NCBI RefSeq assembly: GCF_024362485.1
Contig: NZ_CP101456.1
Span: 1,860,001-1,924,000 of the forward strand
Origin: Natronobeatus ordinarius
GTDB lineage: Archaea > Halobacteriota > Halobacteria > Halobacteriales > Natrialbaceae
Reading direction: 5' to 3'
DNA length: 64,000 nt
The stretch's first letter is position 1. Every line of letters begins with the position of its first letter. Shown piece after piece: positions 1-64,000 of this stretch. The translations under genes were made by a program, and so were the position numbers. The notes beneath the pieces are model-generated. The model was given only the letters and a program-made list of their open reading frames with translations, did not search any database and was not told the origin of the DNA.

Positions 1-28
1 CGAAGACCGACATCGTTCCTGGCCAAAC

Positions 29-37
29 TTTATACTA
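29..37 (+). promoter_or_regulatory. TATA box of the TraB-family gene
   Basis: An A/T-rich box (TTTATACTA) is centred about 27 bases before the ATG at 60. That spacing fits a leaderless haloarchaeal transcript starting at or next to the start codon and supports the chosen start. Confidence 0.6.
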
Positions 38-59
38 TATCAACATAAAGTGCGGGTCG

Positions 60-1679
60 ATGAGTGCCGACAGCCGATCCGGTGACGACTCCGAGGATGG
101 CGGGCCGTCGGCTCCCGGCACCGACCTCGAGTTCGTCCTCGAGTCCGGGCCGCCGCTGGATCCAGCCGCCGCGTCGGCCGGGGAGGGCTCCGTGACGATC
201 GTCGAGACGACCCACGGTTCCGCAGCCGACGTCGCCAGCCTCCTCGAGACGAGCGAGCGTGCGCGCCCCGACGTCGTCGCCGTCGAGTTCGACGAGTTCC
301 GGTACAGACGACGGGCAGACGACGCCGAGGACGACGAGATCGACGCAGACGAACTCATGTCCGGCAAGACCGGGTACCAGTTTCTCGGCCACTGGCTGCT
401 TTCGGACGTCGAGGACCGCCACCGCGATCGGTTCGAGGTCGAACCCGGCGCTGACGTGGCAGCCGCGACCGAGGCCGCCGCTCGCCACGACGCGGCGATC
501 GCGCTCGTCGATCGGAACCTCGAGGACACCACCCAGCGTCTGTGGAATCGACTGGGGCTGCGTGAGAAGTACTCGATCGTCGCCGCGCTCACGGCTGACT
601 TCGGTGGGCCGTGGCGAGTGGGGCTCTTTCTCGGACTGTTCTGGGGGCTGCTGTTCGGCTCCATCTTGAGCCTGCTGTGGGGACCGCTCGTGCTCCCGGC
701 GATCCTCCCGCCCGGTGTCGTTCCGACCGGCGGACTCACCGGAGCGCTCTTCTCGACGCTCGACGCCGTCGTCGCCATCGTCGGAATCGGACTCGTCCTC
801 GGAACGCCGCTGGCGCTGGCCCTGGCTGTCGGGACACGCGCTTTCGACGAGACGGCGGTCGTCGCCGGCCGACTGACGGACGCCGACCCCGTCACGGCGA
901 CGCTCGAGGCGTTCACACGCGCTTCGTCCGATGCCGACGCGCTGATCGACGGTCGGAACGCGGTGATCGCCCATCGACTGCTCACCCTGCGTGAGGCGGG
1001 GTACGACGTCGTCGCCGTCGTCGGGGTGGGTCGACGAGCGGCCATCGAGGCGTCCCTCGAGACGCCGAGCGAACTCCCGCCGGCGGACTCGGTGCTCGGA
1101 GCTGTGGAGACGGGGCGGCTCCGATCGCGCCTGTACCACGCCGTCGGCTACGTGTTCATGGGCGCGTTCGTCGTCCTGTTCGTCCTGGTGGCACTCGGCG
1201 GGTCCCAGGACGGCGTTCTGGTGCAGCTGTTCGTCGCCTGGTTCCTCGTGAACTTCGTCGCCGCGGCCGGGCTGGCCGTCCTCGCCGGCGCCCACTGGAC
1301 GAGCGCCGGCGTCGGCGGTTCCATCGCCTGGCTGACGAGCGTCAACCCGATGATCACGCCGGGGCTGTTCATCGGCTACGTGGAGCTGCGGTATACGAAC
1401 GTGCGCCTCTCTGACGTCTGGCGGATGAAAACGGTACTGGGCGACCGGACGCAGTCACCGCTGTCGCGGCTCACCCGCGCCCACGCCAGCGTCGGACTCT
1501 TCCGAATTCTCCTGATTATGACGGTGGCGAATCTGGGCAGCTTCTTCGCGAGCGTCCTGTTCGTTGCCGTGTTCCTCCCGTATCTCGCGGCCGACGTCGG
1601 CGGGCTCGGCGGGCTCGGCGATGAACTCGTAGACGCCACGTGGGAGGGCGTTCGGATCCTCTCCGGGCTCCTCGGGTGA
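60..1679 (+). CDS. TraB/PrgY-family integral membrane protein
   Basis: This 539-residue protein matches the TraB/PrgY (GumN-related) family found across archaea. An acidic N-terminal tail of about 40 residues precedes the conserved core, which opens with a T-x-x-H-G-S motif near residues 47-52 and an E-F-D-E-F-R stretch near 80. A G-V-G-R-R motif near residue 325 is also typical. The second half carries several hydrophobic segments, the last one at the very C-terminus, so the protein sits in the membrane. Its substrate in archaea is unknown; bacterial PrgY and TraB act on peptide pheromones, which need not apply here. The ATG is supported by the A/T box upstream. No operon partner is evident. 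Confidence 0.85.
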   Translation: MSADSRSGDDSEDGGPSAPGTDLEFVLESGPPLDPAAASAGEGSVTIVETTHGSAADVASLLETSERARPDVVAVEFDEFRYRRRADDAEDDEIDADELMSGKTGYQFLGHWLLSDVEDRHRDRFEVEPGADVAAATEAAARHDAAIALVDRNLEDTTQRLWNRLGLREKYSIVAALTADFGGPWRVGLFLGLFWGLLFGSILSLLWGPLVLPAILPPGVVPTGGLTGALFSTLDAVVAIVGIGLVLGTPLALALAVGTRAFDETAVVAGRLTDADPVTATLEAFTRASSDADALIDGRNAVIAHRLLTLREAGYDVVAVVGVGRRAAIEASLETPSELPPADSVLGAVETGRLRSRLYHAVGYVFMGAFVVLFVLVALGGSQDGVLVQLFVAWFLVNFVAAAGLAVLAGAHWTSAGVGGSIAWLTSVNPMITPGLFIGYVELRYTNVRLSDVWRMKTVLGDRTQSPLSRLTRAHASVGLFRILLIMTVANLGSFFASVLFVAVFLPYLAADVGGLGGLGDELVDATWEGVRILSGLLG

Positions 1680-1739
1680 CGGCGCAGACGGGCACATTCG
1701 AGAGACGGACCAGACGCTACTTGCTCGATCGACCGCTAG

Positions 1740-2429
1740 ATGAAGCTAATGAGACGACGTACCTTCCTGCGGACTGGTGCAGCCGGAACGCTGGTCGCCG
1801 CCAGCGGCTGTCTGACCTCACTCGTTGGCGACGACGGCGCCGAACACGCCGTCCTCGAGACTCCCCCCGAGGAGATCCAGCCGACGGCGAGCGCCGATCT
1901 CGCCTACCCCGCCTACGGCGAACCCTTCCCACACTTTTCACTCGAGGACCCGCTGTCCGGTGAGACGGTCGACACCGAGTCCCTCGAGGACCCGTTCATC
2001 TGTACGGCCTTCTACGCTTACTGTGATGCCGAGTGTACCTTGCTGCTCGGGGCGCTGGCGAACGCACAGGCCGAACTGCTCGAGCACGGCCTCGAAGACG
2101 TCCGCTTTCTCGCGGTCTCGTTCGATCCAGAGCGGGACACGGCGGCGGCACTCGAGGAAAACGCGACGGCGATGCGCATCGACCTCGAGGCGGGCAACTG
2201 GCACTATCTGCGCCCCGAGGACGCAGCCCAGGCAGAAGCCATCGTGACCGACGACCTCGGGATCGGCTACCAGAAGGTCGGCCCCGAGGAGGCCTACGAC
2301 TTTCAGCACATCACTGTCACGTTCCTGGTGAATCCCGACGGCTACGTCGAACGGGCCTACCAGACGGACCGTCCCGACCCCGAACTGATCCTCGAGGACA
2401 CGCAGGCGATACTCGATAACTGGGGATGA
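1740..2429 (+). CDS. SCO1/SenC-type thioredoxin-fold lipoprotein
   Basis: This 229-residue protein has a twin-arginine signal (R5-R6-R7) and a lipobox ending at C24, so it is probably exported folded and lipid-anchored. The mature part is an SCO1/SenC-type thioredoxin fold: the metal or redox pair is C95-x3-C99, and the conserved His is H190 before the T-F-L-V-N-P-D-G strand. Family members deliver copper to the CuA centre of haem-copper oxidases or act as thiol reductases. The next gene overlaps its stop by 4 bases, which suggests joint translation. A ba3 oxidase operon lies 20 kb away and is a plausible client (inference). ATG at 1749 is an alternative start. Confidence 0.85.
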   Translation: MKLMRRRTFLRTGAAGTLVAASGCLTSLVGDDGAEHAVLETPPEEIQPTASADLAYPAYGEPFPHFSLEDPLSGETVDTESLEDPFICTAFYAYCDAECTLLLGALANAQAELLEHGLEDVRFLAVSFDPERDTAAALEENATAMRIDLEAGNWHYLRPEDAAQAEAIVTDDLGIGYQKVGPEEAYDFQHITVTFLVNPDGYVERAYQTDRPDPELILEDTQAILDNWG

Positions 2430-3259
2430 CCGTCACGCTCGGACTGCTCGCTCCGCTCGAGACGTGTTACGATCCGTCGCTCGATCCGACGATCGGCACG
2501 GAGGTGATCGGGCCGGTCGTCTTCTTCCTGATCGGCTTACTCGGCGGTGCACACTGTCTCGGAATGTGTGGTCCGCTGGTGACGACCTACGCCGATCGAC
2601 TCCGCGAAGATGGGGCCCGACGCGACCTCGTGACGACGCGGATGGTTCGCCAGCACGCCCTGTTTAACCTGGGTCGGGCGGCGAGTTACGCCGTTCTCGG
2701 CGGTCTCTTCGGGCTGCTTGGCACGCTCGTGTTCGTCACCCCCCAGCAACTCACGGCCGTCGTGGTCGAAGTCCACGCGTGGACCGGACTGCTGGTCGGA
2801 ACGCTGATCGTCGCGATGGGGCTCCACTATCTCGCCGGCCGGGGCGTCCTCGGGGGCTCGGTCGGCATCCCGATCGTCGGATCGGCCCTCGGCGGCGTCC
2901 AGCGCTGGCTCCTCGCTCGCGTCGACACCTGGGTCGGCGACGCCAGGATCGCCGGGCTCGGCGCGGCCCACGGTGCGCTCCCGTGTCCGCTGCTCTACCC
3001 GGCTTTTCTCTACGCGTTCGTCCAGGGATCGCCCGTCGGCGGCGTCGTCTCGCTCGCCGCCCTCGGGCTGGGAACGATCCCGTCGCTGTTCCTCTACGGC
3101 ACGTTCTTCGGGTCGCTGAGCGTCGAGATGCGCGTGCGTCTCCACCGCGTCCTCGGCGTCGCGTTCATCGCGCTCGGCTACATCTCCATCCAGCACGGGC
3201 TCATGGCGATCGGCATCCACCTGCCACACCCGCCGATCCCGTACTACGACCCACTCTGA
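2426..3259 (+). CDS. Sulfite exporter TauE/SafE-family (UreH/DsbD-like) membrane protein
   Basis: This 277-residue polytopic membrane protein carries the family signature G-G-A-H-C-L-G-M-C-G-P at residues 40-50, with C44 and C48 in the first long hydrophobic segment. About six membrane spans can be read. Bacterial relatives (the UreH-like or CcoS-linked heavy-metal transport group) often lie beside copper or cytochrome oxidase assembly genes. Here it overlaps the Sco1-like gene through ATGA, which supports a shared role in metal or thiol trafficking across the membrane. The transported species cannot be told from sequence. Confidence 0.8.
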   Translation: MTVTLGLLAPLETCYDPSLDPTIGTEVIGPVVFFLIGLLGGAHCLGMCGPLVTTYADRLREDGARRDLVTTRMVRQHALFNLGRAASYAVLGGLFGLLGTLVFVTPQQLTAVVVEVHAWTGLLVGTLIVAMGLHYLAGRGVLGGSVGIPIVGSALGGVQRWLLARVDTWVGDARIAGLGAAHGALPCPLLYPAFLYAFVQGSPVGGVVSLAALGLGTIPSLFLYGTFFGSLSVEMRVRLHRVLGVAFIALGYISIQHGLMAIGIHLPHPPIPYYDPL

Positions 3260-3364
3260 CCGGCCACCCCGGTGTAATCGATTGTTACTCGAGTCACATC
3301 GAGTGCTTACCCGAGCGCGCTCGAGGAAACGTTCTCGTACTCGTGACACTCGACCGAACGGTCG

Positions 3365-3463
3365 GATTAACCACCCGTACCAACGCCAGCTTTCCATCCG
3401 ATCAAGACGGTCTTTCCCACCCCCAAAATCGCCAGACGTAGGCCGATTAACCAGTCGTACCAA
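3365..3463. repeat. Imperfect 19-base direct repeat pair, 80 bases apart
   Basis: GATTAACCA-nn-CGTACCAA occurs at 3365-3383 and again at 3445-3463, with 17 of 19 bases equal and exactly 80 bases between copies. Both lie in the gap ahead of the small gene at 3498. A whole number of helical turns between copies would suit a protein that binds both; this is inference. Confidence 0.55.
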
Positions 3464-3465
3464 AC

Positions 3466-3477
3466 CCCCTAAAGGGG
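3466..3477. promoter_or_regulatory. Short inverted repeat CCCC-TAAA-GGGG before the small wHTH-like gene
   Basis: A perfect 4-base inverted repeat with a TAAA centre lies 20-32 bases before the ATG at 3498, in the position where the core promoter is expected. It may be a promoter element or an operator. Confidence 0.35.
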
Positions 3478-3497
3478 ATGGCACCGTGCTGTGAAAT

Positions 3498-3734
3498 ATG
3501 AGCAGTGCGATGGCCCCCGCAGAGCTGACGACCAAACAGCACCGCATCCTCCAGTATTTAAAGGAGAACGCGGCGACCAAGACGTACTTCAAATCCCGGC
3601 TGATCGGCAAGGAGCTCGGGATGACGGCCAAGGAGGTCGGTTCGAACATCACCGCCCTCCAGGACGGCGACTACGACGTCGAGATCGAGAAGTGGGGATA
3701 CTCCTCGAGTACGACCTGGAAAGTCAGCGTCTAG
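3498..3734 (+). CDS. Small haloarchaeal protein, DUF7123-like
   Basis: This 78-residue protein is of a type conserved in haloarchaea, where it is annotated as DUF7123. It reads like a compact winged helix: residues 9-25 (T-T-K-Q-H-R-I-L-Q-Y-L) and 30-50 (the S-R-L-I-G-K-E-L-G-M-T-A-K-E-V-G segment) fit helix-turn-helix geometry, followed by a short beta hairpin. DNA binding is plausible but not shown. The upstream gap holds two spaced direct repeats and an inverted repeat that may regulate it. Confidence 0.75.
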   Translation: MSSAMAPAELTTKQHRILQYLKENAATKTYFKSRLIGKELGMTAKEVGSNITALQDGDYDVEIEKWGYSSSTTWKVSV

Positions 3735-3813
3735 AACTTCGACCAGCGCCGAGACGCCGGCGGCCGACGGGCACCGACACTACTTTTTGCTGTCCTGTCG
3801 AAAATCAAACCGA

Positions 3814-4467
3814 ATGACCGACACGGTCCTGTTCGACATGGACGGCGTGATCCTCGAGGGAACCGGCACCGACCCCGAGATCTACGCCGCAGCCGCGGAC
3901 GACGCCATCGAGGCCCTCGGCCTCGAACCGACGCCAGCCCAGCGGCGTGCCCTCCGTCGACACGCGATCGAACCGGTACTCGAGCACGCCGCCGACCTCG
4001 GCGTCGATCCGGACGTGTTCTGGGAAACGAAAGACGAACACGCCTCGCGTCGCTCCCACGAGCTACTCCGCGCCGGCGAGCGAGCGCTCTACGACGACGT
4101 CGACGCGATCGACGAACTCGCGCCCGAGGCGACGCTCGGACTCGTGAGCAACAACCGCCACGAGACGGTCTCGTTCGTCGCGACGCACTTCGAGCTCCCC
4201 TTTGCGGCCGTTCGGGGACGACCACCGACGATCGACGGCAGCCGCCGCCGAAAACCCGACCCCCACTACCTCGAGCGAACGCTCGCGGAACTCGACGCCG
4301 ACGACGGCGTCTACGTGGGTGACAGGGAAACGGACGTCCGTGCCGCGCGGGCGGTCGGACTCGAGGCGGCGTACCTGCGACGATCGCACAACGAGTCGGC
4401 GCCGCTTCCGGACGGGACGACGTACGAATTGCGGTCGCTCGAGGAGCTGGTGACGATTCTCGAGTGA
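3814..4467 (+). CDS. HAD-family hydrolase (phosphatase-like)
   Basis: This 217-residue protein is a haloacid dehalogenase superfamily hydrolase. Motif I is D8-M-D10-G-V near the N-terminus. Motif II is the S-N-N segment near residue 111, and motif III/IV is K-P-D-P-H followed by G-D-R-E-T-D. The helical cap between motifs I and II marks a subfamily I enzyme such as phosphoglycolate-type or beta-phosphoglucomutase-type phosphatases. The substrate is not predictable. An A/T box (CTACTTTTTG, about 3779-3788) sits the usual distance before this ATG, which favours it over the earlier in-frame start at 3787. Confidence 0.85.
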   Translation: MTDTVLFDMDGVILEGTGTDPEIYAAAADDAIEALGLEPTPAQRRALRRHAIEPVLEHAADLGVDPDVFWETKDEHASRRSHELLRAGERALYDDVDAIDELAPEATLGLVSNNRHETVSFVATHFELPFAAVRGRPPTIDGSRRRKPDPHYLERTLAELDADDGVYVGDRETDVRAARAVGLEAAYLRRSHNESAPLPDGTTYELRSLEELVTILE

Positions 4468-4489
4468 CCGGGGCGTCCGGCGGTCACCG

Positions 4490-5107
4490 TCACCCCTCGT
4501 AGCGGATCAGTTCGTCGGCGACCGACGCCAGCTCCGACGCCCGACCGCCGAAGGAGTCGGCGTGGCGAACGAGCAACAGCAGGACGGTTTCGGGGCGTTC
4601 GACTGCGTAGCCGTCTTCCCGGTCGAGTAGCCCGGCTTCCTCGAGTTCGCCGGCGTACTTGCTCACCGTCGGCGGGGAGACCTCGAGGACCTCGGCGAGG
4701 TCGCTCGCGGTCGCGTCGGGTCGACGGAGGAGTTCGACCAGCATCCCGCGTGGGGTCTCACGGCGAAGGTAACCCAGCGCCGTCTTCTCGAAGTCGTCGA
4801 ACCGACCGGCGGGGACGAATCGTTTGTAGTCTCCGTCCCGGTAGCGCTCGACGGTGCCGGCCTCCTCGAGTCGGCGGAGGTGGTGCTGGGTCTCCCCGGT
4901 ACCGAGCTGGAGGTCGTCTCTGATCTTCGAAAAGTGTGCGCCCGGGGTGGTCGAGAGGTAGCCAGCGATGGCGTCGCGGGCGTCGCTTTCGCCCGACTCG
5001 GCCGCGGCCGACTCCGAGAAGCGAGCGAGCGGGGCAGCCGCTCCGACGGCGGCGAACCGACGGAGCGTCGCCCGCTTCTCCTCGTCGACCGACTCACGCG
5101 GTCCCAT
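4490..5107 (-). CDS. Winged-helix transcriptional regulator with two wHTH domains
   Basis: This 205-residue protein has two successive winged-helix domains. The first, about residues 40-110, contains A-H-F-S-K-I-R-D-D-L-Q-L followed by G-E-T-Q-H-H-L-R-R-L-E, a MarR/ArsR-like recognition helix. The second, about 115-185, contains T-A-S-D-L-A-E-V-L-E-V-S-P-P-T-V-S-K. This double-wHTH layout is common among haloarchaeal regulators of unknown target. The gene converges on the HAD gene and lies next to the stomatin operon, neither of which is an obvious target. Confidence 0.8.
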   Translation of the reverse strand: MGPRESVDEEKRATLRRFAAVGAAAPLARFSESAAAESGESDARDAIAGYLSTTPGAHFSKIRDDLQLGTGETQHHLRRLEEAGTVERYRDGDYKRFVPAGRFDDFEKTALGYLRRETPRGMLVELLRRPDATASDLAEVLEVSPPTVSKYAGELEEAGLLDREDGYAVERPETVLLLLVRHADSFGGRASELASVADELIRYEG

Positions 5108-5186
5108 AACTACAGTCCGAAACGGGGTGTACCCTAAAACGAGTTTCGCTCCGGTTCGGTTTCCGAACCGGGACTGTCAGCACGCT

Positions 5187-6353
5187 CTAGTCGTTCTTCG
5201 AGCCGTCGGGCCCGGCTTCGGTCCCGCCGTCGCTCGAGAACTCCTGGTCCATCTCCTCGATCACGTCTTCGGGATCGGAGATCTCTGCCGGATCCTGGCC
5301 TTCCTTGATCGCCTGGGCCTGTTTTTCCATCTCCTCGACGTCCATCTCGGCTTCCTGATCGATCTCGCCGATGATTTCGGCGATGTCGTCCAGTCCGATC
5401 AGCTCGCGCGTCTCCTCGTCGAACTCGAGGCTGTCGAGGACGTGGCCGTCTTCTTTGACGTCACTGCCTGAGAGGTGCTTGCCGTAGCGCCCGACCATCG
5501 AGGACAGCTCCTGTGGCAGGACGAACGTCGTCGACTCGCTCTGTCCGATCTCTTTGAGCGTCTCCATGCCGCGGTCGATGACGGCGCGTTCACCCATCGA
5601 CTCCGCAGAGCGCGCGCGGAGAACGGTCGAGATCGACTCACCCTGGGCTTCGAGGATCTGGCTCTGTTTCTCACCCTGGGCGCGGATGATCTGACTCTGC
5701 TTGTCACCTTCTGCCTTCTCGACGGCGCTGCGGCGTTCACCCTGTGCCTCGAGGATCATCGCACGGCGACGGCGCTCGGCGGAGGTCTGTTTCTCCATCG
5801 CGCGCTGGACGTCCTTGCTCGGGTTGACCTCCCGAACCTCGACGGACTCGACGCGGATTCCCCACTCGTCGGTGGGTTCGTCGAGTTCTGTGCGGATCTT
5901 CGCGTTGATCTCCTGGCGTTTGTTGAGCGTGTCGTCGAGCTCCATGTCACCCAGCACGGCACGCAGCGTCGTCTGGGCGAGGTTCGACACCGCCCGCTTG
6001 TAGTCGTCGACCTCGAGGAACGCCTTCTTTGGGTCCATCACCTTGATGTAGACGACCGCGTCGGCAGTCACGGGCGAGTTGTCGCGCGTGATCGCTTCCT
6101 GGCGGGGGACGTCTAAGGTCTGGGTCCGCATGTCGAACCGGTAGGTCTTCGAGACGAACGGGGGCACGAAGTTGATCCCCGGCTCGAGCATCTTGCGGTA
6201 CTCCCCGAACACCGTCAGCGCACGTTTCTCGTACGCGTTGACGATCTCGATCGCGCTCAGCAGCGCCACGATGACGACGAGGAGCACGAGCGCACCGAGA
6301 ACTAAGCCGGCGGTTCCGAGATCGGCTTGCAGTATGATGGCCTCCGGAATCAT
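5187..6353 (-). CDS. SPFH/band 7 (stomatin-prohibitin) membrane protein
   Basis: This 388-residue protein has one N-terminal membrane segment (about residues 10-35), a band 7/SPFH domain (about 40-230), and a coiled-coil stretch rich in A-Q-G-E and K-Q-S-Q-I repeats. The C-terminal tail is acidic. Such proteins form large membrane rings or scaffolds. The neighbour upstream in the same direction encodes an NfeD protein, the classic partner of stomatins in prokaryotes, which implies a joint membrane-quality role. The ATG at 6353 is chosen because it begins just before the membrane segment; an in-frame start at 6401 would add 16 atypical residues. Confidence 0.9.
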   Translation of the reverse strand: MIPEAIILQADLGTAGLVLGALVLLVVIVALLSAIEIVNAYEKRALTVFGEYRKMLEPGINFVPPFVSKTYRFDMRTQTLDVPRQEAITRDNSPVTADAVVYIKVMDPKKAFLEVDDYKRAVSNLAQTTLRAVLGDMELDDTLNKRQEINAKIRTELDEPTDEWGIRVESVEVREVNPSKDVQRAMEKQTSAERRRRAMILEAQGERRSAVEKAEGDKQSQIIRAQGEKQSQILEAQGESISTVLRARSAESMGERAVIDRGMETLKEIGQSESTTFVLPQELSSMVGRYGKHLSGSDVKEDGHVLDSLEFDEETRELIGLDDIAEIIGEIDQEAEMDVEEMEKQAQAIKEGQDPAEISDPEDVIEEMDQEFSSDGGTEAGPDGSKND

Positions 6354-6430
6354 ATGCGGACGTTGTGGCGGTACGGTGAAAAACGTTCCCTCTGTCAACA
6401 CGTCGCGACCGAGCGTCGGCGTCGCGCCGT

Positions 6431-7063
6431 TCAGCGCTCTGATTCAGTCTCGGTCGTCCGATCCTCGTTTGCTCCCTCGAGTCGGCTCTCGAGTTCTTCG
6501 AGCGACTCCTCGTCCGGCTCCCCTTCCTCTTGGGACTGTCTCGCGGCCTCGCGCTGGAGTGCGCGGTCGATCTCGTCTTCCTCGAGCGCGCCGTACGGGG
6601 TAACGGTGATGACGTTCCCGCCGCCGGGGTCGAGGACGACCACCTTCTCGCCCTCCTCGATCGTCCCATCGGTCGTCCGGGCGCTGTAGTAGGGTGCGAA
6701 ACCGCCATCGTCGAGTTTCACCTGCCCGCCGCGCTCGGTGACGGTCTCGGTGACGTAGCCGGTCGAACCAGCGAGCCGGCTCGAGTCGCTGGTCTGGGCG
6801 GTTCCCTTCCCGCCGTAGAAGTCGAACTCGCGGTAGACCCAGGTCGCGGCGGCACCGAACGCCAGCGTCAGTGCGGCGAGGACGAGTGGCGCGGCGATCA
6901 TTGGGAACACCGCGCCGACCAGCAGCCCGACCAGCCCCGCGCCGGCGAGTGCGACGCCGAGAACGATGAAGTGAGCTCCCGGGGAAAGCGCCTCGAGCGC
7001 CATCAGCACGAGGCCTGCCGCCAGCAGCGCGAGCGGCAAGTTATCGAAGAGCAGTTCGATCAT
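6431..7063 (-). CDS. NfeD-like membrane protein
   Basis: This 210-residue protein has closely packed hydrophobic segments in its first 85 residues, then an OB-fold-like region (about 105-165) with the S-S-R-L-A-G-S-T-G-Y-V strand that marks NfeD C-terminal domains. The tail is acidic and charged. NfeD proteins pair with SPFH proteins, and the SPFH gene lies directly downstream after a 77-base gap. The N-terminal serine protease domain of long NfeD forms is absent, so this is the short form. Confidence 0.85.
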   Translation of the reverse strand: MIELLFDNLPLALLAAGLVLMALEALSPGAHFIVLGVALAGAGLVGLLVGAVFPMIAAPLVLAALTLAFGAAATWVYREFDFYGGKGTAQTSDSSRLAGSTGYVTETVTERGGQVKLDDGGFAPYYSARTTDGTIEEGEKVVVLDPGGGNVITVTPYGALEEDEIDRALQREAARQSQEEGEPDEESLEELESRLEGANEDRTTETESER

Positions 7064-7106
7064 AGTCGGGGCTAGGGTCTCAGCCCGATTAAGTGTTTAC
7101 CGACGC

Positions 7107-7562
7107 TCATCCGAACGGGAGAAGCGAAACCAGCCGGACGATCACGAGGAGCATCAGTACGGCACCGAGGAAGACGAAAATCGCGTTCTCGAGCGAGGGG
7201 TCGCCCGGTTCGACCGGCGTCGAACTCGGCTCGGGACCGTACGGGTCCGAGTCGTCGTCCACCGCTTCGTCGCCCCGGGGTCGGTCAGCGAGATCGATGG
7301 GGATTCGCTCGTGCTCGGCCGGCTGCGGTTCCGAATCACGGTCGGGACCTCCCGCGTCGTCGAATCGGTGGCGTCCGTGCTCGTGATCGTCGTGGAACTG
7401 ATCGTCGTCACTCACGGGGCGGGCGTCGTCCACTGGTCGGGCGTCGCCGAACACGAACTCGGTCTCGTCCGACTCTACACCGTCGCTGGACTCGGTTCGG
7501 GCGTCGTCTCGGGGTTCGTCGTCACGGCCGTCCGGCCCCGGACCGGACGCGTCTTCTGCCAT
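7107..7562 (-). CDS. Acidic tail-anchored haloarchaeal protein, DUF7312-like
   Basis: This 151-residue protein has about 120 very acidic, Asp- and His-rich, probably disordered residues, followed by one C-terminal hydrophobic segment (about 128-148) with only a few residues beyond. That layout makes it a likely tail-anchored membrane protein. It resembles haloarchaeal proteins annotated DUF7312. It lies 43 bases upstream of the NfeD gene in the same direction and probably shares its transcript. Function unknown. Confidence 0.7.
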   Translation of the reverse strand: MAEDASGPGPDGRDDEPRDDARTESSDGVESDETEFVFGDARPVDDARPVSDDDQFHDDHEHGRHRFDDAGGPDRDSEPQPAEHERIPIDLADRPRGDEAVDDDSDPYGPEPSSTPVEPGDPSLENAIFVFLGAVLMLLVIVRLVSLLPFG

Positions 7563-7601
7563 GCACGTGCGTACTCGGTGCGAACTGAAAAACCCGCCGC
7601 C

Positions 7602-9359
7602 CTACGTTCTTTCGGCCCCGCCCTCAATGGCGCCGCTGTAGACGACGCCTCGCTCGGCGTCGATCGTCACGTCTGTCCCCGACTCGAGCTCGGAGAGATC
7701 GACGCCGCTGAGCATCGGCACGTCGAGTTCGCGCGCGACGAGTGCGGGATAGCCGGTCATCCCTCGTCGCGCGTCGACGATCCCGCCGATCCGTTGCAGA
7801 TCGCCGTCGAACTGTTCGTCGAAGCCCGGACCGAGCGTGACGATCCCGCCGTCGGGAACGTCCTCGAGACCCCCGTCTGTGACGTGTGCGATCGGCCCCG
7901 AGACGCGCCCTTCGACGACCACGCGACCCGTCGCTAGCGTCTCCGCGGCGACGTGGACTTTCAGCATGTTGGTCGTGTTCGCACCTTCGAGGTGAGTCAT
8001 CATCCCACAGAGGACGACGACGGTGTCCCCGCTTTCTGCGACGCCGGCGTCGAGCGCCGACTGGACCGCCCGCTGGATCACCGCGTCGGCTCCCTGGTCG
8101 GACACCTCGGCGAAAAGCGGCGTGATCCCCCAGGAGAGGGCGAGCTTCCGGCGGACCGACTGGGTCTGAGTCGACGCCACGACGGGCACCCCGGGCCGGT
8201 ACTTCCCCGTCTTGAGCGCCGTGTAGCCTGACTCGGTCGCCGCGACGATCGCGTCCGCCCCGACGTCTCGCGCCAGAAAGCGCGCCGCCCGCGCCAGCGC
8301 GTCCGTCCGGGCGTCACCCGGCGCTGGCACCCGTGCCTCGAGGAGTTCCCGGTACTCCTCGGAGCCTTCGACCTGGCGGACGATGCGGTCCATCGACTCG
8401 ACGACCGCGACCGGGTGGTCGCCGACCGCGGTCTCGGCCGAGAGCATCACCGCGTCGGTGCCGTCGAGGACGGCGTTCGCCACGTCCGAGGCCTCCGCGC
8501 GCGTCGGCCGTCGGGCGTGGACCATCGAGTCGAGCATCTCCGTCGCCGTGATCACCGGGCTCCCCGCGTTCCGACACTGGCGGATGATCCGCTTTTGGAT
8601 CATCGGGACGTCCTCCATCGGACACTCGACGCCTAAGTCCCCACGAGCGACCATCACCCCGTAGGAGGCGTCGATGATCTCCGGTAAGTTCTCGACGGCG
8701 CCCGCCCGTTCGATCTTCGAGACGGTCGGGATCTCCGCGCCGAGTTCCTCGAGCACCTCGCTGACCTCGTAGACGTCCTCCGCGTCGCGGACGAAACTCG
8801 CCGCGACGAAGTCGACGTCCTTCTCGGCTGCGAGTTCGAGCTCTGCCCGATCGCTCTCGGTGACGATCTCGAGGTCGAGGTCGACGCCGGGGACGTTGAC
8901 GCCCTGTCGGCCTGCCAGGTCGCCGCCGCTGTCGACGCGAGCGACGACTTCCCCGCCGACGGTGTCGACGACCGTCGTCTCGATCATGCCGTCTGAGAGG
9001 AGCACCCGGTCGCCGGCCTCGACGCGACCGATCGGCGTCGAGAGGCCGACCACGTCGGGCGTCACCTCCTCGCCCTCGACGAACCGGATTTTAGAGCCGG
9101 TCTCGAGGTGAATCGTCTCCCCGTCGGGCAGCGGTGCGGTCCGGATCTCCGGCCCCTGGAGGTCGAGCATGACGGCGACGGGTTCGGGTTTGGCCTCGTC
9201 GACCGCCCGGACGCGGTCGATCAACTCGGCCCGATCGGCCGGCGTCCCGTGGCTCGCGTTCAGCCGCGCGACGGACATCCCCGCCTCCGCAAGCTCTCGG
9301 ATCGTGCGCTGATCGCTCGAGGCAGGCCCGAGCGTACAGACGATCTTCGCGTTTCTCAT
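7602..9359 (-). CDS. pyk: Pyruvate kinase with C-terminal PEP-utilizer-like domain
   Basis: This 585-residue enzyme converts phosphoenolpyruvate and ADP to pyruvate and ATP. The start M-R-N-A-K-I-V-C-T-L-G-P-A-S is the typical N-terminus. The catalytic barrel holds the K-I-E-R and G-D-L-G-V-E motifs and the D-G-T-D-A-V-M-L-S-A-E-T segment. After the usual pyruvate kinase C-domain there is an extra portion of about 110 residues ending in L-D-V-P-M-L-S-G-V-D-L. It resembles the swivelling His domain of PEP-utilizing enzymes, as in the 587-residue Bacillus-type enzyme, but its G-x-x-x-H position should be checked. An A/T box about 28 bases upstream supports the ATG at 9359. Confidence 0.93.
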   Translation of the reverse strand: MRNAKIVCTLGPASSDQRTIRELAEAGMSVARLNASHGTPADRAELIDRVRAVDEAKPEPVAVMLDLQGPEIRTAPLPDGETIHLETGSKIRFVEGEEVTPDVVGLSTPIGRVEAGDRVLLSDGMIETTVVDTVGGEVVARVDSGGDLAGRQGVNVPGVDLDLEIVTESDRAELELAAEKDVDFVAASFVRDAEDVYEVSEVLEELGAEIPTVSKIERAGAVENLPEIIDASYGVMVARGDLGVECPMEDVPMIQKRIIRQCRNAGSPVITATEMLDSMVHARRPTRAEASDVANAVLDGTDAVMLSAETAVGDHPVAVVESMDRIVRQVEGSEEYRELLEARVPAPGDARTDALARAARFLARDVGADAIVAATESGYTALKTGKYRPGVPVVASTQTQSVRRKLALSWGITPLFAEVSDQGADAVIQRAVQSALDAGVAESGDTVVVLCGMMTHLEGANTTNMLKVHVAAETLATGRVVVEGRVSGPIAHVTDGGLEDVPDGGIVTLGPGFDEQFDGDLQRIGGIVDARRGMTGYPALVARELDVPMLSGVDLSELESGTDVTIDAERGVVYSGAIEGGAERT

Positions 9360-9481
9360 ACCCGACCGTACTGCCAAGGTTGGCAAAAAGGTAGGGAGTT
9401 CGATTCGAGCACCACCCGACGTCACGCGGCCGTGCACCTGCCACGCCAACCGTTTTGAGACGGTATCAGCTAGCCCGTTGT

Positions 9482-9769
9482 ATGGTCACTTACGCATCGT
9501 TTATCGACGTCGACGACCGGACGGTCCAGAACGCACAGGAGCTCGCGTCGATCTGGGGCGAGATCAAGACCGAACTCGAATCCCACGACGCGGAACTGCT
9601 CGAGTCGTACGCCATCCTCGGCGGGCACGACTTTCTGGTGATCTTCGACGCTCCGGATCGTGAGGGGGCGTTCAAGTCCGCACTGACGCTCCATCGTCAC
9701 GGTCTCGACTGCGAGACCGTTCCACTCGTCGACACCGACGACTTTGCCCATCTCGTCGACGAGATCTGA
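9482..9769 (+). CDS. GYD domain protein
   Basis: This 95-residue protein is a single GYD-type ferredoxin-like domain, with the L-E-S-Y-A-I-L-G-G-H-D-F-L-V-I-F-D segment that defines the family at residues 40-56. Such small alpha/beta proteins are widespread in archaea and bacteria and have no established function. The ATG at 9482 is preceded by CGTTTTGAG about 26 bases upstream, which suits a leaderless start. No operon partners. Confidence 0.8.
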   Translation: MVTYASFIDVDDRTVQNAQELASIWGEIKTELESHDAELLESYAILGGHDFLVIFDAPDREGAFKSALTLHRHGLDCETVPLVDTDDFAHLVDEI

Positions 9770-9889
9770 CGGCACTGCGTCTCGGCCGAACACCGACCGA
9801 ACCAGGACGAGCGGGTGCAACGCGGCCGTTCGGCGCTCGATTCGTCACGACAGATCACGGATCGTGAACGACTGGCCGGTCCAAAAAGG

Positions 9890-9897
9890 TTATAATT
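9890..9897 (+). promoter_or_regulatory. TATA box of tatA
   Basis: TTATAATT lies about 30 bases before the tatA ATG and is one of the clearest promoter boxes in the window. Confidence 0.6.
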
Positions 9898-9922
9898 GGC
9901 AGCGGGTAAGCCACGCATAGAG

Positions 9923-10210
9923 ATGGTAGCCGAAATTGCACCGCTGTTCGTCCCCACTCCAGGGGGTCCAGAACTACTGATAATCCTCTTCATCGCCATC
10001 TTGCTGTTCGGGGCGAGCAAGATCCCGAAGCTGGCGCGGTCGACGGGTGAGGCCATGGGCGAGTTCCAGAAGGGGCGTGAAAAGGTCGAGACCGAACTCG
10101 AGGAGATGCGTGAAACCGGCAACTACGACCTCGACGATGACGACGACAGCTTCGTCGACACCGAGCCGGTGACGCGAGAGGACGAGGAAACCGACACGGA
10201 AACCAACTGA
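9923..10210 (+). CDS. tatA: Twin-arginine translocase subunit TatA
   Basis: This 95-residue protein has the TatA/E architecture: a short N-terminus, one membrane helix (about residues 16-31), the F-G-A-S-K-I-P-K hinge, an amphipathic helix containing L-A-R-S-T-G-E-A-M-G, and an acidic tail. TatA multimers form the pore for folded twin-arginine substrates, of which haloarchaea have many; the window itself encodes several predicted ones, including the Sco1-like, TlpA-like and subtilase proteins. The gene is monocistronic here, and a tRNA gene follows 15 bases after its stop. Confidence 0.92.
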   Translation: MVAEIAPLFVPTPGGPELLIILFIAILLFGASKIPKLARSTGEAMGEFQKGREKVETELEEMRETGNYDLDDDDDSFVDTEPVTREDEETDTETN

Positions 10211-10225
10211 TCGCTTTTCTCGAGG

Positions 10226-10298
10226 GGGCGTGTGGCCTAGCGGAGAGGGCAGGAGGTTCCTAACCTTCTGATCGCGGGTTCGAATCCCGTCACGCCCG
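10226..10298 (+). tRNA. tRNA-Arg (anticodon CCT)
   Basis: The 73-base cloverleaf folds fully by eye. The acceptor GGGCGTG (10226-10232) pairs with CACGCCC (10291-10297). The D stem is GCCT/GGGC. The anticodon stem GGAGG/CCTTC carries the loop TTCCTAA, with anticodon CCT at 10259-10261. The T arm is GCGGG-TTCGAAT-CCCGT. It reads AGG codons. No intron is present and CCA is not encoded. Its 3' end is repeated exactly at 10394-10415. Confidence 0.95.
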
Positions 10299-10393
10299 TT
10301 ATCGTGCCGAGCGATAGCGAGGCCGATAACGGATCGTGCGGGATTCGAATCAGACTGAGGTTCTGCGAGCGACGCGAGCAGGTTCTCAGGCGT

Positions 10394-10415
10394 GGTTCGA
10401 ATCCCGTCACGCCCG
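10394..10415 (+). repeat. Exact 22-base copy of the tRNA-Arg 3' end (candidate att site)
   Basis: The bases at 10277-10298 (end of the T stem through the discriminator of the tRNA) recur without change here, 117 bases downstream in the same orientation. Integrases that target tRNA genes leave exactly this kind of 3'-end duplication. No integrase gene lies between the copies. Confidence 0.6.
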
Positions 10416-10498
10416 AACCTACGGCCCTCAACTGCCTCGAGCGAACTCCCCACGATCCGATCGCTGGCCGCCCCGGGCCTCATCGCGCTGCCAGTCGC

Positions 10499-10565
10499 CT
10501 CGAGCCTCGTCCCACCGATTAGCGACTCGAGCCTCGTCCCACCGATTAGCGACTCGAGCCTCGAG
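10499..10565. repeat. 27-base tandem repeat, two full units plus a partial
   Basis: Units at 10499-10525 and 10526-10552 are identical; each begins CTCGAGCCTCG and ends GATTAGCGA. A third partial unit (CTCGAGCCTCGAG) follows at 10553-10565. It is non-coding and lies just before the promoter of the next gene. The copies have not diverged, so the duplication is recent. Confidence 0.8.
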
Positions 10566-10607
10566 AGCACTGTTCGACGGCAGTCATGACCACCGCGCCG
10601 GAGTCCG

Positions 10608-10616
10608 ATACTATTT
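10608..10616 (+). promoter_or_regulatory. TATA-like box before the short ORF upstream of the M20 peptidase
   Basis: ATACTATTT is centred 30 bases before the ATG at 10642 and about 134 bases before the peptidase start. The spacing fits transcription starting at the short ORF. Confidence 0.45.
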
Positions 10617-10641
10617 GTCCCGTGAGTACCCTGTCGAAGAC

Positions 10642-10749
10642 ATGACGACCACTGACAGACCACGCGAGCAGTACACGTTCTCACGTCCGATTCACGCGGG
10701 CAGAGACGACATCGTTCCCCGACTCGCGACCGCGGAGGGGTCGGCGTGA
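10642..10749 (+). CDS. Candidate 35-residue upstream ORF coupled to the M20 peptidase
   Basis: The ATG at 10642 opens a 35-codon frame whose TGA (10747-10749) overlaps the GTG start of the peptidase by GTGA. The peptide is not recognised; it contains a P-R-E-Q-Y-T-F-S-R-P-I-H stretch. Support is the A/T box at the leaderless distance and the start/stop overlap; against it, open frames are common in GC-rich DNA. It could be a leader peptide or simply untranslated leader. Confidence 0.3.
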   Translation: MTTTDRPREQYTFSRPIHAGRDDIVPRLATAEGSA

Positions 10750-11948
10750 CGACGGGTGACGGTGGAGGACCGGACAGCGCGGATTCGAAGGCCTACCCCA
10801 CGTCGCTCGAGGAGCTGATCGCCGAACTCGTCCGCCGCGAGTCCGAAAATCCGCCGGGGAACGAGCGCGCCTGCGCCGAGTACATTCACGAGTGGTTCGG
10901 CCATCACGGAATCGAGTCGACGCTCGTCACCGAACCCGACGAGACGCGCCCGCAGGTCGGTGCGCGCGTCGGCGACGGGAGTCCCGCGCTCGTCCTCAAC
11001 GGCCACGTGGACGTCGTGCCGGCCGGCGACGTCGACGCCTGGACGAACGACCCGTACGAGCCGGTGATCGAGGACGGCCGCCTCTACGGCCGGGGGAGCG
11101 TCGACATGAAAGCCGGCCTCGCGCTCGCGATGCTCACAGCGCTCGAGTTCGTACCCGACCTCGAGAGCGGCGAGCTCGAGGGATCGATCGTCGTCCACGC
11201 GGCGATGGGTGAGGAGACGGGCGACCCCGGGACGAAGACGCTGCTCGAGTCCGGATTCGACGGCGACTACGGGATCGTCCTCGAGCCGACGTCGTTTCGC
11301 GTGGCCACGAGCGCGAAGGGACTCGGGTGGTACGAGCTGACCGTGCCGGGCGAGCCGGCGCACGCGAGTCAGCCCGAGCGGGGGCACAACCCCATCGACG
11401 ACCTCCGGGTCGTCCTCGAGCGCATCGAGGCCTACGACGAGGAGCTCCGCGAACGCGAGGACGACCTGGTCGGGCAGGCGTACGCGACCGTCACCGAGGT
11501 CGTCGCCGGCGGCGACTCGAACAAGGCCGTTTTCCCCGAGGAGGCGCTCGTCACGCTCGACCGTCGCGTCCTCCCCGGCGAGACGCTCGAAGCGGTGGAT
11601 GCGGAAGTGGACGTGCTGGTCGAAGACGTTCGCGAGGCGGGTATCGACCTCGAGTGGCGCCGGACGGCGACGTACGAGGCGGCCGCGATTCCCGTCGACA
11701 GCCCGCTCGCCGAGACCGCCCGCGAGCACACGGCGGCCGTCACGGACGCGTCGACCGAGCCGTGGGGCATCCGCGCCTCGACCGACGTGCGCAACTTCGT
11801 GAACGACGCGGGACTCGAGGCGATCACCTGGGGTCCGGGGAGTCTCGAGCAGGCCCACACGATCGACGAGTACGTCGACCTCGCCGAGGTCGAGGCGGGT
11901 CGGGAGATTCTCGAGCGAGTGACTCGAGAGCTGCTCGCTGGTGAGTGA
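10746..11948 (+). CDS. M20-family metallopeptidase (ArgE/DapE/carboxypeptidase G2-like)
   Basis: This 400-residue two-zinc hydrolase has the family ligands in order: H87-V-D89 (in L-N-G-H-V-D-V-V), D120 in G-S-V-D-M-K-A-G, and E156-E157 in M-G-E-E-T-G-D. The insert between about 190 and 300 is the dimerisation domain. Members hydrolyse amide bonds of acyl-amino acids or small peptides (acetylornithine, succinyl-diaminopimelate, carboxypeptidase); the substrate here is not resolved. The GTG start is chosen because the N-terminus is short and acidic and no later start keeps the first helix. It converges on the trmJ-like gene with 7 bases between stops. Confidence 0.88.
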   Translation: MTTGDGGGPDSADSKAYPTSLEELIAELVRRESENPPGNERACAEYIHEWFGHHGIESTLVTEPDETRPQVGARVGDGSPALVLNGHVDVVPAGDVDAWTNDPYEPVIEDGRLYGRGSVDMKAGLALAMLTALEFVPDLESGELEGSIVVHAAMGEETGDPGTKTLLESGFDGDYGIVLEPTSFRVATSAKGLGWYELTVPGEPAHASQPERGHNPIDDLRVVLERIEAYDEELREREDDLVGQAYATVTEVVAGGDSNKAVFPEEALVTLDRRVLPGETLEAVDAEVDVLVEDVREAGIDLEWRRTATYEAAAIPVDSPLAETAREHTAAVTDASTEPWGIRASTDVRNFVNDAGLEAITWGPGSLEQAHTIDEYVDLAEVEAGREILERVTRELLAGE

Positions 11949-11955
11949 CGGGGAG

Positions 11956-12735
11956 TTATTTCCCTTTTTGATCCGGTCGCTCGGTCGCCCGTCTGAGCAG
12001 CCCGAGGAAGGTGTTCACCTCCCGTTCGGTGAGGTCCGCTCGGCCGTACACCCGGCGGATCATCCGCATCGTCTTCTCGCGTTTCTCTTCGGGATGGTTG
12101 AGTTCCTCGAGTAGCTCTCCCCACCCGTCGTACAGCCGCTCGAGCAGCGGCTCGGGGGACCGGACGCGCTCGACGTCGGGGAGCTGGGTCTCCTCGAGGG
12201 CGAGGTCGCGCAGTTCGTAGAGGGTGATCGTCGCGGCCTGGCCGAGGTTGAGGACGGGGTAGTCGGCGTTGGCGGGGATCGAGCAGATCTCGTCGATCCG
12301 GGCGAGTTCCGCGTTGGTGAGGCCGACGCGCTCGCGGCCGAAGACGAGGGCGGTGGGGGCCTCGACCGTCGGCAGGCGGTCGGCCAGTTCGGCGGGCGTC
12401 GAGAACGGGAAGCGGACATGGTTGCGGTCGTCCTCGTTCGTGACGGCCGTACAGCCGATCGTGTGGTAGTGCTCGACGAGGCGCTCGAAGGTGACTTCCC
12501 GGGCGTTTGGGAGGACGTCCTCGCGGGCGTGGCCCGCGAAGCCGTAGGCCTCGCCGTCGGGGTCGAGTTCCGGCGGGTCGACGAGCAACAGCTCCTCGAA
12601 GCCGAAGTTCTTCATCGCTCGAGCGATCGTGCCGACGTTGCCGGGCGTCTTGGCGTCGACGACGGCGACGGCCGGCGGCGTTCGGCCGCGTCGCTCGCCG
12701 CCCGACTCGTCGAGGGGGTATTCGTCCGCGGTCAT
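11956..12735 (-). CDS. trmJ: SpoU/TrmJ-type RNA 2'-O-methyltransferase
   Basis: This 259-residue SPOUT enzyme begins with the A-V-V-D-A-K-T-P-G-N-V-G-T-I-A-R-A-M-K-N-F-G motif (about 25-45) and has the knot motifs V-F-G-R-E-R-V-G-L and P-V-L-N-L-G-Q-A-A. The order and length fit TrmJ, which methylates the 2'-OH of position 32 in tRNA using S-adenosylmethionine. About 80 C-terminal residues form the helical extension seen in archaeal TrmJ. The gene symbol rests on family likeness; another tRNA or rRNA target is possible. A short ORF ends in an ATGA overlap with its start. Confidence 0.8.
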   Translation of the reverse strand: MTADEYPLDESGGERRGRTPPAVAVVDAKTPGNVGTIARAMKNFGFEELLLVDPPELDPDGEAYGFAGHAREDVLPNAREVTFERLVEHYHTIGCTAVTNEDDRNHVRFPFSTPAELADRLPTVEAPTALVFGRERVGLTNAELARIDEICSIPANADYPVLNLGQAATITLYELRDLALEETQLPDVERVRSPEPLLERLYDGWGELLEELNHPEEKREKTMRMIRRVYGRADLTEREVNTFLGLLRRATERPDQKGK

Positions 12736-12815
12736 CCGTCGTCCTCCTCGAGTCGACTCGACGATCCGTCGGTCCCGTCGAGGCGGCTCGTCGATCCGCG
12801 GTCCACTGTCGCCAT
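12732..12815 (-). CDS. Candidate 27-residue upstream ORF coupled to trmJ
   Basis: The ATG at 12815 opens a 27-codon frame rich in Ser, Arg, Asp and Gly, with a duplicated S-R-L-(D/E) pattern, whose TGA overlaps the trmJ ATG. An A/T box (CACTTTTTGT, 12839-12848) lies about 28 bases before this ATG, the leaderless distance. It may be a leader peptide or chance. Confidence 0.3.
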   Translation of the reverse strand: MATVDRGSTSRLDGTDGSSSRLEEDDG

Positions 12816-12847
12816 GTCGTGGGGGTTCGCGCGAACGGACAAAAAGT

Positions 12848-12860
12848 GCCGGTTACCGGC
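12848..12860. promoter_or_regulatory. Inverted repeat GCCGGT-T-ACCGGC beside the trmJ promoter
   Basis: A perfect 6-base inverted repeat with a single-base centre abuts the A/T box on its upstream side. It is in the right place for an operator or BRE-overlapping site, but no regulator is known. Confidence 0.3.
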
Positions 12861-13019
12861 CGCCACCGGCGGTGTGGCTCACGGCCACCAGGACCCTGCG
12901 CCGTCTGGAGAATCGACGACGATCGGGCCGAACCGAGCTGAATCGGCGTCGATCGGATCGGGGCGACCCGACGGTATCATATCGGTCGGCGTAGTGGATC
13001 GTTCTCGGTCGACTGCCCG

Positions 13020-14117
13020 ATGAGCCGCGCCGCTCTGACACTCCGCCACGTCGGTTACGCCCTCCGGGTCCTGGTGACGTTCGTCCTCGTGGTCGCCGTC
13101 GTCACCGCCGGGACACTCACCATCGGGTACGCCGCGGGCGTCGTCGGTGTCCCGTCGCTTGAGGGCGCCGACGTCGAGGTCGGCGCGGTCGAGCGCTCAC
13201 ACACCGAGGTGCGAACGCACCTAGTCGTCGACAATCCGAATCCCGTGAGCGCGGAATCAGCAGCCGTCTCGGCCGAATACACCGTCAGGCTGAACGACGC
13301 CGAGGTGGCCGCGGAGACCGGCGAGCGGCTCACGCTCGAGCCCGGTCGCTCGACCGAGACGCTCACCACCCAGGTTCACCACGACCGGATTCCGGCGTGG
13401 TGGGCCTCACACGTGTCCAGCGGCGAGCGGACCGACGTCGTCGTCGAGGAGGAGGTCTCGAGCGACCTGTTCGATCGGGGGATCGCCGTCGAGGAGACCC
13501 GGACCGTCGAGACCGACCTCCTCTCGTCGTTCCGATCCGAGCAAACGCGACCGATCGCGGTCGCCGGGGCACAGACGCTGTTCGTCAACGCCACGCGGGC
13601 GGAGTGGGGTGCGGTCGACGAGCGACGGACCGAACTCGAGCTCGCGTTCGACGTGTACAATCCCGGGGCGAACGTCTCGGTCACGGCCGTCCGATACGTC
13701 CTCACCGTGAACGACGTCGTCCTCGGCGAGGGGGCAATCGACCGCGAGTACGTCATCGAGTCAGGCGAGGAGACGACGGTCGACGGAACGGTGGCGTTCG
13801 AGAACGAGCGGCTCGTGACGTGGTGGCGCAGCCACCTCGAGAACGACGAGACGTCACACCTCCGCCTCGAGTTCGAGGCCGTCGCCGAACTGCCGGACGG
13901 GTCGACGATCACCGTGGCGCTCGACGACCTCACCCACGAAGAGACGATCGAAACCGACCACGGTGGTGGCGACGGGGTCGATGGCGACGGGGTTGATCAC
14001 GATGGGGTCGATGGCGACGGGGTTGGTGACGATGAGGTCGATGACGACGGGGTTGATCACGATGGCAATCGTGGCGGCGTAGAAGGTGATGGGACCGACC
14101 GATCGCCGCGGCCGTGA
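13020..14117 (+). CDS. LEA type 2 (WHy-like) protein with Asp-Gly repeat tail
   Basis: This 365-residue protein has one N-terminal membrane segment (about residues 12-40) followed by two LEA2/WHy-like beta-sandwich units (about 50-160 and 180-310). Each unit has a V-x-N-P-N/V-Y-N-P-G strand (V-D-N-P-N-P near 75) and the A-E-Y-T-V-R-L-N-D type hairpin. LEA2 proteins are linked to desiccation or stress protection in plants; in haloarchaea the role is unknown. The last 50 residues are a low-complexity run of five-residue D-G-V-D-x units ending R-S-P-R-P. An A/T box at about 12975-12981 precedes it. Confidence 0.75.
   Translation: MSRAALTLRHVGYALRVLVTFVLVVAVVTAGTLTIGYAAGVVGVPSLEGADVEVGAVERSHTEVRTHLVVDNPNPVSAESAAVSAEYTVRLNDAEVAAETGERLTLEPGRSTETLTTQVHHDRIPAWWASHVSSGERTDVVVEEEVSSDLFDRGIAVEETRTVETDLLSSFRSEQTRPIAVAGAQTLFVNATRAEWGAVDERRTELELAFDVYNPGANVSVTAVRYVLTVNDVVLGEGAIDREYVIESGEETTVDGTVAFENERLVTWWRSHLENDETSHLRLEFEAVAELPDGSTITVALDDLTHEETIETDHGGGDGVDGDGVDHDGVDGDGVGDDEVDDDGVDHDGNRGGVEGDGTDRSPRP
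13968..14073 (+). repeat. 15-base coding repeat (five-residue D-G-V-D-x units)
   Basis: About seven imperfect 15-base units (GATGGCGACGGGGTT-like and GATCACGATGGGGTC-like) make up the 3' part of the LEA2 gene. The high similarity at the DNA level suggests expansion by slippage or unequal recombination. Confidence 0.75.
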
Positions 14118-14191
14118 CCGACGTCCCTGTGGCGTCCCGACGAGCGCCGCGTCCCGTTACGTTTTACCCCGCCGAAGCCGAACCAGGGGCA

Positions 14192-15676
14192 ATGACCGCA
14201 CAAACCGTCCAGCAGGGGGACCTCGTCACCGTGATCGGGCTCGAGGTTCACGTCCAGCTGGAGACGGCGACGAAGATCTTCTGTGGCTGTCCGACCGAGC
14301 CGGCCGACGAACCCAACGTAAACGTCTGTCCGGTCTGTCTCGGTCTCCCCGGCTCGCTGCCCGTGTTGAACGAGGCGGCCGTCGAGGCCGCCGTCAAGAT
14401 CGGGAAGGCGATCGACGCCGATATCCCCGAGGAGACCCGCTTTCACCGCAAGAACTACTACTACCCCGACCTGCCGAAGAACTTCCAGATCACGCAGTAC
14501 GACGAGCCGATCTGCCAGGACGGCGAACTCGAGATCGCCGTCGAGGGCGAGCGTCGGACCGTCACCATCGAGCGCGCGCACCTGGAGGAAGACCCCGGCA
14601 GCCTCCAGCACGTCGGCGGCAACATCGACACCGCCGAGTACACCCTCGTGAACTACAACCGCGCGGGCATCCCGCTGATGGAGATCGTCACCGCCCCGGA
14701 CTTCCGTCGTCCCGCGGAGGTGCGGGCGTTCCTCGCCGAACTCGAGGAGGTGCTCGAGTACCTCGGCGTCTTCGACGCGAGTCGTGACGGCAGCCTGCGC
14801 GTGGACGCCAACCTCTCGATCATCCCGGGCGAGGAAGTCGACGACGACGGCGAGATCGGCCTCGAGGCGCTCGAGGCCGCCAACCGGACGGAAGTAAAGA
14901 ACATCTCGAGTCACAAGGGCGCAGAGAAGGCGCTGGCCTACGAGGAAACCCGCCAGAAAAACGCCGTTCGACGGGGACGCGCGGTCGAACAGGAGACCCG
15001 CCACTGGGACGAGTCTCGAGGAATCACGGTCTCGATGCGTTCGAAAGAAGAGGAGAAAGATTACCGCTACTTCCGCGAGGCCGACCTGCCGCCGCTTCGC
15101 GTTTCCCACTGGAAAGGCGAGATCGCCATTCCGGAGCTCCCAACCGCCCGGCGCGAGCGGTTCCAGGAGGAGTACGGCCTGAGCGACGAGGCGGCCTCGA
15201 AGCTCACCACGACGAAGCAGGTCGCCGACTTCTACGAGGACGTCGCCAGCGAGTTCGATCCCGACCTCGCCGCAGCCTGGGTCGCCGACGAGCTACTGGG
15301 CGAGCTCAATTACCGCGACATGGCGATTACGGACGTCGCAGACCGCCTCGAGGAGGTTACCCGCCTGGTCGAACTCGTCGCCACCGACGAGATCACGGCG
15401 AAGAACGCGAAAGAGACCGTCCTCCGGGGGATGCTCGACGACGGCGACGATCCCGACACGATCGTCGACCGTGAGGACCTCGGGAAGACGGGCGAAGACG
15501 AGGTGCAACGGGCGGTCCTCGAGGCGATCGAGGAGAACCCCGACGCCGTCGCGGACTACGAGGACGGTGAGGGAGGGGCGATCAACTTCCTCGTCGGCCA
15601 GGTCATGCAGAAAACGGGCGGCAGCGCGGACCCCGGCGACGTGAACGGATTGTTGCGAGCTGAACTCGAGGGGTAG
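14192..15676 (+). CDS. gatB: Asp/Glu-tRNA amidotransferase subunit B (GatB)
   Basis: This 494-residue protein is GatB, the kinase/amidotransferase subunit of GatCAB, which converts Asp-tRNA(Asn) or Glu-tRNA(Gln) to the amidated form. Signatures are G-L-E-V-H-V-Q-L near residue 14 and the zinc-binding region F-C-G-C-P...C-P-V-C-L-G-L-P-G. R-K-N-Y-Y-Y-P-D-L-P-K is further along, and a helical YqeY-like tail domain (about 345-494) ends in G-D-V-N-G-L-L-R. In archaea GatDE usually serves Gln, so the Asn branch is the likely main role. CGTTTTAC lies about 30 bases before this ATG. Confidence 0.95.
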   Translation: MTAQTVQQGDLVTVIGLEVHVQLETATKIFCGCPTEPADEPNVNVCPVCLGLPGSLPVLNEAAVEAAVKIGKAIDADIPEETRFHRKNYYYPDLPKNFQITQYDEPICQDGELEIAVEGERRTVTIERAHLEEDPGSLQHVGGNIDTAEYTLVNYNRAGIPLMEIVTAPDFRRPAEVRAFLAELEEVLEYLGVFDASRDGSLRVDANLSIIPGEEVDDDGEIGLEALEAANRTEVKNISSHKGAEKALAYEETRQKNAVRRGRAVEQETRHWDESRGITVSMRSKEEEKDYRYFREADLPPLRVSHWKGEIAIPELPTARRERFQEEYGLSDEAASKLTTTKQVADFYEDVASEFDPDLAAAWVADELLGELNYRDMAITDVADRLEEVTRLVELVATDEITAKNAKETVLRGMLDDGDDPDTIVDREDLGKTGEDEVQRAVLEAIEENPDAVADYEDGEGGAINFLVGQVMQKTGGSADPGDVNGLLRAELEG

Positions 15677-15684
15677 CGCGCCGG

Positions 15685-17160
15685 TCAGTCGTCGACGTAC
15701 TCTCGCTCCTCCTCGACGCTTCGGTCGGCGGACGCCGGTCGCTCGTCCTCGCCGACGACGGCCTCTTTCCACGTCCCGAGCCGGAACCAGGCGACGGCGA
15801 CGACGAACGAGGCGGCCATGCCGAACGCGAACGCCCACCAGATGCCGTCGACGCCGAGGTCGATCGAGCCGACCGTCGGCACCGTGATTCCGAGGTACGG
15901 GATCGTCACGGCGGTAAAGGCGAGCACGAGCGCGGTTGGAATGCGAAACACCCACCGCGAGAGCAGCGAGAGCGCCAGCGCCTCTCGCGTGTTGCCGGCC
16001 CCGCGGAAGCCGCCCTGAAGGACCATCATCCCGGCGTACAGCGCCCAGAAGGGGCCGATGATCCGCAGGAAGACGACACCTTCGGCGATCACCTCGGGGT
16101 CGTCGACGAAGATCGCCATCGCCTGGGCAGGGAAGGCGAGCAGGAGGGCGACGACGGCGAAGATGATGGCCATCGTCCCCGCAGTGGCGACCCAGGCGAC
16201 TCGCGCGGCCCGGTCGGGCGTTCGCGCCCCGAGATTCTGGCCGACCCCGGTCGCCGTCGCATCACCGAGGGCGCCCGCGACCGACCACGTGATCGACATG
16301 TACCGGACGCCGATCCCGTAGGCGGCCGTCGGCGCGGCGCCGAACCGGGCGACGAAGCCCGCCATCGCGACCGCGGCGAAGCTTCGCGCCCAGCCGTCGA
16401 GCGTCGCCGGGTAGCCGATGTCGACCAGCTGGCGCTGGATCGAGAGGTCGGGTGTCAGATCCCCGAGCCGGAGCCTGACGCCGAACCGGCCGTCGAGCAG
16501 GATGTAGACGCCTGCCGCCGTTGCAAACGCGCGAGCGATGAACGTCGCGACGGCCGCCCCTCGAGTGCCCATTTCCGGGAACGGCCCCCAGCCGAGGATG
16601 AAGAAGGGATCGAGGATCACGTTGAGCCCCGCAGAGATGAGCACGAGCCACATCGCCGTCTTCGTGTCGCCCGCTCCCTGGAGCGAGGAGCGAAACGCGA
16701 AGAAGAGGAACGTGAGCGGGAGCGCGAGGAAGATGACCTCGATGTATGCGAGCGCCTCGACGAACACCTGATCCTGCGCGCCGATGAGCTCGAGCAGTGG
16801 CCGCCGAAAGTACAGTCCAAGCGCGGCGAGGACGGACGAGACGGCGATCGCGAGCAGGATCGTCTGGGCGACGACCCGGTCGGCCATGCGGTCGTTCCCG
16901 CGTCCGACGTACTGAGAGACGAGCGCGATCGTGGCGGCCGTCAGTCCCATCGCCGTCGAGACGAACATCCACGACAGCGGGAACATGAGCGAGACGGCCG
17001 CGACGGCCTCCGCGCTCACGCGGCCGACCCAGAACATATCGGCGAGGTTGTAGAACGTCTGCAACAGGTTGCCGAGCACGAGCGGCCAGGCTAGCTGGAC
17101 GAGCTTCGGCGAGATTGCCCCCGTCGTCATGTCGACGCGCTTGCGCTCGGGTTCGGCCAC
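15685..17160 (-). CDS. MATE-family multidrug/cation antiporter
   Basis: This 491-residue protein has about twelve hydrophobic segments in two homologous halves, the MATE pattern. N-terminal W-P-L-V-L-G-N-L-L-Q followed by L-A-D-M-F-W-V-G-R-V-S is the usual first-helix signature, and Q-G-A-G-D-T-K-T and Q-G-G-F-R-G-A-G-N-T-R-E mark the two halves. MATE proteins export organic cations in exchange for Na+ or H+. The start is GTG at 17160; ATG at 17130 is an alternative that keeps the whole membrane domain. Confidence 0.88.
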   Translation of the reverse strand: MAEPERKRVDMTTGAISPKLVQLAWPLVLGNLLQTFYNLADMFWVGRVSAEAVAAVSLMFPLSWMFVSTAMGLTAATIALVSQYVGRGNDRMADRVVAQTILLAIAVSSVLAALGLYFRRPLLELIGAQDQVFVEALAYIEVIFLALPLTFLFFAFRSSLQGAGDTKTAMWLVLISAGLNVILDPFFILGWGPFPEMGTRGAAVATFIARAFATAAGVYILLDGRFGVRLRLGDLTPDLSIQRQLVDIGYPATLDGWARSFAAVAMAGFVARFGAAPTAAYGIGVRYMSITWSVAGALGDATATGVGQNLGARTPDRAARVAWVATAGTMAIIFAVVALLLAFPAQAMAIFVDDPEVIAEGVVFLRIIGPFWALYAGMMVLQGGFRGAGNTREALALSLLSRWVFRIPTALVLAFTAVTIPYLGITVPTVGSIDLGVDGIWWAFAFGMAASFVVAVAWFRLGTWKEAVVGEDERPASADRSVEEEREYVDD

Positions 17161-17283
17161 GGCTTGGTGCGTTCGTCGGCCGGCCGACTGAAAAGGACTC
17201 CCATCGGGCTCGCCGTTGCCGGTTTCCCGACGGCGCAGTCGGAACGGTCGGTCGAACGCGAACGCTACAGGCCGGGACGGCCG

Positions 17284-18324
17284 CTACAGTCCGGGCCGTC
17301 GCCGCCGTCGGCGATCCTCGAGCAGCCGTCGACAGAGTCGACCCGGGCCGCCCTCGAGCGGCCAGTCGCGGGTCCGCCAGGCGGGCGGCTCGGGTTCGAA
17401 GGCGGGACACGAGCCGGCACACTCAGCAGCCGTCTGGCACCGCCCTTTCGACGCACAGCGTGGGACCAGGCCGTTCAGGTCCCGAAGCTCGAAGTGGCGA
17501 CAGTCGGGACGCATCGTCTCGACGAACGACCGCCAGCCGCGCTCGTAGGCGCGCTCGGCGATCCCGAGGCGGAGTTCAGTCTTCTCCGCCGGGTCGACGT
17601 ACTCGAATCGGGCGGCGGAGGCGTCCCGGTCGCCGCCCGTCGGTCGCTCGAGGATGTGCGTCCCTGGCTTCTCGACCGAAAGCGTCCGTGGGTACCAGGC
17701 GACGTCCGCTTCGAGTGTTTCAGGCTCGAGGGTCAGGATGCCGGCTTCGACGGGAAGGTCCTCGAACAGGACCGGCTCGACCCGCTCGCCCGTCGCACGG
17801 GTCGCGACCCAGACCTCGTCGGCGAGTGCCAGCGCGACGTCGAACTCGAGCTGTGGCCGGAGGTCGCGGGCGGCGGCCGCGTCGAGGTCGGGTTTGTTCT
17901 CGATCGCGATCACCCGCTCGAACCAGTCGGGGTAGGCCCACCGCCGGCGGATCTCGATGCGGTTGCCGTTCCGGCGAGTCTCGAGGATCCCCCGGTCGTC
18001 GGCGCGGTGGATCGCCTCACGGACGTACCGCCACGAGTAGCCCGGCTCTGGCAGCGCGTCGCGGTAGTAGGCCCACTCCGCGGGCGCGTTTCGGATCACG
18101 TGCCGGAGGTCGCTATCGAGGCGTTCGGGGCCGAATCGCGCCCGTTTACGCAGGCCGTCGGGATCGCACTCGAGGACGATCGTATCCCATCGGCGCCGTT
18201 TCGTCCCGAGCTGGCGGGCGACGAGGACGGCCCCGGACGAGCGGTCGTCGGGCGGCCACGCCAGTTCGGCCCACCGGCAGCTCCGCAGTTCGAAGCCGAA
18301 CTCGGTGTCGGAGCCGTCGATCAC
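17284..18324 (-). CDS. Conserved haloarchaeal protein, DUF5787-like
   Basis: This roughly 346-residue protein resembles haloarchaeal DUF5787 proteins. The region near residues 160-200 (I-A-I-E-N-K-P-D-L, then L-E-F-D-V-A-L-A-L-A-D-E-V-W-V-A-T) looks like a restriction-endonuclease-like core with the E-N-K triad part. The C-terminus has a four-Cys cluster C-x5-C-x5-C-x3-C near residues 300-320 that may bind zinc or an FeS cluster. Nucleic-acid cleavage is only a structural guess. GTG at 18324 begins the segment that matches the family N-terminus; ATG at 18399 would add 25 residues. Confidence 0.65.
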   Translation of the reverse strand: MIDGSDTEFGFELRSCRWAELAWPPDDRSSGAVLVARQLGTKRRRWDTIVLECDPDGLRKRARFGPERLDSDLRHVIRNAPAEWAYYRDALPEPGYSWRYVREAIHRADDRGILETRRNGNRIEIRRRWAYPDWFERVIAIENKPDLDAAAARDLRPQLEFDVALALADEVWVATRATGERVEPVLFEDLPVEAGILTLEPETLEADVAWYPRTLSVEKPGTHILERPTGGDRDASAARFEYVDPAEKTELRLGIAERAYERGWRSFVETMRPDCRHFELRDLNGLVPRCASKGRCQTAAECAGSCPAFEPEPPAWRTRDWPLEGGPGRLCRRLLEDRRRRRRPGL

Positions 18325-18399
18325 GCCCGACTCGAGGAGCGGCGCTCGCTTGTGTGCTGTGGTTTTCACCGATCGAACTGGTGTGTTGGTTCCATACAC

Positions 18400-18971
18400 A
18401 TGGTTCGAGCATCGAATTCGATGGGCGCGCCAATACGGTTAGGTTAGGACCGCCCCAACGATCGACGTACCGTCCGTCGTGTTCACCTCGATGCCATCAA
18501 CGGACGGGGGGTAATACGGCCACGCGGCCGGCCGGTCAGGCACCGGCCCCACCGCTTACCGATACCGCTCGAGCCGGCCTCCGGCCTCGCTGTCGGGGCG
18601 AGCGTCGAATCGGTCGCCCACTCAGCCAGTCGACCGAACGGCTGCCGTCGACTGCTCACCGATCCGTTGCGGACGACGGCGCTCGAGCGGACGGGTTTCT
18701 CATACGGTCTATTGTGATTCGTTACCGGTGATCGCTGACCCGTTCGAGCGATCACCGGTAAAACGTTACAATAATCCGTATCACAGGACACCGTGACGAC
18801 GTCCGGTCACCGGTACTCGTCTGACACTCGTCGTGCGATAGTCTGACACACGTTTATGCCACCACAAGCCCAATGGCTCACCCAGGCGCGCAGAGTCGGC
18901 GGTTCAGCTCCCATCCTCCTCCGGCGCGCGCCTGCTCTTTCACGATAACGTCTCCATCTCGTAGGCCGCGA
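18400..18971. other. Long gap between two same-strand genes; holds palindromic element copy 1
   Basis: No gene could be supported in these 572 bases: the open frames present lack recognisable domains and overlap each other. The one structured item is the 80-base palindrome at 18702-18781. An A/T box near 18850 (CGTTTATG) has no convincing downstream gene. Confidence 0.6.
18702..18781 (+). repeat. 80-base palindromic element, copy 1
   Basis: The element begins ATACGGTCTATTGTGA and ends TTACAATAATCCGTAT. Its core arms TTACCGGTGATCGCT (18722-18736) and AGCGATCACCGGTAA (18747-18761) are perfect 15-base inverted repeats around a 10-base loop, and the outer 20 bases on each side pair imperfectly. 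An 80-base copy lies at 47450-47529 in the opposite orientation and a diverged 89-base relative at 39522-39610. It looks like a small non-autonomous repeat (MITE- or REP-like). Confidence 0.85.
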
Positions 18972-19622
18972 TCACTGTACCGCCGAGCGGACGTCGTCGA
19001 TGCTGCTGGTCTCTGCGATGACCGCGAGTTCGTCACCGGCGGCCAGCTCCGTCCCCGGCAGCGGTATCGTCAGCGGTTCACGATCGTGTCCGTGGGCGTA
19101 GACGCGCGCCGACTCGGGCAACTCGAGTTCGCTCAGCCGTTTGCCGACCGCGGACGACTCCGCGCCGACCTCGAGGACGGTGAGCTGTAAGTCCGCGGCG
19201 AGGTCGGCGACGACGTTGAAGTCGCCGCCGAGCAGGGCCGTTTTCGCCCCCGCGGCGCCGAGTCGTTCCGGATAGACGATGTCGTCGACCTCGTCCGCGT
19301 ACGTCTCGTAGATCTCCTCGCGGTAGTCCTCGTCGATGCGCAGGACGGTCCGACAGCCGTGGTGGTTGCCGACCATGCAGGCGGCGAAGTTCACGTTGAG
19401 GTCGGGCGTGAACGCGCCGATCGCGTCGGCGTCGGCGACGCCGGCCTCGAGGAGCACCTCCTCGTCGTCGCCGTCGCCCCGGACGGCCTCGAAGCCGTCG
19501 GTCTGGATGCGTTCGATGCGATCGGGATCGTTGTCGACGACGACGACGTCGTGACCCTCGCCGTCGAGAATTCGGACCGTCCGCGAGCCGACCCGGCCGT
19601 ACCCAACGATAACGAACTTCAT
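18972..19622 (-). CDS. trkA: TrkA-type potassium channel/transporter regulatory protein
   Basis: This 216-residue protein has an RCK_N Rossmann domain with the nucleotide motif V-G-Y-G-R-V-G-S at residues 6-13 and the acidic strand-2 end D-N-D near residue 32. A C-terminal RCK_C ligand domain follows (about 140-216). Such proteins bind NAD(H) or ATP and gate TrkH/KtrB potassium uptake, central to the salt-in strategy of haloarchaea. No membrane partner is adjacent. Divergent from the permease gene with 229 bases between. Confidence 0.87.
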   Translation of the reverse strand: MKFVIVGYGRVGSRTVRILDGEGHDVVVVDNDPDRIERIQTDGFEAVRGDGDDEEVLLEAGVADADAIGAFTPDLNVNFAACMVGNHHGCRTVLRIDEDYREEIYETYADEVDDIVYPERLGAAGAKTALLGGDFNVVADLAADLQLTVLEVGAESSAVGKRLSELELPESARVYAHGHDREPLTIPLPGTELAAGDELAVIAETSSIDDVRSAVQ

Positions 19623-19813
19623 GGCAGAAACCTACGCACTCCGGGCTGAAATACGTTCGTCCCAATCGATGACTGTGCGCTCTCGAGCGATCGTCGCGCC
19701 TCGATCGACCGGCCCAACCCGGATTTCGATCGGCCACTCGACGCAGAGTTCTCGTCTATCAGTCACTAAATCGTCACAAACGTGCATACAATTGTCGGAA
19801 TCTGCTCCGGAAA

Positions 19814-19822
19814 CTTTAACTA
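19814..19822 (+). promoter_or_regulatory. TATA-like box of the NCS2 permease gene
   Basis: CTTTAACTA lies about 34 bases before the ATG at 19852 inside an A/T-richer part of the divergent promoter region. Confidence 0.45.
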
Positions 19823-19851
19823 ATGCGTGTATCAATGCTCGAACGTCCAAC

Positions 19852-21297
19852 ATGGGGGCATCAGACAGTATCGCCGACTTCTTCGGATTCGATGAGCACG
19901 AAACCAACTACAGACGGGAGACGATCGCCGGGCTGACCACGTTCCTGGCGATGGCGTACATCATCGTCGTCAATCCCGCGATCCTCTCGGACGCGATCCT
20001 CTGGGACGCCCAGACGGGAGAGTTCAGGGACGAAGCGACGATCAACGGCGTCACCTACACGGGCGGCGAGATCTTCCAGATGCTCGCCGTCGTGACGATT
20101 CTCGCGTCGATCGTCGCCATCCTGGTGATGGCGCTGTACGCGAACCGGCCGTTTGGACTGGCACCCGGAATGGGCCTGAACGCGTTTTTCACGTTCACGG
20201 TCGTCGTCGCCCTCGGCGTCCCGTGGCAACTCGCGCTCGCGGCCGTCTTCGTCGAGGGGGTCATCTTCATCGCGCTCACTGCCGTCGGGGCGCGCCGGTA
20301 CATCCTCGAGTTGTTCCCCGAGCCGGTGAAGTTCGCCGTCGGGGCCGGTATCGGTGTCTTCCTGCTCTTTCTCGGCCTCCAGGAGATGCAGATCGTCGTC
20401 GCCTACGACGCGACGCTCGTCACGCTCGGGAACGTTCTCGAAAGTCCGGTTGCCGCACTCTCGCTCGCGGGCCTGGTCCTGACGCTGCTTTTGTACGCCC
20501 GGGGCGTCCGCGGCTCGATCATCATCGGGATCGTGACGACGGCGATCGCCGGCTGGGCGCTTACCCTCGGCGGCGTCGTCGAGCGTGGCGTCCTCACGCC
20601 GGCGGAGACGGTGGAGGGTGTCCAGTACGACTTCACCCCGCTGTTCTGGGGCTTCGTCGAAGGACTCGGCATGATCGGCGACAATCCCCTCGTCTTCGCG
20701 CTCGTCGTCTTCACGTTCTTCTTCGTCGACTTCTTCGACACGGCGGGGACGCTCATCGGAGTCTCCCAGATCGGCGGCTTCCTGAACGAGGAGGGTGACC
20801 TCCCCGAAGCCGAGAAGCCGCTGATGGCCGACGCGGTCGGCACGACGTTCGGGGCGATGATCGGCACGTCGACGGTGACGACGTACATCGAGTCCGCGAC
20901 CGGGATCGAGGAGGGCGGCCGCACCGGATTCACCGCGCTCGTCGTCGGTGCGTTCTTCTTCCTCGCACTGTTCCTCGTCCCGCTGATGGCCTCGATTCCG
21001 CAGTACGCGACCTACATCGCGCTCGTGGTCGTCGGGATCATCATGCTCCAGGGCGTCGCCGACATCGACTGGCAGGACCCCGCGTGGGCGATCGCCGGCG
21101 GACTCACGATCACGATCATGCCGCTGACCACCTCGATCGCGAACGGCCTCGCAGCTGGGATCATCAGCTACCCGCTGGTCAAGGCCGCGATGGGCGAACG
21201 CCGTGACGTCAGCCTCGGGCAGTGGACGCTCGCGGTTGCCTTCGTGGCGTACTTCGTGATCTACTTCTCCGTCCAGATGGGCGCTATCACGTTCTAA
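19852..21297 (+). CDS. NCS2-family purine (adenine/guanine/hypoxanthine) permease
   Basis: This 481-residue permease is of the AzgA branch of NCS2. It starts with F-F-G-F-D-E-H-E-T-N-Y-R-R-E and the first helix T-F-L-A-M-A-Y-I-I-V-V-N-P-A. The M-G-L-N-A-F-F-T-F motif and the D-F-F-D-T-A-G-T-L-I-G segment, which bear substrate and proton residues in AzgA-type transporters, are present. It should import purine bases by H+ symport. The ATG at 19852 is chosen because the family N-terminus begins there, although the frame is open from 19621. Confidence 0.9.
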   Translation: MGASDSIADFFGFDEHETNYRRETIAGLTTFLAMAYIIVVNPAILSDAILWDAQTGEFRDEATINGVTYTGGEIFQMLAVVTILASIVAILVMALYANRPFGLAPGMGLNAFFTFTVVVALGVPWQLALAAVFVEGVIFIALTAVGARRYILELFPEPVKFAVGAGIGVFLLFLGLQEMQIVVAYDATLVTLGNVLESPVAALSLAGLVLTLLLYARGVRGSIIIGIVTTAIAGWALTLGGVVERGVLTPAETVEGVQYDFTPLFWGFVEGLGMIGDNPLVFALVVFTFFFVDFFDTAGTLIGVSQIGGFLNEEGDLPEAEKPLMADAVGTTFGAMIGTSTVTTYIESATGIEEGGRTGFTALVVGAFFFLALFLVPLMASIPQYATYIALVVVGIIMLQGVADIDWQDPAWAIAGGLTITIMPLTTSIANGLAAGIISYPLVKAAMGERRDVSLGQWTLAVAFVAYFVIYFSVQMGAITF

Positions 21298-21384
21298 CGC
21301 CCAACCCGCGTTCGGGCTGGCGACGTCTACGTGTTCACACACCCACACGCATATACCGACACGACTCCTCAGAGACGACCAGCC

Positions 21385-22569
21385 ATGGTTTCCGAGATTA
21401 CTGCGGCGGATCTGCGCGATCGGATCGACGAGGACGACGACTTCGTCCTGATCGACACCCGAAATCCCGAGGACTTCGAGGGCTGGCACGTCCACGGCGC
21501 CCACAACGTGGCCTACTCCGCAACCCACTCGGAGCTGCGCGGCGACCTCGAGGGCCTCGAGTCTGACCTCGGCCTCGAGTCCGACGACGACCTCGTCACC
21601 ATCTGTGCGAAAGGGGTCGCTTCGGCCGCCTTCGCCGAGGTGCTCGAGGAACGCGGCTACGGAAACGTCGCCACCGTCGGCGACGGGATGGAGGGGTGGA
21701 GTCAGGTCTACGACGTCGTCGAGATTCCGACGCGTCGGGAGCACCTCGAGCTCTGGCAGGTCCAGCGCCGGGCGAAAGGCTGTCTGAGCTACGTCGTCGC
21801 CGACGCCGACGCGGGCGAGGCCGTCGTCGTCGACCCGTCGCGCCACCACGAGACGTACCTCGACCTCGCCGACGAACGGGGCTACGAGCTTACCGCCGTC
21901 TTCGACACCCACGTCCACGCTGACCACCTCTCGGGCGGCCGGACCCTCGCGACCGAACTGGACGTCCCCTACCACCTCGGCCGCCGGGTGGAAACCCGTG
22001 ATCCCTCCTTCGCGTACGACCCGCTCGAGCGAAACGAGGTGGTCGAGGTCGGCGACGTCGACGTGAAGGCGCTGTTCACGCCCGGCCACACCACGGGGAT
22101 GACGAGCTACCTGATCGACGACGAGACGCTCCTTTCGGGCGACGGGCTGTTCGTCGAGTCGATCGCACGCACCGAGCTCCAGTTCGCAGGCGAGGACGCC
22201 AAACACGGCGCTCGAGTCATGTACGACTCCCTGCACAAGACCGTCCTCGCCGAGCCGGACGGCGTGAAGGTCCTGCCCGCTCACTTCTCGTTGAGCGACG
22301 ACGGACAGGCGATCGACGTCACCCCTGGCGAGCCGATGTACTCGGAGATTGGCTATCTCCGGCGGCACAACGAGGCGCTCTCGCTCGATGAAGAGGAATT
22401 CGTCGAGCACATGTTCGAGAACCTGCCGTCGAAGCCGCCGAACTACGAGACGGTCATCGCGACCAACCTCGGCCACCGAGAGCTCGCAGACGATGCGGAG
22501 GCGACCGAACTCGAACTCGGCCCGAACCGGTGTGCGGCGTCGGCCGACAGTATGGTCGCGAACGACTGA
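21385..22569 (+). CDS. Rhodanese-metallo-beta-lactamase fusion (persulfide dioxygenase-like)
   Basis: This 394-residue fusion has an N-terminal rhodanese domain (about 1-115) with catalytic C74 in V-T-I-C-A-K-G. A metallo-beta-lactamase domain (about 120-370) follows with metal ligands H176-x-H178-x-D180-H181, the later T-P-G-H-T-T-G histidine and the S-G-D-G aspartate. The domain set is that of persulfide dioxygenases (ETHE1/CstB type), which oxidise glutathione- or CoA-persulfide to sulfite. Haloarchaea lack glutathione, so the thiol carrier is probably gamma-glutamylcysteine or CoA (inference). A glyoxalase II-like role is the main alternative. Confidence 0.85.
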   Translation: MVSEITAADLRDRIDEDDDFVLIDTRNPEDFEGWHVHGAHNVAYSATHSELRGDLEGLESDLGLESDDDLVTICAKGVASAAFAEVLEERGYGNVATVGDGMEGWSQVYDVVEIPTRREHLELWQVQRRAKGCLSYVVADADAGEAVVVDPSRHHETYLDLADERGYELTAVFDTHVHADHLSGGRTLATELDVPYHLGRRVETRDPSFAYDPLERNEVVEVGDVDVKALFTPGHTTGMTSYLIDDETLLSGDGLFVESIARTELQFAGEDAKHGARVMYDSLHKTVLAEPDGVKVLPAHFSLSDDGQAIDVTPGEPMYSEIGYLRRHNEALSLDEEEFVEHMFENLPSKPPNYETVIATNLGHRELADDAEATELELGPNRCAASADSMVAND

Positions 22570-22674
22570 GTGTGGGCGGGCAGCGGGAAGCGGCAGTCGA
22601 ATACGTCACCCGATCCGTTCGACTACGCGAGTGTCGGCCACCTGCTTATCCAGCCGGGCTTTCAAGCTCGACGT

Positions 22675-23199
22675 ATGTCCCGGAACGACTCCTACGATCG
22701 GCGGTCGACGTTGCGCCTCCTCACTGCGGGGACGGCGGCCACACTCTTGGCCGGCTGCGCCGAAGAGATGGGTGAGGGCGATGAGGGTGAGGAACTCGAC
22801 GACGAACGCGAGGCGCACGTCGACGAGGTGATCGAAGCGGGCGATCCGCAGGGCGAGCCGGAAGACTGGGAGGACGTGGACACGATCGAACTCGTCGTCA
22901 CTGACGACGAGGACAGGTGGATCGGTCGCCAGCCTGCCGTCATCGAGGACGTCGAGAACCCGGATCTCCTCCTCTTCGAGGATCGGGAGTACGAGTTCGT
23001 CTGGACGAACCGCGACGGCGAGGTACACAACCTCGCCATCTGGGACGACGACCACGAGAGCCTCGCCTCGACGGAGTCCATGGACGACGAAGACGAGTCG
23101 GCGGGGTTCGTCCTCGAGGCGAGCGAGGAGCTGGCGATCTACCTGTGTGAGACCCACGGCACCGAGATGGCGGGGGCGATCGAGGTTCACACCAACTGA
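22675..23199 (+). CDS. Halocyanin-like cupredoxin lipoprotein beside the ba3 oxidase
   Basis: This 174-residue protein has a twin-arginine-type signal (R9-R10) and a lipobox ending at C28, then an acidic linker and a type 1 blue-copper fold. Probable copper ligands are H118, C158, H161 and M165, the last three in Y-L-C-E-T-H-G-T-E-M. It probably carries electrons outside the membrane to the CuA centre of the oxidase encoded just downstream. In Natronomonas pharaonis a halocyanin gene is likewise tied to the cba operon. A TATA-like TGCTTATCC 28 bases upstream supports the ATG at 22675. Confidence 0.85.
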   Translation: MSRNDSYDRRSTLRLLTAGTAATLLAGCAEEMGEGDEGEELDDEREAHVDEVIEAGDPQGEPEDWEDVDTIELVVTDDEDRWIGRQPAVIEDVENPDLLLFEDREYEFVWTNRDGEVHNLAIWDDDHESLASTESMDDEDESAGFVLEASEELAIYLCETHGTEMAGAIEVHTN

Positions 23200-23273
23200 C
23201 GCGACTCGAGCCTGGACACCGACACGACCGTGGACTGGTCAGCACCCTGGTTTTTCACGGGAATGGCCTCGAC

Positions 23274-23280
23274 GTATTAA
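23274..23280 (+). promoter_or_regulatory. TATA-like box of the ba3 oxidase operon
   Basis: GTATTAA lies about 31 bases before the ATG at 23308, giving the oxidase operon its own promoter separate from the cupredoxin gene. Confidence 0.45.
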
Positions 23281-23292
23281 GAGCCCGTGTGT

Positions 23293-23307
23293 GGTGGGAT
23301 TCCCACC
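23293..23307. promoter_or_regulatory. Inverted repeat GGTGGGA-T-TCCCACC at the ba3 operon start
   Basis: A perfect 7-base inverted repeat with a one-base centre ends exactly one base before the ATG at 23308. It overlaps the expected transcription start, so it could be an operator that blocks initiation, or a start-site hairpin. Confidence 0.45.
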
Positions 23308-23472
23308 ATGTCCAGTTCACGATCGAAGCGAACGATCGGACACGACGAATTCGACCCTGTCGGGACGCTCAGCCTGATCGCGTTGTATTTCCTGATCCTC
23401 GTCGCGATGTGGTTGTTTATGTACTTCGTGGAATTCGTCGGGAACGATCCGACGGTCGTGGGGCTGCTATGA
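23308..23472 (+). CDS. cbaD: Small one-helix subunit of ba3-type cytochrome oxidase (CbaD-like)
   Basis: This 54-residue protein has one membrane helix (about residues 22-43) and sits directly ahead of subunit II, whose ATG overlaps its stop by 4 bases. Archaeal ba3 oxidases contain a one-helix small subunit (subunit IIa in Thermus, CbaD in Natronomonas) in this operon position. Assignment is from position and topology, since so short a sequence carries little signature. Confidence 0.7.
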   Translation: MSSSRSKRTIGHDEFDPVGTLSLIALYFLILVAMWLFMYFVEFVGNDPTVVGLL

Positions 23473-23972
23473 GGATCCACACGTACGAGAAACTGTGGCT
23501 CGGTGCGTCGATGGTGTTCATCGTCGGGCTGATCCTGACGATCACCTACGGCACGGTCGGTCTCGGCATCACGATGGTCGGCGACGAGGAGAACGTCGAC
23601 CCCAACGAACTCGGCGAGGACGAGCGGTTCGCCGAGCCGCGTGTCGAGCAGGTCGGCCAGAACGAGTACGAGGCGTACGTCATCGCGCGGACGTTCATCT
23701 TCCAGCCGGATCCGATCGAGGTGCCGGCGAACAGCCGGGTCACGTTCTACATCACGAGCGCTGACGTCATCCACAGCTTCAGCGTCGTCGGGACGAACAC
23801 GAACACGATGGTCATCCCGGGTGAGGTGTCCACGATAACCGTCGAGTTCGACGAGCCCGGCGAGTACGGCCTCATCTGCAACGAGTACTGCGGCTCCGGC
23901 CACCACACTATGGAGGGGCTCATCGTCGTCCAGCCGGCAGACGAGTTCGAACTCGAGGGTGAGGACGAATGA
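23469..23972 (+). CDS. cbaB: Cytochrome ba3 oxidase subunit II (CuA domain)
   Basis: This 167-residue protein has one N-terminal membrane helix (about 8-30) and a cupredoxin domain. The binuclear CuA site is visible as H102 (D-V-I-H-S-F) and C137-N-E-Y-C141-x3-H145-x2-M148. It accepts electrons from an extracellular cupredoxin and passes them to subunit I. The short single-helix form is typical of B-type (ba3) oxidases. It overlaps both neighbours by 4 bases, so the three genes are translated together. Confidence 0.93.
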   Translation: MRIHTYEKLWLGASMVFIVGLILTITYGTVGLGITMVGDEENVDPNELGEDERFAEPRVEQVGQNEYEAYVIARTFIFQPDPIEVPANSRVTFYITSADVIHSFSVVGTNTNTMVIPGEVSTITVEFDEPGEYGLICNEYCGSGHHTMEGLIVVQPADEFELEGEDE

Positions 23973-25708
23973 CGTTCGTCGACGAGTACCCAGCCCAGGC
24001 CCGCGTGGTTCGCACGGCCTTCTGGGCGTCGTTCGCCGCGCTCGCACTCGGCGCCCTCTTCGGGCTTATCCAGACGCTCCACCGGACCGACGTCCTCAGG
24101 ATCGTCGACTCGACCACCTACTACACCGTGTTGACCGGACACGGGGTCTTCATGGTGATCGCGTTCACGATCTTCTTTCTCGTCGGCGTCTTCCACTGGG
24201 CGGTTACCGACAGCTTAGAACGTGGGCCGGTCGACATGCGGCTGACGTGGACGTGGCAGGGGTTGATGACGCTCGGGTCGGTGCTGGCCGGCATCGCGAT
24301 CCTCGCGGGCTTTACCGACGTGACCGACATCGACGCCGACGTGCTGTTCACGTTCTACGCGCCGCTCGGAGCACATCCACTCTTCTACGCGGGACTGGCG
24401 ATCTTCATCGTCGGGACCTGGCTCGCCGGCGCCAACTGGTTTCGCACGTGGTGGGCCTGGAAGGGTGACAACCCCGGCGCGCGGATCCCGCTACCGACGT
24501 TCATGGTCCTGACGACGATGATCATGTGGTACATCTCCTCGATCGGCGTCGCCGTGTCGGTGCTCGTCTTCTTGCTTCCGTGGTCACTCGGCATCGTCGA
24601 CTCGGTAAACCCGCTACTGACGCGCACGCTGTTCTGGTACTTCGGCCACCCGGTCGTCTACTTCTGGCTGCTGCCGGCGTATCTGCTGTGGTACATCCTC
24701 CTCCCGAAGCTCTCGGGCGGCCGGCTGTTCAGCGATCCGCTCGCCCGCGTCGTCTTCATCCTCTTTATCCTGCTGTCGACGCCGGTCGGCATTCACCACC
24801 AGTACCTCGATCCCGGCATCGCGGAGGGATTCAAGTACATCGTAATGACCAACACCATGTTCCTGCTGCTGCCGAGCCTGCTGACCGCCTTCACCGTCGT
24901 CGCGAGCATGGAACACGGCGCACGCCAGCGCGGCGGCGAGGGCTACTTCAACTGGCTGACCGCCTTGCCCTGGAAAGATCCGGCGTTCACCGGCATGGCA
25001 CTCGCCGGCGCGGTGTTCGCCTTCGGCGGCTTCACCGGCATGATCAACGCCGGGATGAACATCAACTACCTCGTCCACAACACGTTCTGGGTCCCCGGCC
25101 ACATTCACACCCAGGTCGGCACCGCCGTCGCCCTGACGTTCATGGCCGGCTCCTACTGGCTCATCCCCCAGGTGACCGGCAACCGGCTCGTCGGACGGGG
25201 CCTCGGGCTCGTCCAGGTCGTCCTCTGGTTCGTCGGCATCGTCATCATGACGAACGCGATGTACCGTGGCGGGCTGATCGGCATCCCCCGCCGGACGGCC
25301 GAACCCCGCTACGACGGATTCGAGTACGAGATCGCCGTCGGCTCGGTCACCGAGATCGAACTCCAGACGGCCCTCGGGGGTATCCTCCTGTTCGTCTCCA
25401 CGGTGCTGTTCCTCGGGATCATGGTCGCGACGGCGCTCAACAACGACAGCGAACCGATCGTCGACGCCGAGATCCCGCCGCCGCTCTCCGGTGCCGAGGA
25501 CGGACCTGCCATCCTCGACAATCTCAAGCTGTGGGTCGCCATCGCGGCCGTCCTCGTGATCCTCGCCTACGCCATCCCGCTCGCGGCCATCGTCGACGGC
25601 GGCGGCCTGTTCGGCCCCGGTATCGAGCCGTTCGATCCCCTCCCGAGCGTCGGTTCCAGGATCGGCCTCGAGGCCACGCTCGAGTTCATCGCCACCCTCC
25701 GGCACTGA
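23969..25708 (+). CDS. cbaA: Cytochrome ba3 oxidase subunit I
   Basis: This 579-residue catalytic subunit of a B-type haem-copper oxidase reduces O2 to water and pumps protons. Haem ligands appear at H58 and H380 (low-spin haem) and H378 (haem a3). CuB ligands are H227, H276 and H277, with the cross-linked Y231 in G-H-P-V-V-Y. About thirteen membrane helices are expected. The lack of the A-type D-channel motif and the short subunit II place it with ba3 oxidases, which have high O2 affinity, useful in oxygen-poor brine. Confidence 0.95.
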   Translation: MTFVDEYPAQARVVRTAFWASFAALALGALFGLIQTLHRTDVLRIVDSTTYYTVLTGHGVFMVIAFTIFFLVGVFHWAVTDSLERGPVDMRLTWTWQGLMTLGSVLAGIAILAGFTDVTDIDADVLFTFYAPLGAHPLFYAGLAIFIVGTWLAGANWFRTWWAWKGDNPGARIPLPTFMVLTTMIMWYISSIGVAVSVLVFLLPWSLGIVDSVNPLLTRTLFWYFGHPVVYFWLLPAYLLWYILLPKLSGGRLFSDPLARVVFILFILLSTPVGIHHQYLDPGIAEGFKYIVMTNTMFLLLPSLLTAFTVVASMEHGARQRGGEGYFNWLTALPWKDPAFTGMALAGAVFAFGGFTGMINAGMNINYLVHNTFWVPGHIHTQVGTAVALTFMAGSYWLIPQVTGNRLVGRGLGLVQVVLWFVGIVIMTNAMYRGGLIGIPRRTAEPRYDGFEYEIAVGSVTEIELQTALGGILLFVSTVLFLGIMVATALNNDSEPIVDAEIPPPLSGAEDGPAILDNLKLWVAIAAVLVILAYAIPLAAIVDGGGLFGPGIEPFDPLPSVGSRIGLEATLEFIATLRH

Positions 25709-25902
25709 TGCGCATCTCACGAGCTAAATTGATCGTCCTGATCGCGCTGGTCGTCGTGATCGCTGTCGAGCTCCGAACGGTGCTCGCCTTTTTCGACGTC
25801 GAGCTGTCGATCCTGGCGGTCGCGGTGGGGAGCGTCGTGGTGATCGTCGCGCTCGTCTCGTGGGCGGTGTTCACCACGTCCGAACCCCAGAAACCGGGGT
25901 AA
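25708..25902 (+). CDS. cbaC: Small two-helix subunit of ba3 oxidase (CbaC-like)
   Basis: This 64-residue protein consists almost wholly of two hydrophobic segments (about residues 8-28 and 34-54). Its ATG overlaps the TGA of subunit I by one base. The position matches CbaC of the Natronomonas ba3 oxidase, an accessory small subunit without known catalytic part. The call rests on context and size. Confidence 0.7.
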   Translation: MRISRAKLIVLIALVVVIAVELRTVLAFFDVELSILAVAVGSVVVIVALVSWAVFTTSEPQKPG

Positions 25903-25941
25903 CGGCCGCTCGAGGGGAGACTGGCGCGCTCGAGGGGAGGG

Positions 25942-26778
25942 TCACCGCGACGCGTCGGATTCCGGCCCGCGAACCGTGAGCACTGGGGCCGGCGCGGTCC
26001 GCAACACACGTTCGGTGACGCTGCCGAGCAGGAAGCGGTCGACCCCGCTCCGACCGTGGGTCCCCATGACGACGAGGTCGACGTCGTTCTCGGCGGCGTA
26101 CGCCGGAATTTCGCGGTGTGCCGAGCCGAAGGTCACCATCGTCGCGACGTCGTCGAAGCCGGCCTCCGTCGCCACCGTCTCGGCCTCCTCGACGATCGTT
26201 CGCGCCGACGCCGCGACCGCGTCCACGTTCGGACTCGAGCCGACGTCGACGCCGGTCGGCCGCGTGTCGACGGCCGACAGCAGGTGGACCGTCGCGTCGT
26301 GCGCCCTCGCCAGCCCGAGGCCGGCCTCGAGTGCCCGGCTCGCGTGCTCGCTCCCGTCGACGGGGACGAGAACGGTTTCGGGCGGGTAGCCGAGCCGCAC
26401 GTCTTCGTCGTCCCGGACCGCGAACACCGGCACGTCGGCGTCGCGCACGACGCGTTCGGCGACGCTGCCGAGCACGAACCGGCCGACCCCCTGCCGTCCT
26501 CGGGTCCCCATCACGATCGCGTCGACGGCTCGCTCGCTCGCCGCCTCGAGGATCACCTCGTGGGGCGTTCCGTCGAGCACCGCTCCCTCGGCGGCCCCAC
26601 CGGCGTCGGCGATTCGGTCGCAGGCCGCCGCGACGACGCCTGCACCGGGATCGCTCCCGTCGGAGACCGTCACGACGGAGACGCTCGCGTCGTCGGTTGC
26701 GGCGAGTTCGGCGGCGTACTCGAGGGCGGCTGTCGCGGGCTCGCTCCCGTCCGTCGGCACGAGAATGTGCTCGTACAT
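25942..26778 (-). CDS. Universal stress protein with two UspA domains
   Basis: This 278-residue protein is a tandem UspA protein. Each half starts with an I-L-V-P-T-D-G-S or V-L-V-P-V-D-G-S strand (residues about 4 and 135) and ends with the ATP-binding G-T-R-G-R-x-G/G-T-H-G-R-S-G followed by L-G-S-V. Such proteins bind ATP and are induced by stress. It converges on the ba3 operon with 39 bases between. Confidence 0.88.
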   Translation of the reverse strand: MYEHILVPTDGSEPATAALEYAAELAATDDASVSVVTVSDGSDPGAGVVAAACDRIADAGGAAEGAVLDGTPHEVILEAASERAVDAIVMGTRGRQGVGRFVLGSVAERVVRDADVPVFAVRDDEDVRLGYPPETVLVPVDGSEHASRALEAGLGLARAHDATVHLLSAVDTRPTGVDVGSSPNVDAVAASARTIVEEAETVATEAGFDDVATMVTFGSAHREIPAYAAENDVDLVVMGTHGRSGVDRFLLGSVTERVLRTAPAPVLTVRGPESDASR

Positions 26779-26967
26779 ATGGCCACGTTAGCGCGTCGGG
26801 CACTTACGCCTGTGGCTCGAGGTGGCTCCGGATAGGAGGAATCAGTGAACCGGTGTCGTCTACCTCGAGCCACCGTGGCCCATTGGGTGTACAGCGAGAG
26901 ATCGGCATAAAATCGACGGGTGTTATTTATTTATATTGTTATAAAAGACTTCGAATATAAATACACA

Positions 26968-26977
26968 TTTATATTTT
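26968..26977 (+). promoter_or_regulatory. TATA box of the subtilase gene
   Basis: TTTATATTTT lies about 28 bases before the ATG at 27001, within an unusually A/T-rich 70-base stretch (26915-26980) that contains further TATA-like runs. A strong or multiply initiated promoter is likely. Confidence 0.65.
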
Positions 26978-27000
26978 GGGGGAATAGGCCCTGAGAATTC

Positions 27001-28359
27001 ATGCGTAAAGGGATTTCGCGCCGGGAGTTACTCGGAAGTATTGGAACCGGTGCAGTGGGTACGACCGTCGCGCTCGGGACAGCTAGTGCCACCGATCCGG
27101 ACGAAACCCGTCACGGACCGTCCGGTCGATACATCGTCGGCATAGATCCCGGAACGGCCAGCCAAGCGCGCGTCGCGGCCGACGACGTTCACCGGGAGTT
27201 CGATTTCGGGGAGCTTGGCGAGGCGGTATCCGGCTTTTTCCCAGAAGAGGCGCTAAAGGGGTTACAGAACAATCCCAACGTCCGCTATATCGAGGAAAAC
27301 GGTCAGATGCACGCCCTCGGCGAAACCGTGCCGTACGGGATCGAGATAACCGACGCGGACGACGCCATCGCCAGCGGGCACAGCGGTGGCGGCGTCAGCA
27401 TCGCGATTCTCGACACCGGCATCGACGCCCAGCACGAGACGCTCGAGGAAAATCTCGGTGCGGGATGGGGCGCTGTCGAACCAGCGTGTGATACCGGTGA
27501 CGACTGTACTCCCACGTTTTTCTGCCGTTCCAATTACATCGAGGACTGTTACGAAGAGTGGGACGACGACAACGACCACGGCACCCACGTCGCCGGGACG
27601 GCCGCCGCAGCGATGAACGGCACCGGCGTGAAGGGCGTCGCACCGGATGCGACGCTCCACGCCGTGAAAGTGCTCGATTGCTGTGGATCAGGCAGCTTCG
27701 ACGACACTGCAGCCGGCATCGTGTGGGCTACTGACCAGGGCCACGAGGTAATCAACATGAGTCTTGGTGGGCCGGAAAGCGAGGTTATCGACGACGCGGT
27801 CGAGTACGCGGCCAGCCAGGGCGTCGTGCTCGTCGCCGCAGCCGGAAACGACGGTGAGTGTACTGATTGTGTTGGTCATCCCGCTGCCCACCCGGAGGTC
27901 ATCGCCGTCTCGGCGACCGACGAGAACGACGAACTGGCAAGCCTTTCGTCGCAGGGCCCAGAGGTCGATATCGCGGCACCCGGTGACGCCGTCCGGTCAT
28001 CAATTCCACGCGACGAGTACGCAAAGATCTCGGGCACGTCGATGGCAGCCCCACACGTCGCTGGCGCAGCCGCGTCGGTCATCGCCAGCGGCCGGACCGA
28101 CCGCGAGGCCGTCCGGAGTACGCTGTTAGATACCGCCGACGATATCGGACTCAGCGAGGAGGAACAGGGCGCAGGCCGACTCAACGTTGCTCAGGCAGTC
28201 GCCGACGTAGACGAACTCGAGCGCTACGCCGATGCCGACGGCCTGGTCCAGACCGACGGCCTCCGTGCGGCGATCGACGACTGGCGCGGCGGCGAGGTGG
28301 ACACCGACGTGTTACGAGACGTCATCGGCGCCTGGCGATCCGGAGAGCCAGTCAACTGA
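27001..28359 (+). CDS. Secreted S8 (subtilisin-like) serine protease with dockerin-like C-terminus
   Basis: This 452-residue halolysin-type protease has a twin-arginine signal (R7-R8) cut near A30, then an inhibitor I9 prodomain (about 38-105). The subtilase domain has catalytic D138 (L-D-T-G), H193 (D-H-G-T-H), S347 (S-G-T-S-M-A-A-P) and oxyanion N283. Eight Cys (163, 169, 175, 183, 227, 228, 287, 290) cluster in surface inserts and could form disulfides. The last 50 residues (D411-x-D-G...I-D-D-W-R-G-G) resemble a dockerin-type calcium loop pair. Codon use looks less GC-biased than the neighbours. Confidence 0.92.
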   Translation: MRKGISRRELLGSIGTGAVGTTVALGTASATDPDETRHGPSGRYIVGIDPGTASQARVAADDVHREFDFGELGEAVSGFFPEEALKGLQNNPNVRYIEENGQMHALGETVPYGIEITDADDAIASGHSGGGVSIAILDTGIDAQHETLEENLGAGWGAVEPACDTGDDCTPTFFCRSNYIEDCYEEWDDDNDHGTHVAGTAAAAMNGTGVKGVAPDATLHAVKVLDCCGSGSFDDTAAGIVWATDQGHEVINMSLGGPESEVIDDAVEYAASQGVVLVAAAGNDGECTDCVGHPAAHPEVIAVSATDENDELASLSSQGPEVDIAAPGDAVRSSIPRDEYAKISGTSMAAPHVAGAAASVIASGRTDREAVRSTLLDTADDIGLSEEEQGAGRLNVAQAVADVDELERYADADGLVQTDGLRAAIDDWRGGEVDTDVLRDVIGAWRSGEPVN

Positions 28360-28388
28360 ACGCTCGCGTCGGTTCAGGACGGCAACGG

Positions 28389-29300
28389 TCACCGACTCGA
28401 GCCCGTAACGGCGTCTCGAGTGGCACGCGCCACGTGCGCCCGCAGCCGGTCGGTCGCCAGCGCGCCGGTGACGTGGCCCTTCTCGAGCACCGAGAGCGAG
28501 AGTCCCTCGTAGCCGCCTCGCTGCTCGTCGAACTCGACGAGCCGGTCGTAGCGGGCGAGCAACGGCGAACAGTCGTCGGCGTCGACGGCCGCGAAGGCGT
28601 CGTCGAAGTCGAGCGCCTCCCGGATGCGATCCGGGTGAGCCAGCGCCGACTCGGCGACCAGTTTCCGGTAGACCGAGGAGACGAATAGCTCGCCGGTCGC
28701 TGCCCCCGCGAGCATCGGCAGATAGTGGTCACAGGTGCCGTAGTAGGCCCGGTGGAGGTTTACGACCCAGCCCCCGAGGCTGAGCCCCGAGACGACGACG
28801 GCGGGACAGCCCCGCTCGAGCAATCGCTCGCGCAGCCCTTCGAGCAGCGTCGCCGACGCCGCGAGCAGGGAGACGAACGTCTCGAGGGCTCCGACGGCGT
28901 CGGTGTACGCTCGAGTCGAGTCGCCGTGAAACGGCGCGCGGATCGCGAGCAGGTTCACGGGGACGGTCCAGTCGTCGGTCGCGAACAGCCGGCGAAACGA
29001 GTTCGAGCTGAACCGGCCGAAGTCGAAGGGATCCTCGCCGCTGCCGTGGACGAACAGCAGCGTCGGCCGGTCGTCGCCGAGCCAGCGCCAGGCGAGGTAG
29101 CTCGTCTCGAGCGGACCGGCCGGCGTCTCGACGTCGACCCTCCTGACGCCAGCGTCTTCGAACGCGAACGGCTCATAGTGCGATTCGGCGACGGCCTGGT
29201 CGATCGGGACGCTCTCGAGACTGCGTGCGAAGAACGGCCGTCTGAGGAACACGCCGCTGAGCGTGATCGAGGCGACGTCGAGGAACTCGTGTCGATTCAC
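28389..29300 (-). CDS. Alpha/beta hydrolase
   Basis: This 303-residue hydrolase has the oxyanion strand L-L-F-V-H-G-S-G near residue 82, and nucleophile S174 in S-G-L-S-L-G-G. A late K-G-H-V-T-G segment supplies a possible catalytic His. Substrate unknown. The GTG at 29300 overlaps the TGA of the DUF4336 gene (GTGA), which fixes the start and implies co-translation of the two hydrolases. Confidence 0.75.
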   Translation of the reverse strand: MNRHEFLDVASITLSGVFLRRPFFARSLESVPIDQAVAESHYEPFAFEDAGVRRVDVETPAGPLETSYLAWRWLGDDRPTLLFVHGSGEDPFDFGRFSSNSFRRLFATDDWTVPVNLLAIRAPFHGDSTRAYTDAVGALETFVSLLAASATLLEGLRERLLERGCPAVVVSGLSLGGWVVNLHRAYYGTCDHYLPMLAGAATGELFVSSVYRKLVAESALAHPDRIREALDFDDAFAAVDADDCSPLLARYDRLVEFDEQRGGYEGLSLSVLEKGHVTGALATDRLRAHVARATRDAVTGSSR

Positions 29301-30019
29301 GTGCGGGTTCCTCCGTCTCCGTCGACGTCGCCGGCCGACTGGAGGAGCCAGTCGAAGCCGTCCAGCACGGCCCGTTTGCCGCCCGTCTCGACGATCTCGC
29401 CGTGGCCCGGGATCACCCGGTCGAAGTCCCACGCCAGCACGTCCCGGATCGACCGTCGGAACGTCGCCTCGTTCGCGACGGTCAGACGGAAGTCGCGGGG
29501 CGGGCTGATCCGTCCGTGGACGCCCGCCAGCCGCGCCATGAGCCGAGTTTTGAGCGGGGCGCTCGAGCCGACGTGGTAGCCGACGTCGCCCAGGATGAGG
29601 GTCCGGCTGGATCGGTGGAAGAAGGCGAGCTCGGTCAGCCAGCGGTGGCCGGAGACCGCGACCTGATCGACGTCGGCCGCCCACCGCGGATCCGGCACGT
29701 CGCCGAGCAGCCCGTCGAACGTGAGATCGGTCCGGCGGGCCTCGAGGCCGGGTGCGGCGAGCAGTTCGACGGCCGGGAACGCCGCGCGGTACTGTTCCAT
29801 GTACAGGTGGCCGTGGAGTTTGCTCGCCGGAACGACGTAGCGGACGTCGCCGAGGGCAGAAAGCGCCGACTCGAGTGCCGGCGTCAACTCGGCCGGCGAC
29901 TGGACGACGAGCTCGCCACTCGAGAGCCGGATCACCGTCATAATGCGGCCGATTTCGAAGCTCAGGAAGCGAAGCGGTTCCTCGTAGGTCCACAGCCGTG
30001 GTGCGTGCTGGGTGAGCAT
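29297..30019 (-). CDS. DUF4336 protein (metallo-beta-lactamase-like fold)
   Basis: This 240-residue protein matches the DUF4336 family. It looks like a reduced metallo-beta-lactamase fold: P-A-S-K-L-H-G-H at residues about 64-71 replaces the usual H-x-H-x-D-H, and G-D-V-G-Y-H-V-G and V-I-P-G-H-G-E near 210 keep the later ligands. Hydrolase activity is possible but unproven. It shares a transcript with the alpha/beta hydrolase downstream. Confidence 0.75.
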   Translation of the reverse strand: MLTQHAPRLWTYEEPLRFLSFEIGRIMTVIRLSSGELVVQSPAELTPALESALSALGDVRYVVPASKLHGHLYMEQYRAAFPAVELLAAPGLEARRTDLTFDGLLGDVPDPRWAADVDQVAVSGHRWLTELAFFHRSSRTLILGDVGYHVGSSAPLKTRLMARLAGVHGRISPPRDFRLTVANEATFRRSIRDVLAWDFDRVIPGHGEIVETGGKRAVLDGFDWLLQSAGDVDGDGGTRT

Positions 30020-30210
30020 CGACGGTGGTCAGGCGGTCCTCACTCGGAACCGGCGGTGGCGTCTCTCGACTTGAGCGTCGTTCATACGACAGGTTCCCGC
30101 CCGGACACTATTGCGTTATCGCCCGATCGACGACCGGATCGCCGACTCACTGTCATCGGACACCGACTCGCCGTCGTCGGACACCGCACACCGCCGACGT
30201 CGGTGAGCGT

Positions 30211-30747
30211 TCACTCGAGTGACGAGCCGTCGGCGTCGACGGCCTCGAGTTCCGCCAGCAGGAACTCGAGGGCGGCGTCGACGGTCTTCGCCCGGATCGC
30301 GGCCCGGTCGCCGTCGAACTCGTATCGAGAGACGGTCGCGTAGGAGCGCTCTGACCCCCAGGGGCCGGCGTAAGCGACGCCGACGTAGACGGTGCCGACG
30401 GGATGTTCGTCGGTGCCGCCGCCCGGGCCGGCGATGCCCGTCGTGGCGACCCCCCAGGTGGTGTCCGTAACGTCTCGCACGCCCCGGGCCATCTGGCGGG
30501 CGACGGGGTCGGAGACCGCACCGTGCTCGTCGAGCGCTTCCCGCGTGACGCCGAGGTGCCGGCGTTTGGCCCCGTAGGCGTAGGTCGCCAGCCCGGCCTC
30601 GAAGTAGTCGCTCGAGCCCGGGACGGCCGTGATCGCGGCGCCGATGAGCCCGCCGGTACAGGATTCGGCGACCGAGAGCGTCTCCTCGCGTTCGCGAAGG
30701 ACGTCGCCGACCCGCGTTGCGAGGTCGAGGTCGATCCGTTCGTTCAT
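30211..30747 (-). CDS. CinA-family nicotinamide-nucleotide amidohydrolase (PncC-like)
   Basis: This 178-residue protein is the stand-alone C-terminal CinA domain. It has the signature A-E-S-C-T-G-G-L-I-G-A near residue 27, Y-F-E-A-G-L-A-T-Y and T-G-I-A-G-P-G-G-G. Bacterial PncC of this type deamidates nicotinamide mononucleotide to nicotinate mononucleotide, recycling NAD breakdown products. The C-terminus is slightly extended and acidic. Divergent from the iron alcohol dehydrogenase gene. Confidence 0.87.
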   Translation of the reverse strand: MNERIDLDLATRVGDVLREREETLSVAESCTGGLIGAAITAVPGSSDYFEAGLATYAYGAKRRHLGVTREALDEHGAVSDPVARQMARGVRDVTDTTWGVATTGIAGPGGGTDEHPVGTVYVGVAYAGPWGSERSYATVSRYEFDGDRAAIRAKTVDAALEFLLAELEAVDADGSSLE

Positions 30748-30817
30748 GGTGGGAAAACGGCCGCCTGGGTAGTGAATGGTCGGGCGAGTTTATCCCTCCC
30801 CCGGCCAAACTGGGCGC

Positions 30818-32011
30818 ATGACCGCACCGTTCAGCTTCACCTTCACGCACGGCCCCGAACTCGTCTCGGGGCTGGATCGCTCGAGAACGCTCGCGACCCA
30901 GCTCGACGCACTCGGCGTCGAGCGACCGATGCTCGTCACGGACGAGACGCTCGTCGAGGTCGGGGTGCTCGAGCCGGCGATCGAGAGCCTCGAGGGGGCC
31001 GGACGTCCGTACGCGCTCTTCGACGAGGTCGAGCCGAACCCCCGGAGTGTCACGGTCGAACGGGGGGCCGAACGCGCCGTCGACGAGGGCGTCGACGGGA
31101 TCGTCGCCGTCGGCGGCGGGAGTTCGATCGACGCCGGCAAGGCCATCGCCGTACTCGCGCCCAACGGCGGCGAGTGGGCCGACTACGGCGGGACGCCAGA
31201 CGTCGACCGCTCGAGCCTGCCGACGGTTTGCGTGCCGACCACGGTCGGGACCGGGAGCGAGGTGACGCCCGGCACCGTCATCACCGACGCCGAGCGCGAC
31301 GTGAAAGTGACGACGCGCTCACCGGAGCTGTTCGCCGACGTGGCCCTGCTCGATCCGGCGCTCTGTGAGTCGCTCCCGCCGCGGGTCACGGCGGCGACGG
31401 GAATGGACTCGCTCACGCAGGCGATCGAGGCCTACCTCAACCCCGAGGCGAACCCGATCACCGACGCGCTGGCGCTCGAGGCCGTCCGCCTGCTCGGGCG
31501 GTCGCTACGTCCCGCGGTCGCGGGAACCGATCTCGAGGCGCTCGCCGAGTTGCAGGTCGCGACGGCGATGGAAGGAATCGCCTTTCACAACGCGGGGCTC
31601 GGGCTCGTTCACGGGCTGTCCGAACCCGTCAGCGGCGCGTTCCACACCGGCCACGGAATCACGAACGCCGTCTTGCTCCCCGTCGTGCTCGAGTTCAACC
31701 TGATCGCCTGTCCAGACCGCTACGCCCGGCTGGCCGAGGCGATGGGCGTCCGAACGGAGGGGCTGTCGACCCGCGAGGCGGCCGGCGCGTTCGTCGATGC
31801 GGTTCGGGAACTCGCGGACGACGTCGACATTCCGGCGGGGCTCGAGGAACTCGGTGTCGACCGGGACGCGCTGCCGGAACTCGCAGACGAGGCCGTCGAC
31901 CACGGCAACAGCCTGGAGAACCCGCGGGTGGCCTCGAGAGCGCAGCTCCTCGAGCTGTACGAACGTGCGTTCGTCGACGAATCCCGTCAGAGCACGAAGA
32001 ACGCGCTGTAA
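30818..32011 (+). CDS. Iron-containing alcohol dehydrogenase family protein
   Basis: This 397-residue protein is a group III alcohol dehydrogenase. The nucleotide site appears as G-G-G-S-S-I-D-A-G-K-A near residue 93, P-T-T-V-G-T-G-S-E-V near 138, and metal-site histidines in L-V-H-G-L-S-E-P and H-T-G-H-G-I-T-N near 265-285. Members use NAD(P)H for alcohols, lactaldehyde or maleylacetate; the substrate here is open. GTTTATCCC 27 bases upstream supports the ATG. Its 3' end overlaps the ccdA gene by 25 bases in opposite direction. Confidence 0.87.
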   Translation: MTAPFSFTFTHGPELVSGLDRSRTLATQLDALGVERPMLVTDETLVEVGVLEPAIESLEGAGRPYALFDEVEPNPRSVTVERGAERAVDEGVDGIVAVGGGSSIDAGKAIAVLAPNGGEWADYGGTPDVDRSSLPTVCVPTTVGTGSEVTPGTVITDAERDVKVTTRSPELFADVALLDPALCESLPPRVTAATGMDSLTQAIEAYLNPEANPITDALALEAVRLLGRSLRPAVAGTDLEALAELQVATAMEGIAFHNAGLGLVHGLSEPVSGAFHTGHGITNAVLLPVVLEFNLIACPDRYARLAEAMGVRTEGLSTREAAGAFVDAVRELADDVDIPAGLEELGVDRDALPELADEAVDHGNSLENPRVASRAQLLELYERAFVDESRQSTKNAL

Positions 32012-32670
32012 TCGAAGACCACGAGGTAGAGCTGGCCGAGCCCGGCGAGGATCATCACGACGCCGGCGATCCGTTTGATCGTCCCCATGTGAGGCGCGAG
32101 CTGTCCTGCGCCCGCGAGCAGCCCCATTCCCGTGGCGACGGTCACCGAGACCATCAACAGCGTGACGGCGCCCGCGTACGTTCCGATGACGAGGGCAGCG
32201 CCGGCCGGCTCGAGCGAAACCGCGTTGACGACGACGCCGACGAAAAACGGCGCGGCACAGCCGGCCGCCGCGAGCGCGTAGCCCGCGCCGAATATCCCGA
32301 ACCCGAGGACGCTCGAGCGACGCTTCGGTAACGCCACCGAGAACGAGGGGATTCGATCGGCGACGACGAGGATCCCGAAGACGACCAGCACGAGGCCGAC
32401 GAGTGCTTCGAAGGCCGTGACGCCCTCGAGCACCCGGTGCCCGATCCAGAACGTCAGTCCCATCAGGACGGCGAAGGTCGCCAGAACACCGGCCCCCGCG
32501 ACGAGTCCGCGGCTGATCGCACCGCCGAGTGAGGCCTCTTCTCCCTCGGTCTGGCTCACGTAGAAGGCCACGTAGCCGGGCAACAGCGGAAACGCACAGG
32601 GGGAGAAAAACGTCGCCAGTCCGGCGAAGAGGGCGAACGCGAGCGCCGTTGCGAGAGCTGCGTCGAGCAT
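31987..32670 (-). CDS. ccdA: CcdA-family cytochrome c biogenesis/thiol-transport membrane protein
   Basis: This 227-residue protein has about six membrane helices. The paired redox Cys are in F-F-S-P-C25-A-F-P-L-L-P-G and in A-A-G-C-A-A-P-F-F-V-G near residue 137. CcdA passes electrons from cytoplasmic thioredoxin to outward-facing thioredoxin-like proteins, and the two TlpA-like genes directly upstream in the same direction are its likely partners. Confidence 0.9.
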   Translation of the reverse strand: MLDAALATALAFALFAGLATFFSPCAFPLLPGYVAFYVSQTEGEEASLGGAISRGLVAGAGVLATFAVLMGLTFWIGHRVLEGVTAFEALVGLVLVVFGILVVADRIPSFSVALPKRRSSVLGFGIFGAGYALAAAGCAAPFFVGVVVNAVSLEPAGAALVIGTYAGAVTLLMVSVTVATGMGLLAGAGQLAPHMGTIKRIAGVVMILAGLGQLYLVVFDYSAFFVL

Positions 32671-32673
32671 CGA

Positions 32674-33351
32674 TTACGTCGAGTCCTCGCTCGAGTCGCT
32701 CGTCGCCGGCTCGTCGTCGGATTCCGGTTCGTCGGCGTCTCCGGATTCTTGCCCGTCATCGTCCGAGACTGCCGCGAGTGCCTCCTCGATGGGCTCGACG
32801 ATCACGTCACGTTCCAGGTAGCCGTGAGCGCTCAGGTACTGCTCGCCATCGGCGTCGAACACCGTCGTGATGGGGTGTGAGAAGACGTCGTAGTAGTCGA
32901 CGAGTTCGGAGGGCGCGATACCGACGGGCCAGTTCCCGTCGTACTCGACCCACCAGCCGGCGAGTTCGTCGGCGGTCATGTCGGTCGTGTTCGAGTAGTT
33001 CGGATGGAGTGCCCCCAGAAACGTGACGCGGTCGTCGTCGACGGCGTTTCGCACTCGTCCGTGGACCGACATCATGTCCTGGCAGATGCCACAGGTCGGC
33101 ATGAAGAACATGACGGCCATCACGTCGTTCTCGCCAGGGACGGTCACCGTCCCGGCCTCGCTCCCCGGGGCGTCGATCGTCTCGACCGTGAACGGGGGTT
33201 CGGGACCGCCGTCTTCGCCGTCCTGGCGGTGGGCCGCTGGCTCGGAACCGCCGTCAGTTCCGGACGACGGGAGGCCGCGACTCGCGAGCACGCCAGCGCC
33301 AGCGAGGACGCCCAGGCTTCCGACTCCCGCGAGGACGTCGCGGCGTCTCAC
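32674..33351 (-). CDS. TlpA-like thioredoxin-fold protein 1
   Basis: This 225-residue protein has a twin-arginine signal (V/M-R-R-R-D-V-L-A-G-V) and a thioredoxin fold with active site C87-G-I-C90. A long acidic tail closes it. It ends 3 bases before ccdA, so it is in that operon, and is probably an extracytoplasmic thiol oxidoreductase fed by CcdA. It is paralogous to the next gene (shared I-D-A-P-G-S-E-A-G-T block and W-P-V-G-I). GTG start chosen because the twin-arginine motif begins there. A short upstream ORF overlaps it by GTGA. Confidence 0.83.
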   Translation of the reverse strand: MRRRDVLAGVGSLGVLAGAGVLASRGLPSSGTDGGSEPAAHRQDGEDGGPEPPFTVETIDAPGSEAGTVTVPGENDVMAVMFFMPTCGICQDMMSVHGRVRNAVDDDRVTFLGALHPNYSNTTDMTADELAGWWVEYDGNWPVGIAPSELVDYYDVFSHPITTVFDADGEQYLSAHGYLERDVIVEPIEEALAAVSDDDGQESGDADEPESDDEPATSDSSEDST

Positions 33352-33416
33352 GGCGACACCCCGCCCTCGAGCACCGATGCCCTGACGTTCGACCCTCGAT
33401 CCGTCCGACTATCCAT
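33348..33416 (-). CDS. Candidate 22-residue upstream ORF before TlpA-like gene 1
   Basis: ATG at 33416 opens 22 codons whose TGA overlaps the GTG of the TlpA-like gene. Its C-terminal part (L-E-G-G-V) resembles that of the matching ORF before the second paralogue (L-E-S-G-V). The conserved promoter element ends exactly 26 bases before this ATG, as it does in the other copy. Confidence 0.4.
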   Translation of the reverse strand: MDSRTDRGSNVRASVLEGGVSP

Positions 33417-33441
33417 GATCGAACGTAGGGGTTCACGATAG

Positions 33442-33468
33442 AAGGGCTCACTGGTTCGATCGTAGAAC
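33442..33468 (-). promoter_or_regulatory. Conserved 27-base promoter-proximal element, copy 1
   Basis: The sequence (minus strand GTTC-T-ACGATCGAACC, then AGTGAGCCCTT) matches 34190-34216 at 26 of 27 bases, while the DNA around it has diverged. Its CCCTT end is followed by CTAT, a possible weak TATA box. Confidence 0.55.
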
Positions 33469-33496
33469 TCGACGGTGAATCCAACGACCGGGCTGG

Positions 33497-34096
33497 TCAC
33501 TCGTCCGTGCGTTCTGTGTTGGCGGCCTGGGCCTCGCGGGCGGCGTCGACCGCCTCGAGGAGTTCGTCGACGGTCTTCTCGCTGAAGTTGTCCCAGTGTT
33601 TGCGGCCGGCGCCGTCGATCACGATCGTCGTCGGGTACCGGAAGACGCCGTAGTACTCCTGGAGTTCGTCGCCCTCCTGGATCCCGACGGGCCAGTCGCC
33701 GTCGTTGTCGATCCACCACTCGCGGACCGCCTCCGGCGTCCCGACCCGACCGTAGGCGAGCATCGACAGGAAGACGACGTCGTCGCCGACGGCCGCTCTG
33801 GCCGCACCGAGGGTCTCCATCTCTCGCGCACAGGTTGCACACGTCGTCTGGAAGAAGTCGATGACCATCACCGTCTCCGGCTGGGGGACGGTGAGCGTGC
33901 CGGCCTCGCTTCCCGGGGCGTCGATCGTCTCGATCTCGAACGGCGGTCGCGTCACGCCGTTCGTCTCTTCTTCGTCGTCGCTCGCCGCCGACTCCGAATT
34001 TGGCGCCGGTGTGGGTGGTCCCCGGCTCAGGAGTACGCCGGCGCCGGCGAGCACGCCAGCGCTCGCGAGCCCCGCGAGGACGTCGCGGCGTCTCAC
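33497..34096 (-). CDS. TlpA-like thioredoxin-fold protein 2
   Basis: This 199-residue protein has a twin-arginine signal (R-R-R-D-V-L-A-G-L), an acidic linker and a thioredoxin domain with active site C86-A-T-C89. It shares blocks with TlpA-like protein 1, so the pair arose by tandem duplication; the copies are now strongly diverged, and this one lacks the long acidic tail. The Y-P-T-T sequence before the last strands carries the expected cis-Pro. GTG at 34096 mirrors the start of its paralogue; the frame is open to 34162. Confidence 0.82.
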   Translation of the reverse strand: MRRRDVLAGLASAGVLAGAGVLLSRGPPTPAPNSESAASDDEEETNGVTRPPFEIETIDAPGSEAGTLTVPQPETVMVIDFFQTTCATCAREMETLGAARAAVGDDVVFLSMLAYGRVGTPEAVREWWIDNDGDWPVGIQEGDELQEYYGVFRYPTTIVIDGAGRKHWDNFSEKTVDELLEAVDAAREAQAANTERTDE

Positions 34097-34164
34097 GAAA
34101 TCACCCCCGACTCGAGTGACGAACCGGCCGCGTCGTGACGCCCAGCGTAGCCCCGTCGACACAT
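34093..34164 (-). CDS. Candidate 23-residue upstream ORF before TlpA-like gene 2
   Basis: ATG at 34164 opens 23 codons ending in a TGA that overlaps the GTG of the TlpA-like gene, the same layout as for its paralogue. The conserved promoter element ends 26 bases before this ATG. Confidence 0.4.
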   Translation of the reverse strand: MCRRGYAGRHDAAGSSLESGVIS

Positions 34165-34189
34165 AGTCGACCGTACGTCCGCGACGAAA

Positions 34190-34216
34190 AAGGGCTCACT
34201 GGTTCGATCGTGGAAC
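34190..34216 (-). promoter_or_regulatory. Conserved 27-base promoter-proximal element, copy 2
   Basis: Matches 33442-33468 at 26 of 27 bases. Its distance to the TlpA-like start is 94 bases against 91 in the other copy. The end CCCTT runs on into TTTCG, a possible weak TATA box. Confidence 0.55.
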
Positions 34217-34266
34217 GGATCGCGTGACCCGCAGGAACCAAGCCGATCGCCGGCGTCGACTCGAGC

Positions 34267-34887
34267 GTGACCGACGACCGAACGCGGTGGAACGAGAAAC
34301 ACCGCGACGACGAGTTCGAACTGCCGAACCGGCCGACCCCGGAACTCGAGCGCTGGCTCGAGGCACTCCCGCCAGGGCGGGCACTCGACGTGGCGACCGG
34401 GACCGGGCGAAACGCGTGCTTTCTCGCCGAAGCGGGCTACGACGTCGACGCGGTGGACGTCGCAGACGAGGCGCTCGAGATCGCCCGCGAGCGGGCCGAC
34501 GAGCGTGGCGTCGAGGTGAACTGGATCCGGGCCGACCTCGCCGAATTCGACCTCGAGGCCGAGTACGACGTGATCACGGTGAGCTACTTCGCCGCGCTCG
34601 ACCTCCTGCCGGAGCTGAAAGAGGCGCTCGCGCCGGGCGGCGTGCTGGTGTACGAACATCACCTGCGCGCGGCCGAGGAGATCGAGATCGGTCCCTCGAG
34701 TGACCGCTACCGCTATCGGGCGAACGATCTCCTCCGGGCGTGTCTCGACCTGACGGTCCTCCACTACGAGGAACGGCTCCGGACGGTGACCGACGGCACC
34801 GCGGCGGTGGCGACGCTCGTCGCACGAAACACACACGGGGGGACCCAGTCGTACCCTGCACTCCCCGACCCAGAGCCGAACGGTTAA
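34267..34887 (+). CDS. Class I SAM-dependent methyltransferase
   Basis: This 206-residue protein is a Rossmann-fold methyltransferase with motif I A-L-D-V-A-T-G-T-G-R-N at residues about 39-49, acidic motif II D-A-V-D-V-A-D and the V-I-T-V-S-Y-F strand. It resembles TehB-like or small-molecule methyltransferases; the acceptor is unknown. GTG start at 34267. It lies 25 bases before the enoyl-CoA hydratase gene and may share a transcript. Confidence 0.83.
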   Translation: MTDDRTRWNEKHRDDEFELPNRPTPELERWLEALPPGRALDVATGTGRNACFLAEAGYDVDAVDVADEALEIARERADERGVEVNWIRADLAEFDLEAEYDVITVSYFAALDLLPELKEALAPGGVLVYEHHLRAAEEIEIGPSSDRYRYRANDLLRACLDLTVLHYEERLRTVTDGTAAVATLVARNTHGGTQSYPALPDPEPNG

Positions 34888-34912
34888 GAGAGCGCTCTCC
34901 GATGGGAGGTGT

Positions 34913-35680
34913 ATGTCATGGGACACGATCTCCCTCGAGCGGAGTGACGGCGTCGCGACCATCACCGTCGACCGGCCGGACAGCCTGAACGCGCTGAACC
35001 GCGGGACGATGCTGGCGCTCTCGGAAGCGATCGAAGAAGCCGAGAACGCCCGGGTGCTCGTCTTCACCGGCGCCGGCGAGGACTCGTTCGTCGCGGGCGC
35101 CGACATCGGCTTCATGCAGGAGATCGGCACCGACGAGGCCCAGGCGTACGCCGAACTCGGCCATGAGATCTTCCGGGCGATCGAGACCCACGACGCGCCG
35201 GCGATCGCCGCCGTCAACGGCTACGCCTTCGGCGGCGGCTGCGAACTCGCGCTCGCGTGTGACTTCCGCGTGGCGAGCGAGAACGCCCTCCTCGGCCAGA
35301 CCGAGATCGACCTGGGGATCGTCCCGGGCTGGGGCGGCACCCAGCGCCTCTCCCGGCTCGTCGGCGACGCCGTCGCCCGCCGAATGGTGCTCCTCGGCGA
35401 ACGCCTCGACGCCGACTCGGCCGCCGAGGTCGGTCTCGTCGACGAGGTCGTCCCGCAGGAAGACCTCGAGCGAGCCGTCTCTGAACTCGCCGACGAGCTC
35501 GCCGAAAAGCCCCGGTTCGCGCTGGCCGCCGCGAAGGAGGCGCTCAACCAGGTCCACGAGATGCCCCTCTCGGCCGGCCTCGAGTACGAACAGCGCCTCT
35601 GGAGCGGCCTCTTCGGCACCCACGACCAGCGCGAGGGGATGGCGGCGTTCGTCGAGAAGCGAGACCCCGAGTTCGAGTGA
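34913..35680 (+). CDS. Enoyl-CoA hydratase/isomerase (crotonase) family protein
   Basis: This 255-residue crotonase-fold enzyme has the CoA/oxyanion region F-V-A-G-A-D-I near residue 60 and N-G-Y-A-F-G-G-G-C. Both catalytic glutamates of hydratases, E111 (G-G-C-E-L-A-L) and E131 (G-Q-T-E-I-D-L-G), are present, so hydration of 2-enoyl-CoA to 3-hydroxyacyl-CoA is likely. It would serve fatty-acid or amino-acid degradation. No other beta-oxidation genes are adjacent. Confidence 0.9.
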   Translation: MSWDTISLERSDGVATITVDRPDSLNALNRGTMLALSEAIEEAENARVLVFTGAGEDSFVAGADIGFMQEIGTDEAQAYAELGHEIFRAIETHDAPAIAAVNGYAFGGGCELALACDFRVASENALLGQTEIDLGIVPGWGGTQRLSRLVGDAVARRMVLLGERLDADSAAEVGLVDEVVPQEDLERAVSELADELAEKPRFALAAAKEALNQVHEMPLSAGLEYEQRLWSGLFGTHDQREGMAAFVEKRDPEFE

Positions 35681-35698
35681 GCTGACCGGTACCCGGTT

Positions 35699-38254
35699 TC
35701 AATCCTGCGCGGACGCCGCGAGGTCGGGGTCACCGTCGTCGACCGGCTGTTCGGCCCCCACGTAGCGGGCCCACAGATACAGCAGGCTCGGCAGGACGAC
35801 CACGCTCGCGACGAACGCGGCGACCATCGCCAGGACGACCAGCGTCGCGAAGTGCTGGAAGGACGGATCGGGGTGGATCAACATCCCGGCGAACGCGCCA
35901 ACCGAGGTCAGCATGCTCCCGAGGAGGGCGCCGCCGGTGCCGGTGACGGCCGTCTCGAGGGCGTCGCGGTCGGTCCGGCCGCGACCGCGCTCGTGGGCGA
36001 ACCGGTCGCTGAGGTGGATCGAGTAGTCGATGCCGATGCCGATCACCAGGCTCACCAGCAGTGCCGTCAGGAAGTTTAGTGGGACTGAAAGCAGGTACAT
36101 GCCGCCGACGACGTAGCCGAGCACGAGCGCGACGGGAATCGCCGTCAGCACGCCGAGGGAAGCACTCCCGTGGATCCACCGATAGACGCCGACCAGAGTC
36201 AGGAACACGGCGGTCACGGCCACGACCATCACGCGGACGATCCCGTCGGTGATCTGCTCGATCGCCGCCTGCTCGGCCGTGGCGTCGCTGACGACGGTCG
36301 CCGCTACGCTCGCGTCTTCGGTCTCGATCGCGTCGCCGACCGCGAACAGGTTCACGGCCCGGTCGGCGTCCACTGCCGGCCCGTCGGCCGCCTGGGGCGG
36401 TCCGATCGCCCGCAGCGAACGGTACTCGCCGGCTTCCCGCTCGATCACCGCGCTCGCCCGATCCGAATCGACCTCGTAGAGGTGGTCGTACACCGCCTCG
36501 AGGTCGCTGTCGGGGATCCCGTCGCCGGTCGTGTCGGCCTCCTCGACGGTCCCGGCGAACTCGTCGTCTTCGGCGGCGACCGCTTCGATCACGGTCGTCG
36601 GCGTCTCGATGGTGTCCGTCCGACCCTCGGCGAAGGTGCCGCGCTCGACGCCCTCGTCGATGCCGTCCTCGAGGGCGTACAGCGCGTCGTCGTCGGTCAC
36701 CGACCCCTCGACGAGGACCTGCACGCGGTCGTCCTCGGCGGCGGCGGCACTGCGGAACTGCTCGCCGACGTACTCCTGGTTTTCGAGCGCCTCGTTCTCC
36801 TCCCAGCCGACCGGGCCGGGCAGCTCCTGTTTCCACTCGGCGACGTCGGGGCTCTCGGCGCCTGCGGCCTCCTCGTCGAGGGCCGTCCACGCGACCCCAC
36901 CGCCGGCGGCCAGCACGACCGCGACGACGGTCACGACGGGAGCGGCCCGCCGGGCGAGCGTCACCGTACTCGAGAGGAGCGGGCGGACGTACGCGCCGGA
37001 ACCGAGCGGCTGCTTGTGGCGGTCCAGTCCCAGCCGCTCGAGTGCGTCGTCGATCGTGACCTTCAACGCGGGAACGAGGGTGACGAAGATCACGAACGCG
37101 GAGCCGACCCCGAGGGTGATGGCGATCCCGAGGTCGCGCAGGGCGCCGACGGGGTTGACGAGGTTCGCGAGGAAGCCGATGCTTGCCGTGATCGTGACGA
37201 GCCCGAACGCGACCGCGACCGAGCGCAGTCCGCGAGCCATCGGGAGCCGGATCGCGGCCACCGAGTCTCGCTGCTCACGGGCCGCTTCGTTCTCCAGCGC
37301 CTCGCGCGCTTCGCGATAGCGGGTGAACACGTGGAAGCCGTAGTCGATCGACAGCCCGGCGATCAGGACCGGGCCGATCACGACCGCGGGCCCGACCTCG
37401 ACGCCGAGCCAGCCGAGGACGCCGAACATCCAGCCGATCGAGACGATCACGCCCACGAGCCCGACGATCACGTCGACGATGTCGCGGTAGGCGAAGGCGG
37501 CGACGGCGAGGATCAGCCCGAGCACGACGGGGAGCACCAGGAAGACCGTGTTCTCCACGCTGGTTTCGGACATCGCGTCCATCGCCGGCTCGCCGAGCGT
37601 GAAGAACTCGGGATCGGTACGGTCCGCGGCGGCGTCGGCCAGCGCGTACTGCGCGTCGGCCGGCGCCTTGCCGTCCTCGGTGGGTTCGAACGCGAAGACG
37701 AGCTGCGTGCTCTCGGCGTCGGCGGTGCCGGGCTCGTAGCTGTTGGGAACCAGAAGCTGTGCTTCGGGCTCCTCCGCGAGCGTCGTCTCGACGATCGCAG
37801 CGATCTCCTCGTCATCGGCGTCCTCCAGGGCCGCGATTTGCTCGGCGAGGCTGGCGTCCGGATCGCCGACAGCTTGGGTCCCGACAAACGAGGCGACGCT
37901 CAGGGCTTCGTCGTTCGTCCGTGCGTCCGCGACGGCGTCGTCCTCGGCGACCGCCTGCTTGTACTCGAGCGTCGCGATCATCGCCTCCGTCGAGAGGGCG
38001 TTTCCACCCTCGTCTCGCACGTAGACGGGGAAGTGCGCTGCCCGGTCGTCGCTTCCGTCAATCTCGTAGTTCGCCTGGACGTACTGTTCCGCCTCGTCGA
38101 CGTCGGTCTCGACCGCGCCGGCGAAGCCGCCGTCGCCACCCATCTCGGCGTTCGCGATGCCGAGGACCAGTCCCGCCGTGAGCAAGCCCACGACGAGGAC
38201 GACGGCGACGTTGTGCGTCGTCACGATGTCGACCGTTCTGTCGAGTGCGTTCAT
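35699..38254 (-). CDS. RND-superfamily (MMPL/HAE3-type) exporter
   Basis: This 851-residue transporter has two copies of the RND unit: a first helix at residues about 15-35, a large extracellular acidic domain, then five to six clustered helices, repeated in the second half. S-I-D-Y-G-F-H and G-I-D-Y-S-I-H-L-S-D-R-F-A-H-E near the two helix-4 positions carry the usual charged residues. HAE3/MMPL proteins export lipids or hydrophobic compounds using the ion gradient. ATG at 38254 begins the canonical N-terminus. The wHTH gene upstream in the same direction may control it. Confidence 0.88.
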   Translation of the reverse strand: MNALDRTVDIVTTHNVAVVLVVGLLTAGLVLGIANAEMGGDGGFAGAVETDVDEAEQYVQANYEIDGSDDRAAHFPVYVRDEGGNALSTEAMIATLEYKQAVAEDDAVADARTNDEALSVASFVGTQAVGDPDASLAEQIAALEDADDEEIAAIVETTLAEEPEAQLLVPNSYEPGTADAESTQLVFAFEPTEDGKAPADAQYALADAAADRTDPEFFTLGEPAMDAMSETSVENTVFLVLPVVLGLILAVAAFAYRDIVDVIVGLVGVIVSIGWMFGVLGWLGVEVGPAVVIGPVLIAGLSIDYGFHVFTRYREAREALENEAAREQRDSVAAIRLPMARGLRSVAVAFGLVTITASIGFLANLVNPVGALRDLGIAITLGVGSAFVIFVTLVPALKVTIDDALERLGLDRHKQPLGSGAYVRPLLSSTVTLARRAAPVVTVVAVVLAAGGGVAWTALDEEAAGAESPDVAEWKQELPGPVGWEENEALENQEYVGEQFRSAAAAEDDRVQVLVEGSVTDDDALYALEDGIDEGVERGTFAEGRTDTIETPTTVIEAVAAEDDEFAGTVEEADTTGDGIPDSDLEAVYDHLYEVDSDRASAVIEREAGEYRSLRAIGPPQAADGPAVDADRAVNLFAVGDAIETEDASVAATVVSDATAEQAAIEQITDGIVRVMVVAVTAVFLTLVGVYRWIHGSASLGVLTAIPVALVLGYVVGGMYLLSVPLNFLTALLVSLVIGIGIDYSIHLSDRFAHERGRGRTDRDALETAVTGTGGALLGSMLTSVGAFAGMLIHPDPSFQHFATLVVLAMVAAFVASVVVLPSLLYLWARYVGAEQPVDDGDPDLAASAQD

Positions 38255-38333
38255 GCTGTACCCGGACGTCACCCGGACTCGTGCTTAAGTATTATCGAAG
38301 AAATGACATATATCGAATCCGATTCAAAAGACG

Positions 38334-38414
38334 CGTTGAGTGGATCCACCGGTTTTCTGCGGGGTCGATCCGGCCGATCGGCTCTCGGGCCGAAATCGCT
38401 CAACGTCCGTTGAG
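38334..38414. promoter_or_regulatory. CGTTGAG motifs, including palindrome CTCAACG-TC-CGTTGAG
   Basis: A perfect 7-base inverted repeat with a 2-base centre lies at 38399-38414 and a third single CGTTGAG at 38334-38340. They sit 80-160 bases before the exporter ATG and just after the stop of the wHTH gene. This is a candidate operator for the exporter; the TATA-like AATACTTAA lies closer, near 38285-38294. Confidence 0.45.
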
Positions 38415-38431
38415 TACGAAATCCGAGCGGA

Positions 38432-39343
38432 TCAGCGATCGCCGACCGAATCGCGTCGGACGCGCTCGGCGCGCTCGACCGAGAGGTCGTCGTCGACGAC
38501 CAGCCGGAGGACGTCCTCGTCGACGCGGAACGTGACCTCGTACACGTCCGGGGCGAGACGGTCGGTGGCCCACCGCTTGTCTACCACTCGAGGGAGCATC
38601 TCGAACGTGGTCAGCGACGTGGTGTCGACGCCGTGGTCCCAGTGGAAGGCGACAGAGGCGGGGTGGGTCGCGACCCACACCGACACGGGTCCGTTGAAAT
38701 TGCTCCAGCAGCTTCGACAGCGGCCGGTCGCGACGAACCGCAAATTTCCCGGCGCCTCCGCCTCGAGGTCCCTGACTTCGATGTCGACGATTCCCCCGCA
38801 GATTCCACAGACCCCCTCGCGGAACTGCCCGAAGAAGCTCGCGGTACGCGTCGCCACGCTCTCGAGGACGGCGTCGTCCTCGCGTTCGACGACCTGTGCC
38901 GGGGTCACCGGGATGGCGCCGAACCCCCCACCGCAGTCCTCGCATCGGTGGAGCAACATCCGGTCCTCGACGTCGGTCACGAGCGCTTCGGCACCACAGT
39001 GCAGACAGCTCCCCGCGGTCTCGAACGGCTCGAACTCGACGTCGCCCGCGTACGCTCCCGCGAGAAACTGGCGGACGATCGCCTCGCCGGCGTAGGTGAA
39101 CTTCCAGCCGTCGTCGGTGTGGCGGAGGTAGGTGCCGTCGAGTTCCTCGAGGTGGTAGGACAGCTGTGACGTCGAGTCGACGTCGACCCGTTCGTACACC
39201 TCGGAAAACGATAGCACCGGCATCGTCCCGCCGTCGGGCATCCTCCGTTCGTCCAGCGCCTCCGCGAACGCTCGCAAGATTGCGATCCGCGTTGGATCGG
39301 ACAGCGTGGCGAATGCCGCTGCCGCTTCCTCCTCGTCCGGCAT
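38432..39343 (-). CDS. ArsR-type winged-helix regulator with zinc-ribbon pairs (DUF7351/DUF7347-like)
   Basis: This 303-residue protein begins with an ArsR-like winged helix (about 5-95: T-L-S-D-P-T-R-I-A-I-L-R, then S-T-S-Q-L-S-Y-H-L-E-E-L). Three CxxC-type knuckles follow: C-L-H-C, C-E-D-C, C-G-I-C, then C-R-S-C, enough for two zinc ribbons. The layout is that of haloarchaeal regulators annotated DUF7347/DUF7351. It may control the RND exporter downstream. ATG at 39343 is favoured over GTG at 39352 by promoter spacing. Confidence 0.75.
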   Translation of the reverse strand: MPDEEEAAAAFATLSDPTRIAILRAFAEALDERRMPDGGTMPVLSFSEVYERVDVDSTSQLSYHLEELDGTYLRHTDDGWKFTYAGEAIVRQFLAGAYAGDVEFEPFETAGSCLHCGAEALVTDVEDRMLLHRCEDCGGGFGAIPVTPAQVVEREDDAVLESVATRTASFFGQFREGVCGICGGIVDIEVRDLEAEAPGNLRFVATGRCRSCWSNFNGPVSVWVATHPASVAFHWDHGVDTTSLTTFEMLPRVVDKRWATDRLAPDVYEVTFRVDEDVLRLVVDDDLSVERAERVRRDSVGDR

Positions 39344-39521
39344 GTCCACCACCTTCGGGAACGACCAGTATCATCGTTCGGGTCACGAACTGCTCGCTTC
39401 GCTCTCTGTGTTGCGAATTAACAAACCAATCCATGGTTTTGCGCCAGTGTTCTTCAGAGGCTGACAAAGATGAGGTGATGACTACGCAATGTGAGTCTTG
39501 CACAAGGTACCGGTCCGATTG

Positions 39522-39610
39522 ATAATGACGGTTGTAACTGTTTACCGGTGATCGCCCCACCGGGACGGCGATCACCGGTAAGAGACTAAAGAGACTACAA
39601 CCATCGTTAT
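39522..39610 (+). repeat. 89-base palindromic element, diverged copy 3
   Basis: The core arms TTACCGGTGATCGC (39542-39555) and GCGATCACCGGTAA (39568-39581) match the other two copies, but the loop is 12 bases and the outer arms differ: ATAATGACGGTTGTA pairs with TACAACCATCGTTAT apart from two positions. The right arm carries a 9-base insertion with a repeated GAGACTA. The compensating changes in both outer arms suggest the base-paired form matters or that both ends are co-selected. Confidence 0.8.
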
Positions 39611-39694
39611 GAGACGACTGCGACCGCTCCGGTTCGTCAGTCGGACCGAAACCCCGCAGCCGACGCTGTCTCTACCACAGTAACTATTGGAAGC

Positions 39695-39705
39695 TTTTTA
39701 TTTAT
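39695..39705 (+). promoter_or_regulatory. TATA box of the orphan gene at 39740
   Basis: TTTTTATTTAT lies about 40 bases before ATG 39740 and 22 bases before the alternative GTG at 39722. Confidence 0.5.
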
Positions 39706-39739
39706 CGGTCATCAAATTGGGGTGACAAGACCTTCCAAC

Positions 39740-41053
39740 ATGGATCTGAACAGACGGGGAGTTCTCGCTGGTGCGGGAGTCGCGGGCGTTGGTGCTCTCG
39801 GGTTCGGGTACTGGCAGCGCCGGCGAATCAGACGCTTCTCCGAGATCAGCGACTTCCGCGACATCGCAGGCATCGAAGTGCCACAGATCCAAGCGGACCC
39901 CGTTATCACGATGCCACTGCTCGAATCGGCATACAACCGGACAGTCGATCGGTTCGACGAGATCGAACCACGCCTCGAGCCCCCACTCGATCGGTACTCC
40001 ATGGAGTTCGTCGAGGAGCTTCGGGGGCAACTCAGTGACGAGGCACCCGACCGTGTAACCATCTCGTCTCGTGTTCCAGCTTATGGAGCGCCCGCGATGC
40101 ACGCTGCTCGTCGCCAGACACTGTCCCTGTACCACATCCGGCGGTCACGTCTCGTCTCGGTCCTCGCTTACAACTCGCCCGGAGAACTGCCGCCCGAAAC
40201 CTTCGAGGAGGACGCGGTGACCGTGCGCGAGCGCATCGAGTCTCTGACAGTCCCATACCGGGGGAGAACGCTTGGGGAAGCGATTATGCGTGGGGCGACC
40301 ATTGAGTGGGCGATTGGCAGAGCCGAAAACCGCCTCGAACGTGCAAAAGAAGAAGACGACTACCCTGCTCAGTGGCGCGATCTCGAACGGGCCACGGCGG
40401 CGATCGAAGACGCCGAATCGTTCGTCCAAGCCCGGGACGGGTCGGACTACGCCGATGACTTGCCGACAGTTACCGAACGAGTCGTGAACGAATTCGAGCA
40501 CCGCCAAGAGGAAGCACCCGAGGAACTCCTCCAGGATACTTCCGTGGGAGAAGAACCTGTCCCGTCGTTCGCCAGTTCAGCAATTGCGTCGGCCCAACGA
40601 TCAATGCGGCTTCTCGGCGCATCACCATCTAGCAGACGTGGCCTGCCCGAAGACGGCAACTACGGACAGACCGTTCTCACGTACGCACTGTTACTTCCGA
40701 CTGTGTCGCTGTACGAGGCCTTTGCCGACGTTCCTCACGTTTCCTACTGGGAGGAACTCGAGTACGAACGTGGAGCCACTCCCGAAGCGTTACGCGCAGA
40801 AAAAACCGCGACTATCGATGCCGTTGCACCGCATTTTGAGGCCGACGATCCACTGGTCGCTCACCTCGCTACGGTTCCGCTCGGCGTCGTTCGGGATGCT
40901 GATAGCCGATTGCAAACGCTGATCGACGATCCGCGCGAGTTCGATGACACCGAGTGGGCGAAGCGACGCGGACAGGTACTCCTCCAGTACGAAAGCGCAC
41001 GCCGATACGCCGAGGCGATCGACGAGCCGATCGACATCATAACCGAGCTGTAG
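39740..41053 (+). CDS. Orphan protein with N-terminal twin-arginine-like anchor, unknown function
   Basis: I do not recognise this 437-residue protein. Its N-terminus (M-D-L-N-R-R-G-V-L-A-G-A-G-V-A-G) is a twin-arginine-type signal or anchor without a lipobox Cys. The rest is mostly helical and charged, with few Cys and no enzyme motif. The gene is less GC-rich than its neighbours and is flanked by A/T-rich DNA and by a palindromic repeat, which suggests accessory origin. GTG at 39722 is an alternative start. Confidence 0.7.
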   Translation: MDLNRRGVLAGAGVAGVGALGFGYWQRRRIRRFSEISDFRDIAGIEVPQIQADPVITMPLLESAYNRTVDRFDEIEPRLEPPLDRYSMEFVEELRGQLSDEAPDRVTISSRVPAYGAPAMHAARRQTLSLYHIRRSRLVSVLAYNSPGELPPETFEEDAVTVRERIESLTVPYRGRTLGEAIMRGATIEWAIGRAENRLERAKEEDDYPAQWRDLERATAAIEDAESFVQARDGSDYADDLPTVTERVVNEFEHRQEEAPEELLQDTSVGEEPVPSFASSAIASAQRSMRLLGASPSSRRGLPEDGNYGQTVLTYALLLPTVSLYEAFADVPHVSYWEELEYERGATPEALRAEKTATIDAVAPHFEADDPLVAHLATVPLGVVRDADSRLQTLIDDPREFDDTEWAKRRGQVLLQYESARRYAEAIDEPIDIITEL

Positions 41054-41245
41054 CAATTGTAATGGCCAATCCACGGTGCAAGACTCATCCTCTATATCGG
41101 TCACTGCGATTTCATTATGTCATCAATCTGTCACGCCGAGGATATGAAAACTCACGCTAATCACTACAGCGAGGGGGCTGTTTGAAACGCGCCGCGTGCG
41201 TCTCTCTGCGCCATAGCGAACGAACCGCGGACGATCGCCCTCGAG

Positions 41246-42502
41246 TCAGCGTCGAGATCGAACCAGCAGAATCAGCGCGAGCGCGAGCGCGCCGGCGGGA
41301 AACGCCGCGAGGACGAGGAAGACGAGGCTTGGCCCGCCGTAGGTCAGCGCGATCCCGGCGATCGAGGCGCCCGCGGCGCCGACGCCGAACGTGCCCAGGT
41401 AGACGTAGCCGAACGAGAGGCCGTGGACCTCGGCGGGGGCGGAGACGCCGACAAGCGCCTGCAAGATTGGCGCGTAGAGGTAGACGCAGACGCCGAGGAC
41501 GGCACAGACGAGGAGGAACGCCCCGGTGCCGAGTTCGGCGGCCGGAACGAACAGCAGGGAGACGGCCACGAGGGCGGCGAACGCGCCGATGATCGCCGCC
41601 TGCGGGTTCACCCGATCGCTGAGCTTCCCGCCGACGATCTGGCCGACGGCGCCGAGCATCAGCAAGCCGGCGTAGAGGTACTGGCTGGGGTCGAACGACT
41701 CGCCGGCGATGACGACGGGGTCGAACACCGCGAGATCGGCGAGGACGTCCGGCAGGAACGTGAAGACGCCCCGGTAGTAGATCCCCGCGAGCATCGCGAT
41801 CCCGAAGACGACGAGGAAGGCGCTCGCAAAGAGCGTCTTCGTGCCGGCGAGCACCTCCCGGAGCGGCTGGCCCTCGCCCCCGCCGTCGGTCGTGACCTCC
41901 TCGTCGACGCCCGCGGTCTCGTCGAACTCGAGTCGGAACGCGAGGACGGCGATCACGACGGCGGGCAGTGCGAACAGCGCGGCGACGAGTTGCCAGTCGG
42001 AGAACGTGAGCAGGATCGCCGCGACGAACGGGCCGAAGGCGGTGCCGACGTTGCCGGCCGCGCCGTGGTAGGCGAGGACGGTTCCCTGGCGCTCGCTTCC
42101 TCGAGTGATCAACGAGAGCGCTGCGGGGTGATAGACGCTGGCGGCGGCGCCCCAGAGGATCAGCGCGATCGCGAGGACGGCGATCGACGGGGAGTCGGCG
42201 ATCGCCAGGTGTTCGGTGATCGCCGGAGAGGCGCTCACCAGGAGAAAGCCACCGCCCATCCCAAGGATCGACGCCGTGACGAGCGTCTTCGAGCCGTAGG
42301 AGTCAGCGAGAATGCCACTCGGCACGGCGCCGACGCCGATGAGCGCGTAGCCGACGGCGACGACGGTCCCTAACACGGCCGGCGAGACGTCGAAGACGTC
42401 GAGCCAGACGACGACGAACAGCGGGATCGTGAGTTCGTAGGCGTGGAACGTCGCGTGACCGATCATCGTGAAGCGGGCGATCGATCGGTCGTTCGCGTCC
42501 AT
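41246..42502 (-). CDS. Major facilitator superfamily transporter
   Basis: This 418-residue protein has about twelve membrane helices with a central acidic loop (about residues 195-215). Conserved features include G-I-L-A-D-S-Y-G-S-K in the loop between helices 2 and 3 and G-K-L-S-D-R-V-N in the matching loop of the second half. The substrate cannot be assigned. ATG at 42502 is chosen because the helix 1 region follows; the frame is open further upstream with no membrane character. Confidence 0.83.
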   Translation of the reverse strand: MDANDRSIARFTMIGHATFHAYELTIPLFVVVWLDVFDVSPAVLGTVVAVGYALIGVGAVPSGILADSYGSKTLVTASILGMGGGFLLVSASPAITEHLAIADSPSIAVLAIALILWGAAASVYHPAALSLITRGSERQGTVLAYHGAAGNVGTAFGPFVAAILLTFSDWQLVAALFALPAVVIAVLAFRLEFDETAGVDEEVTTDGGGEGQPLREVLAGTKTLFASAFLVVFGIAMLAGIYYRGVFTFLPDVLADLAVFDPVVIAGESFDPSQYLYAGLLMLGAVGQIVGGKLSDRVNPQAAIIGAFAALVAVSLLFVPAAELGTGAFLLVCAVLGVCVYLYAPILQALVGVSAPAEVHGLSFGYVYLGTFGVGAAGASIAGIALTYGGPSLVFLVLAAFPAGALALALILLVRSRR

Positions 42503-42605
42503 GCTCCGGTCGTTGGTTCGACCTCCTCTAAGCTCTATGGAAGTCGGCACGGGCCGAGTGCCGTCGCTCGAGTCGACGAGTCGGGCCGAAAACGAGTGAC
42601 CGAAT

Positions 42606-43754
42606 TTACAGGTAGCCCTCGGCAGCGAGCCGGTCGATTCCCTCGCGCAGGCGCTCCTCGCTGGCCGCGTAGGAGATCCGGGCGTAGCCGGGCGTTCCGA
42701 ACGCACTCCCGGGGACCGTGGCGACGTGGGCGTCCTCGAGCGCGCCCTCACACCACTCCTGGTCGTTCTCGCCGGTGGGGAGCATCATGTAAAAAGCCCC
42801 GTCGGGAACCGCGACGTCGACGTCGTGTTCGGCGAGTAAGTCGACCACGAGGTCCCGGCGTCCCTCGAACGCCTCGACCATTTCGGAAACTGCGTCGTCG
42901 GTGTTCTCGAGCGCCTCGATGCCGGCGTGCTGGACGAAGTTGACGGCCGAGGAGACGGAGTGGCTGTGGAGTTTGCCGGCCTGGCTGACCAGCTCCTCGG
43001 GCCCGGCGAAGTAGCCCAGCCGCCAGCCGGTCATCGAGTACGCCTTCGAGAAGCCGTTGACCGTCACGGTGCGGTCGGCCATCCCCTCGAGCGTGCCCAG
43101 ACTGGTGGGGGAAACGCCGTAGGTGATCTCCTTGTAGATCTCATCGGAGATGACGGTGACGTCGTGCTCGACCGCGAGATCGCGGACGCCCTCGAGGGCG
43201 GCGTCGGAATAGACGGCGCCGGTGGGGTTCGACGGCGAGTTGACGATCAGTAGTTCGGTCTCCGCCGAAACGACCTTCTCGAGGTCCGAAAGGGCGGGCT
43301 CGAGCTGGAAGTCGTACGGCGAGAGGTCGACGCGGGTGAGGTAGCCGCCGGCCATCTTGACCATCGCCTCGTAGGAGACCCACGCGGGGTCGAGCAGGAC
43401 GACCTCGTCGCCGTCGTCGACCAGCGCGTGGATGACTTCGTACAGCGCCTGCTTCGCGCCGGGCGTGACGATGATCTCGTCGGTACTGTGTTCGAGGCCA
43501 TCGGCAGCGAGCTTCTCGGCGATCGCCTCACGAAGCTCGAGGATCCCGGCCGAGGTAGTGTAGCCGGTGTGACCGGCGTCCATCGCGTCTTTGCCCGCCT
43601 GGACGACGTTTTCGGGGGTGGGGAAGTCGGGTTCGCCGACGGAGAGGTCGACGACGTCCGCGCCCTCGGCCTCGAGTTCGGTCGCGAGCGCGGAGATGGC
43701 GAGCGTTGCTGACGGTTCGACACGGGTTACGCGGTCGGTGAAGTCCATGGTCAT
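42606..43754 (-). CDS. Pyridoxal phosphate-dependent aminotransferase (class I, aspartate type)
   Basis: This 382-residue fold-type I aminotransferase has N-S-P-S-N-P-T-G at 172-179, the D-E-I-Y segment near 204-207, the Schiff-base lysine K237 in G-F-S-K-A-Y-S and the W-R-L-G-Y-F-A helix. Length and motifs fit aspartate or broad-specificity aminotransferases. Its ATG overlaps the ribH stop by ATGA, which couples it to riboflavin synthesis in this genome; a metabolic link is not obvious. Confidence 0.92.
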   Translation of the reverse strand: MTMDFTDRVTRVEPSATLAISALATELEAEGADVVDLSVGEPDFPTPENVVQAGKDAMDAGHTGYTTSAGILELREAIAEKLAADGLEHSTDEIIVTPGAKQALYEVIHALVDDGDEVVLLDPAWVSYEAMVKMAGGYLTRVDLSPYDFQLEPALSDLEKVVSAETELLIVNSPSNPTGAVYSDAALEGVRDLAVEHDVTVISDEIYKEITYGVSPTSLGTLEGMADRTVTVNGFSKAYSMTGWRLGYFAGPEELVSQAGKLHSHSVSSAVNFVQHAGIEALENTDDAVSEMVEAFEGRRDLVVDLLAEHDVDVAVPDGAFYMMLPTGENDQEWCEGALEDAHVATVPGSAFGTPGYARISYAASEERLREGIDRLAAEGYL

Positions 43755-44167
43755 GGTTCTGGGTCGGGAAGTTCGTCGACGAGATCGATCGCACCCTCGA
43801 CGGCCGTGGCGGCGTTTTCGACGCGTTCGCGGGCCTCCGCGGCGGACATGCCGGGGCCCGTGACGCCCAGGGTGACGGGGGTGTCACGCTCGAGGCTGAC
43901 GTCGGAGAGCCGACCGGCCGTTGCGTCGGCGATCACCTGGTCGTGGTCGGTGTCGCCGGTGATGATCGAGCCGAGGACGGCGACGGCGTCGATCTCCTCG
44001 CGACGGGCGAGTCGGTCCGCCGCCAGCGGTGCGTCGTACGCACCGGGGACGCGAACCGTCTCGGCAACCGTCGCGTCGGCGTCGGCCGCGGCTTCGCGGG
44101 CCGCCTCCTCCATCTGCTCGGTGATCGGGCGATTGAACTGCGCGACCACCAGTCCGAGCGTGGTCAT
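43751..44167 (-). CDS. ribH: 6,7-dimethyl-8-ribityllumazine synthase
   Basis: This 138-residue enzyme condenses 5-amino-6-ribitylaminouracil with dihydroxybutanone phosphate in the penultimate step of riboflavin synthesis. Signatures are V-A-Q-F-N-R at residues 7-12, V-R-V-P-G-A-Y-D-A-P-L-A, and V-L-G-S-I-I-T-G-D-T-D-H-D, which includes the catalytic His. It has the short archaeal length. CCTCTTTTACC upstream at leaderless distance supports the start. Confidence 0.93.
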   Translation of the reverse strand: MTTLGLVVAQFNRPITEQMEEAAREAAADADATVAETVRVPGAYDAPLAADRLARREEIDAVAVLGSIITGDTDHDQVIADATAGRLSDVSLERDTPVTLGVTGPGMSAAEARERVENAATAVEGAIDLVDELPDPEP

Positions 44168-44427
44168 ATCCGTTGGGTTGTGCGGGTTGGTAAAAGAGGT
44201 ACCGTTCCGTGCGAAGGTGACGGGGTACCTCCCGGTAAAATCCGTCCGTCTGCGACGTTCGCATCTCAGCTGTCGATCCGATCGTCCGGGCGGCTGGCAC
44301 GCTCGAGGGGCCGACGTCTCGTCCGAACCGCTGTCCGTCAGCTCCGGCGCAATCGAAACCGGATCGCGATTGCGACGGTCACTCGGTACAGCACTCCGTC
44401 GCTGCCGCCACGACGAAGTGACGGCCC

Positions 44428-44709
44428 TTACAGGAGGTCTTCGACGTACTGGTCTTCCCAGCTCCGTCGGTCCTCGATCTCGCGTTTGCCCCTGCGGGTG
44501 ACGGTGTAGAAGTTGGTCCGGCGGTCCTTGGTACCCTTCTCGAGGAGTCCCTTCTCGACGAGCGTATCGAGGTTGGGGTAGAGCCGTCCGTGGTGGATTT
44601 CGGACTCGTAGTAGTTCTCGAGTTCGTCTTTGATCGCGAGGCCGTGTGGTTCCTCGAGTCCCGCTGCGACGTACAGGAGGTCACGCTGGAAGCCGGTGAG
44701 GTCGTACAT
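44428..44709 (-). CDS. PadR-family transcriptional regulator
   Basis: This 93-residue protein is a PadR winged helix. It has F-Q-R-D-L-L-Y-V-A-A-G-L near the start, the recognition-helix segment H-H-G-R-L-Y-P-N-L-D-T-L-V-E-K-G-L-L and the wing R-R-T-N-F-Y-T-V-T-R-R-G. It lacks the usual C-terminal dimerisation helix, as do many short haloarchaeal PadR proteins. An A/T-rich box (44731-44746) about 30 bases upstream fits the ATG at 44709. Target genes unknown. Confidence 0.88.
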   Translation of the reverse strand: MYDLTGFQRDLLYVAAGLEEPHGLAIKDELENYYESEIHHGRLYPNLDTLVEKGLLEKGTKDRRTNFYTVTRRGKREIEDRRSWEDQYVEDLL

Positions 44710-45129
44710 GACTGTCCATACGAGGGGGGCATTAATTAAATACATTGAATTGATGATTGTCATGAGCCCAAACATGTCTGACAGGATCCGACGACGGTCC
44801 GCTCACGAGAACTGTCGGTCTGTGCTGACTCACGCGATCGCGGTCCCGGCGTCGCGACCCCGTCTCGAACGGCAGGTGCGCCCTGGAGTTTCGGGGGAAA
44901 CCAGTCGAGATGGTACGACCACGACACGACACCGATCTGTAACGAGGAGCCGTCGGTCGATCTCGTCTCAGGATGCCTGGATGTACCGGCGTTCGACACG
45001 GCGACCGAGAAGCGACGAGACGGAACGGTCGTCGGTCGAGCGGAGACGGCAGGGAACGATGCACGTCCGTGAATACCCCGTGGACGGGAAAGAGCAAGGT
45101 TTACACTTCCGTGCAGACCGTTGTCGAGC
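44710..45129. other. Intergenic region between divergent padR and purD
   Basis: These 420 bases hold the padR promoter at one end and a purD box (TTTACAC near 45100) at the other. Open frames in between have no recognisable domain or promoter and are not called. Confidence 0.55.
44731..44746 (-). promoter_or_regulatory. A/T-rich promoter box of the PadR gene
   Basis: ATTAATTAAATACATT (plus strand) is centred about 30 bases before the padR ATG. PadR proteins often regulate themselves, so the region may also hold an operator. Confidence 0.55.
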
Positions 45130-46422
45130 ATGAGCGAGACCGTGCTGCTGATCGGCGGGGGCGGACGCGAACACGCTATCGCCCGCACGATCGAGGACAG
45201 CGACTGCGACCTGTACGCCTGTGCGAGCAACCGGAACCCGGGGATCGCCCGGATCGCCGCGGGCTTCGAGTCGCTCGAGGAGACCGACCCGGAGGCGGTC
45301 GTCGCCTACGCCGAGGACGTGGGGGCGACGCTCGCGGTCGTCGGTCCCGAGGCACCACTCGACGTCGGCGTCGTGGACGCACTCGAGGACGCCGGCGTCT
45401 ACGCGTTCGGCCCGAAGCGAGCGCAGGCGCGCATCGAGACGGACAAGGCGTTCCAGCGGCGGTTCATGGCCGAGAACGACGTTCCGGGCTGCCCGGACTT
45501 CGAGACGTTCGACGACTCCGAAGCCGCCTGCGACTTCATCGACGAGTACGGCGGCGACCTCGCGATCAAGCCCGCCGGCCTCACGGGTGGGAAGGGCGTG
45601 AAAGTCATCGGCGACCAGGTCACTCCCGAAGAGGGCAAGGCGTACATCCGCGACTCCGAATACGACCAGCTCGTCCTAGAAGAGCGGCTGATCGGCGAGG
45701 AGGTCACGATTCAGGCGTTCGTCGCCAACGGCTCCGTCCGGACGGCCCCCGCCGTCCAGGATCACAAGCGCGCCTACGAGGGCGACGAGGGGCCGAACAC
45801 CGGCGGGATGGGCAGCTACTCCGACGCGAGCCGCGAGTTGCCGTTCATGACCGAGGCCGACTACGAGCGGGCCGTCGAGATCATCGAAGCGACCGTCGAC
45901 GCCCTCGAGGGCTACCGCGGCATCCTCTACGGCCAGTTCATGCTCACCGCGGACGGTCCAAAGGTCATCGAGTACAACGCCCGCTTCGGCGACCCCGAGG
46001 CGATGAACACGCTGCCGACGCTCGAGACCGACTTCCTCGACGTCCTCGTCGCGGCCCGCGAGGGCGAGTCGCTACCTGACCTCGAGTTCGCCGAGCAGGC
46101 GACGGTCTGTAAGTACGCGGTGCCCGAGGGGTACCCGACGGAGCCGAAGGCGGGGGCGAAGGTGCAGGTCGACGAAGAGAGTGCCGGGGATGCCCTCCTG
46201 TTCTACGCGAGCGTCGACGAACGCGACGACGGCATCTACACGACCACCTCCCGTTCGTTCGCCGTCGTCGGGCTGGCCGACACGATCGCCGAGGCCGAGG
46301 AGATCGCCGAGGACGCCCTCGCGGTCGCAGGCGACGAAGGGCTGCACATGCGCCACGACATCGGGAAGGCGGAGCTCGTTCAGCGGCGGATCGACCACAT
46401 GGCGGAGCTGCGCGGGGACTGA
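45130..46422 (+). CDS. purD: Phosphoribosylamine-glycine ligase
   Basis: This 430-residue ATP-grasp enzyme makes glycinamide ribonucleotide, the second step of purine synthesis. It has the N-terminal L-I-G-G-G-G-R-E-H-A-I-A motif, D-V-P-G-C-P in the lid region, the K-P-A-G-L-T-G-G-K-G-V loop, and the G-P-N-T-G-G-M-G-S-Y signature. A box TTTACAC about 27 bases upstream fits the ATG at 45130. Confidence 0.95.
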   Translation: MSETVLLIGGGGREHAIARTIEDSDCDLYACASNRNPGIARIAAGFESLEETDPEAVVAYAEDVGATLAVVGPEAPLDVGVVDALEDAGVYAFGPKRAQARIETDKAFQRRFMAENDVPGCPDFETFDDSEAACDFIDEYGGDLAIKPAGLTGGKGVKVIGDQVTPEEGKAYIRDSEYDQLVLEERLIGEEVTIQAFVANGSVRTAPAVQDHKRAYEGDEGPNTGGMGSYSDASRELPFMTEADYERAVEIIEATVDALEGYRGILYGQFMLTADGPKVIEYNARFGDPEAMNTLPTLETDFLDVLVAAREGESLPDLEFAEQATVCKYAVPEGYPTEPKAGAKVQVDEESAGDALLFYASVDERDDGIYTTTSRSFAVVGLADTIAEAEEIAEDALAVAGDEGLHMRHDIGKAELVQRRIDHMAELRGD

Positions 46423-46563
46423 CCGCGCACGGACTGGCGTCGCGGTTCGATTTTCGAGTTGCTAAAGGCTTTCCTGGCCCGAGTCCCGAGTGAACGACAA
46501 ACGCGTCCGACGCGACCGCCGAGGCCGTCGACGCTCCCACCGGACACTCGAGGCCCGACCACC

Positions 46564-47442
46564 GTGACGAACCAACCGACGCTCACGAGCACGCGACGCG
46601 GACTCCCCGCGCTGAAAGCTGCGCTCCTCGTGGCGGTCCACAGTAATTTCTTCATCTCGCTTGCTGCCACGAGCGTGGCCGTCACGACGATCGTCCTCGC
46701 CGGATTTCGCCTCGAGGTCGTGCCGCTGTTCATCGTGTTCACGGTCACGCTGTTCGTCTACAGCGTCAACCGGCTGACGGACTTAGCGGAGGACGAGCGA
46801 AACGTCCCGGGCCGAGCGGCGTTCACGCGACGATACGGGCGGCTGTCACTGGCGCTGGGCGTTCTCGGCTATCTGGTCGCGATCGCGCTGGCGATCGCCT
46901 GGGGGCTGCCGCTGGCTGGCTTCCTGGTGCTCCCGCTGCTCGTCGTGCTGCTGTACTCGACGCTCCAGCTGAAACAGGTCTTCCTCGTGAAGAACCTCGT
47001 CGTCGGCGCCGCCTGGGGAGTGATCCCGCTGGGCGTCGGCGTCTACTTCGGTGACCTCTGGCGACTCGAGATCCTGTTTCTCGCCGCGCACGTCGGCGCC
47101 ATGATCACGGTCGCGGCGGTGATCTTCGACGTGAAGGACATCGAGGGCGATCGAGCGGAGGGCATTCGGACGGTGCCGAACGTCTACGGGCCGCGGGCGA
47201 CGCGGATCGTCAGCCAGGCCGCGAACGTCGCCGTCGCGGTCGGCGTCGTCGCGTTCGTCGTCGCTGGTGCCCTCCCGGCGTCGTTTCTCGTCTTGCTCTC
47301 GTTTCACGGCTACGTGGGTGGCTACGTTCCGTTCGCCACGCCGGAGCGAACGCCACTGTTCTACGGGTTCGTCGTCGACGGCGAGCACGTCTTTCTGGCG
47401 GTCGTCGTCCTCACGCTGGAACTCCTCGGCGTGCTCGGTTGA
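46564..47442 (+). CDS. UbiA-family prenyltransferase
   Basis: This 292-residue protein has about nine membrane helices and the two Mg-diphosphate motifs of UbiA enzymes: N69-R-L-T-D73 and D189-x2-D-x3-D196 (D-V-K-D-I-E-G-D). It transfers a prenyl chain to an aromatic or lipid acceptor; menaquinone, haem A/O or archaeal lipid routes are all possible. The GTG at 46564 starts just before the first helix; the frame is open from 46459. The palindromic element copy 2 starts 8 bases after its stop. Confidence 0.82.
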   Translation: MTNQPTLTSTRRGLPALKAALLVAVHSNFFISLAATSVAVTTIVLAGFRLEVVPLFIVFTVTLFVYSVNRLTDLAEDERNVPGRAAFTRRYGRLSLALGVLGYLVAIALAIAWGLPLAGFLVLPLLVVLLYSTLQLKQVFLVKNLVVGAAWGVIPLGVGVYFGDLWRLEILFLAAHVGAMITVAAVIFDVKDIEGDRAEGIRTVPNVYGPRATRIVSQAANVAVAVGVVAFVVAGALPASFLVLLSFHGYVGGYVPFATPERTPLFYGFVVDGEHVFLAVVVLTLELLGVLG

Positions 47443-47449
47443 CGGACTG

Positions 47450-47529
47450 ATACGGATCATTGTAACGTGTTACCGGTGATCGCTGTCCCATCCGAGCGAT
47501 CACCGGTAACGAATCACAATAGACCGTAT
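47450..47529 (-). repeat. 80-base palindromic element, copy 2 (inverted relative to copy 1)
   Basis: Core arms TTACCGGTGATCGCT (47470-47484) and AGCGATCACCGGTAA (47495-47509) surround a 10-base loop, as in copy 1. Read in reverse complement, its first 35 bases are identical to the first 35 of copy 1. It lies between the convergent ends of the UbiA gene and the methyltransferase gene. Confidence 0.85.
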
Positions 47530-47558
47530 GACTCCTCGAGCGTTCGATCGCGCGCTGC

Positions 47559-48191
47559 TCAGCGACCGGAACGGCTCGACGCCGTCTGAAACGTCCGGAT
47601 GGTATCTTTCCGCTCTGAGGTCACGGCGACTTCGACGAAGCCCCGATCGGTGAAGATCGCGTTCCAGTCGCGGTAGTAGAGCGGGAACTCGTCGTTGACG
47701 TAGTTCACGTCGTCGGTCGATCCCGTCCGGTCGGGACCGCCTTCGTTCTCCACGGTGATGAGCAGGTCGGCCGTAATGCGCGACAGCTCGTCGAAGACCC
47801 ACTCGGCGTCCGGGTGAACGTGCTGGAGCGTCTCCACCGAGTACACCGCGTCGAACTGGTCGTCGTCGAACTCGCCGATCACGTCCTCGATCGCGCCGTG
47901 ATAGAACTCCCCGCTGGCTGCGAGGTCGGGGTAGGTTCCCTCCATCACGTCGAACGCGTCGTCGTTGACGTCGATTCCGGCGAGGGTATCGAAGCCGTGA
48001 TCGAAGAGGTGTGAGAGGTGCCGACCCGAACTGCAGCCGAGCTCGAGGACGGCCGCGTCTCGGTCGAGGAACCGCTCGAGGAGGCGGCGAACAACGTCGC
48101 TCGTCTCGTTCGGGCCGTAGTAGGCGTAGTACGCCGGGGAAAACTCGCCGGAGCGTTGCGCCCACTCGCGTCGAACGTCGGTAGAATTCAC
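47559..48191 (-). CDS. Class I SAM-dependent methyltransferase
   Basis: This 210-residue methyltransferase has motif I V-L-E-L-G-C-S-S-G-R-H near residue 43, the I-D-V-N-D-D-A acidic strand end and the V-Y-S-V-E-T-L-Q-H-V-H post II motif. It belongs to the broad UbiE/Coq5-like set; the acceptor is unknown. Start GTG at 48191, with GTG at 48200 as an alternative. Divergent from the acyltransferase gene. Confidence 0.8.
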   Translation of the reverse strand: MNSTDVRREWAQRSGEFSPAYYAYYGPNETSDVVRRLLERFLDRDAAVLELGCSSGRHLSHLFDHGFDTLAGIDVNDDAFDVMEGTYPDLAASGEFYHGAIEDVIGEFDDDQFDAVYSVETLQHVHPDAEWVFDELSRITADLLITVENEGGPDRTGSTDDVNYVNDEFPLYYRDWNAIFTDRGFVEVAVTSERKDTIRTFQTASSRSGR

Positions 48192-48287
48192 GTGTGTCAC
48201 TCGTGACGGACACGTAAAGCCCCTTGGAGTTCTCGAGGCGACAGCGCCGATAGGTTTGATGTACAGTCCCCCGCAACGTCCATACCA

Positions 48288-48818
48288 GTGACCGCAGATC
48301 GCTCGAGACACGACCGCGTGGCACGCCACCCGACGCCCGGAGCCGGAAACTCGCTTTCTCGCTGGACGAGCGCCCGCAACCCGATCCGGGTCGCGATCAA
48401 CTACGTCGTCATCTGGCTCGTTCGGATTTCGCCGAGCCTGAAACTCAAACGGTGGCTCCTGCGTCGGATCGGGGTGACCGTCGGTGAGGGCGTCTCCTGG
48501 GGGCTCGAGGCCACGCCAGACGTCTTCTGGCCGGACCTGATCACCCTCGAGGACCACGCCCTGGTCGGCTACGACGCGACGATCCTCTGTCACGAATTCC
48601 TCCAGGACGAGTACCGGACGGGCGAGGTCGTGATCGGCGAGCGGGCGATGATCGGCGCGGGGGCGATAATCCTTCCGGGCGTCGAGATCGGCGAGGGGGC
48701 GAGCATCGCGGCCAACTCGCTCGTAACGCGAGACGTCCCCCCGGGCGAGACGGTCGCGGGCGTTCCGGCCAGACCGATGGGATCGGCCGGCGGGCGGGAC
48801 GACGAGGTCCTGGACTGA
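48288..48818 (+). CDS. Left-handed beta-helix acyltransferase
   Basis: This 176-residue protein has hexapeptide repeats forming a left-handed beta helix from about residue 80 on (the V-I-G-E-R-A-M-I-G-A-G-A-I-I-L-P-G-V stretch, then I-G-E-G-A). It ends with V-T-R-D-V-P-P-G-E and V-A-G-V-P-A-R-P, the usual end of maltose/galactoside acetyltransferase-like enzymes. A hydrophobic segment at about 35-50 may touch the membrane. The substrate is probably a sugar or lipid. GTG start. Confidence 0.82.
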   Translation: MTADRSRHDRVARHPTPGAGNSLSRWTSARNPIRVAINYVVIWLVRISPSLKLKRWLLRRIGVTVGEGVSWGLEATPDVFWPDLITLEDHALVGYDATILCHEFLQDEYRTGEVVIGERAMIGAGAIILPGVEIGEGASIAANSLVTRDVPPGETVAGVPARPMGSAGGRDDEVLD

Positions 48819-48886
48819 TCATCCAAATCCGAACGCACGCGTCGACGGCACAGTCAGTATTTTCGTCCGTCCGCGTCGAGGACCCA

Positions 48887-48961
48887 GTGAGTGAGCGACG
48901 ATACCGGCGCCACTCGGCTGAACTCGTCGTGAAGACACTCGAGTCGATCGACGACGACTGA
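48887..48961 (+). CDS. Candidate 24-residue small protein
   Basis: A GTG-started frame encodes a charged 24-residue peptide (M-S-E-R-R-Y-R-R-H-S...E-S-I-D-D-D). AGTATTTT about 27 bases upstream gives the leaderless spacing. It is not recognised and could be chance. Confidence 0.2.
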   Translation: MSERRYRRHSAELVVKTLESIDDD

Positions 48962-48983
48962 CGAACCGACTCGAGTCGGACGA

Positions 48984-49646
48984 CTACCGAGGAAGATCGT
49001 CCGGCACGTCGACGTCGCGGCGCACGCCCGGATCGTCGACGGCGACGAGCGCGCTCGAGTCGTCCTCGAGCAGGATCCGACGGCCGCCGATGTCGCCTTC
49101 CACGCCGGTCAGTTGCTCGAAGAAGCGAGCGTCGAACAGCACCGGGTTGCCGCGCTCGCCCTCGTAGGCGGCCGCCAGCGCGTCACCCGTTCCGGCGGCG
49201 TAGGCGGCGACGAGCGCGTCGACGGTCCTGGGATCGACGAACGGCATGTCCCCGAGCGCGACGACGACGGCGTCGGCCGCGGTTCGCCCCCGGATCGTCC
49301 GGATCCCCGTTCGGACCGACGACGCCTGGCCGCGCTCGTACGCCTCGTTGACGACGAACTCGAGGGGCAGCCCCTCGAGCGCGTCCCGGACGCGCCTGGC
49401 CTCGTGGCCCAGGACGACGACGATCGGGTCGATGCGCGAATCGACGAGCGTTCGGGCGGCGTGGCGGACGATCGGCTCGCCGTCGACGTCCTCGAGCAGT
49501 TTGTTCTCGCTCCCGAAGCGACTGCTCGTGCCGGCGGCGAGCAGGAGTCCGGCGACGGCGGGGCCGTCCTCGAGGTCGACGCCTGGATCGACCCCGTCAC
49601 GATCGACGATCGGCAGGTCAGCCGGCGGATCGCGGTCCGGACTCAT
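48984..49646 (-). CDS. MobA/MocA-like molybdenum cofactor nucleotidyltransferase
   Basis: This 220-residue protein is a nucleotidyltransferase of the MobA/MocA type. It has L-L-L-A-A-G-T-S-S-R-F-G with a following K-L-L (about 31-50), and A-L-G-D-M-P-F-V near 145. The R-G-N-P-V-L-F motif (about 175) is usual in MocA, which adds CMP to molybdopterin for xanthine-oxidase-type enzymes. Its start overlaps the moeA stop by 4 bases, and XdhC lies nearby, so a MocA-like role is favoured over GTP-dependent MobA. Confidence 0.82.
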   Translation of the reverse strand: MSPDRDPPADLPIVDRDGVDPGVDLEDGPAVAGLLLAAGTSSRFGSENKLLEDVDGEPIVRHAARTLVDSRIDPIVVVLGHEARRVRDALEGLPLEFVVNEAYERGQASSVRTGIRTIRGRTAADAVVVALGDMPFVDPRTVDALVAAYAAGTGDALAAAYEGERGNPVLFDARFFEQLTGVEGDIGGRRILLEDDSSALVAVDDPGVRRDVDVPDDLPR

Positions 49647-50872
49647 CGCTCGACGACGCCGTACGGGACGACGTCGACTGGTTCGTCGGCCTCGAGGGCC
49701 GTTTCGGTGAGCACGAAGCCGTCGGCGCGCGTCGCCCGCGTGCTCGAAGAGAGGACGCTGGGATCGAACGTCTCCTCGTAGATCGACAGCGGCGAGTCGA
49801 CGTGGCCCAGTGGCATCGCGCGGCCGTCCTCGAGGCTCACTGGAATCGCGTACGTGAATCCGGCCGTCGAGACGTCGACGTCGCGGGCCAGTTCCGCGGC
49901 GACCGTGGGTACCGCCGCCTCGCCGGTGAAGAAGGGGCGGGCCACGAGGCTCGTCACGGCGTGGGCTCCCACCGGTTTGCCGGGGATGGCGAAGGCGATC
50001 GCGTCGTGATCGGGAAGCCGAGCGACGGCGATCGGCTTGCCCGGTCGCAGGCGCACGCGGTGGAACAGCACGTCGCCGAGTTCGTCGAGCGCGCGGATCA
50101 CGTAGTCTTTCTTCCCGACGCTCGTTCCGCCGGTCGTCATCACGACGTCGTGCTCGCGGGCCAGCTCATCGATTCGCGCCGACACGCGGTCGAACTCGTC
50201 GGACACCGACCCTTCGTAAGTCGCCTCGTGAGCCCAGGCCCGGACGAGTCCCGCGAGCATCGGCGAGTCGAGGTCGCGGTTGCGTCCCTCGTGGATCTCG
50301 GTGCCGGTCGCGAGCAGGCCGACCGAGAGGCGCTCGAGGACGGGCACCTCGTCGATGCCGAGGTCGCCGAGCAACAGTGCGTCCTTCGGGCCGAGGCGCT
50401 CGCCCGCCTCGAACAGGGGGTCGCCTTCGGCGACGTTACTCCCGCGTTCGTAGACGTAGGTCCCGGGCTCGAGCTCGGTTCCCGTGAGCTGTCCGTCCTC
50501 GACGGCCGCCTCCTCGCGTTTGAGGACCGCGTTCGCCGACGGCGGTAGCGACGCGCCGGTGGCGATTCGGACGGCCGTCCCGGGCTCGAGCGTCGGCGGC
50601 TCGTCCTCGGGATAGACTGGCGTCTCGACGACCTCGAGCGGGTAGTCGTCCGTCGCGTCGAGGGCGAAGCCGTCCATCGTCGCGTGACTCCGTCCGGGAA
50701 CGTCGACCGGCGACCGGATCGGCGCTGCGACCGTCCGGCCCGCGACGTGATCGAGGGGGACGAACTCGGTCTCGAGGCGCTCGATCCACTCGTCTCGAAG
50801 GGAACGGACGCGGTCGGCGGCGTCTTCCCACGGGAGCAACGAATCGTCGTCGTGTCGGTTGGGTTCGATCAT
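49643..50872 (-). CDS. moeA: Molybdopterin molybdotransferase MoeA
   Basis: This 409-residue enzyme inserts molybdate into adenylated molybdopterin. Motifs are D-V-P-G-R-S-H-A-T-M-D-G-F-A near residue 58, G-L-L-A-T-G-T-E-I near 185, M-T-T-G-G-T-S-V-G near 240 and I-P-G-K-P-V-G-A near 300. It overlaps the MobA/MocA-like gene downstream by 4 bases. The start lies in a divergent region shared with the MoxR gene. Confidence 0.92.
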   Translation of the reverse strand: MIEPNRHDDDSLLPWEDAADRVRSLRDEWIERLETEFVPLDHVAGRTVAAPIRSPVDVPGRSHATMDGFALDATDDYPLEVVETPVYPEDEPPTLEPGTAVRIATGASLPPSANAVLKREEAAVEDGQLTGTELEPGTYVYERGSNVAEGDPLFEAGERLGPKDALLLGDLGIDEVPVLERLSVGLLATGTEIHEGRNRDLDSPMLAGLVRAWAHEATYEGSVSDEFDRVSARIDELAREHDVVMTTGGTSVGKKDYVIRALDELGDVLFHRVRLRPGKPIAVARLPDHDAIAFAIPGKPVGAHAVTSLVARPFFTGEAAVPTVAAELARDVDVSTAGFTYAIPVSLEDGRAMPLGHVDSPLSIYEETFDPSVLSSSTRATRADGFVLTETALEADEPVDVVPYGVVER

Positions 50873-50904
50873 TTGTGCGTGTGTACACGCCTGCAGCGTG
50901 TCTC

Positions 50905-50915
50905 GTAACCGTTAC
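50905..50915. promoter_or_regulatory. Inverted repeat GTAAC-C-GTTAC in the moeA/moxR divergent region
   Basis: A perfect 5-base inverted repeat with a one-base centre lies 33-43 bases before the moeA ATG; GTGTACAC (50881-50888) is a second small palindrome nearer the start. Either could bind a regulator of both divergent operons. Confidence 0.3.
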
Positions 50916-51045
50916 CAACCGCTCACGACAAATATAGCCCCCGTTGAAACGAGGACTACACCATTGCTGCGATCACGACTGTGTGGACGTTCCGGGACGG
51001 CCCCGGCGCGTACCTTACCTACGACGGGGATCCTATGGAAGCACG

Positions 51046-52014
51046 ATGAGCCAGGATTCCTCGCTCGAGCCGTTCGCGTCGCTCACGGAAGCGGCCCTTC
51101 GCGAACGATTCGAGCACGAATCGTACATCGCCGACGACCGGCTGGTGACGACGGTCTACCTCGCGCTGAAACTCGGCCGGCCGCTGCTCGTCGAGGGGCC
51201 ACCGGGCAGCGGGAAGACCGAACTCGGGAAGACTCTCGCGAGCGGCTTTTCCACCGATCTGATCCGACTCCAGTGCTACGAGGGGCTGACCGCCGAGAAC
51301 GCGCTCTACGAGTGGAACTACACCAAACAGCTGCTGGCCGTCCAGGCGAACGAGGGGACAGTGGCAACGGACGCCGACGGCGACGGGCCGACGGCCGACG
51401 AACCCCGATCCGTCTTCGACGAGGCGTTCCTGCTCGAGCGACCCCTGCTTCGCGCCCTTCGCACCGCCGGGGATCGCCCCCCAGTCCTGTTGATCGACGA
51501 GATCGATCGCGCCGACGAAGCGTTCGAGGCGTTCTTACTCGAGGTGCTCTCTGACTTCCAGGTCTCGATCCCGGAGTTAGGAACCGTCGCGGCCGAGCAC
51601 CCGCCGATCGTCGTGCTCACGTCGAACCGGACCCGGGCGCTGAGCGACGCGCTCAAACGGCGCTGTCTGTTCGCCCACCTCGAGGCGCCGTCGTTCGAGA
51701 CGGAGTACGAGATCGTCACCCGAAAGGTGCCCGACCTCGACGCCGTCGTCGCCGCCGAGGTGTGTGCGATCGTCGAACGCCTCCGCGAGGAAGCGTTCCT
51801 CAAACGACCCGGCGTCGCCGAGACGCTCGACTGGGCGCGGGCGGTCGCCGAACTCAGAGCCGACGAGTCAGACGAGCCGCTCACGCCGGCGGAGATCGAA
51901 CGAACGCTCGGCTGCCTGCTCAAGGAAGTCGAGGACGTCAATCGGGTCGACGACGACCTGCTGGAGCGGCTCCACGAGGCTGCCGCGGGGGCAAACGCCC
52001 GACTCGAGGGGTGA
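51046..52014 (+). CDS. MoxR-family AAA+ ATPase (CoxD-like)
   Basis: This 322-residue ATPase has Walker A G-P-P-G-S-G-K-T-E at 51-59 and Walker B L-L-I-D-E-I-D-R-A at 148-156. An arginine-finger region follows near the L-T-S-N-R-T-R motif. MoxR proteins work with VWA-domain partners as chaperones that insert metal cofactors; CoxD matures the Mo/Cu site of aerobic CO dehydrogenase. Here a VWA gene follows with a 4-base overlap, then DUF364 and XdhC, so a molybdenum-enzyme maturation role is likely. Confidence 0.87.
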   Translation: MSQDSSLEPFASLTEAALRERFEHESYIADDRLVTTVYLALKLGRPLLVEGPPGSGKTELGKTLASGFSTDLIRLQCYEGLTAENALYEWNYTKQLLAVQANEGTVATDADGDGPTADEPRSVFDEAFLLERPLLRALRTAGDRPPVLLIDEIDRADEAFEAFLLEVLSDFQVSIPELGTVAAEHPPIVVLTSNRTRALSDALKRRCLFAHLEAPSFETEYEIVTRKVPDLDAVVAAEVCAIVERLREEAFLKRPGVAETLDWARAVAELRADESDEPLTPAEIERTLGCLLKEVEDVNRVDDDLLERLHEAAAGANARLEG

Positions 52015-53345
52015 TTCTCGTGGGCCACCACTCCGATCGTAGCCAGGGCGGCGCCGACGCCATCCCGGACTTTCTCACCGCGCGCCGACACGTCGTGACG
52101 GAGCTGCTCCGACTCACAACTCACCTCCGGCGCGACGGCGTGGCCGTCCCGGCGGACGGCGGACTCGAGGCCGCCCGCGCGCTCGCCGTCGTCGGCCTCA
52201 CAGAGCGCGACCGCGTCGAGGCGGCGCTCCGGGCGACCCTGCTCACGGAGTCGGGCGACCTCGAGGCGTTCGAGGCGGCGTTTCCCCCCTTCTGGGCTCG
52301 GCTCAGGGGCGGGCTCGAGGGCGTCGCGACCGACGACGGCGACGCGGATGTCGATTCAACGCGGCCGGAATCGACGCTCGAGGGCGATGAACCGGAAACC
52401 TGGCTCGAGAACGACGACGGATCCGACGAGGCCGACGTCCGGCTCGCGACCGGCCGCCGGCACGCGACCGGGGAGCGACCGGCGGGTCACGGCGGCGACG
52501 ACGCCAGGCACTACAGCGCCGTCGGCGGGGGCGAACGCGTCGACGCCGAGCACGAACCGCTCGCGTCGGGGCCACTGGGGGCTGTCGACCGACTCGCCGC
52601 CGCACTGGCCTCGCTGCGTGGACGGCGCGACCACCCCGCCGTCGCCGGCTCCCGGGTCGACGCCCGCCGAGCACTCCGCGCGAGCCTCGAGACCGGCGGG
52701 ACGCCGATTTCCCTCCCGACGCGCGACCCTGTCTCGAGCGAACTCCGGTGTTGCGTCTTACTCGACGTCAGCGGCTCCGTCCTCGACACGATCGATCGCT
52801 CGTTCCTCCTCGCGTTCGCGACGCGACTCTCCGAGGTCGCCCGAACGGCCCGCGTCTTCCTGTTCGACACCGAACTCGTCGAGGCCACGGACGCGTTCGC
52901 GACGGCGAGGGGCGACCCCGCAACTGCCCTGCGCGCGGCCGAAATCGAGTGGGGCGGCGGGACGCAGATCGGCACGGCCCTCGAGACGCTCCGCCGACGC
53001 TACCCCGACGCGGCTGACCGGCGAACCGTCGTCGTCGTGGTCAGCGATGGCCTCGACGTCGGCGACGACGAGTTACTCGAGTCCGGCATTACGTGGCTCG
53101 CAAATCGGTCGCGGGCGATCGTCTGGCTCAACCCGCTCGCGGTCTCGCCGCGGTACGAACCGCGCTCGCGGGGGATGGCGACCTGTCTCCCCTACGTCGA
53201 CGCCCTGTTCGGGTTCGCCGAGCCAGCCGACGTCGCAGAAGCCGCCCGCCAGCTCGAGCGTCGCGGCGTCGGTGGCCCCGTCGGCTACGAGTACGACCCG
53301 CGCCGGCTCGCGGCTGCGTCGGGATCGGAGGCGGAGTCCGGATGA
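52011..53345 (+). CDS. VWA-domain (CoxE-like) protein
   Basis: This 444-residue protein has a helical N-terminal region, a long acidic Gly-rich linker (about 105-185), and a von Willebrand A domain at about 245-420. The MIDAS metal site starts D252-V-S-G-S256, with the later S-D-G-L-D segment. The layout is that of CoxE, the partner of CoxD. The GTG at 52011 overlaps the MoxR stop (GTGA); GTG 52020 is an alternative. Together with MoxR it forms a chaperone pair, inferred from gene order. Confidence 0.85.
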   Translation: MILVGHHSDRSQGGADAIPDFLTARRHVVTELLRLTTHLRRDGVAVPADGGLEAARALAVVGLTERDRVEAALRATLLTESGDLEAFEAAFPPFWARLRGGLEGVATDDGDADVDSTRPESTLEGDEPETWLENDDGSDEADVRLATGRRHATGERPAGHGGDDARHYSAVGGGERVDAEHEPLASGPLGAVDRLAAALASLRGRRDHPAVAGSRVDARRALRASLETGGTPISLPTRDPVSSELRCCVLLDVSGSVLDTIDRSFLLAFATRLSEVARTARVFLFDTELVEATDAFATARGDPATALRAAEIEWGGGTQIGTALETLRRRYPDAADRRTVVVVVSDGLDVGDDELLESGITWLANRSRAIVWLNPLAVSPRYEPRSRGMATCLPYVDALFGFAEPADVAEAARQLERRGVGGPVGYEYDPRRLAAASGSEAESG

Positions 53346-54259
53346 CCGACTCGATCCTTCGGGCCGTCGTCGACCGGCTCCGGGCAAACGGCGCGACCGC
53401 CGCGACGGTCGAGCGCGTCACGGTCGGCGACGGCGTGGTGATGGTCGAACTGCTCGCGGATGGAACGGCCGGCGACGATCCTCCGCGGCGACTCGCCGGC
53501 CTCGCTCACCGGCCGCCCGGACCGGTGCCCTCGGCAACTGACCGCGACGTCGAGACGCTGCTCGAGTGGGCGACCGGCGCTGTCGGCCCGTCTCCGGACG
53601 GCCGCGAGGATCGAGATCACGGCGCGATCGCGGTCGGGGTCGCCGCGTTGAACGCCCTCTCGGCTCCCTTCGTCGACTGGCAGCGGGGCGATCCGATGGC
53701 GCTGCTCGAGTCCGACGTCGAGACGATCACGACCGTCGGTCTCTTTCGGCCGGCGTTCCGGAAGTTCGACGACGTCGAGGTCCGGGTAATCGAACGCGAC
53801 CCCGTCGACCCTGCGTCGGTGTCGGCCCCCGACGGCGTGGCCGTCTCGACGTTCGAACCCGGCGAGGCCGAGGTGGCGATGGACGGCGCGTCGGTCGTCT
53901 TCGTCACCGGCTCGGCGTTCGTCTACGGCGGCGTCGAACGCTACCTCGAGGCCGCGCCGGCGTCGGCGACGGTCGTCCTCGTGGGCGCGACCGCCTCCGT
54001 TCTCCCCGGGCCGGCGTTCGACGTGGGCGTCGACATCGTCGCCGGTGCGGCCGTCGTCGAACCCGACCGCGTGCGCGAGGCGATCCGGCAGGGCGCGTGC
54101 GGTACCGACTTACACGACGCCGGCGTAGCGAAGGTATACGCAGTCGACGGACGCCCGCGCGGCGTGCGACTCGACGCGACGGACGACCGATCAGCCGATC
54201 GCCGTGACGAACGGACGGCGACGGACCGGTCACGACGTCCGGAGGACACCAACCCATGA
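53342..54259 (+). CDS. DUF364 Rossmann-like (putative heavy-metal chelation) protein
   Basis: This 305-residue protein has the DUF364 C-terminal Rossmann-like domain (about 115-265): V-G-L-F-R-P-A, then V-V-F-V-T-G-S-A-F-V-Y-G-G near 180, V-L-V-G-A-T-A-S-V-L-P-G and a late Q-G-A-C-G-T-D motif. The family is proposed to chelate heavy metals and often lies near molybdenum or tungsten enzyme genes. Here it is joined by 4-base overlaps to both VWA and XdhC genes, so it is an integral part of the cassette. The Asp/Arg-rich C-terminal tail is not conserved. Confidence 0.82.
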   Translation: MTDSILRAVVDRLRANGATAATVERVTVGDGVVMVELLADGTAGDDPPRRLAGLAHRPPGPVPSATDRDVETLLEWATGAVGPSPDGREDRDHGAIAVGVAALNALSAPFVDWQRGDPMALLESDVETITTVGLFRPAFRKFDDVEVRVIERDPVDPASVSAPDGVAVSTFEPGEAEVAMDGASVVFVTGSAFVYGGVERYLEAAPASATVVLVGATASVLPGPAFDVGVDIVAGAAVVEPDRVREAIRQGACGTDLHDAGVAKVYAVDGRPRGVRLDATDDRSADRRDERTATDRSRRPEDTNP

Positions 54260-55428
54260 CAGAATCCAGCTGGAGCGTACCCGAAACCGAAGTCGTACAG
54301 CGCGTCCACGAGCAACTCGAGGCGGACGGCGACGGCACCGACGTCCTCGCGACGATCGTCGCCGTCGAGGGCAACGCCTACCGCCGCCCGGGCGCGAAGA
54401 TGCTGCTCGACGCCGCGGGGACGGGCGTCGGCGCGATCACCGCCGGCTGTCTCGAGGACGAACTGCTCCGGGCCGCCGAGACGGTCCGCGAGTCCGGCCG
54501 ACCCGAACTCGTCACCTACGATCTGATGGACGATGACGACGACGTCTGGGGACTCGGCGTCGGCTGTAACGGCATCATCGACGTCTTACTCGAGCCGCTG
54601 ACCGAGGCCTACCGACCGGCCGTCGAGGCGTTCGACGAGGGCCAAGACGTCGCCGTCTGTACCGTCATCGAGGGCAACGGCTCCCTCACTCGCGGCGACC
54701 GTGCGTACTATCACCCCGACACGGACCGGTTCGAGACGCCCGAGGCCGACGCTGGCTCGATCGACGAGTGGCCCGTCGGGACGCTCGCTGAGCCCGCAGC
54801 CGACCTCGCCGCGCGCGGCAAGGCGGCCACGCTCGAGGTCGACCACGAGGGACGGACGCTCGAGCTCTTCGTCGACGGGCTCGCCGCCCCGCCGGAACTC
54901 GTGGTCTTCGGGACGGGTCACGACGTCGGCCCAGTCACGGAACTCGCGGCCAGGAACGACTTCCGGGTGACGGTCGTGGGCTTTCGCGGCGGGGTCGACC
55001 TCGAGGAGCGATTCCCCGACGCCGACCGGACCGTCACGACCTCGCCGCGCTCGCTCGCTGACGATCTCGAACTCGGCGAGCGAACTTACGCGGTCGTCAT
55101 GACCCACAACTTCGTCGACGACCGGCTGACGGTCGAGACCTTGCTCGAGACCGAGGTCCCCTACGTCGGACTGATGGGACCCCGCGAGCGCTTCGAGGAG
55201 ATGCTCGAGGAGTTCGCGGCCGAAGGGCGGACGTTCGACGAGGCCGACCTCGAGACGCTGTACACGCCGATCGGGCTCGACCTCGGGAGCGGCTCGCCGT
55301 ACGGCATCGCCCACAGTATCGTCGCCGAACTCCTCGCTGTGCACAACGACCGGGTGCCACGTCACCTCTCCTCGCGAGAGGGACACATCCACGAACGCGT
55401 CGAACTCGAGGTCGAAGCCGGCGAGTAA
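54256..55428 (+). CDS. xdhC: XdhC/CoxF-family molybdenum cofactor maturation protein
   Basis: This 390-residue protein has the XdhC_CoxI domain (V-E-G-N-A-Y-R-R-P-G-A-K-M-L near residue 36; A-G-C-L-E-D-E and G-V-G-C-N-G near 60-100). A C-terminal Rossmann domain follows (V-V-F-G-T-G-H-D-V-G near 216; L-M-G-P-R-E-R; L-G-S-G-S-P-Y-G-I-A near 360). XdhC binds the Mo cofactor and helps sulfurate and insert it into xanthine-dehydrogenase-type enzymes. No such enzyme is encoded in the window. Confidence 0.9.
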   Translation: MTESSWSVPETEVVQRVHEQLEADGDGTDVLATIVAVEGNAYRRPGAKMLLDAAGTGVGAITAGCLEDELLRAAETVRESGRPELVTYDLMDDDDDVWGLGVGCNGIIDVLLEPLTEAYRPAVEAFDEGQDVAVCTVIEGNGSLTRGDRAYYHPDTDRFETPEADAGSIDEWPVGTLAEPAADLAARGKAATLEVDHEGRTLELFVDGLAAPPELVVFGTGHDVGPVTELAARNDFRVTVVGFRGGVDLEERFPDADRTVTTSPRSLADDLELGERTYAVVMTHNFVDDRLTVETLLETEVPYVGLMGPRERFEEMLEEFAAEGRTFDEADLETLYTPIGLDLGSGSPYGIAHSIVAELLAVHNDRVPRHLSSREGHIHERVELEVEAGE

Positions 55429-55494
55429 TTCGGCTTCGACTGGCGGCCGCGACGAACTGCTCACGGTATGTGATCCCGTCTATCGAGCGCGAAT

Positions 55495-55902
55495 TCAGTG
55501 CTCGTGCCCGTGGATATGTCCGTCTTCGTGACCGTGGTCCCCTTCGACCCACTCCGACGCGTCACGATCGCCGTCGGTGAACGCCCGCGTGCGTTCGCTC
55601 AGCGCGCCGGCCTCGAGGACGGCGTCCTCGACGAGGAGGCGCTCGAGCGCGGCGAGCCACCCCCGGTAGTAGCGGTCCTCGGCGGCCTCGGCGTCGCCGG
55701 AGGTCGTTCTCTCGGCTCGCTCGAGCTCCTCGACGAGGCGTTCCTGGAATCGGGGCCACTCGTAGGTTCCGTCCTCGGAGAGGGCAACGGCGACGGCGAA
55801 CGCGCGGGCCTGCCAGGGCGCGTGGAACGTCGGCGGCTCGTCGCCCTCGCCCTCGAGCTCGAGTGCGGCGAGTGCGTCTGCGTCGGATTCGTTGGCGACC
55901 AT
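55495..55902 (-). CDS. Nitrile hydratase accessory (activator) protein with His-rich tail
   Basis: This 135-residue protein matches the nitrile hydratase activator family (P14K/NhlE type): F-H-A-P-W-Q-A-R-A-F-A near residue 25 and Y-Y-R-G-W-L-A-A-L-E near 84. The C-terminus is rich in His (E-G-D-H-G-H-E-D-G-H-I-H-G-H-E-H), a likely Co2+ binding tail. Activators deliver cobalt to the alpha subunit by subunit exchange. It lies one base after the alpha gene in the same direction. Confidence 0.87.
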   Translation of the reverse strand: MVANESDADALAALELEGEGDEPPTFHAPWQARAFAVAVALSEDGTYEWPRFQERLVEELERAERTTSGDAEAAEDRYYRGWLAALERLLVEDAVLEAGALSERTRAFTDGDRDASEWVEGDHGHEDGHIHGHEH

Positions 55903-55903
55903 T

Positions 55904-56524
55904 TCAGGCGCCCTCGCCGAGCCGTTCGACGCCGATCATGGCGTCCCTGGTTACGAGTTCGACCAGCTCTTCTTCGCCCAGGTCGTCGGTGCCGGGCGGC
56001 CGCTGGGGGAGCACCATGTACCGGAGCTCGGAGGTGCTGTCGTGGACGTGTATCTCGACGTCCCCGGGCAGGTCGACGTCGAACTCCTCGCGAAGCATTC
56101 GTCGGGGCGTCTTGACCGCTCTCGAGCGGTACTCGGGCGTCTTGTACCACGTCGGCGGCAGCCCCAGCAGCGCCCACGGGTAACACGAACAGAGCGTGCA
56201 GACGACGAGGTGGTGCTTGTCGGCCGAATTCGCGACGACCTCGACGTCGATCGCGTCGCTATCCACGTCGACGACGGCCGACGCGGCGGCCATCGCGTCC
56301 TCGAGCAGCCACTCACGGTAGTCGGGGTCGGTCCACGCCCGGGCGACGACGCGGGCACCGTTCAGCGGCCCGATTTCGTCTTCGTACGTGGCGATGATCC
56401 GGTCGACGGCGTCGCTCGAGAGCAACTCCTCCTCGACCAGCAGCGACTGGAGGGCGCGCGCCCGCGACTGCGGGTCGTGCTCGCTCGCGTGCTCGTCGAC
56501 GTCGAACGCGTCTGTGTCGTCCAT
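55904..56524 (-). CDS. Nitrile hydratase alpha subunit, cobalt type
   Basis: This 206-residue subunit carries the metal site V-C109-T-L-C112-S-C114-Y-P-W. Thr after the first Cys is the mark of cobalt nitrile hydratases (iron types have Ser). The enzyme hydrates nitriles to amides; thiocyanate hydrolase gamma subunit is a close relative and an alternative. ATG at 56524 is chosen; a TTG at 56548 that overlaps the beta stop (TTGA) would add 8 residues. Confidence 0.9.
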   Translation of the reverse strand: MDDTDAFDVDEHASEHDPQSRARALQSLLVEEELLSSDAVDRIIATYEDEIGPLNGARVVARAWTDPDYREWLLEDAMAAASAVVDVDSDAIDVEVVANSADKHHLVVCTLCSCYPWALLGLPPTWYKTPEYRSRAVKTPRRMLREEFDVDLPGDVEIHVHDSTSELRYMVLPQRPPGTDDLGEEELVELVTRDAMIGVERLGEGA

Positions 56525-56544
56525 GAGAGTCCCTGTTCGCCGAC

Positions 56545-57228
56545 TCAATTAGTCGTGTCGGCGGGCTCGAGGTACGACTCCCAGAGGTCGAGGGTGACCT
56601 CGAGGCCGGGTTCGGCCGACTCGCCCCACAGCTCCTCGCCGTCGAAGGCGACCTGGTAGAGCGGCTCGCCCTCGTCTCGGCCGTGAGCTCGCGCGTCGGG
56701 GAGGACGTGAGTGCCGCGGTCGGCGACGATTTCGCCCCGGGCACGCCTGACGTACCGCGGGCAGCGGGTGTGTCCCTCGGGATGGTCGTTGCGGACGACG
56801 ACCGCGTCGCCGACCGCGAACGCCGGCTCCGCGGTCGACGCGTCGGAGTCGTAGGCGTCAGCGACGCCGGCTTTCAACTCGCCGAGCAGGTCGGGGTCCT
56901 CGCGTTCGGGAACGCTCGCCTCCCCCGCTTCGAACGCCTCGGTCAGGGCCGCGAAGTCGTCGGGATCGATCGCGTCGTTCTCGAGCAGCAGCCGGGTGAG
57001 TGCGGTCACCCACCGGTCGTAGTAGCTCGACTCGAGGTACAGCTGAGGCGGCATCCGTTCGATGCTGTGGCGGAACTCGTCGATCGAGGCGAAGCCGTTC
57101 CCGAGCGTCGCGACGAACGCCGCGTACGTCTCCCCTTCCCAGCGTTCGTGGAAGGTTTCCTCCTCGCCGTCGTCGTATGGGATCGGCCCGAACCCGTCCA
57201 TCCCGGCGACGTCGTGTATGCCGTCCAT
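56545..57228 (-). CDS. Nitrile hydratase beta subunit
   Basis: This 227-residue subunit starts [16 protein letters not shown], the hallmark of the family. It contains the [16 protein letters not shown] segment (about 52-67), and the SH3-like C-terminal domain with [10 protein letters not shown] (about 147-156) and Y-Q-V-A-F. Two beta-subunit arginines usually contact the cysteine oxygens of the alpha metal site. The beta-alpha-activator order is that of cobalt enzymes. ATG at 57228 is fixed by the family N-terminus. Confidence 0.93.
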
Positions 57229-57307
57229 AGCCACCCCACGGACGCGACCCTCAAGGCCGTTTCCGTGATCGGCTCGTGCGGTCAGCTGGCTCCGAATGGT
57301 CTGCGAT

Positions 57308-57320
57308 CCGAACTGTTCGG
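57308..57320. promoter_or_regulatory. Inverted repeat CCGAAC-T-GTTCGG between nitrile hydratase and APC genes
   Basis: A perfect 6-base inverted repeat lies just upstream of the APC promoter box (CTTTTGC near 57330) and about 80 bases before the nitrile hydratase beta start. Its place in a 132-base divergent region makes it a candidate operator shared by both sides. Confidence 0.45.
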
Positions 57321-57360
57321 AAGCGAGGGCTTTTGCACCTCGCCCGAAAACGACGACCCA

Positions 57361-58761
57361 ATGGAGCCCGATCCACCGCCGGAGGCTGCCGGGACCGTCA
57401 CCGAGGACGCGACCCGCCACGAGGGAGGGACCGAACTCGAGCGGACGATCGGGCTCACCGGCGGCCTCGCGATCGGCGTCGGGACGATGATCGGCGCCGG
57501 GATCTTCGTCTTCCCGGGACTGGCCGCGGGGGAGGCGGGGCCGGCCGCCGCGGTGTCGTTCGCGATCGGCGCGGTCGTCGCGTTGCTGGTGGCGCTCCCG
57601 ACCTCGGAACTGGCGACGGCGATGCCGAAAAGCGGCGGCGGCTACTACTTCATCTCCCGCGGGATGGGCGCGGTCTTCGGGGCGATCGTCGGCATCAGCC
57701 TCTGGCTCGGCCTCGTCTTCGCGTCGGCCTTTTACCTCGTCGGGCTGGGCGAGTACGCGGTGGCGACCCTCGCGGAAGCCGGCGTTCCGGTCGGCGGCGG
57801 CTCGCTGGTCGTCCTCCTCGGGATCGCCGTCGGCGTCGGGCTGACGGCGATGAGCATCGGCGGGACGGAGAACACGGCGACGCTCCAGAACGTCGTCGTT
57901 GCCGTCTTGCTGCTGTTGCTGAGCGTCTTCCTCCTCTACGGCCTCCTCGACGCCGTCGGCGTCTTCGGAACCGAGACGGTTCCCGAGCAGTTCGCCCCGC
58001 AGGGGTACTTCCCGATCCTGACGACGGCCGCACTCGTGTTCACCTCCTACCTCGGGTTCGCCCAGGTCGCGACCGTCGCCGGCGAGATCACCGATCCCGG
58101 CCGGAACCTGCCGCTGGCGATGGTCGGCTCGGTCCTCCTCGTCGGCGGCTTCTACGTCCTCACCATCTTCGTCGCCACCAGCGCGATCGGCAGCGACGCG
58201 CTCGAGGCCGCCGGTGAGACCGCCATCGTCGAGGTCGCCCGCGAGTTCTTCGGGCTCCCCGGCGCGGTCGCCATCCTCTTTGCCGGCCTGCTCGCGACGC
58301 TCTCGAGCGCGAACGCGTCGATTCTGTCGGCCTCCCGGGCGCTGTACGCCATCAGCCGCGACGCGATCGTCCCGCCGGGGGCGAGCCGGATCAACTTACG
58401 CTACGGCACCCCACACGTCGCGCTGGCGCTGGTCGGCGGCCCCGTCATCGTCCTCGTCGGCACCGGGCAGACGGAGCTGCTCGCCGAGGTCGCCTCCTTT
58501 CTCCACCTCGTGATGTACGGGCTGATCTGCGTGGCGCTGCTCGTCATCCGCCGCGAGGACCCCGACTGGTACGAGCCCGACTTCACCGTTCCGGGTTATC
58601 CGATCGTTCCGATCGTCGGCGCGCTCTCGAGTTTCGGCCTGATCGCGTTCATGCAGCCGACCTCACAGGTCGTCGGATTTCTGGTCATGGTCGGCGCCCT
58701 CGGCTGGTACGCCTATTACGCTCGAGACGTTCGTCTCAAGGGAGGGTTCACCGATGACTGA
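57361..58761 (+). CDS. APC-superfamily amino acid/amine permease
   Basis: This 466-residue transporter has about twelve helices. It opens with the APC motif [15 protein letters not shown] (about residues 40-54) and has the L-P-T-S-E-L and S-G-G-G-Y-Y-F loop typical of archaeal members. The substrate could be an amino acid or related amide. It overlaps the following USP gene by 8 bases, an arrangement common in archaea, where USP domains accompany APC permeases. Divergent from nitrile hydratase. Confidence 0.87.
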
Positions 58762-59554
58762 CGTCTCACCCCACCGCGTGCTCGTCCCCGTCGAGATCCT
58801 CCGCGGGGAGGCTATCCCTGAGGCGCTCGTCGACGCGCTCGCGTCGGTTCCCGTCGTCCTGCTCGGCTACCACGAGGTTCCCGAACAGACCGCGCCCGGG
58901 CAGGCGCGCATGCAGTTCGAGGAGAAAGCCCAGCTCGAGCTCGAGACGCTCGTGGGGGCGTTCGAGGACGCCGGTGGGGCGGTCGCGACCCGGCTCGTCT
59001 TCACCCACGACCCGATGAAGACGTTCGAACGCGTCGCCGTCGAACTCGAGTGTGACGCCGTCTGCTTGCTCAACCCGGCGCCGACGCTCGAGCGCGTCCT
59101 CGTCCCCGTCAGGGGCGACGTCAACGTCACCCACATCGCCGAACTCGTCGGCGCGGTCCTCGCCGGCGGCGACGCCGACGTCACGCTCTTTCACGTCGCG
59201 TTCGAGGACGACGAGCGAGCAGACGGGGAGACGCTCCTCGAGTCGGCTACCGCAACGCTGCTCGAGGCGGGCGTCGCCGCCGACCGGATCTTGGAGACGG
59301 TGGTCGTCGACGACGACCCGCTCGAGACCATCGTCGAGGTGGCCGACGATCACGACCTCGTCGTCGTCGGCGAGAGTCGTCCCTCCATCCGCGACCGAAT
59401 CTTCGGCGACCCCTCGGAGACCATCGCCGCACAGACGATCAGCCCGGTGCTCGTCGTGCGTCGGCCCTACCTCGAGATGAGCGAGGACGAACGCGAGGAA
59501 CGCACCGAGGAACTCGAGGAGACGGCCGACGAGTTCGAAACCGGCGGGAGGTGA
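58754..59554 (+). CDS. Universal stress protein with two UspA-like domains
   Basis: This 266-residue protein has two USP-like folds (about 5-110 and 113-235). The first has lost its ATP-loop; the second ends with I-F-G-D-P-S-E-T-I and S-P-V-L-V-V-R. Glu-rich residues follow at the C-terminus. It overlaps the APC gene by 8 bases and likely regulates or accompanies that transporter (inference). Confidence 0.82.
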
Positions 59555-59689
59555 TCCGCCTGCGAACACGACGGGTGATCGGCCCTCGAGCACGAGAGCT
59601 GATCGGTCGACGAGCCGGCCGGTGCGTGGAGACGGCGACGTAAGGAGGTCGAAGCTATTTACCGCCGTCGCCCGAATCTCAGCACCGAG

Positions 59690-60310
59690 ATGTACCAGCA
59701 CGTTCTCGTTCCGACCGACGGCAGCGACGGGACCCGACAGGCCGTCGTCCACGGCGCGACGATCGCTCAGCGGTTCGACTCGACGCTGCACGCGATCTCG
59801 ATCGTTCCCGAGGGCCCCTATGGCACGCTCGAAGGCGAAGAAGGGGAGGCCGAACGCGACGCCGAACTGGCGGTCGAGCAGGTCGAGACCGAGGCGAGCC
59901 GAAAAGGCGTCGAGACCGTCACCGAGGTCCGGCGCGGGGTCCCCGACGAGGAGATCCTCTCGTACGCCGATGACCACGAGATCGACATGATCGTGATGGG
60001 TACTCACGGGCGGACGGGCCTCGACCGCGTCATCGTCGGCAGCGTCACCGAGACGATCGTCCGCAAGGCCGAAGTTCCGGTGGTCACCGTCCGCGTGAAA
60101 GGACAGATAACCGTTCCGGAGGCCGACGACGCCGCCGAACTCGCCCTCGAGGTGCTCGCGGAGGAGGGTTACGAGGACGCCTCCGTCGAGGACGAGCCCC
60201 ACCGAACGAGCGGCTCGTGGATCGTCCCCACCGAGACGGACGACGGCCGAATCCACGTCCACGTCGACGCGCTCTCCGGCGAGACTCGACTCGCGCGGCT
60301 CGATCAGTGA
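59690..60310 (+). CDS. Universal stress protein with C-terminal extension
   Basis: This 206-residue protein has a UspA domain (about 1-143). It starts V-L-V-P-T-D-G-S-D-G-T-R and carries the ATP motif M-G-T-H-G-R-T-G-L-D-R-V-I-V-G-S-V. The extra 60 residues are acidic and form a short domain not typical of USPs. Own promoter likely (CTATTTACC about 35 bases upstream). Confidence 0.85.
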   Translation: MYQHVLVPTDGSDGTRQAVVHGATIAQRFDSTLHAISIVPEGPYGTLEGEEGEAERDAELAVEQVETEASRKGVETVTEVRRGVPDEEILSYADDHEIDMIVMGTHGRTGLDRVIVGSVTETIVRKAEVPVVTVRVKGQITVPEADDAAELALEVLAEEGYEDASVEDEPHRTSGSWIVPTETDDGRIHVHVDALSGETRLARLDQ

Positions 60311-61552
60311 TCAGACCGGCGTCCTGAGCGCCCAGCTGTCGGTCGTCGGCTCGAGCCGGCTCGGCTCCCGGCCGCGGTGCTCGAGCAGGCCGACGTGGTA
60401 CAGCATCGCCTTCAGCTGGAAGACCGTCGGCGAGTGGTAGACCGACCCGTCCTCGAGCGCGCCTCGACGGAGCTCGCCGTCGGGCGAGAGGACGCGACGC
60501 CGGACGTCCTCGGTCCCCCGGACGAACAGCTCGACGGTGAACGAGGGGTGGAGTTCGTGGAGGTAAACGACGAGGTCGACCAGCGACGGGTTCGTGATTC
60601 CGTCGTCGTGCATGTGCTGGAGTTCCTCGACGAGGAGTTCCGTCGCCGGATACTCGTAGACGACCCGGCGGGCGAGCCCGGCCCAGTCGGGCGCGAGGTC
60701 GGCGAAGCGCGTGGATTTCCGGTACCAGCCGTCGAACTCGTCGAGGGCGGCCTCGACGGAGCCGTAGCGGGACAGGGCGAAGCGGACGACCTCGCGTCCG
60801 AGCGGGCGCAGGGCGACGCCGTCGGGGCGCTCCTCGATCAGGTCGAGAAACGCCGCCCCCCGCCGGGCGTCGTCGACGGCGCCGACCACCCGGTTCTCGA
60901 CCAGCAGGGCCTCGGTGGGGCCGTCGGCGTAGTGCGCGAGCGGATACCCCAGGTAGTTCTTCGGGTGGTTCAACCCGAACGACTGGTCCGCGACGCCCTG
61001 TGCGCTCGCCTGGAACCGGATCGCCGTTGCCTCCCCGCTCGTCCGGTTGCCGACGACCCGGGGCGTCTCGAGCGCCTCCACCGTCCCGTCGGGTGAGACG
61101 CCGAGGACGCCGACGTTGAGTTCCCGTGCGAGGGTTCGGTCGGTTTCCGAGACGGCGGTCGTGGGGGCGGCGAGGTACGCCGCGTTCGCCTCGTGGAGTC
61201 GGTCGTGGGCCTGGACGATCCCCCGTGCGGTGTCGACCTCACCCCGGTCGGTGTATCCCTTCGCCTCGACGGCGATCAGCGGCGGCTGCTCGCCGAACCG
61301 TTCGACGGCGAGCAGGTCCGACTCGAGGGCGCGGACGCCGACCAGGTCCGGGTAGCCGCCGCCGACTCTCACGTGGTTGAACGGCGCGAGCGTCTCGCGG
61401 ATCGACGGCTCGATCGGTACGCCCTCGAGCCAGCGATCGGCCGAAAACTGCGTGTCGACGACGGCGTAGGTGTTCGGCTCCCCGTCAGGGAACAGCCGCT
61501 CCTTGCAGTGAGCGAGGACGTGCGGTTCCGAGAGCGACGCCGCGGCGGCCAT
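60311..61552 (-). CDS. Haloarchaeal protein with restriction-endonuclease-like core, unknown function
   Basis: This 413-residue protein has a likely PD-(D/E)xK core in the N-terminal part: G-G-G-Y-P-D69-L, then L-I-A-V-E96-A-K98-G after a beta strand. The C-terminal 200 residues are helical and look like winged-helix repeats. Similar proteins are common in haloarchaea without known role. Nuclease activity is an inference from the motif. It ends next to the USP gene (convergent). Confidence 0.65.
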   Translation of the reverse strand: MAAAASLSEPHVLAHCKERLFPDGEPNTYAVVDTQFSADRWLEGVPIEPSIRETLAPFNHVRVGGGYPDLVGVRALESDLLAVERFGEQPPLIAVEAKGYTDRGEVDTARGIVQAHDRLHEANAAYLAAPTTAVSETDRTLARELNVGVLGVSPDGTVEALETPRVVGNRTSGEATAIRFQASAQGVADQSFGLNHPKNYLGYPLAHYADGPTEALLVENRVVGAVDDARRGAAFLDLIEERPDGVALRPLGREVVRFALSRYGSVEAALDEFDGWYRKSTRFADLAPDWAGLARRVVYEYPATELLVEELQHMHDDGITNPSLVDLVVYLHELHPSFTVELFVRGTEDVRRRVLSPDGELRRGALEDGSVYHSPTVFQLKAMLYHVGLLEHRGREPSRLEPTTDSWALRTPV

Positions 61553-61637
61553 ACACCAGCTCTCGTCACGGATGCCTTGAACGTTCTGGCGACGGACGCG
61601 TCACGGCTGACGTCGCCCCGGGTACGTCGTCGGCGTC

Positions 61638-62258
61638 TCACGCCAGGTGGTCGGCGAACCACGACCCCGCGTGGTCGGCCACCGCCTCGAGCGCGCCCGG
61701 TTCCTCGAAGAGGTGCCCGGCTCCCTCGATCACCTCGAGGCGTTTCTCGCCCGACAGCCGCTCGTACGCCTCGCGGTTCAACTCGAGCACCTGGTGGTCC
61801 GCCCCGCCGACGAGAAACAGCGTCGGGGCCGTCACGTCCTCGAGTACCTCGCTCGCGAGGTCGACCCGGCCGCCCCTGGAGACGACGGCCTCGACGTCGT
61901 CCCGCCGCGCCGCCGCGCGGAGGGCGGCGGCCGAGCCGGTGCTCGAGCCGAAGTAGCCGATCGACAGCTCCGCGACGTCGTCTCGCTGGCGAATCCAGCG
62001 CGTGGCGGCGACGAGTCGATCGGTCAGTAACGAGATGTCAAAGCGCGTCTCGTACGTCTCGTCTTCGGCTTCGGTGAGCAGGTCGAACAGCAGCGTGCCG
62101 ACACCCCGTTCGCGGAGGCGGTCGGCGACGAAGTTGTTTCGCGGGCTGTGTCGGCTGCTGCCGCTGCCATGTGCGAACAGGACGAGTCCGGGCGCGCCGT
62201 CCGGGACGAGGAGTTCGCCCTCGAGGGAGACGCCGTCCGCTGAAATGTCGACGATCAT
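61638..62258 (-). CDS. Dienelactone hydrolase-like alpha/beta hydrolase
   Basis: This 206-residue hydrolase has L-F-A-H30-G-S-G-S-S-R-H-S-P-R (oxyanion), nucleophile S106 in G-S-S-T-G, D near 166 (G-G-A-D) and H in G-A-G-H-L-F-E-E-P-G-A-L. It resembles the small phosphoribosyltransferase-linked DLH proteins. Substrate unknown. ATG 62258 (M-I-V-D-I) is preferred to GTG 62279. Confidence 0.82.
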   Translation of the reverse strand: MIVDISADGVSLEGELLVPDGAPGLVLFAHGSGSSRHSPRNNFVADRLRERGVGTLLFDLLTEAEDETYETRFDISLLTDRLVAATRWIRQRDDVAELSIGYFGSSTGSAAALRAAARRDDVEAVVSRGGRVDLASEVLEDVTAPTLFLVGGADHQVLELNREAYERLSGEKRLEVIEGAGHLFEEPGALEAVADHAGSWFADHLA

Positions 62259-62444
62259 CGGTTCTCGAGTTACTCCCACGGCGACCCACTTGATGCTTTA
62301 GTGACAACTGAAACGGGTTACACACTGCTCGTGATCAAACGGCAGTACTGGTGTATTCTCGTCAGCACTGGCCGTTCTACTGCGAGCAGGGTTGCAGTGA
62401 CGTTCAGTGGCCCCTCTACCAGCACGCCTCGTCGGACGTCGTCG

Positions 62445-62738
62445 TCAGCCGCCGAGTTCGCGCTCGACGCTCTCGATGCGGTCGGCCGTGTGCTGGTTGC
62501 GGTGTCGCTGGTCGTCGACCTCGAGCGACGTGATCACTCGATCTTCGTCCACCGCGTCGTGGGCCGCGCTGGCGGCCTCGAAGATCGGCCCGGTCTCGTC
62601 GGCCTCGAGGACCGTTCCGATCGGCGTCAACTCGTACTCGACGTCGAACTCCTCGAGCACCTCGATGGCCGCGGCGATCTCGGCGGACATGTCGTGGTCG
62701 CGAACTGGCGTGATCTCGAGTCTGGCGATTGCGGTCAT
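62445..62738 (-). CDS. Thiamine-binding (MTH1187/YkoF-like) protein
   Basis: This 97-residue protein matches the MTH1187/DUF77 thiamine-binding family: A-R-L-E-I-T-P-V at residues 4-11, Y-E-L-T-P-I-G-T near 39 and R-V-I-T-S-L-E-V-D-D-Q-R near 70. These ferredoxin-like proteins form tetramers; some bind hydroxymethylpyrimidine or thiamine. ATG at 62738 fits the family start. Confidence 0.82.
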   Translation of the reverse strand: MTAIARLEITPVRDHDMSAEIAAAIEVLEEFDVEYELTPIGTVLEADETGPIFEAASAAHDAVDEDRVITSLEVDDQRHRNQHTADRIESVERELGG

Positions 62739-62862
62739 GGTCGTGTGGGACGCTGGCAGTCGCCACCGTCCGGGGAAACCACCACGTCGGGCACCAAGTT
62801 CCTTTGCGGGGCAATGACGGTGCTCGAGTCGGCAGTCTGCCGGGGGCTGCCAAGCGGCTCGA

Positions 62863-63264
62863 TCACTCGACGACGAGCACCGGGATCGAGCCCTCTTCCT
62901 CGACGCGGTCCGAGACGCCACCGCGGAGGAACCGGTCGAGTCCGCGGTGTCGACCCATGACGATCAGGTCCACGCCGTGGTCGTCCGCGTACCTCAGAAT
63001 CGCCCGGGGGCGAAGCCCGTGCGTGACCGTCGTCTCGACGTCCTCGATTCCCCGCTCGGCCGCCAGCTCGGCGACGTGATTCACCGCCCCCCGGCCGAGT
63101 TCCTCGAGGTCGTCGAAGTCGATGCCGGGAGCGATCGCGGCGGAGTTGATGACGTAGATGGTGTGCAACGTCGCGTCGTGGACGATCGCAAGCTCGATCG
63201 CTTCCTCGATCGCCCGCTGGGTGGCCTCCCGACCGTCCGTCGGGACGAGTATGTCGCCGTACAT
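62863..63264 (-). CDS. Universal stress protein (single UspA domain)
   Basis: This 133-residue protein has I-L-V-P-T-D-G-R at the start and the ATP-binding M-G-R-H-R-G-L-D-R-F-L-R-G-G-V-S in place of the usual G-x2-G-x9-G-S; the Gly-Ser part is altered (R-G-G-V-S). It may have reduced ATP binding. ATG at 63264 fits the family start; GTG 63273 adds three residues. Confidence 0.85.
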   Translation of the reverse strand: MYGDILVPTDGREATQRAIEEAIELAIVHDATLHTIYVINSAAIAPGIDFDDLEELGRGAVNHVAELAAERGIEDVETTVTHGLRPRAILRYADDHGVDLIVMGRHRGLDRFLRGGVSDRVEEEGSIPVLVVE

Positions 63265-63405
63265 CGGCCCCACGTTCGACCGGGACCGTCAAAGGGCTGT
63301 CGTGACCTCCTGTCCGGTGAGCACTCGCCGTCGATCACGCTCCGTTCGACTTCGATCGGGGTCTCGGGGAATCTCGAGCCGGACTGCTCGCGGTGCCGTC
63401 GACCG

Positions 63406-64000
63406 TCACTCGAGCTCTCGCCACGTCCCCGTCGCAGTGACGCGACCCCCGTCGACGTCGATCGACCGCTCGTCGGCGGAGGCGCCGAGTACGGCCTCGA
63501 GCGTGGCCTCGTCCGGATCGTCGACGATCGCCGCGAAGTCGCCGGTCGACGTCTCCTCGTCCTCGACGGTGAGCGACGAGACGACGCCCTCGGCGTCCTC
63601 GAGGCCGTCGAAATCGAACGTCGGCTCGGCGAGATCGCCGTACTCGCCGACACAGACCTCGCCGTCGCCGGCCGTCTCGAGGAGCCACGCGAACTCCTCG
63701 TCGTCGGTTGCCCGGTCGACGTCGCCCTCGGCGGCACCGATGGCCGTCTCGAGGGTCACCATCGCGTCGTCGGCTGTGTCGGCTCCGGCGGCGACGACGA
63801 GCGCCTCGTCACCGACGGCGATCGCTGCGTCCGCATCGCCCTCGACCGGCGTGTAGACGTCGTACTCGCCGATCGCGTCGGTCACCTCGAGCTGTCGCAT
63901 GAAGTCGGCGACCGGCTCGGCGGTGAGCTGCTCGTCGATCTCTTCACCTGTTATCTCGCCGGTCACGACGAACGCCTCGTTGCCCTCGAGGAGCCTCTCG
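63406..64000 (-). CDS. Acidic haloarchaeal protein of unknown function, N-terminus outside the window
   Basis: The reading frame runs past the end of the window (E-R-L-L-E-G-N-E-A-F-V-V-T-G-E continues without a start), so at least 198 residues are seen and the N-terminus is missing. The visible part is very acidic, with two related halves (E-x-x-x-A-V-x-V-G-D-x-A-L-V-V; V-x-V-G-E-Y-G-D-L). It looks like an exported solute-binding or lipoprotein domain, but I do not recognise it. Confidence 0.6.
   Translation of the reverse strand, partial: ERLLEGNEAFVVTGEITGEEIDEQLTAEPVADFMRQLEVTDAIGEYDVYTPVEGDADAAIAVGDEALVVAAGADTADDAMVTLETAIGAAEGDVDRATDDEEFAWLLETAGDGEVCVGEYGDLAEPTFDFDGLEDAEGVVSSLTVEDEETSTGDFAAIVDDPDEATLEAVLGASADERSIDVDGGRVTATGTWRELE

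Follow-up and report, generated by a model that had tools for sequence, protein, structure and literature searches.

A family of short palindromic, MITE-like elements in haloarchaea with 3-bp TGA/TCA target duplications and frequent insertion at stop codons

The locus studied here raises the question of what an 80-base palindrome between two genes of Natronobeatus ordinarius represents, and how it came to lie there. We analysed a stretch of 64,000 nucleotides around it (contig NZ_CP101456.1, positions 1,860,001 to 1,924,000; referred to as the window), for which a preliminary description had reported two such palindromes in opposite orientation, at 18702-18781 and 47450-47529. This part of the description was confirmed: both sequences as first cut are 80 bases long, their core arms are perfect over 15 bases (TTACCGGTGATCGCT / AGCGATCACCGGTAA) and flank a 10-base loop, and the first 35 bases of copy 1 equal the first 35 bases of copy 2 in reverse complement. 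Beyond base 35 the two copies diverge, owing to opposite orientations of the loop with respect to the arms. Folding of copies 1 and 2 as single-stranded DNA gave z values of -8.9 and -7.4, respectively, compared to dinucleotide shuffles, none of which (0/200) folded as well as the native sequence. Alignment with other genomic copies shifted the boundaries of the palindromes; the mobile unit is 78 bp in length (TACGG..CCGTA), and the outermost A and T of the 80-base cut are part of flanking 3-bp direct repeats (Table 1). The statement that the palindrome is present twice holds for this closely similar pair, but not beyond it, as the window contains a third, divergent copy and the genome about 68 places in total.

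Table 1. Copies of the element and their flanking target site duplications (TSD) in the window
Feature	Positions	Strand	Basis
TSD left, copy 1, TCA	18700..18702	.	sequence and family-wide direct-repeat pattern
Mobile element copy 1, subfamily 1, 78 bp, TACGGTCT end first	18703..18780	+	
TSD right, copy 1, TCA	18781..18783	.	sequence
TSD left, copy 3, TGA	39520..39522	.	sequence
Mobile element copy 3, subfamily 2 (TAATGACGGTTGTAAC... end), divergent, 87 bp	39523..39609	-	
TSD right, copy 3, TGA	39610..39612	.	sequence
TSD left, copy 2, TGA	47448..47450	.	sequence
Mobile element copy 2, subfamily 1, 78 bp	47451..47528	- (opposite to copy 1)	
TSD right, copy 2, TGA	47529..47531	.	sequence

The genes on either side of copy 1 (17284-18324 and 18972-19622) are both on the minus strand, and the copy is not at a stop codon; copy 2 is located between two convergent genes (46564-47442 and 47559-48191), near a stop codon but not on one; copy 3 is likewise located off stop codons. 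The greater length of copy 3 is due to a 9-bp internal tandem duplication (AAGAGACTA twice), which also disrupts the symmetry of its arms. The window also contains an open frame of 438 codons (39740-41053), which scores weakly for codon usage and did not match Pfam. Curated Rfam families showed no match in the region 18400-19100, up to E=1.

A covariance model built from 34 copies, with places counted at E<=1e-3, revealed the about 68 distinct element places in the 4.2-Mb genome of N. ordinarius, which fall into two subfamilies with a common core. The elements are 78-80 bp long, non-coding and bounded by terminal inverted repeats (TIRs; TACGG..CCGTA), and like miniature inverted-repeat transposable elements (MITEs) they occur in many dispersed copies. 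Within the Natrialbaceae, related elements were found in 44 out of 61 sampled genomes and 22 out of 29 genera, and they are also present in scattered genomes from eight families of the order; named carriers include Natribaculum, Natrarchaeobius, Halobiforma, Natronolimnohabitans and Salinadaptatus. Plasmids carry them as well (a plasmid of Natrialbaceae archaeon AArc-T1-2, and pHmuk01 of Halomicrobium mukohataei DSM 12286), while no copies were detected in phage records or in viral contigs, the latter searched with two patterns. Two genomes, G012 and the complete genome G154 (taken as H. mukohataei DSM 12286), contain dozens of near-identical copies at different sites, which suggests recent activity. 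In these copies the central 10-bp loop occurs in both orientations relative to the arms (12 versus 7 in G012, 19 versus 6 in G154), and the simplest reading would be that the loop is inverted via a hairpin or cruciform, either in the course of transposition or afterwards.

Several unusual arrangements were encountered. In L066:545-1566 (G000:C1, about 902790-903820) two facing subfamily-2 copies bracket a ThiF-like gene, with TGA/TGA on the outer and TCA/TCA on the inner flanks; the arrangement may have arisen by inversion between the copies, or it may form a composite unit. G012 contains 58-bp variants lacking the inner hairpin (L131:2406-2463 and L132:1438-1495) at separate sites, each with its own target duplication, and these are either mobile themselves or were trimmed through deletion at the hairpin. 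At six loci (L043, L049, L117, L193, L272, L276) an element is inserted in the terminal triplet of another, resulting in a tandem pair with a TGA or TCA in common, and near L061:1950-2025 (G000:C1, about 389600) an element end (GATCGTTGTGACGATTCACCGG-like) forms short tandem repeats 3' of a gene.

Among clean elements with TGA or TCA at both sides in three genomes, an exact 3-bp direct repeat (TGA/TGA or TCA/TCA) was present in 120 out of 126 (N. ordinarius 27/31, G012 59/61, G154 34/34), whereas the triplets were inverted rather than direct in four elements of N. ordinarius and two of G012; a single TAA duplication was found in L094. As copies with an identical interior occur with TGA/TGA and also with TCA/TCA, the triplet belongs to the target and not to the element. 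A 79-bp copy on pHmuk01 is located inside a helix-turn-helix (HTH; bacterio-opsin-activator-like) gene (L282:1350-2088; pHmuk01 69009-69747), the halves of which are annotated at NCBI as two CDS encoding separate proteins. Deletion of the 79 bp together with one TGA yields a continuous reading frame, and the gene is uninterrupted in Halomicrobium urmianum, Halobacterium hubeiense and Natrinema thermotolerans; at the sequence level, the gene in these three relatives reads as a clean empty site. For copy 2 of the window, the relatives examined showed no element at the corresponding place of either flanking gene, and the two genes were not seen adjacent to each other in relatives. The search of the genome and of related haloarchaea that the preliminary description had proposed yielded numerous copies at variable positions, with target duplications and one empty-site orthologue, in support of its suggestion of a MITE-like element.

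The joined target sequences form a 9-bp palindrome, G[A/T]C-TSA-G[A/T]C, and in half of the insertions (60/120) the target triplet is itself the TGA stop codon of a gene. The palindrome had been described as unassociated with any gene, which is thus incorrect for the family as a whole. Genes were called with a simple codon-usage model for which the window served as training set, and the placement of two copies on stop codons was confirmed in the NCBI annotation. From the non-coding TSA sites of the window, an unselected stretch, only 17% of insertions would be expected at stop codons by site counts, or 19% (8-33%) if sites are weighted by a motif learned from the non-stop insertions; we preferred this window-only null because a null derived from loci centred on insertions is rich in intergenic DNA. 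Stratified by motif score, the excess corresponds to an odds ratio of 3.3. The modelled target motif does not explain it, and either targeting or selection could be responsible. Insertions off stop codons are distributed evenly among the three types of gap (convergent, tandem and divergent), which provides no hint that the excess results from counter-selection of insertions in promoters.

The enzyme moving these elements was sought through their ends. In N. ordinarius and G012, TIR searches matched short elements alone among the loci read, and in the complete genome G154, with at least 35 copies, 69 out of 69 TIR matches are located within elements of about 78-80 bp, with no autonomous partner. 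Loci with PF01609 matches were examined in four genomes (loci were available for 30 of the 51 matches), and none showed a pair of element ends. Individual candidates were rejected: the gene between the facing copies in L066 is ThiF-like; a lone TIR in L124 is not an IS end but a shortened element adjoining an SDR gene; a TIR near a transposase in L160 is a fragment of an element next to an IS; the lone ends in G154 are all short elements, some of them decayed; and an IS5-family element in G014 differs in its ends (TGCTCTGTTGAA-type) and in its duplication (8 bp). The autonomous source is possibly extinct or acts in trans. As in MITEs derived from IS5 or PIF/Harbinger elements, there is a 3-bp TNA duplication (TGA or TCA, TAA in one case) in a palindromic target, and by analogy the transposase is probably IS5/PIF-Harbinger-like. 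The ends are not shared with any intact IS5-type (PF01609) transposase element read, and the family was therefore not filed as a member of this group.

We thus favour, with a probability of roughly 0.88, a MITE family of 78-80 bp that is moved in trans by a DDE transposase at TSA palindromes and generates a 3-bp duplication. Consisting nearly entirely of terminal inverted repeat, the element would have no space for a gene and would be non-autonomous. A DDE-type transposase provided in trans would bind the inverted ends and move the element, and the target G[A/T]C-TSA-G[A/T]C would be cut with a 3-nt stagger, leaving TGA/TGA or TCA/TCA as direct repeat. Where a gene ends in GAC-TGA and this serves as the target, duplication of the triplet would preserve the TGA and leave the protein intact; because the gene keeps its TGA, insertions at stop codons should be harmless to the protein. 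The palindrome could extrude as a hairpin or cruciform, by which the central 10-bp loop would flip over time. We consider it conceivable, albeit improbable, that the responsible enzyme is instead a stand-alone, host-encoded (domesticated) DDE transposase which favours stop codons as safe sites, in analogy to REP/RAYT systems but with target duplication.

The abundance of copies on stop codons, above the prediction from the motif, and the ability to form a hairpin in whichever orientation would also agree with elements of mobile origin that have been retained at gene ends as terminators or mRNA stabilisers, their place at the stop codon being selected. This is unlikely, as the other half of the copies, including all three in the window, is located off stop codons and evenly spread over the different types of gaps, and the orientation of copies at stop codons is not significantly biased (22 versus 13). 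In addition, no T-run is part of the element, and archaeal termination depends mainly on U-tracts. The preliminary description had considered a protein-binding repeat as an alternative to mobility. Indeed, the core ACCGGTGATCGC...GCGATCACCGGT is conserved above the remainder of the element across subfamilies, and a site with two-fold symmetry could bind a dimer. A nucleoid or regulatory repeat held at fixed positions by selection is nevertheless a very improbable explanation and is not needed: positions differ between relatives, no fixed landmark positions were seen, many related genomes lack the element, insertion is evident from the target duplications and the empty site, and it may be the transposase that binds the conserved core. 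Least probable of all is a hairpin of the REP/PATE type which a Y1 transposase (IS200/IS605 or RAYT) would move in single-stranded form. The strong hairpin, the frequent location at gene 3' ends, the lack of an autonomous copy (as in REP/RAYT systems) and the abundance of PATEs in Haloquadratum (PMC3119063) are in its favour. However, Y1 transposition produces no target duplication, yet TGA/TGA and TCA/TCA flank internally identical copies, the empty site differs by exactly the element plus 3 bp, and the ends of the element are true terminal inverted repeats, a feature absent from PATEs.

A MITE family with a TGA duplication would have a simple route to safe sites in a gene-dense genome. For genome annotation this implies that such palindromes after stop codons should be regarded as insertions instead of evolved terminators; an element can also split a gene, as in the case of the HTH regulator on pHmuk01. 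The family spans several haloarchaeal families, and with many near-identical copies in the cultured H. mukohataei both the enzyme and the stop-codon excess are accessible to experimental testing. No description of the family was found in the literature searched, which covered few subscription journals and not ISfinder.

Among known systems, REP elements with RAYT and PATEs are extragenic palindromes as well, situated close to the 3' ends of genes and not linked to a transposase, but in contrast to the family described here they have neither target duplications nor terminal inverted repeats. PIF/Harbinger and IS5-type elements and Tourist-like MITEs share with it a 3-bp duplication surrounded by a palindromic target. 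IS1031-type elements generate TNA duplications. For PIF/Harbinger, a 3-bp target duplication is described in PMC2213677. In the present family, however, the duplication is TGA/TCA and not TTA/TAA, no transposase is linked, and kinship is suggested only by analogy. SMR-A and SMR-B of Haloquadratum walsbyi belong to the same size class (80-110 bp), have terminal inverted repeats unlike those of any known transposon, and their mobilising enzyme is not known either (PMC3119063). SMRs, though, consist of inverted repeats without target duplication and mostly strike other mobile elements (PMC3119063), whereas our elements show a 3-bp duplication and hit intergenic palindromes and stop codons. Prokaryotic MITEs, including those of H. 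walsbyi, are likewise short and gene-less, are bounded by terminal inverted repeats, occur in many copies, and show target duplications as well as empty sites (PMC10969869, PMC3119063); the term "stop codon" is absent from the text of the review (PMC10969869). Different from these MITEs, almost the whole element is a single palindrome, the searches revealed no parent transposon sharing its ends, and one insertion in two hits a TGA stop codon exactly.
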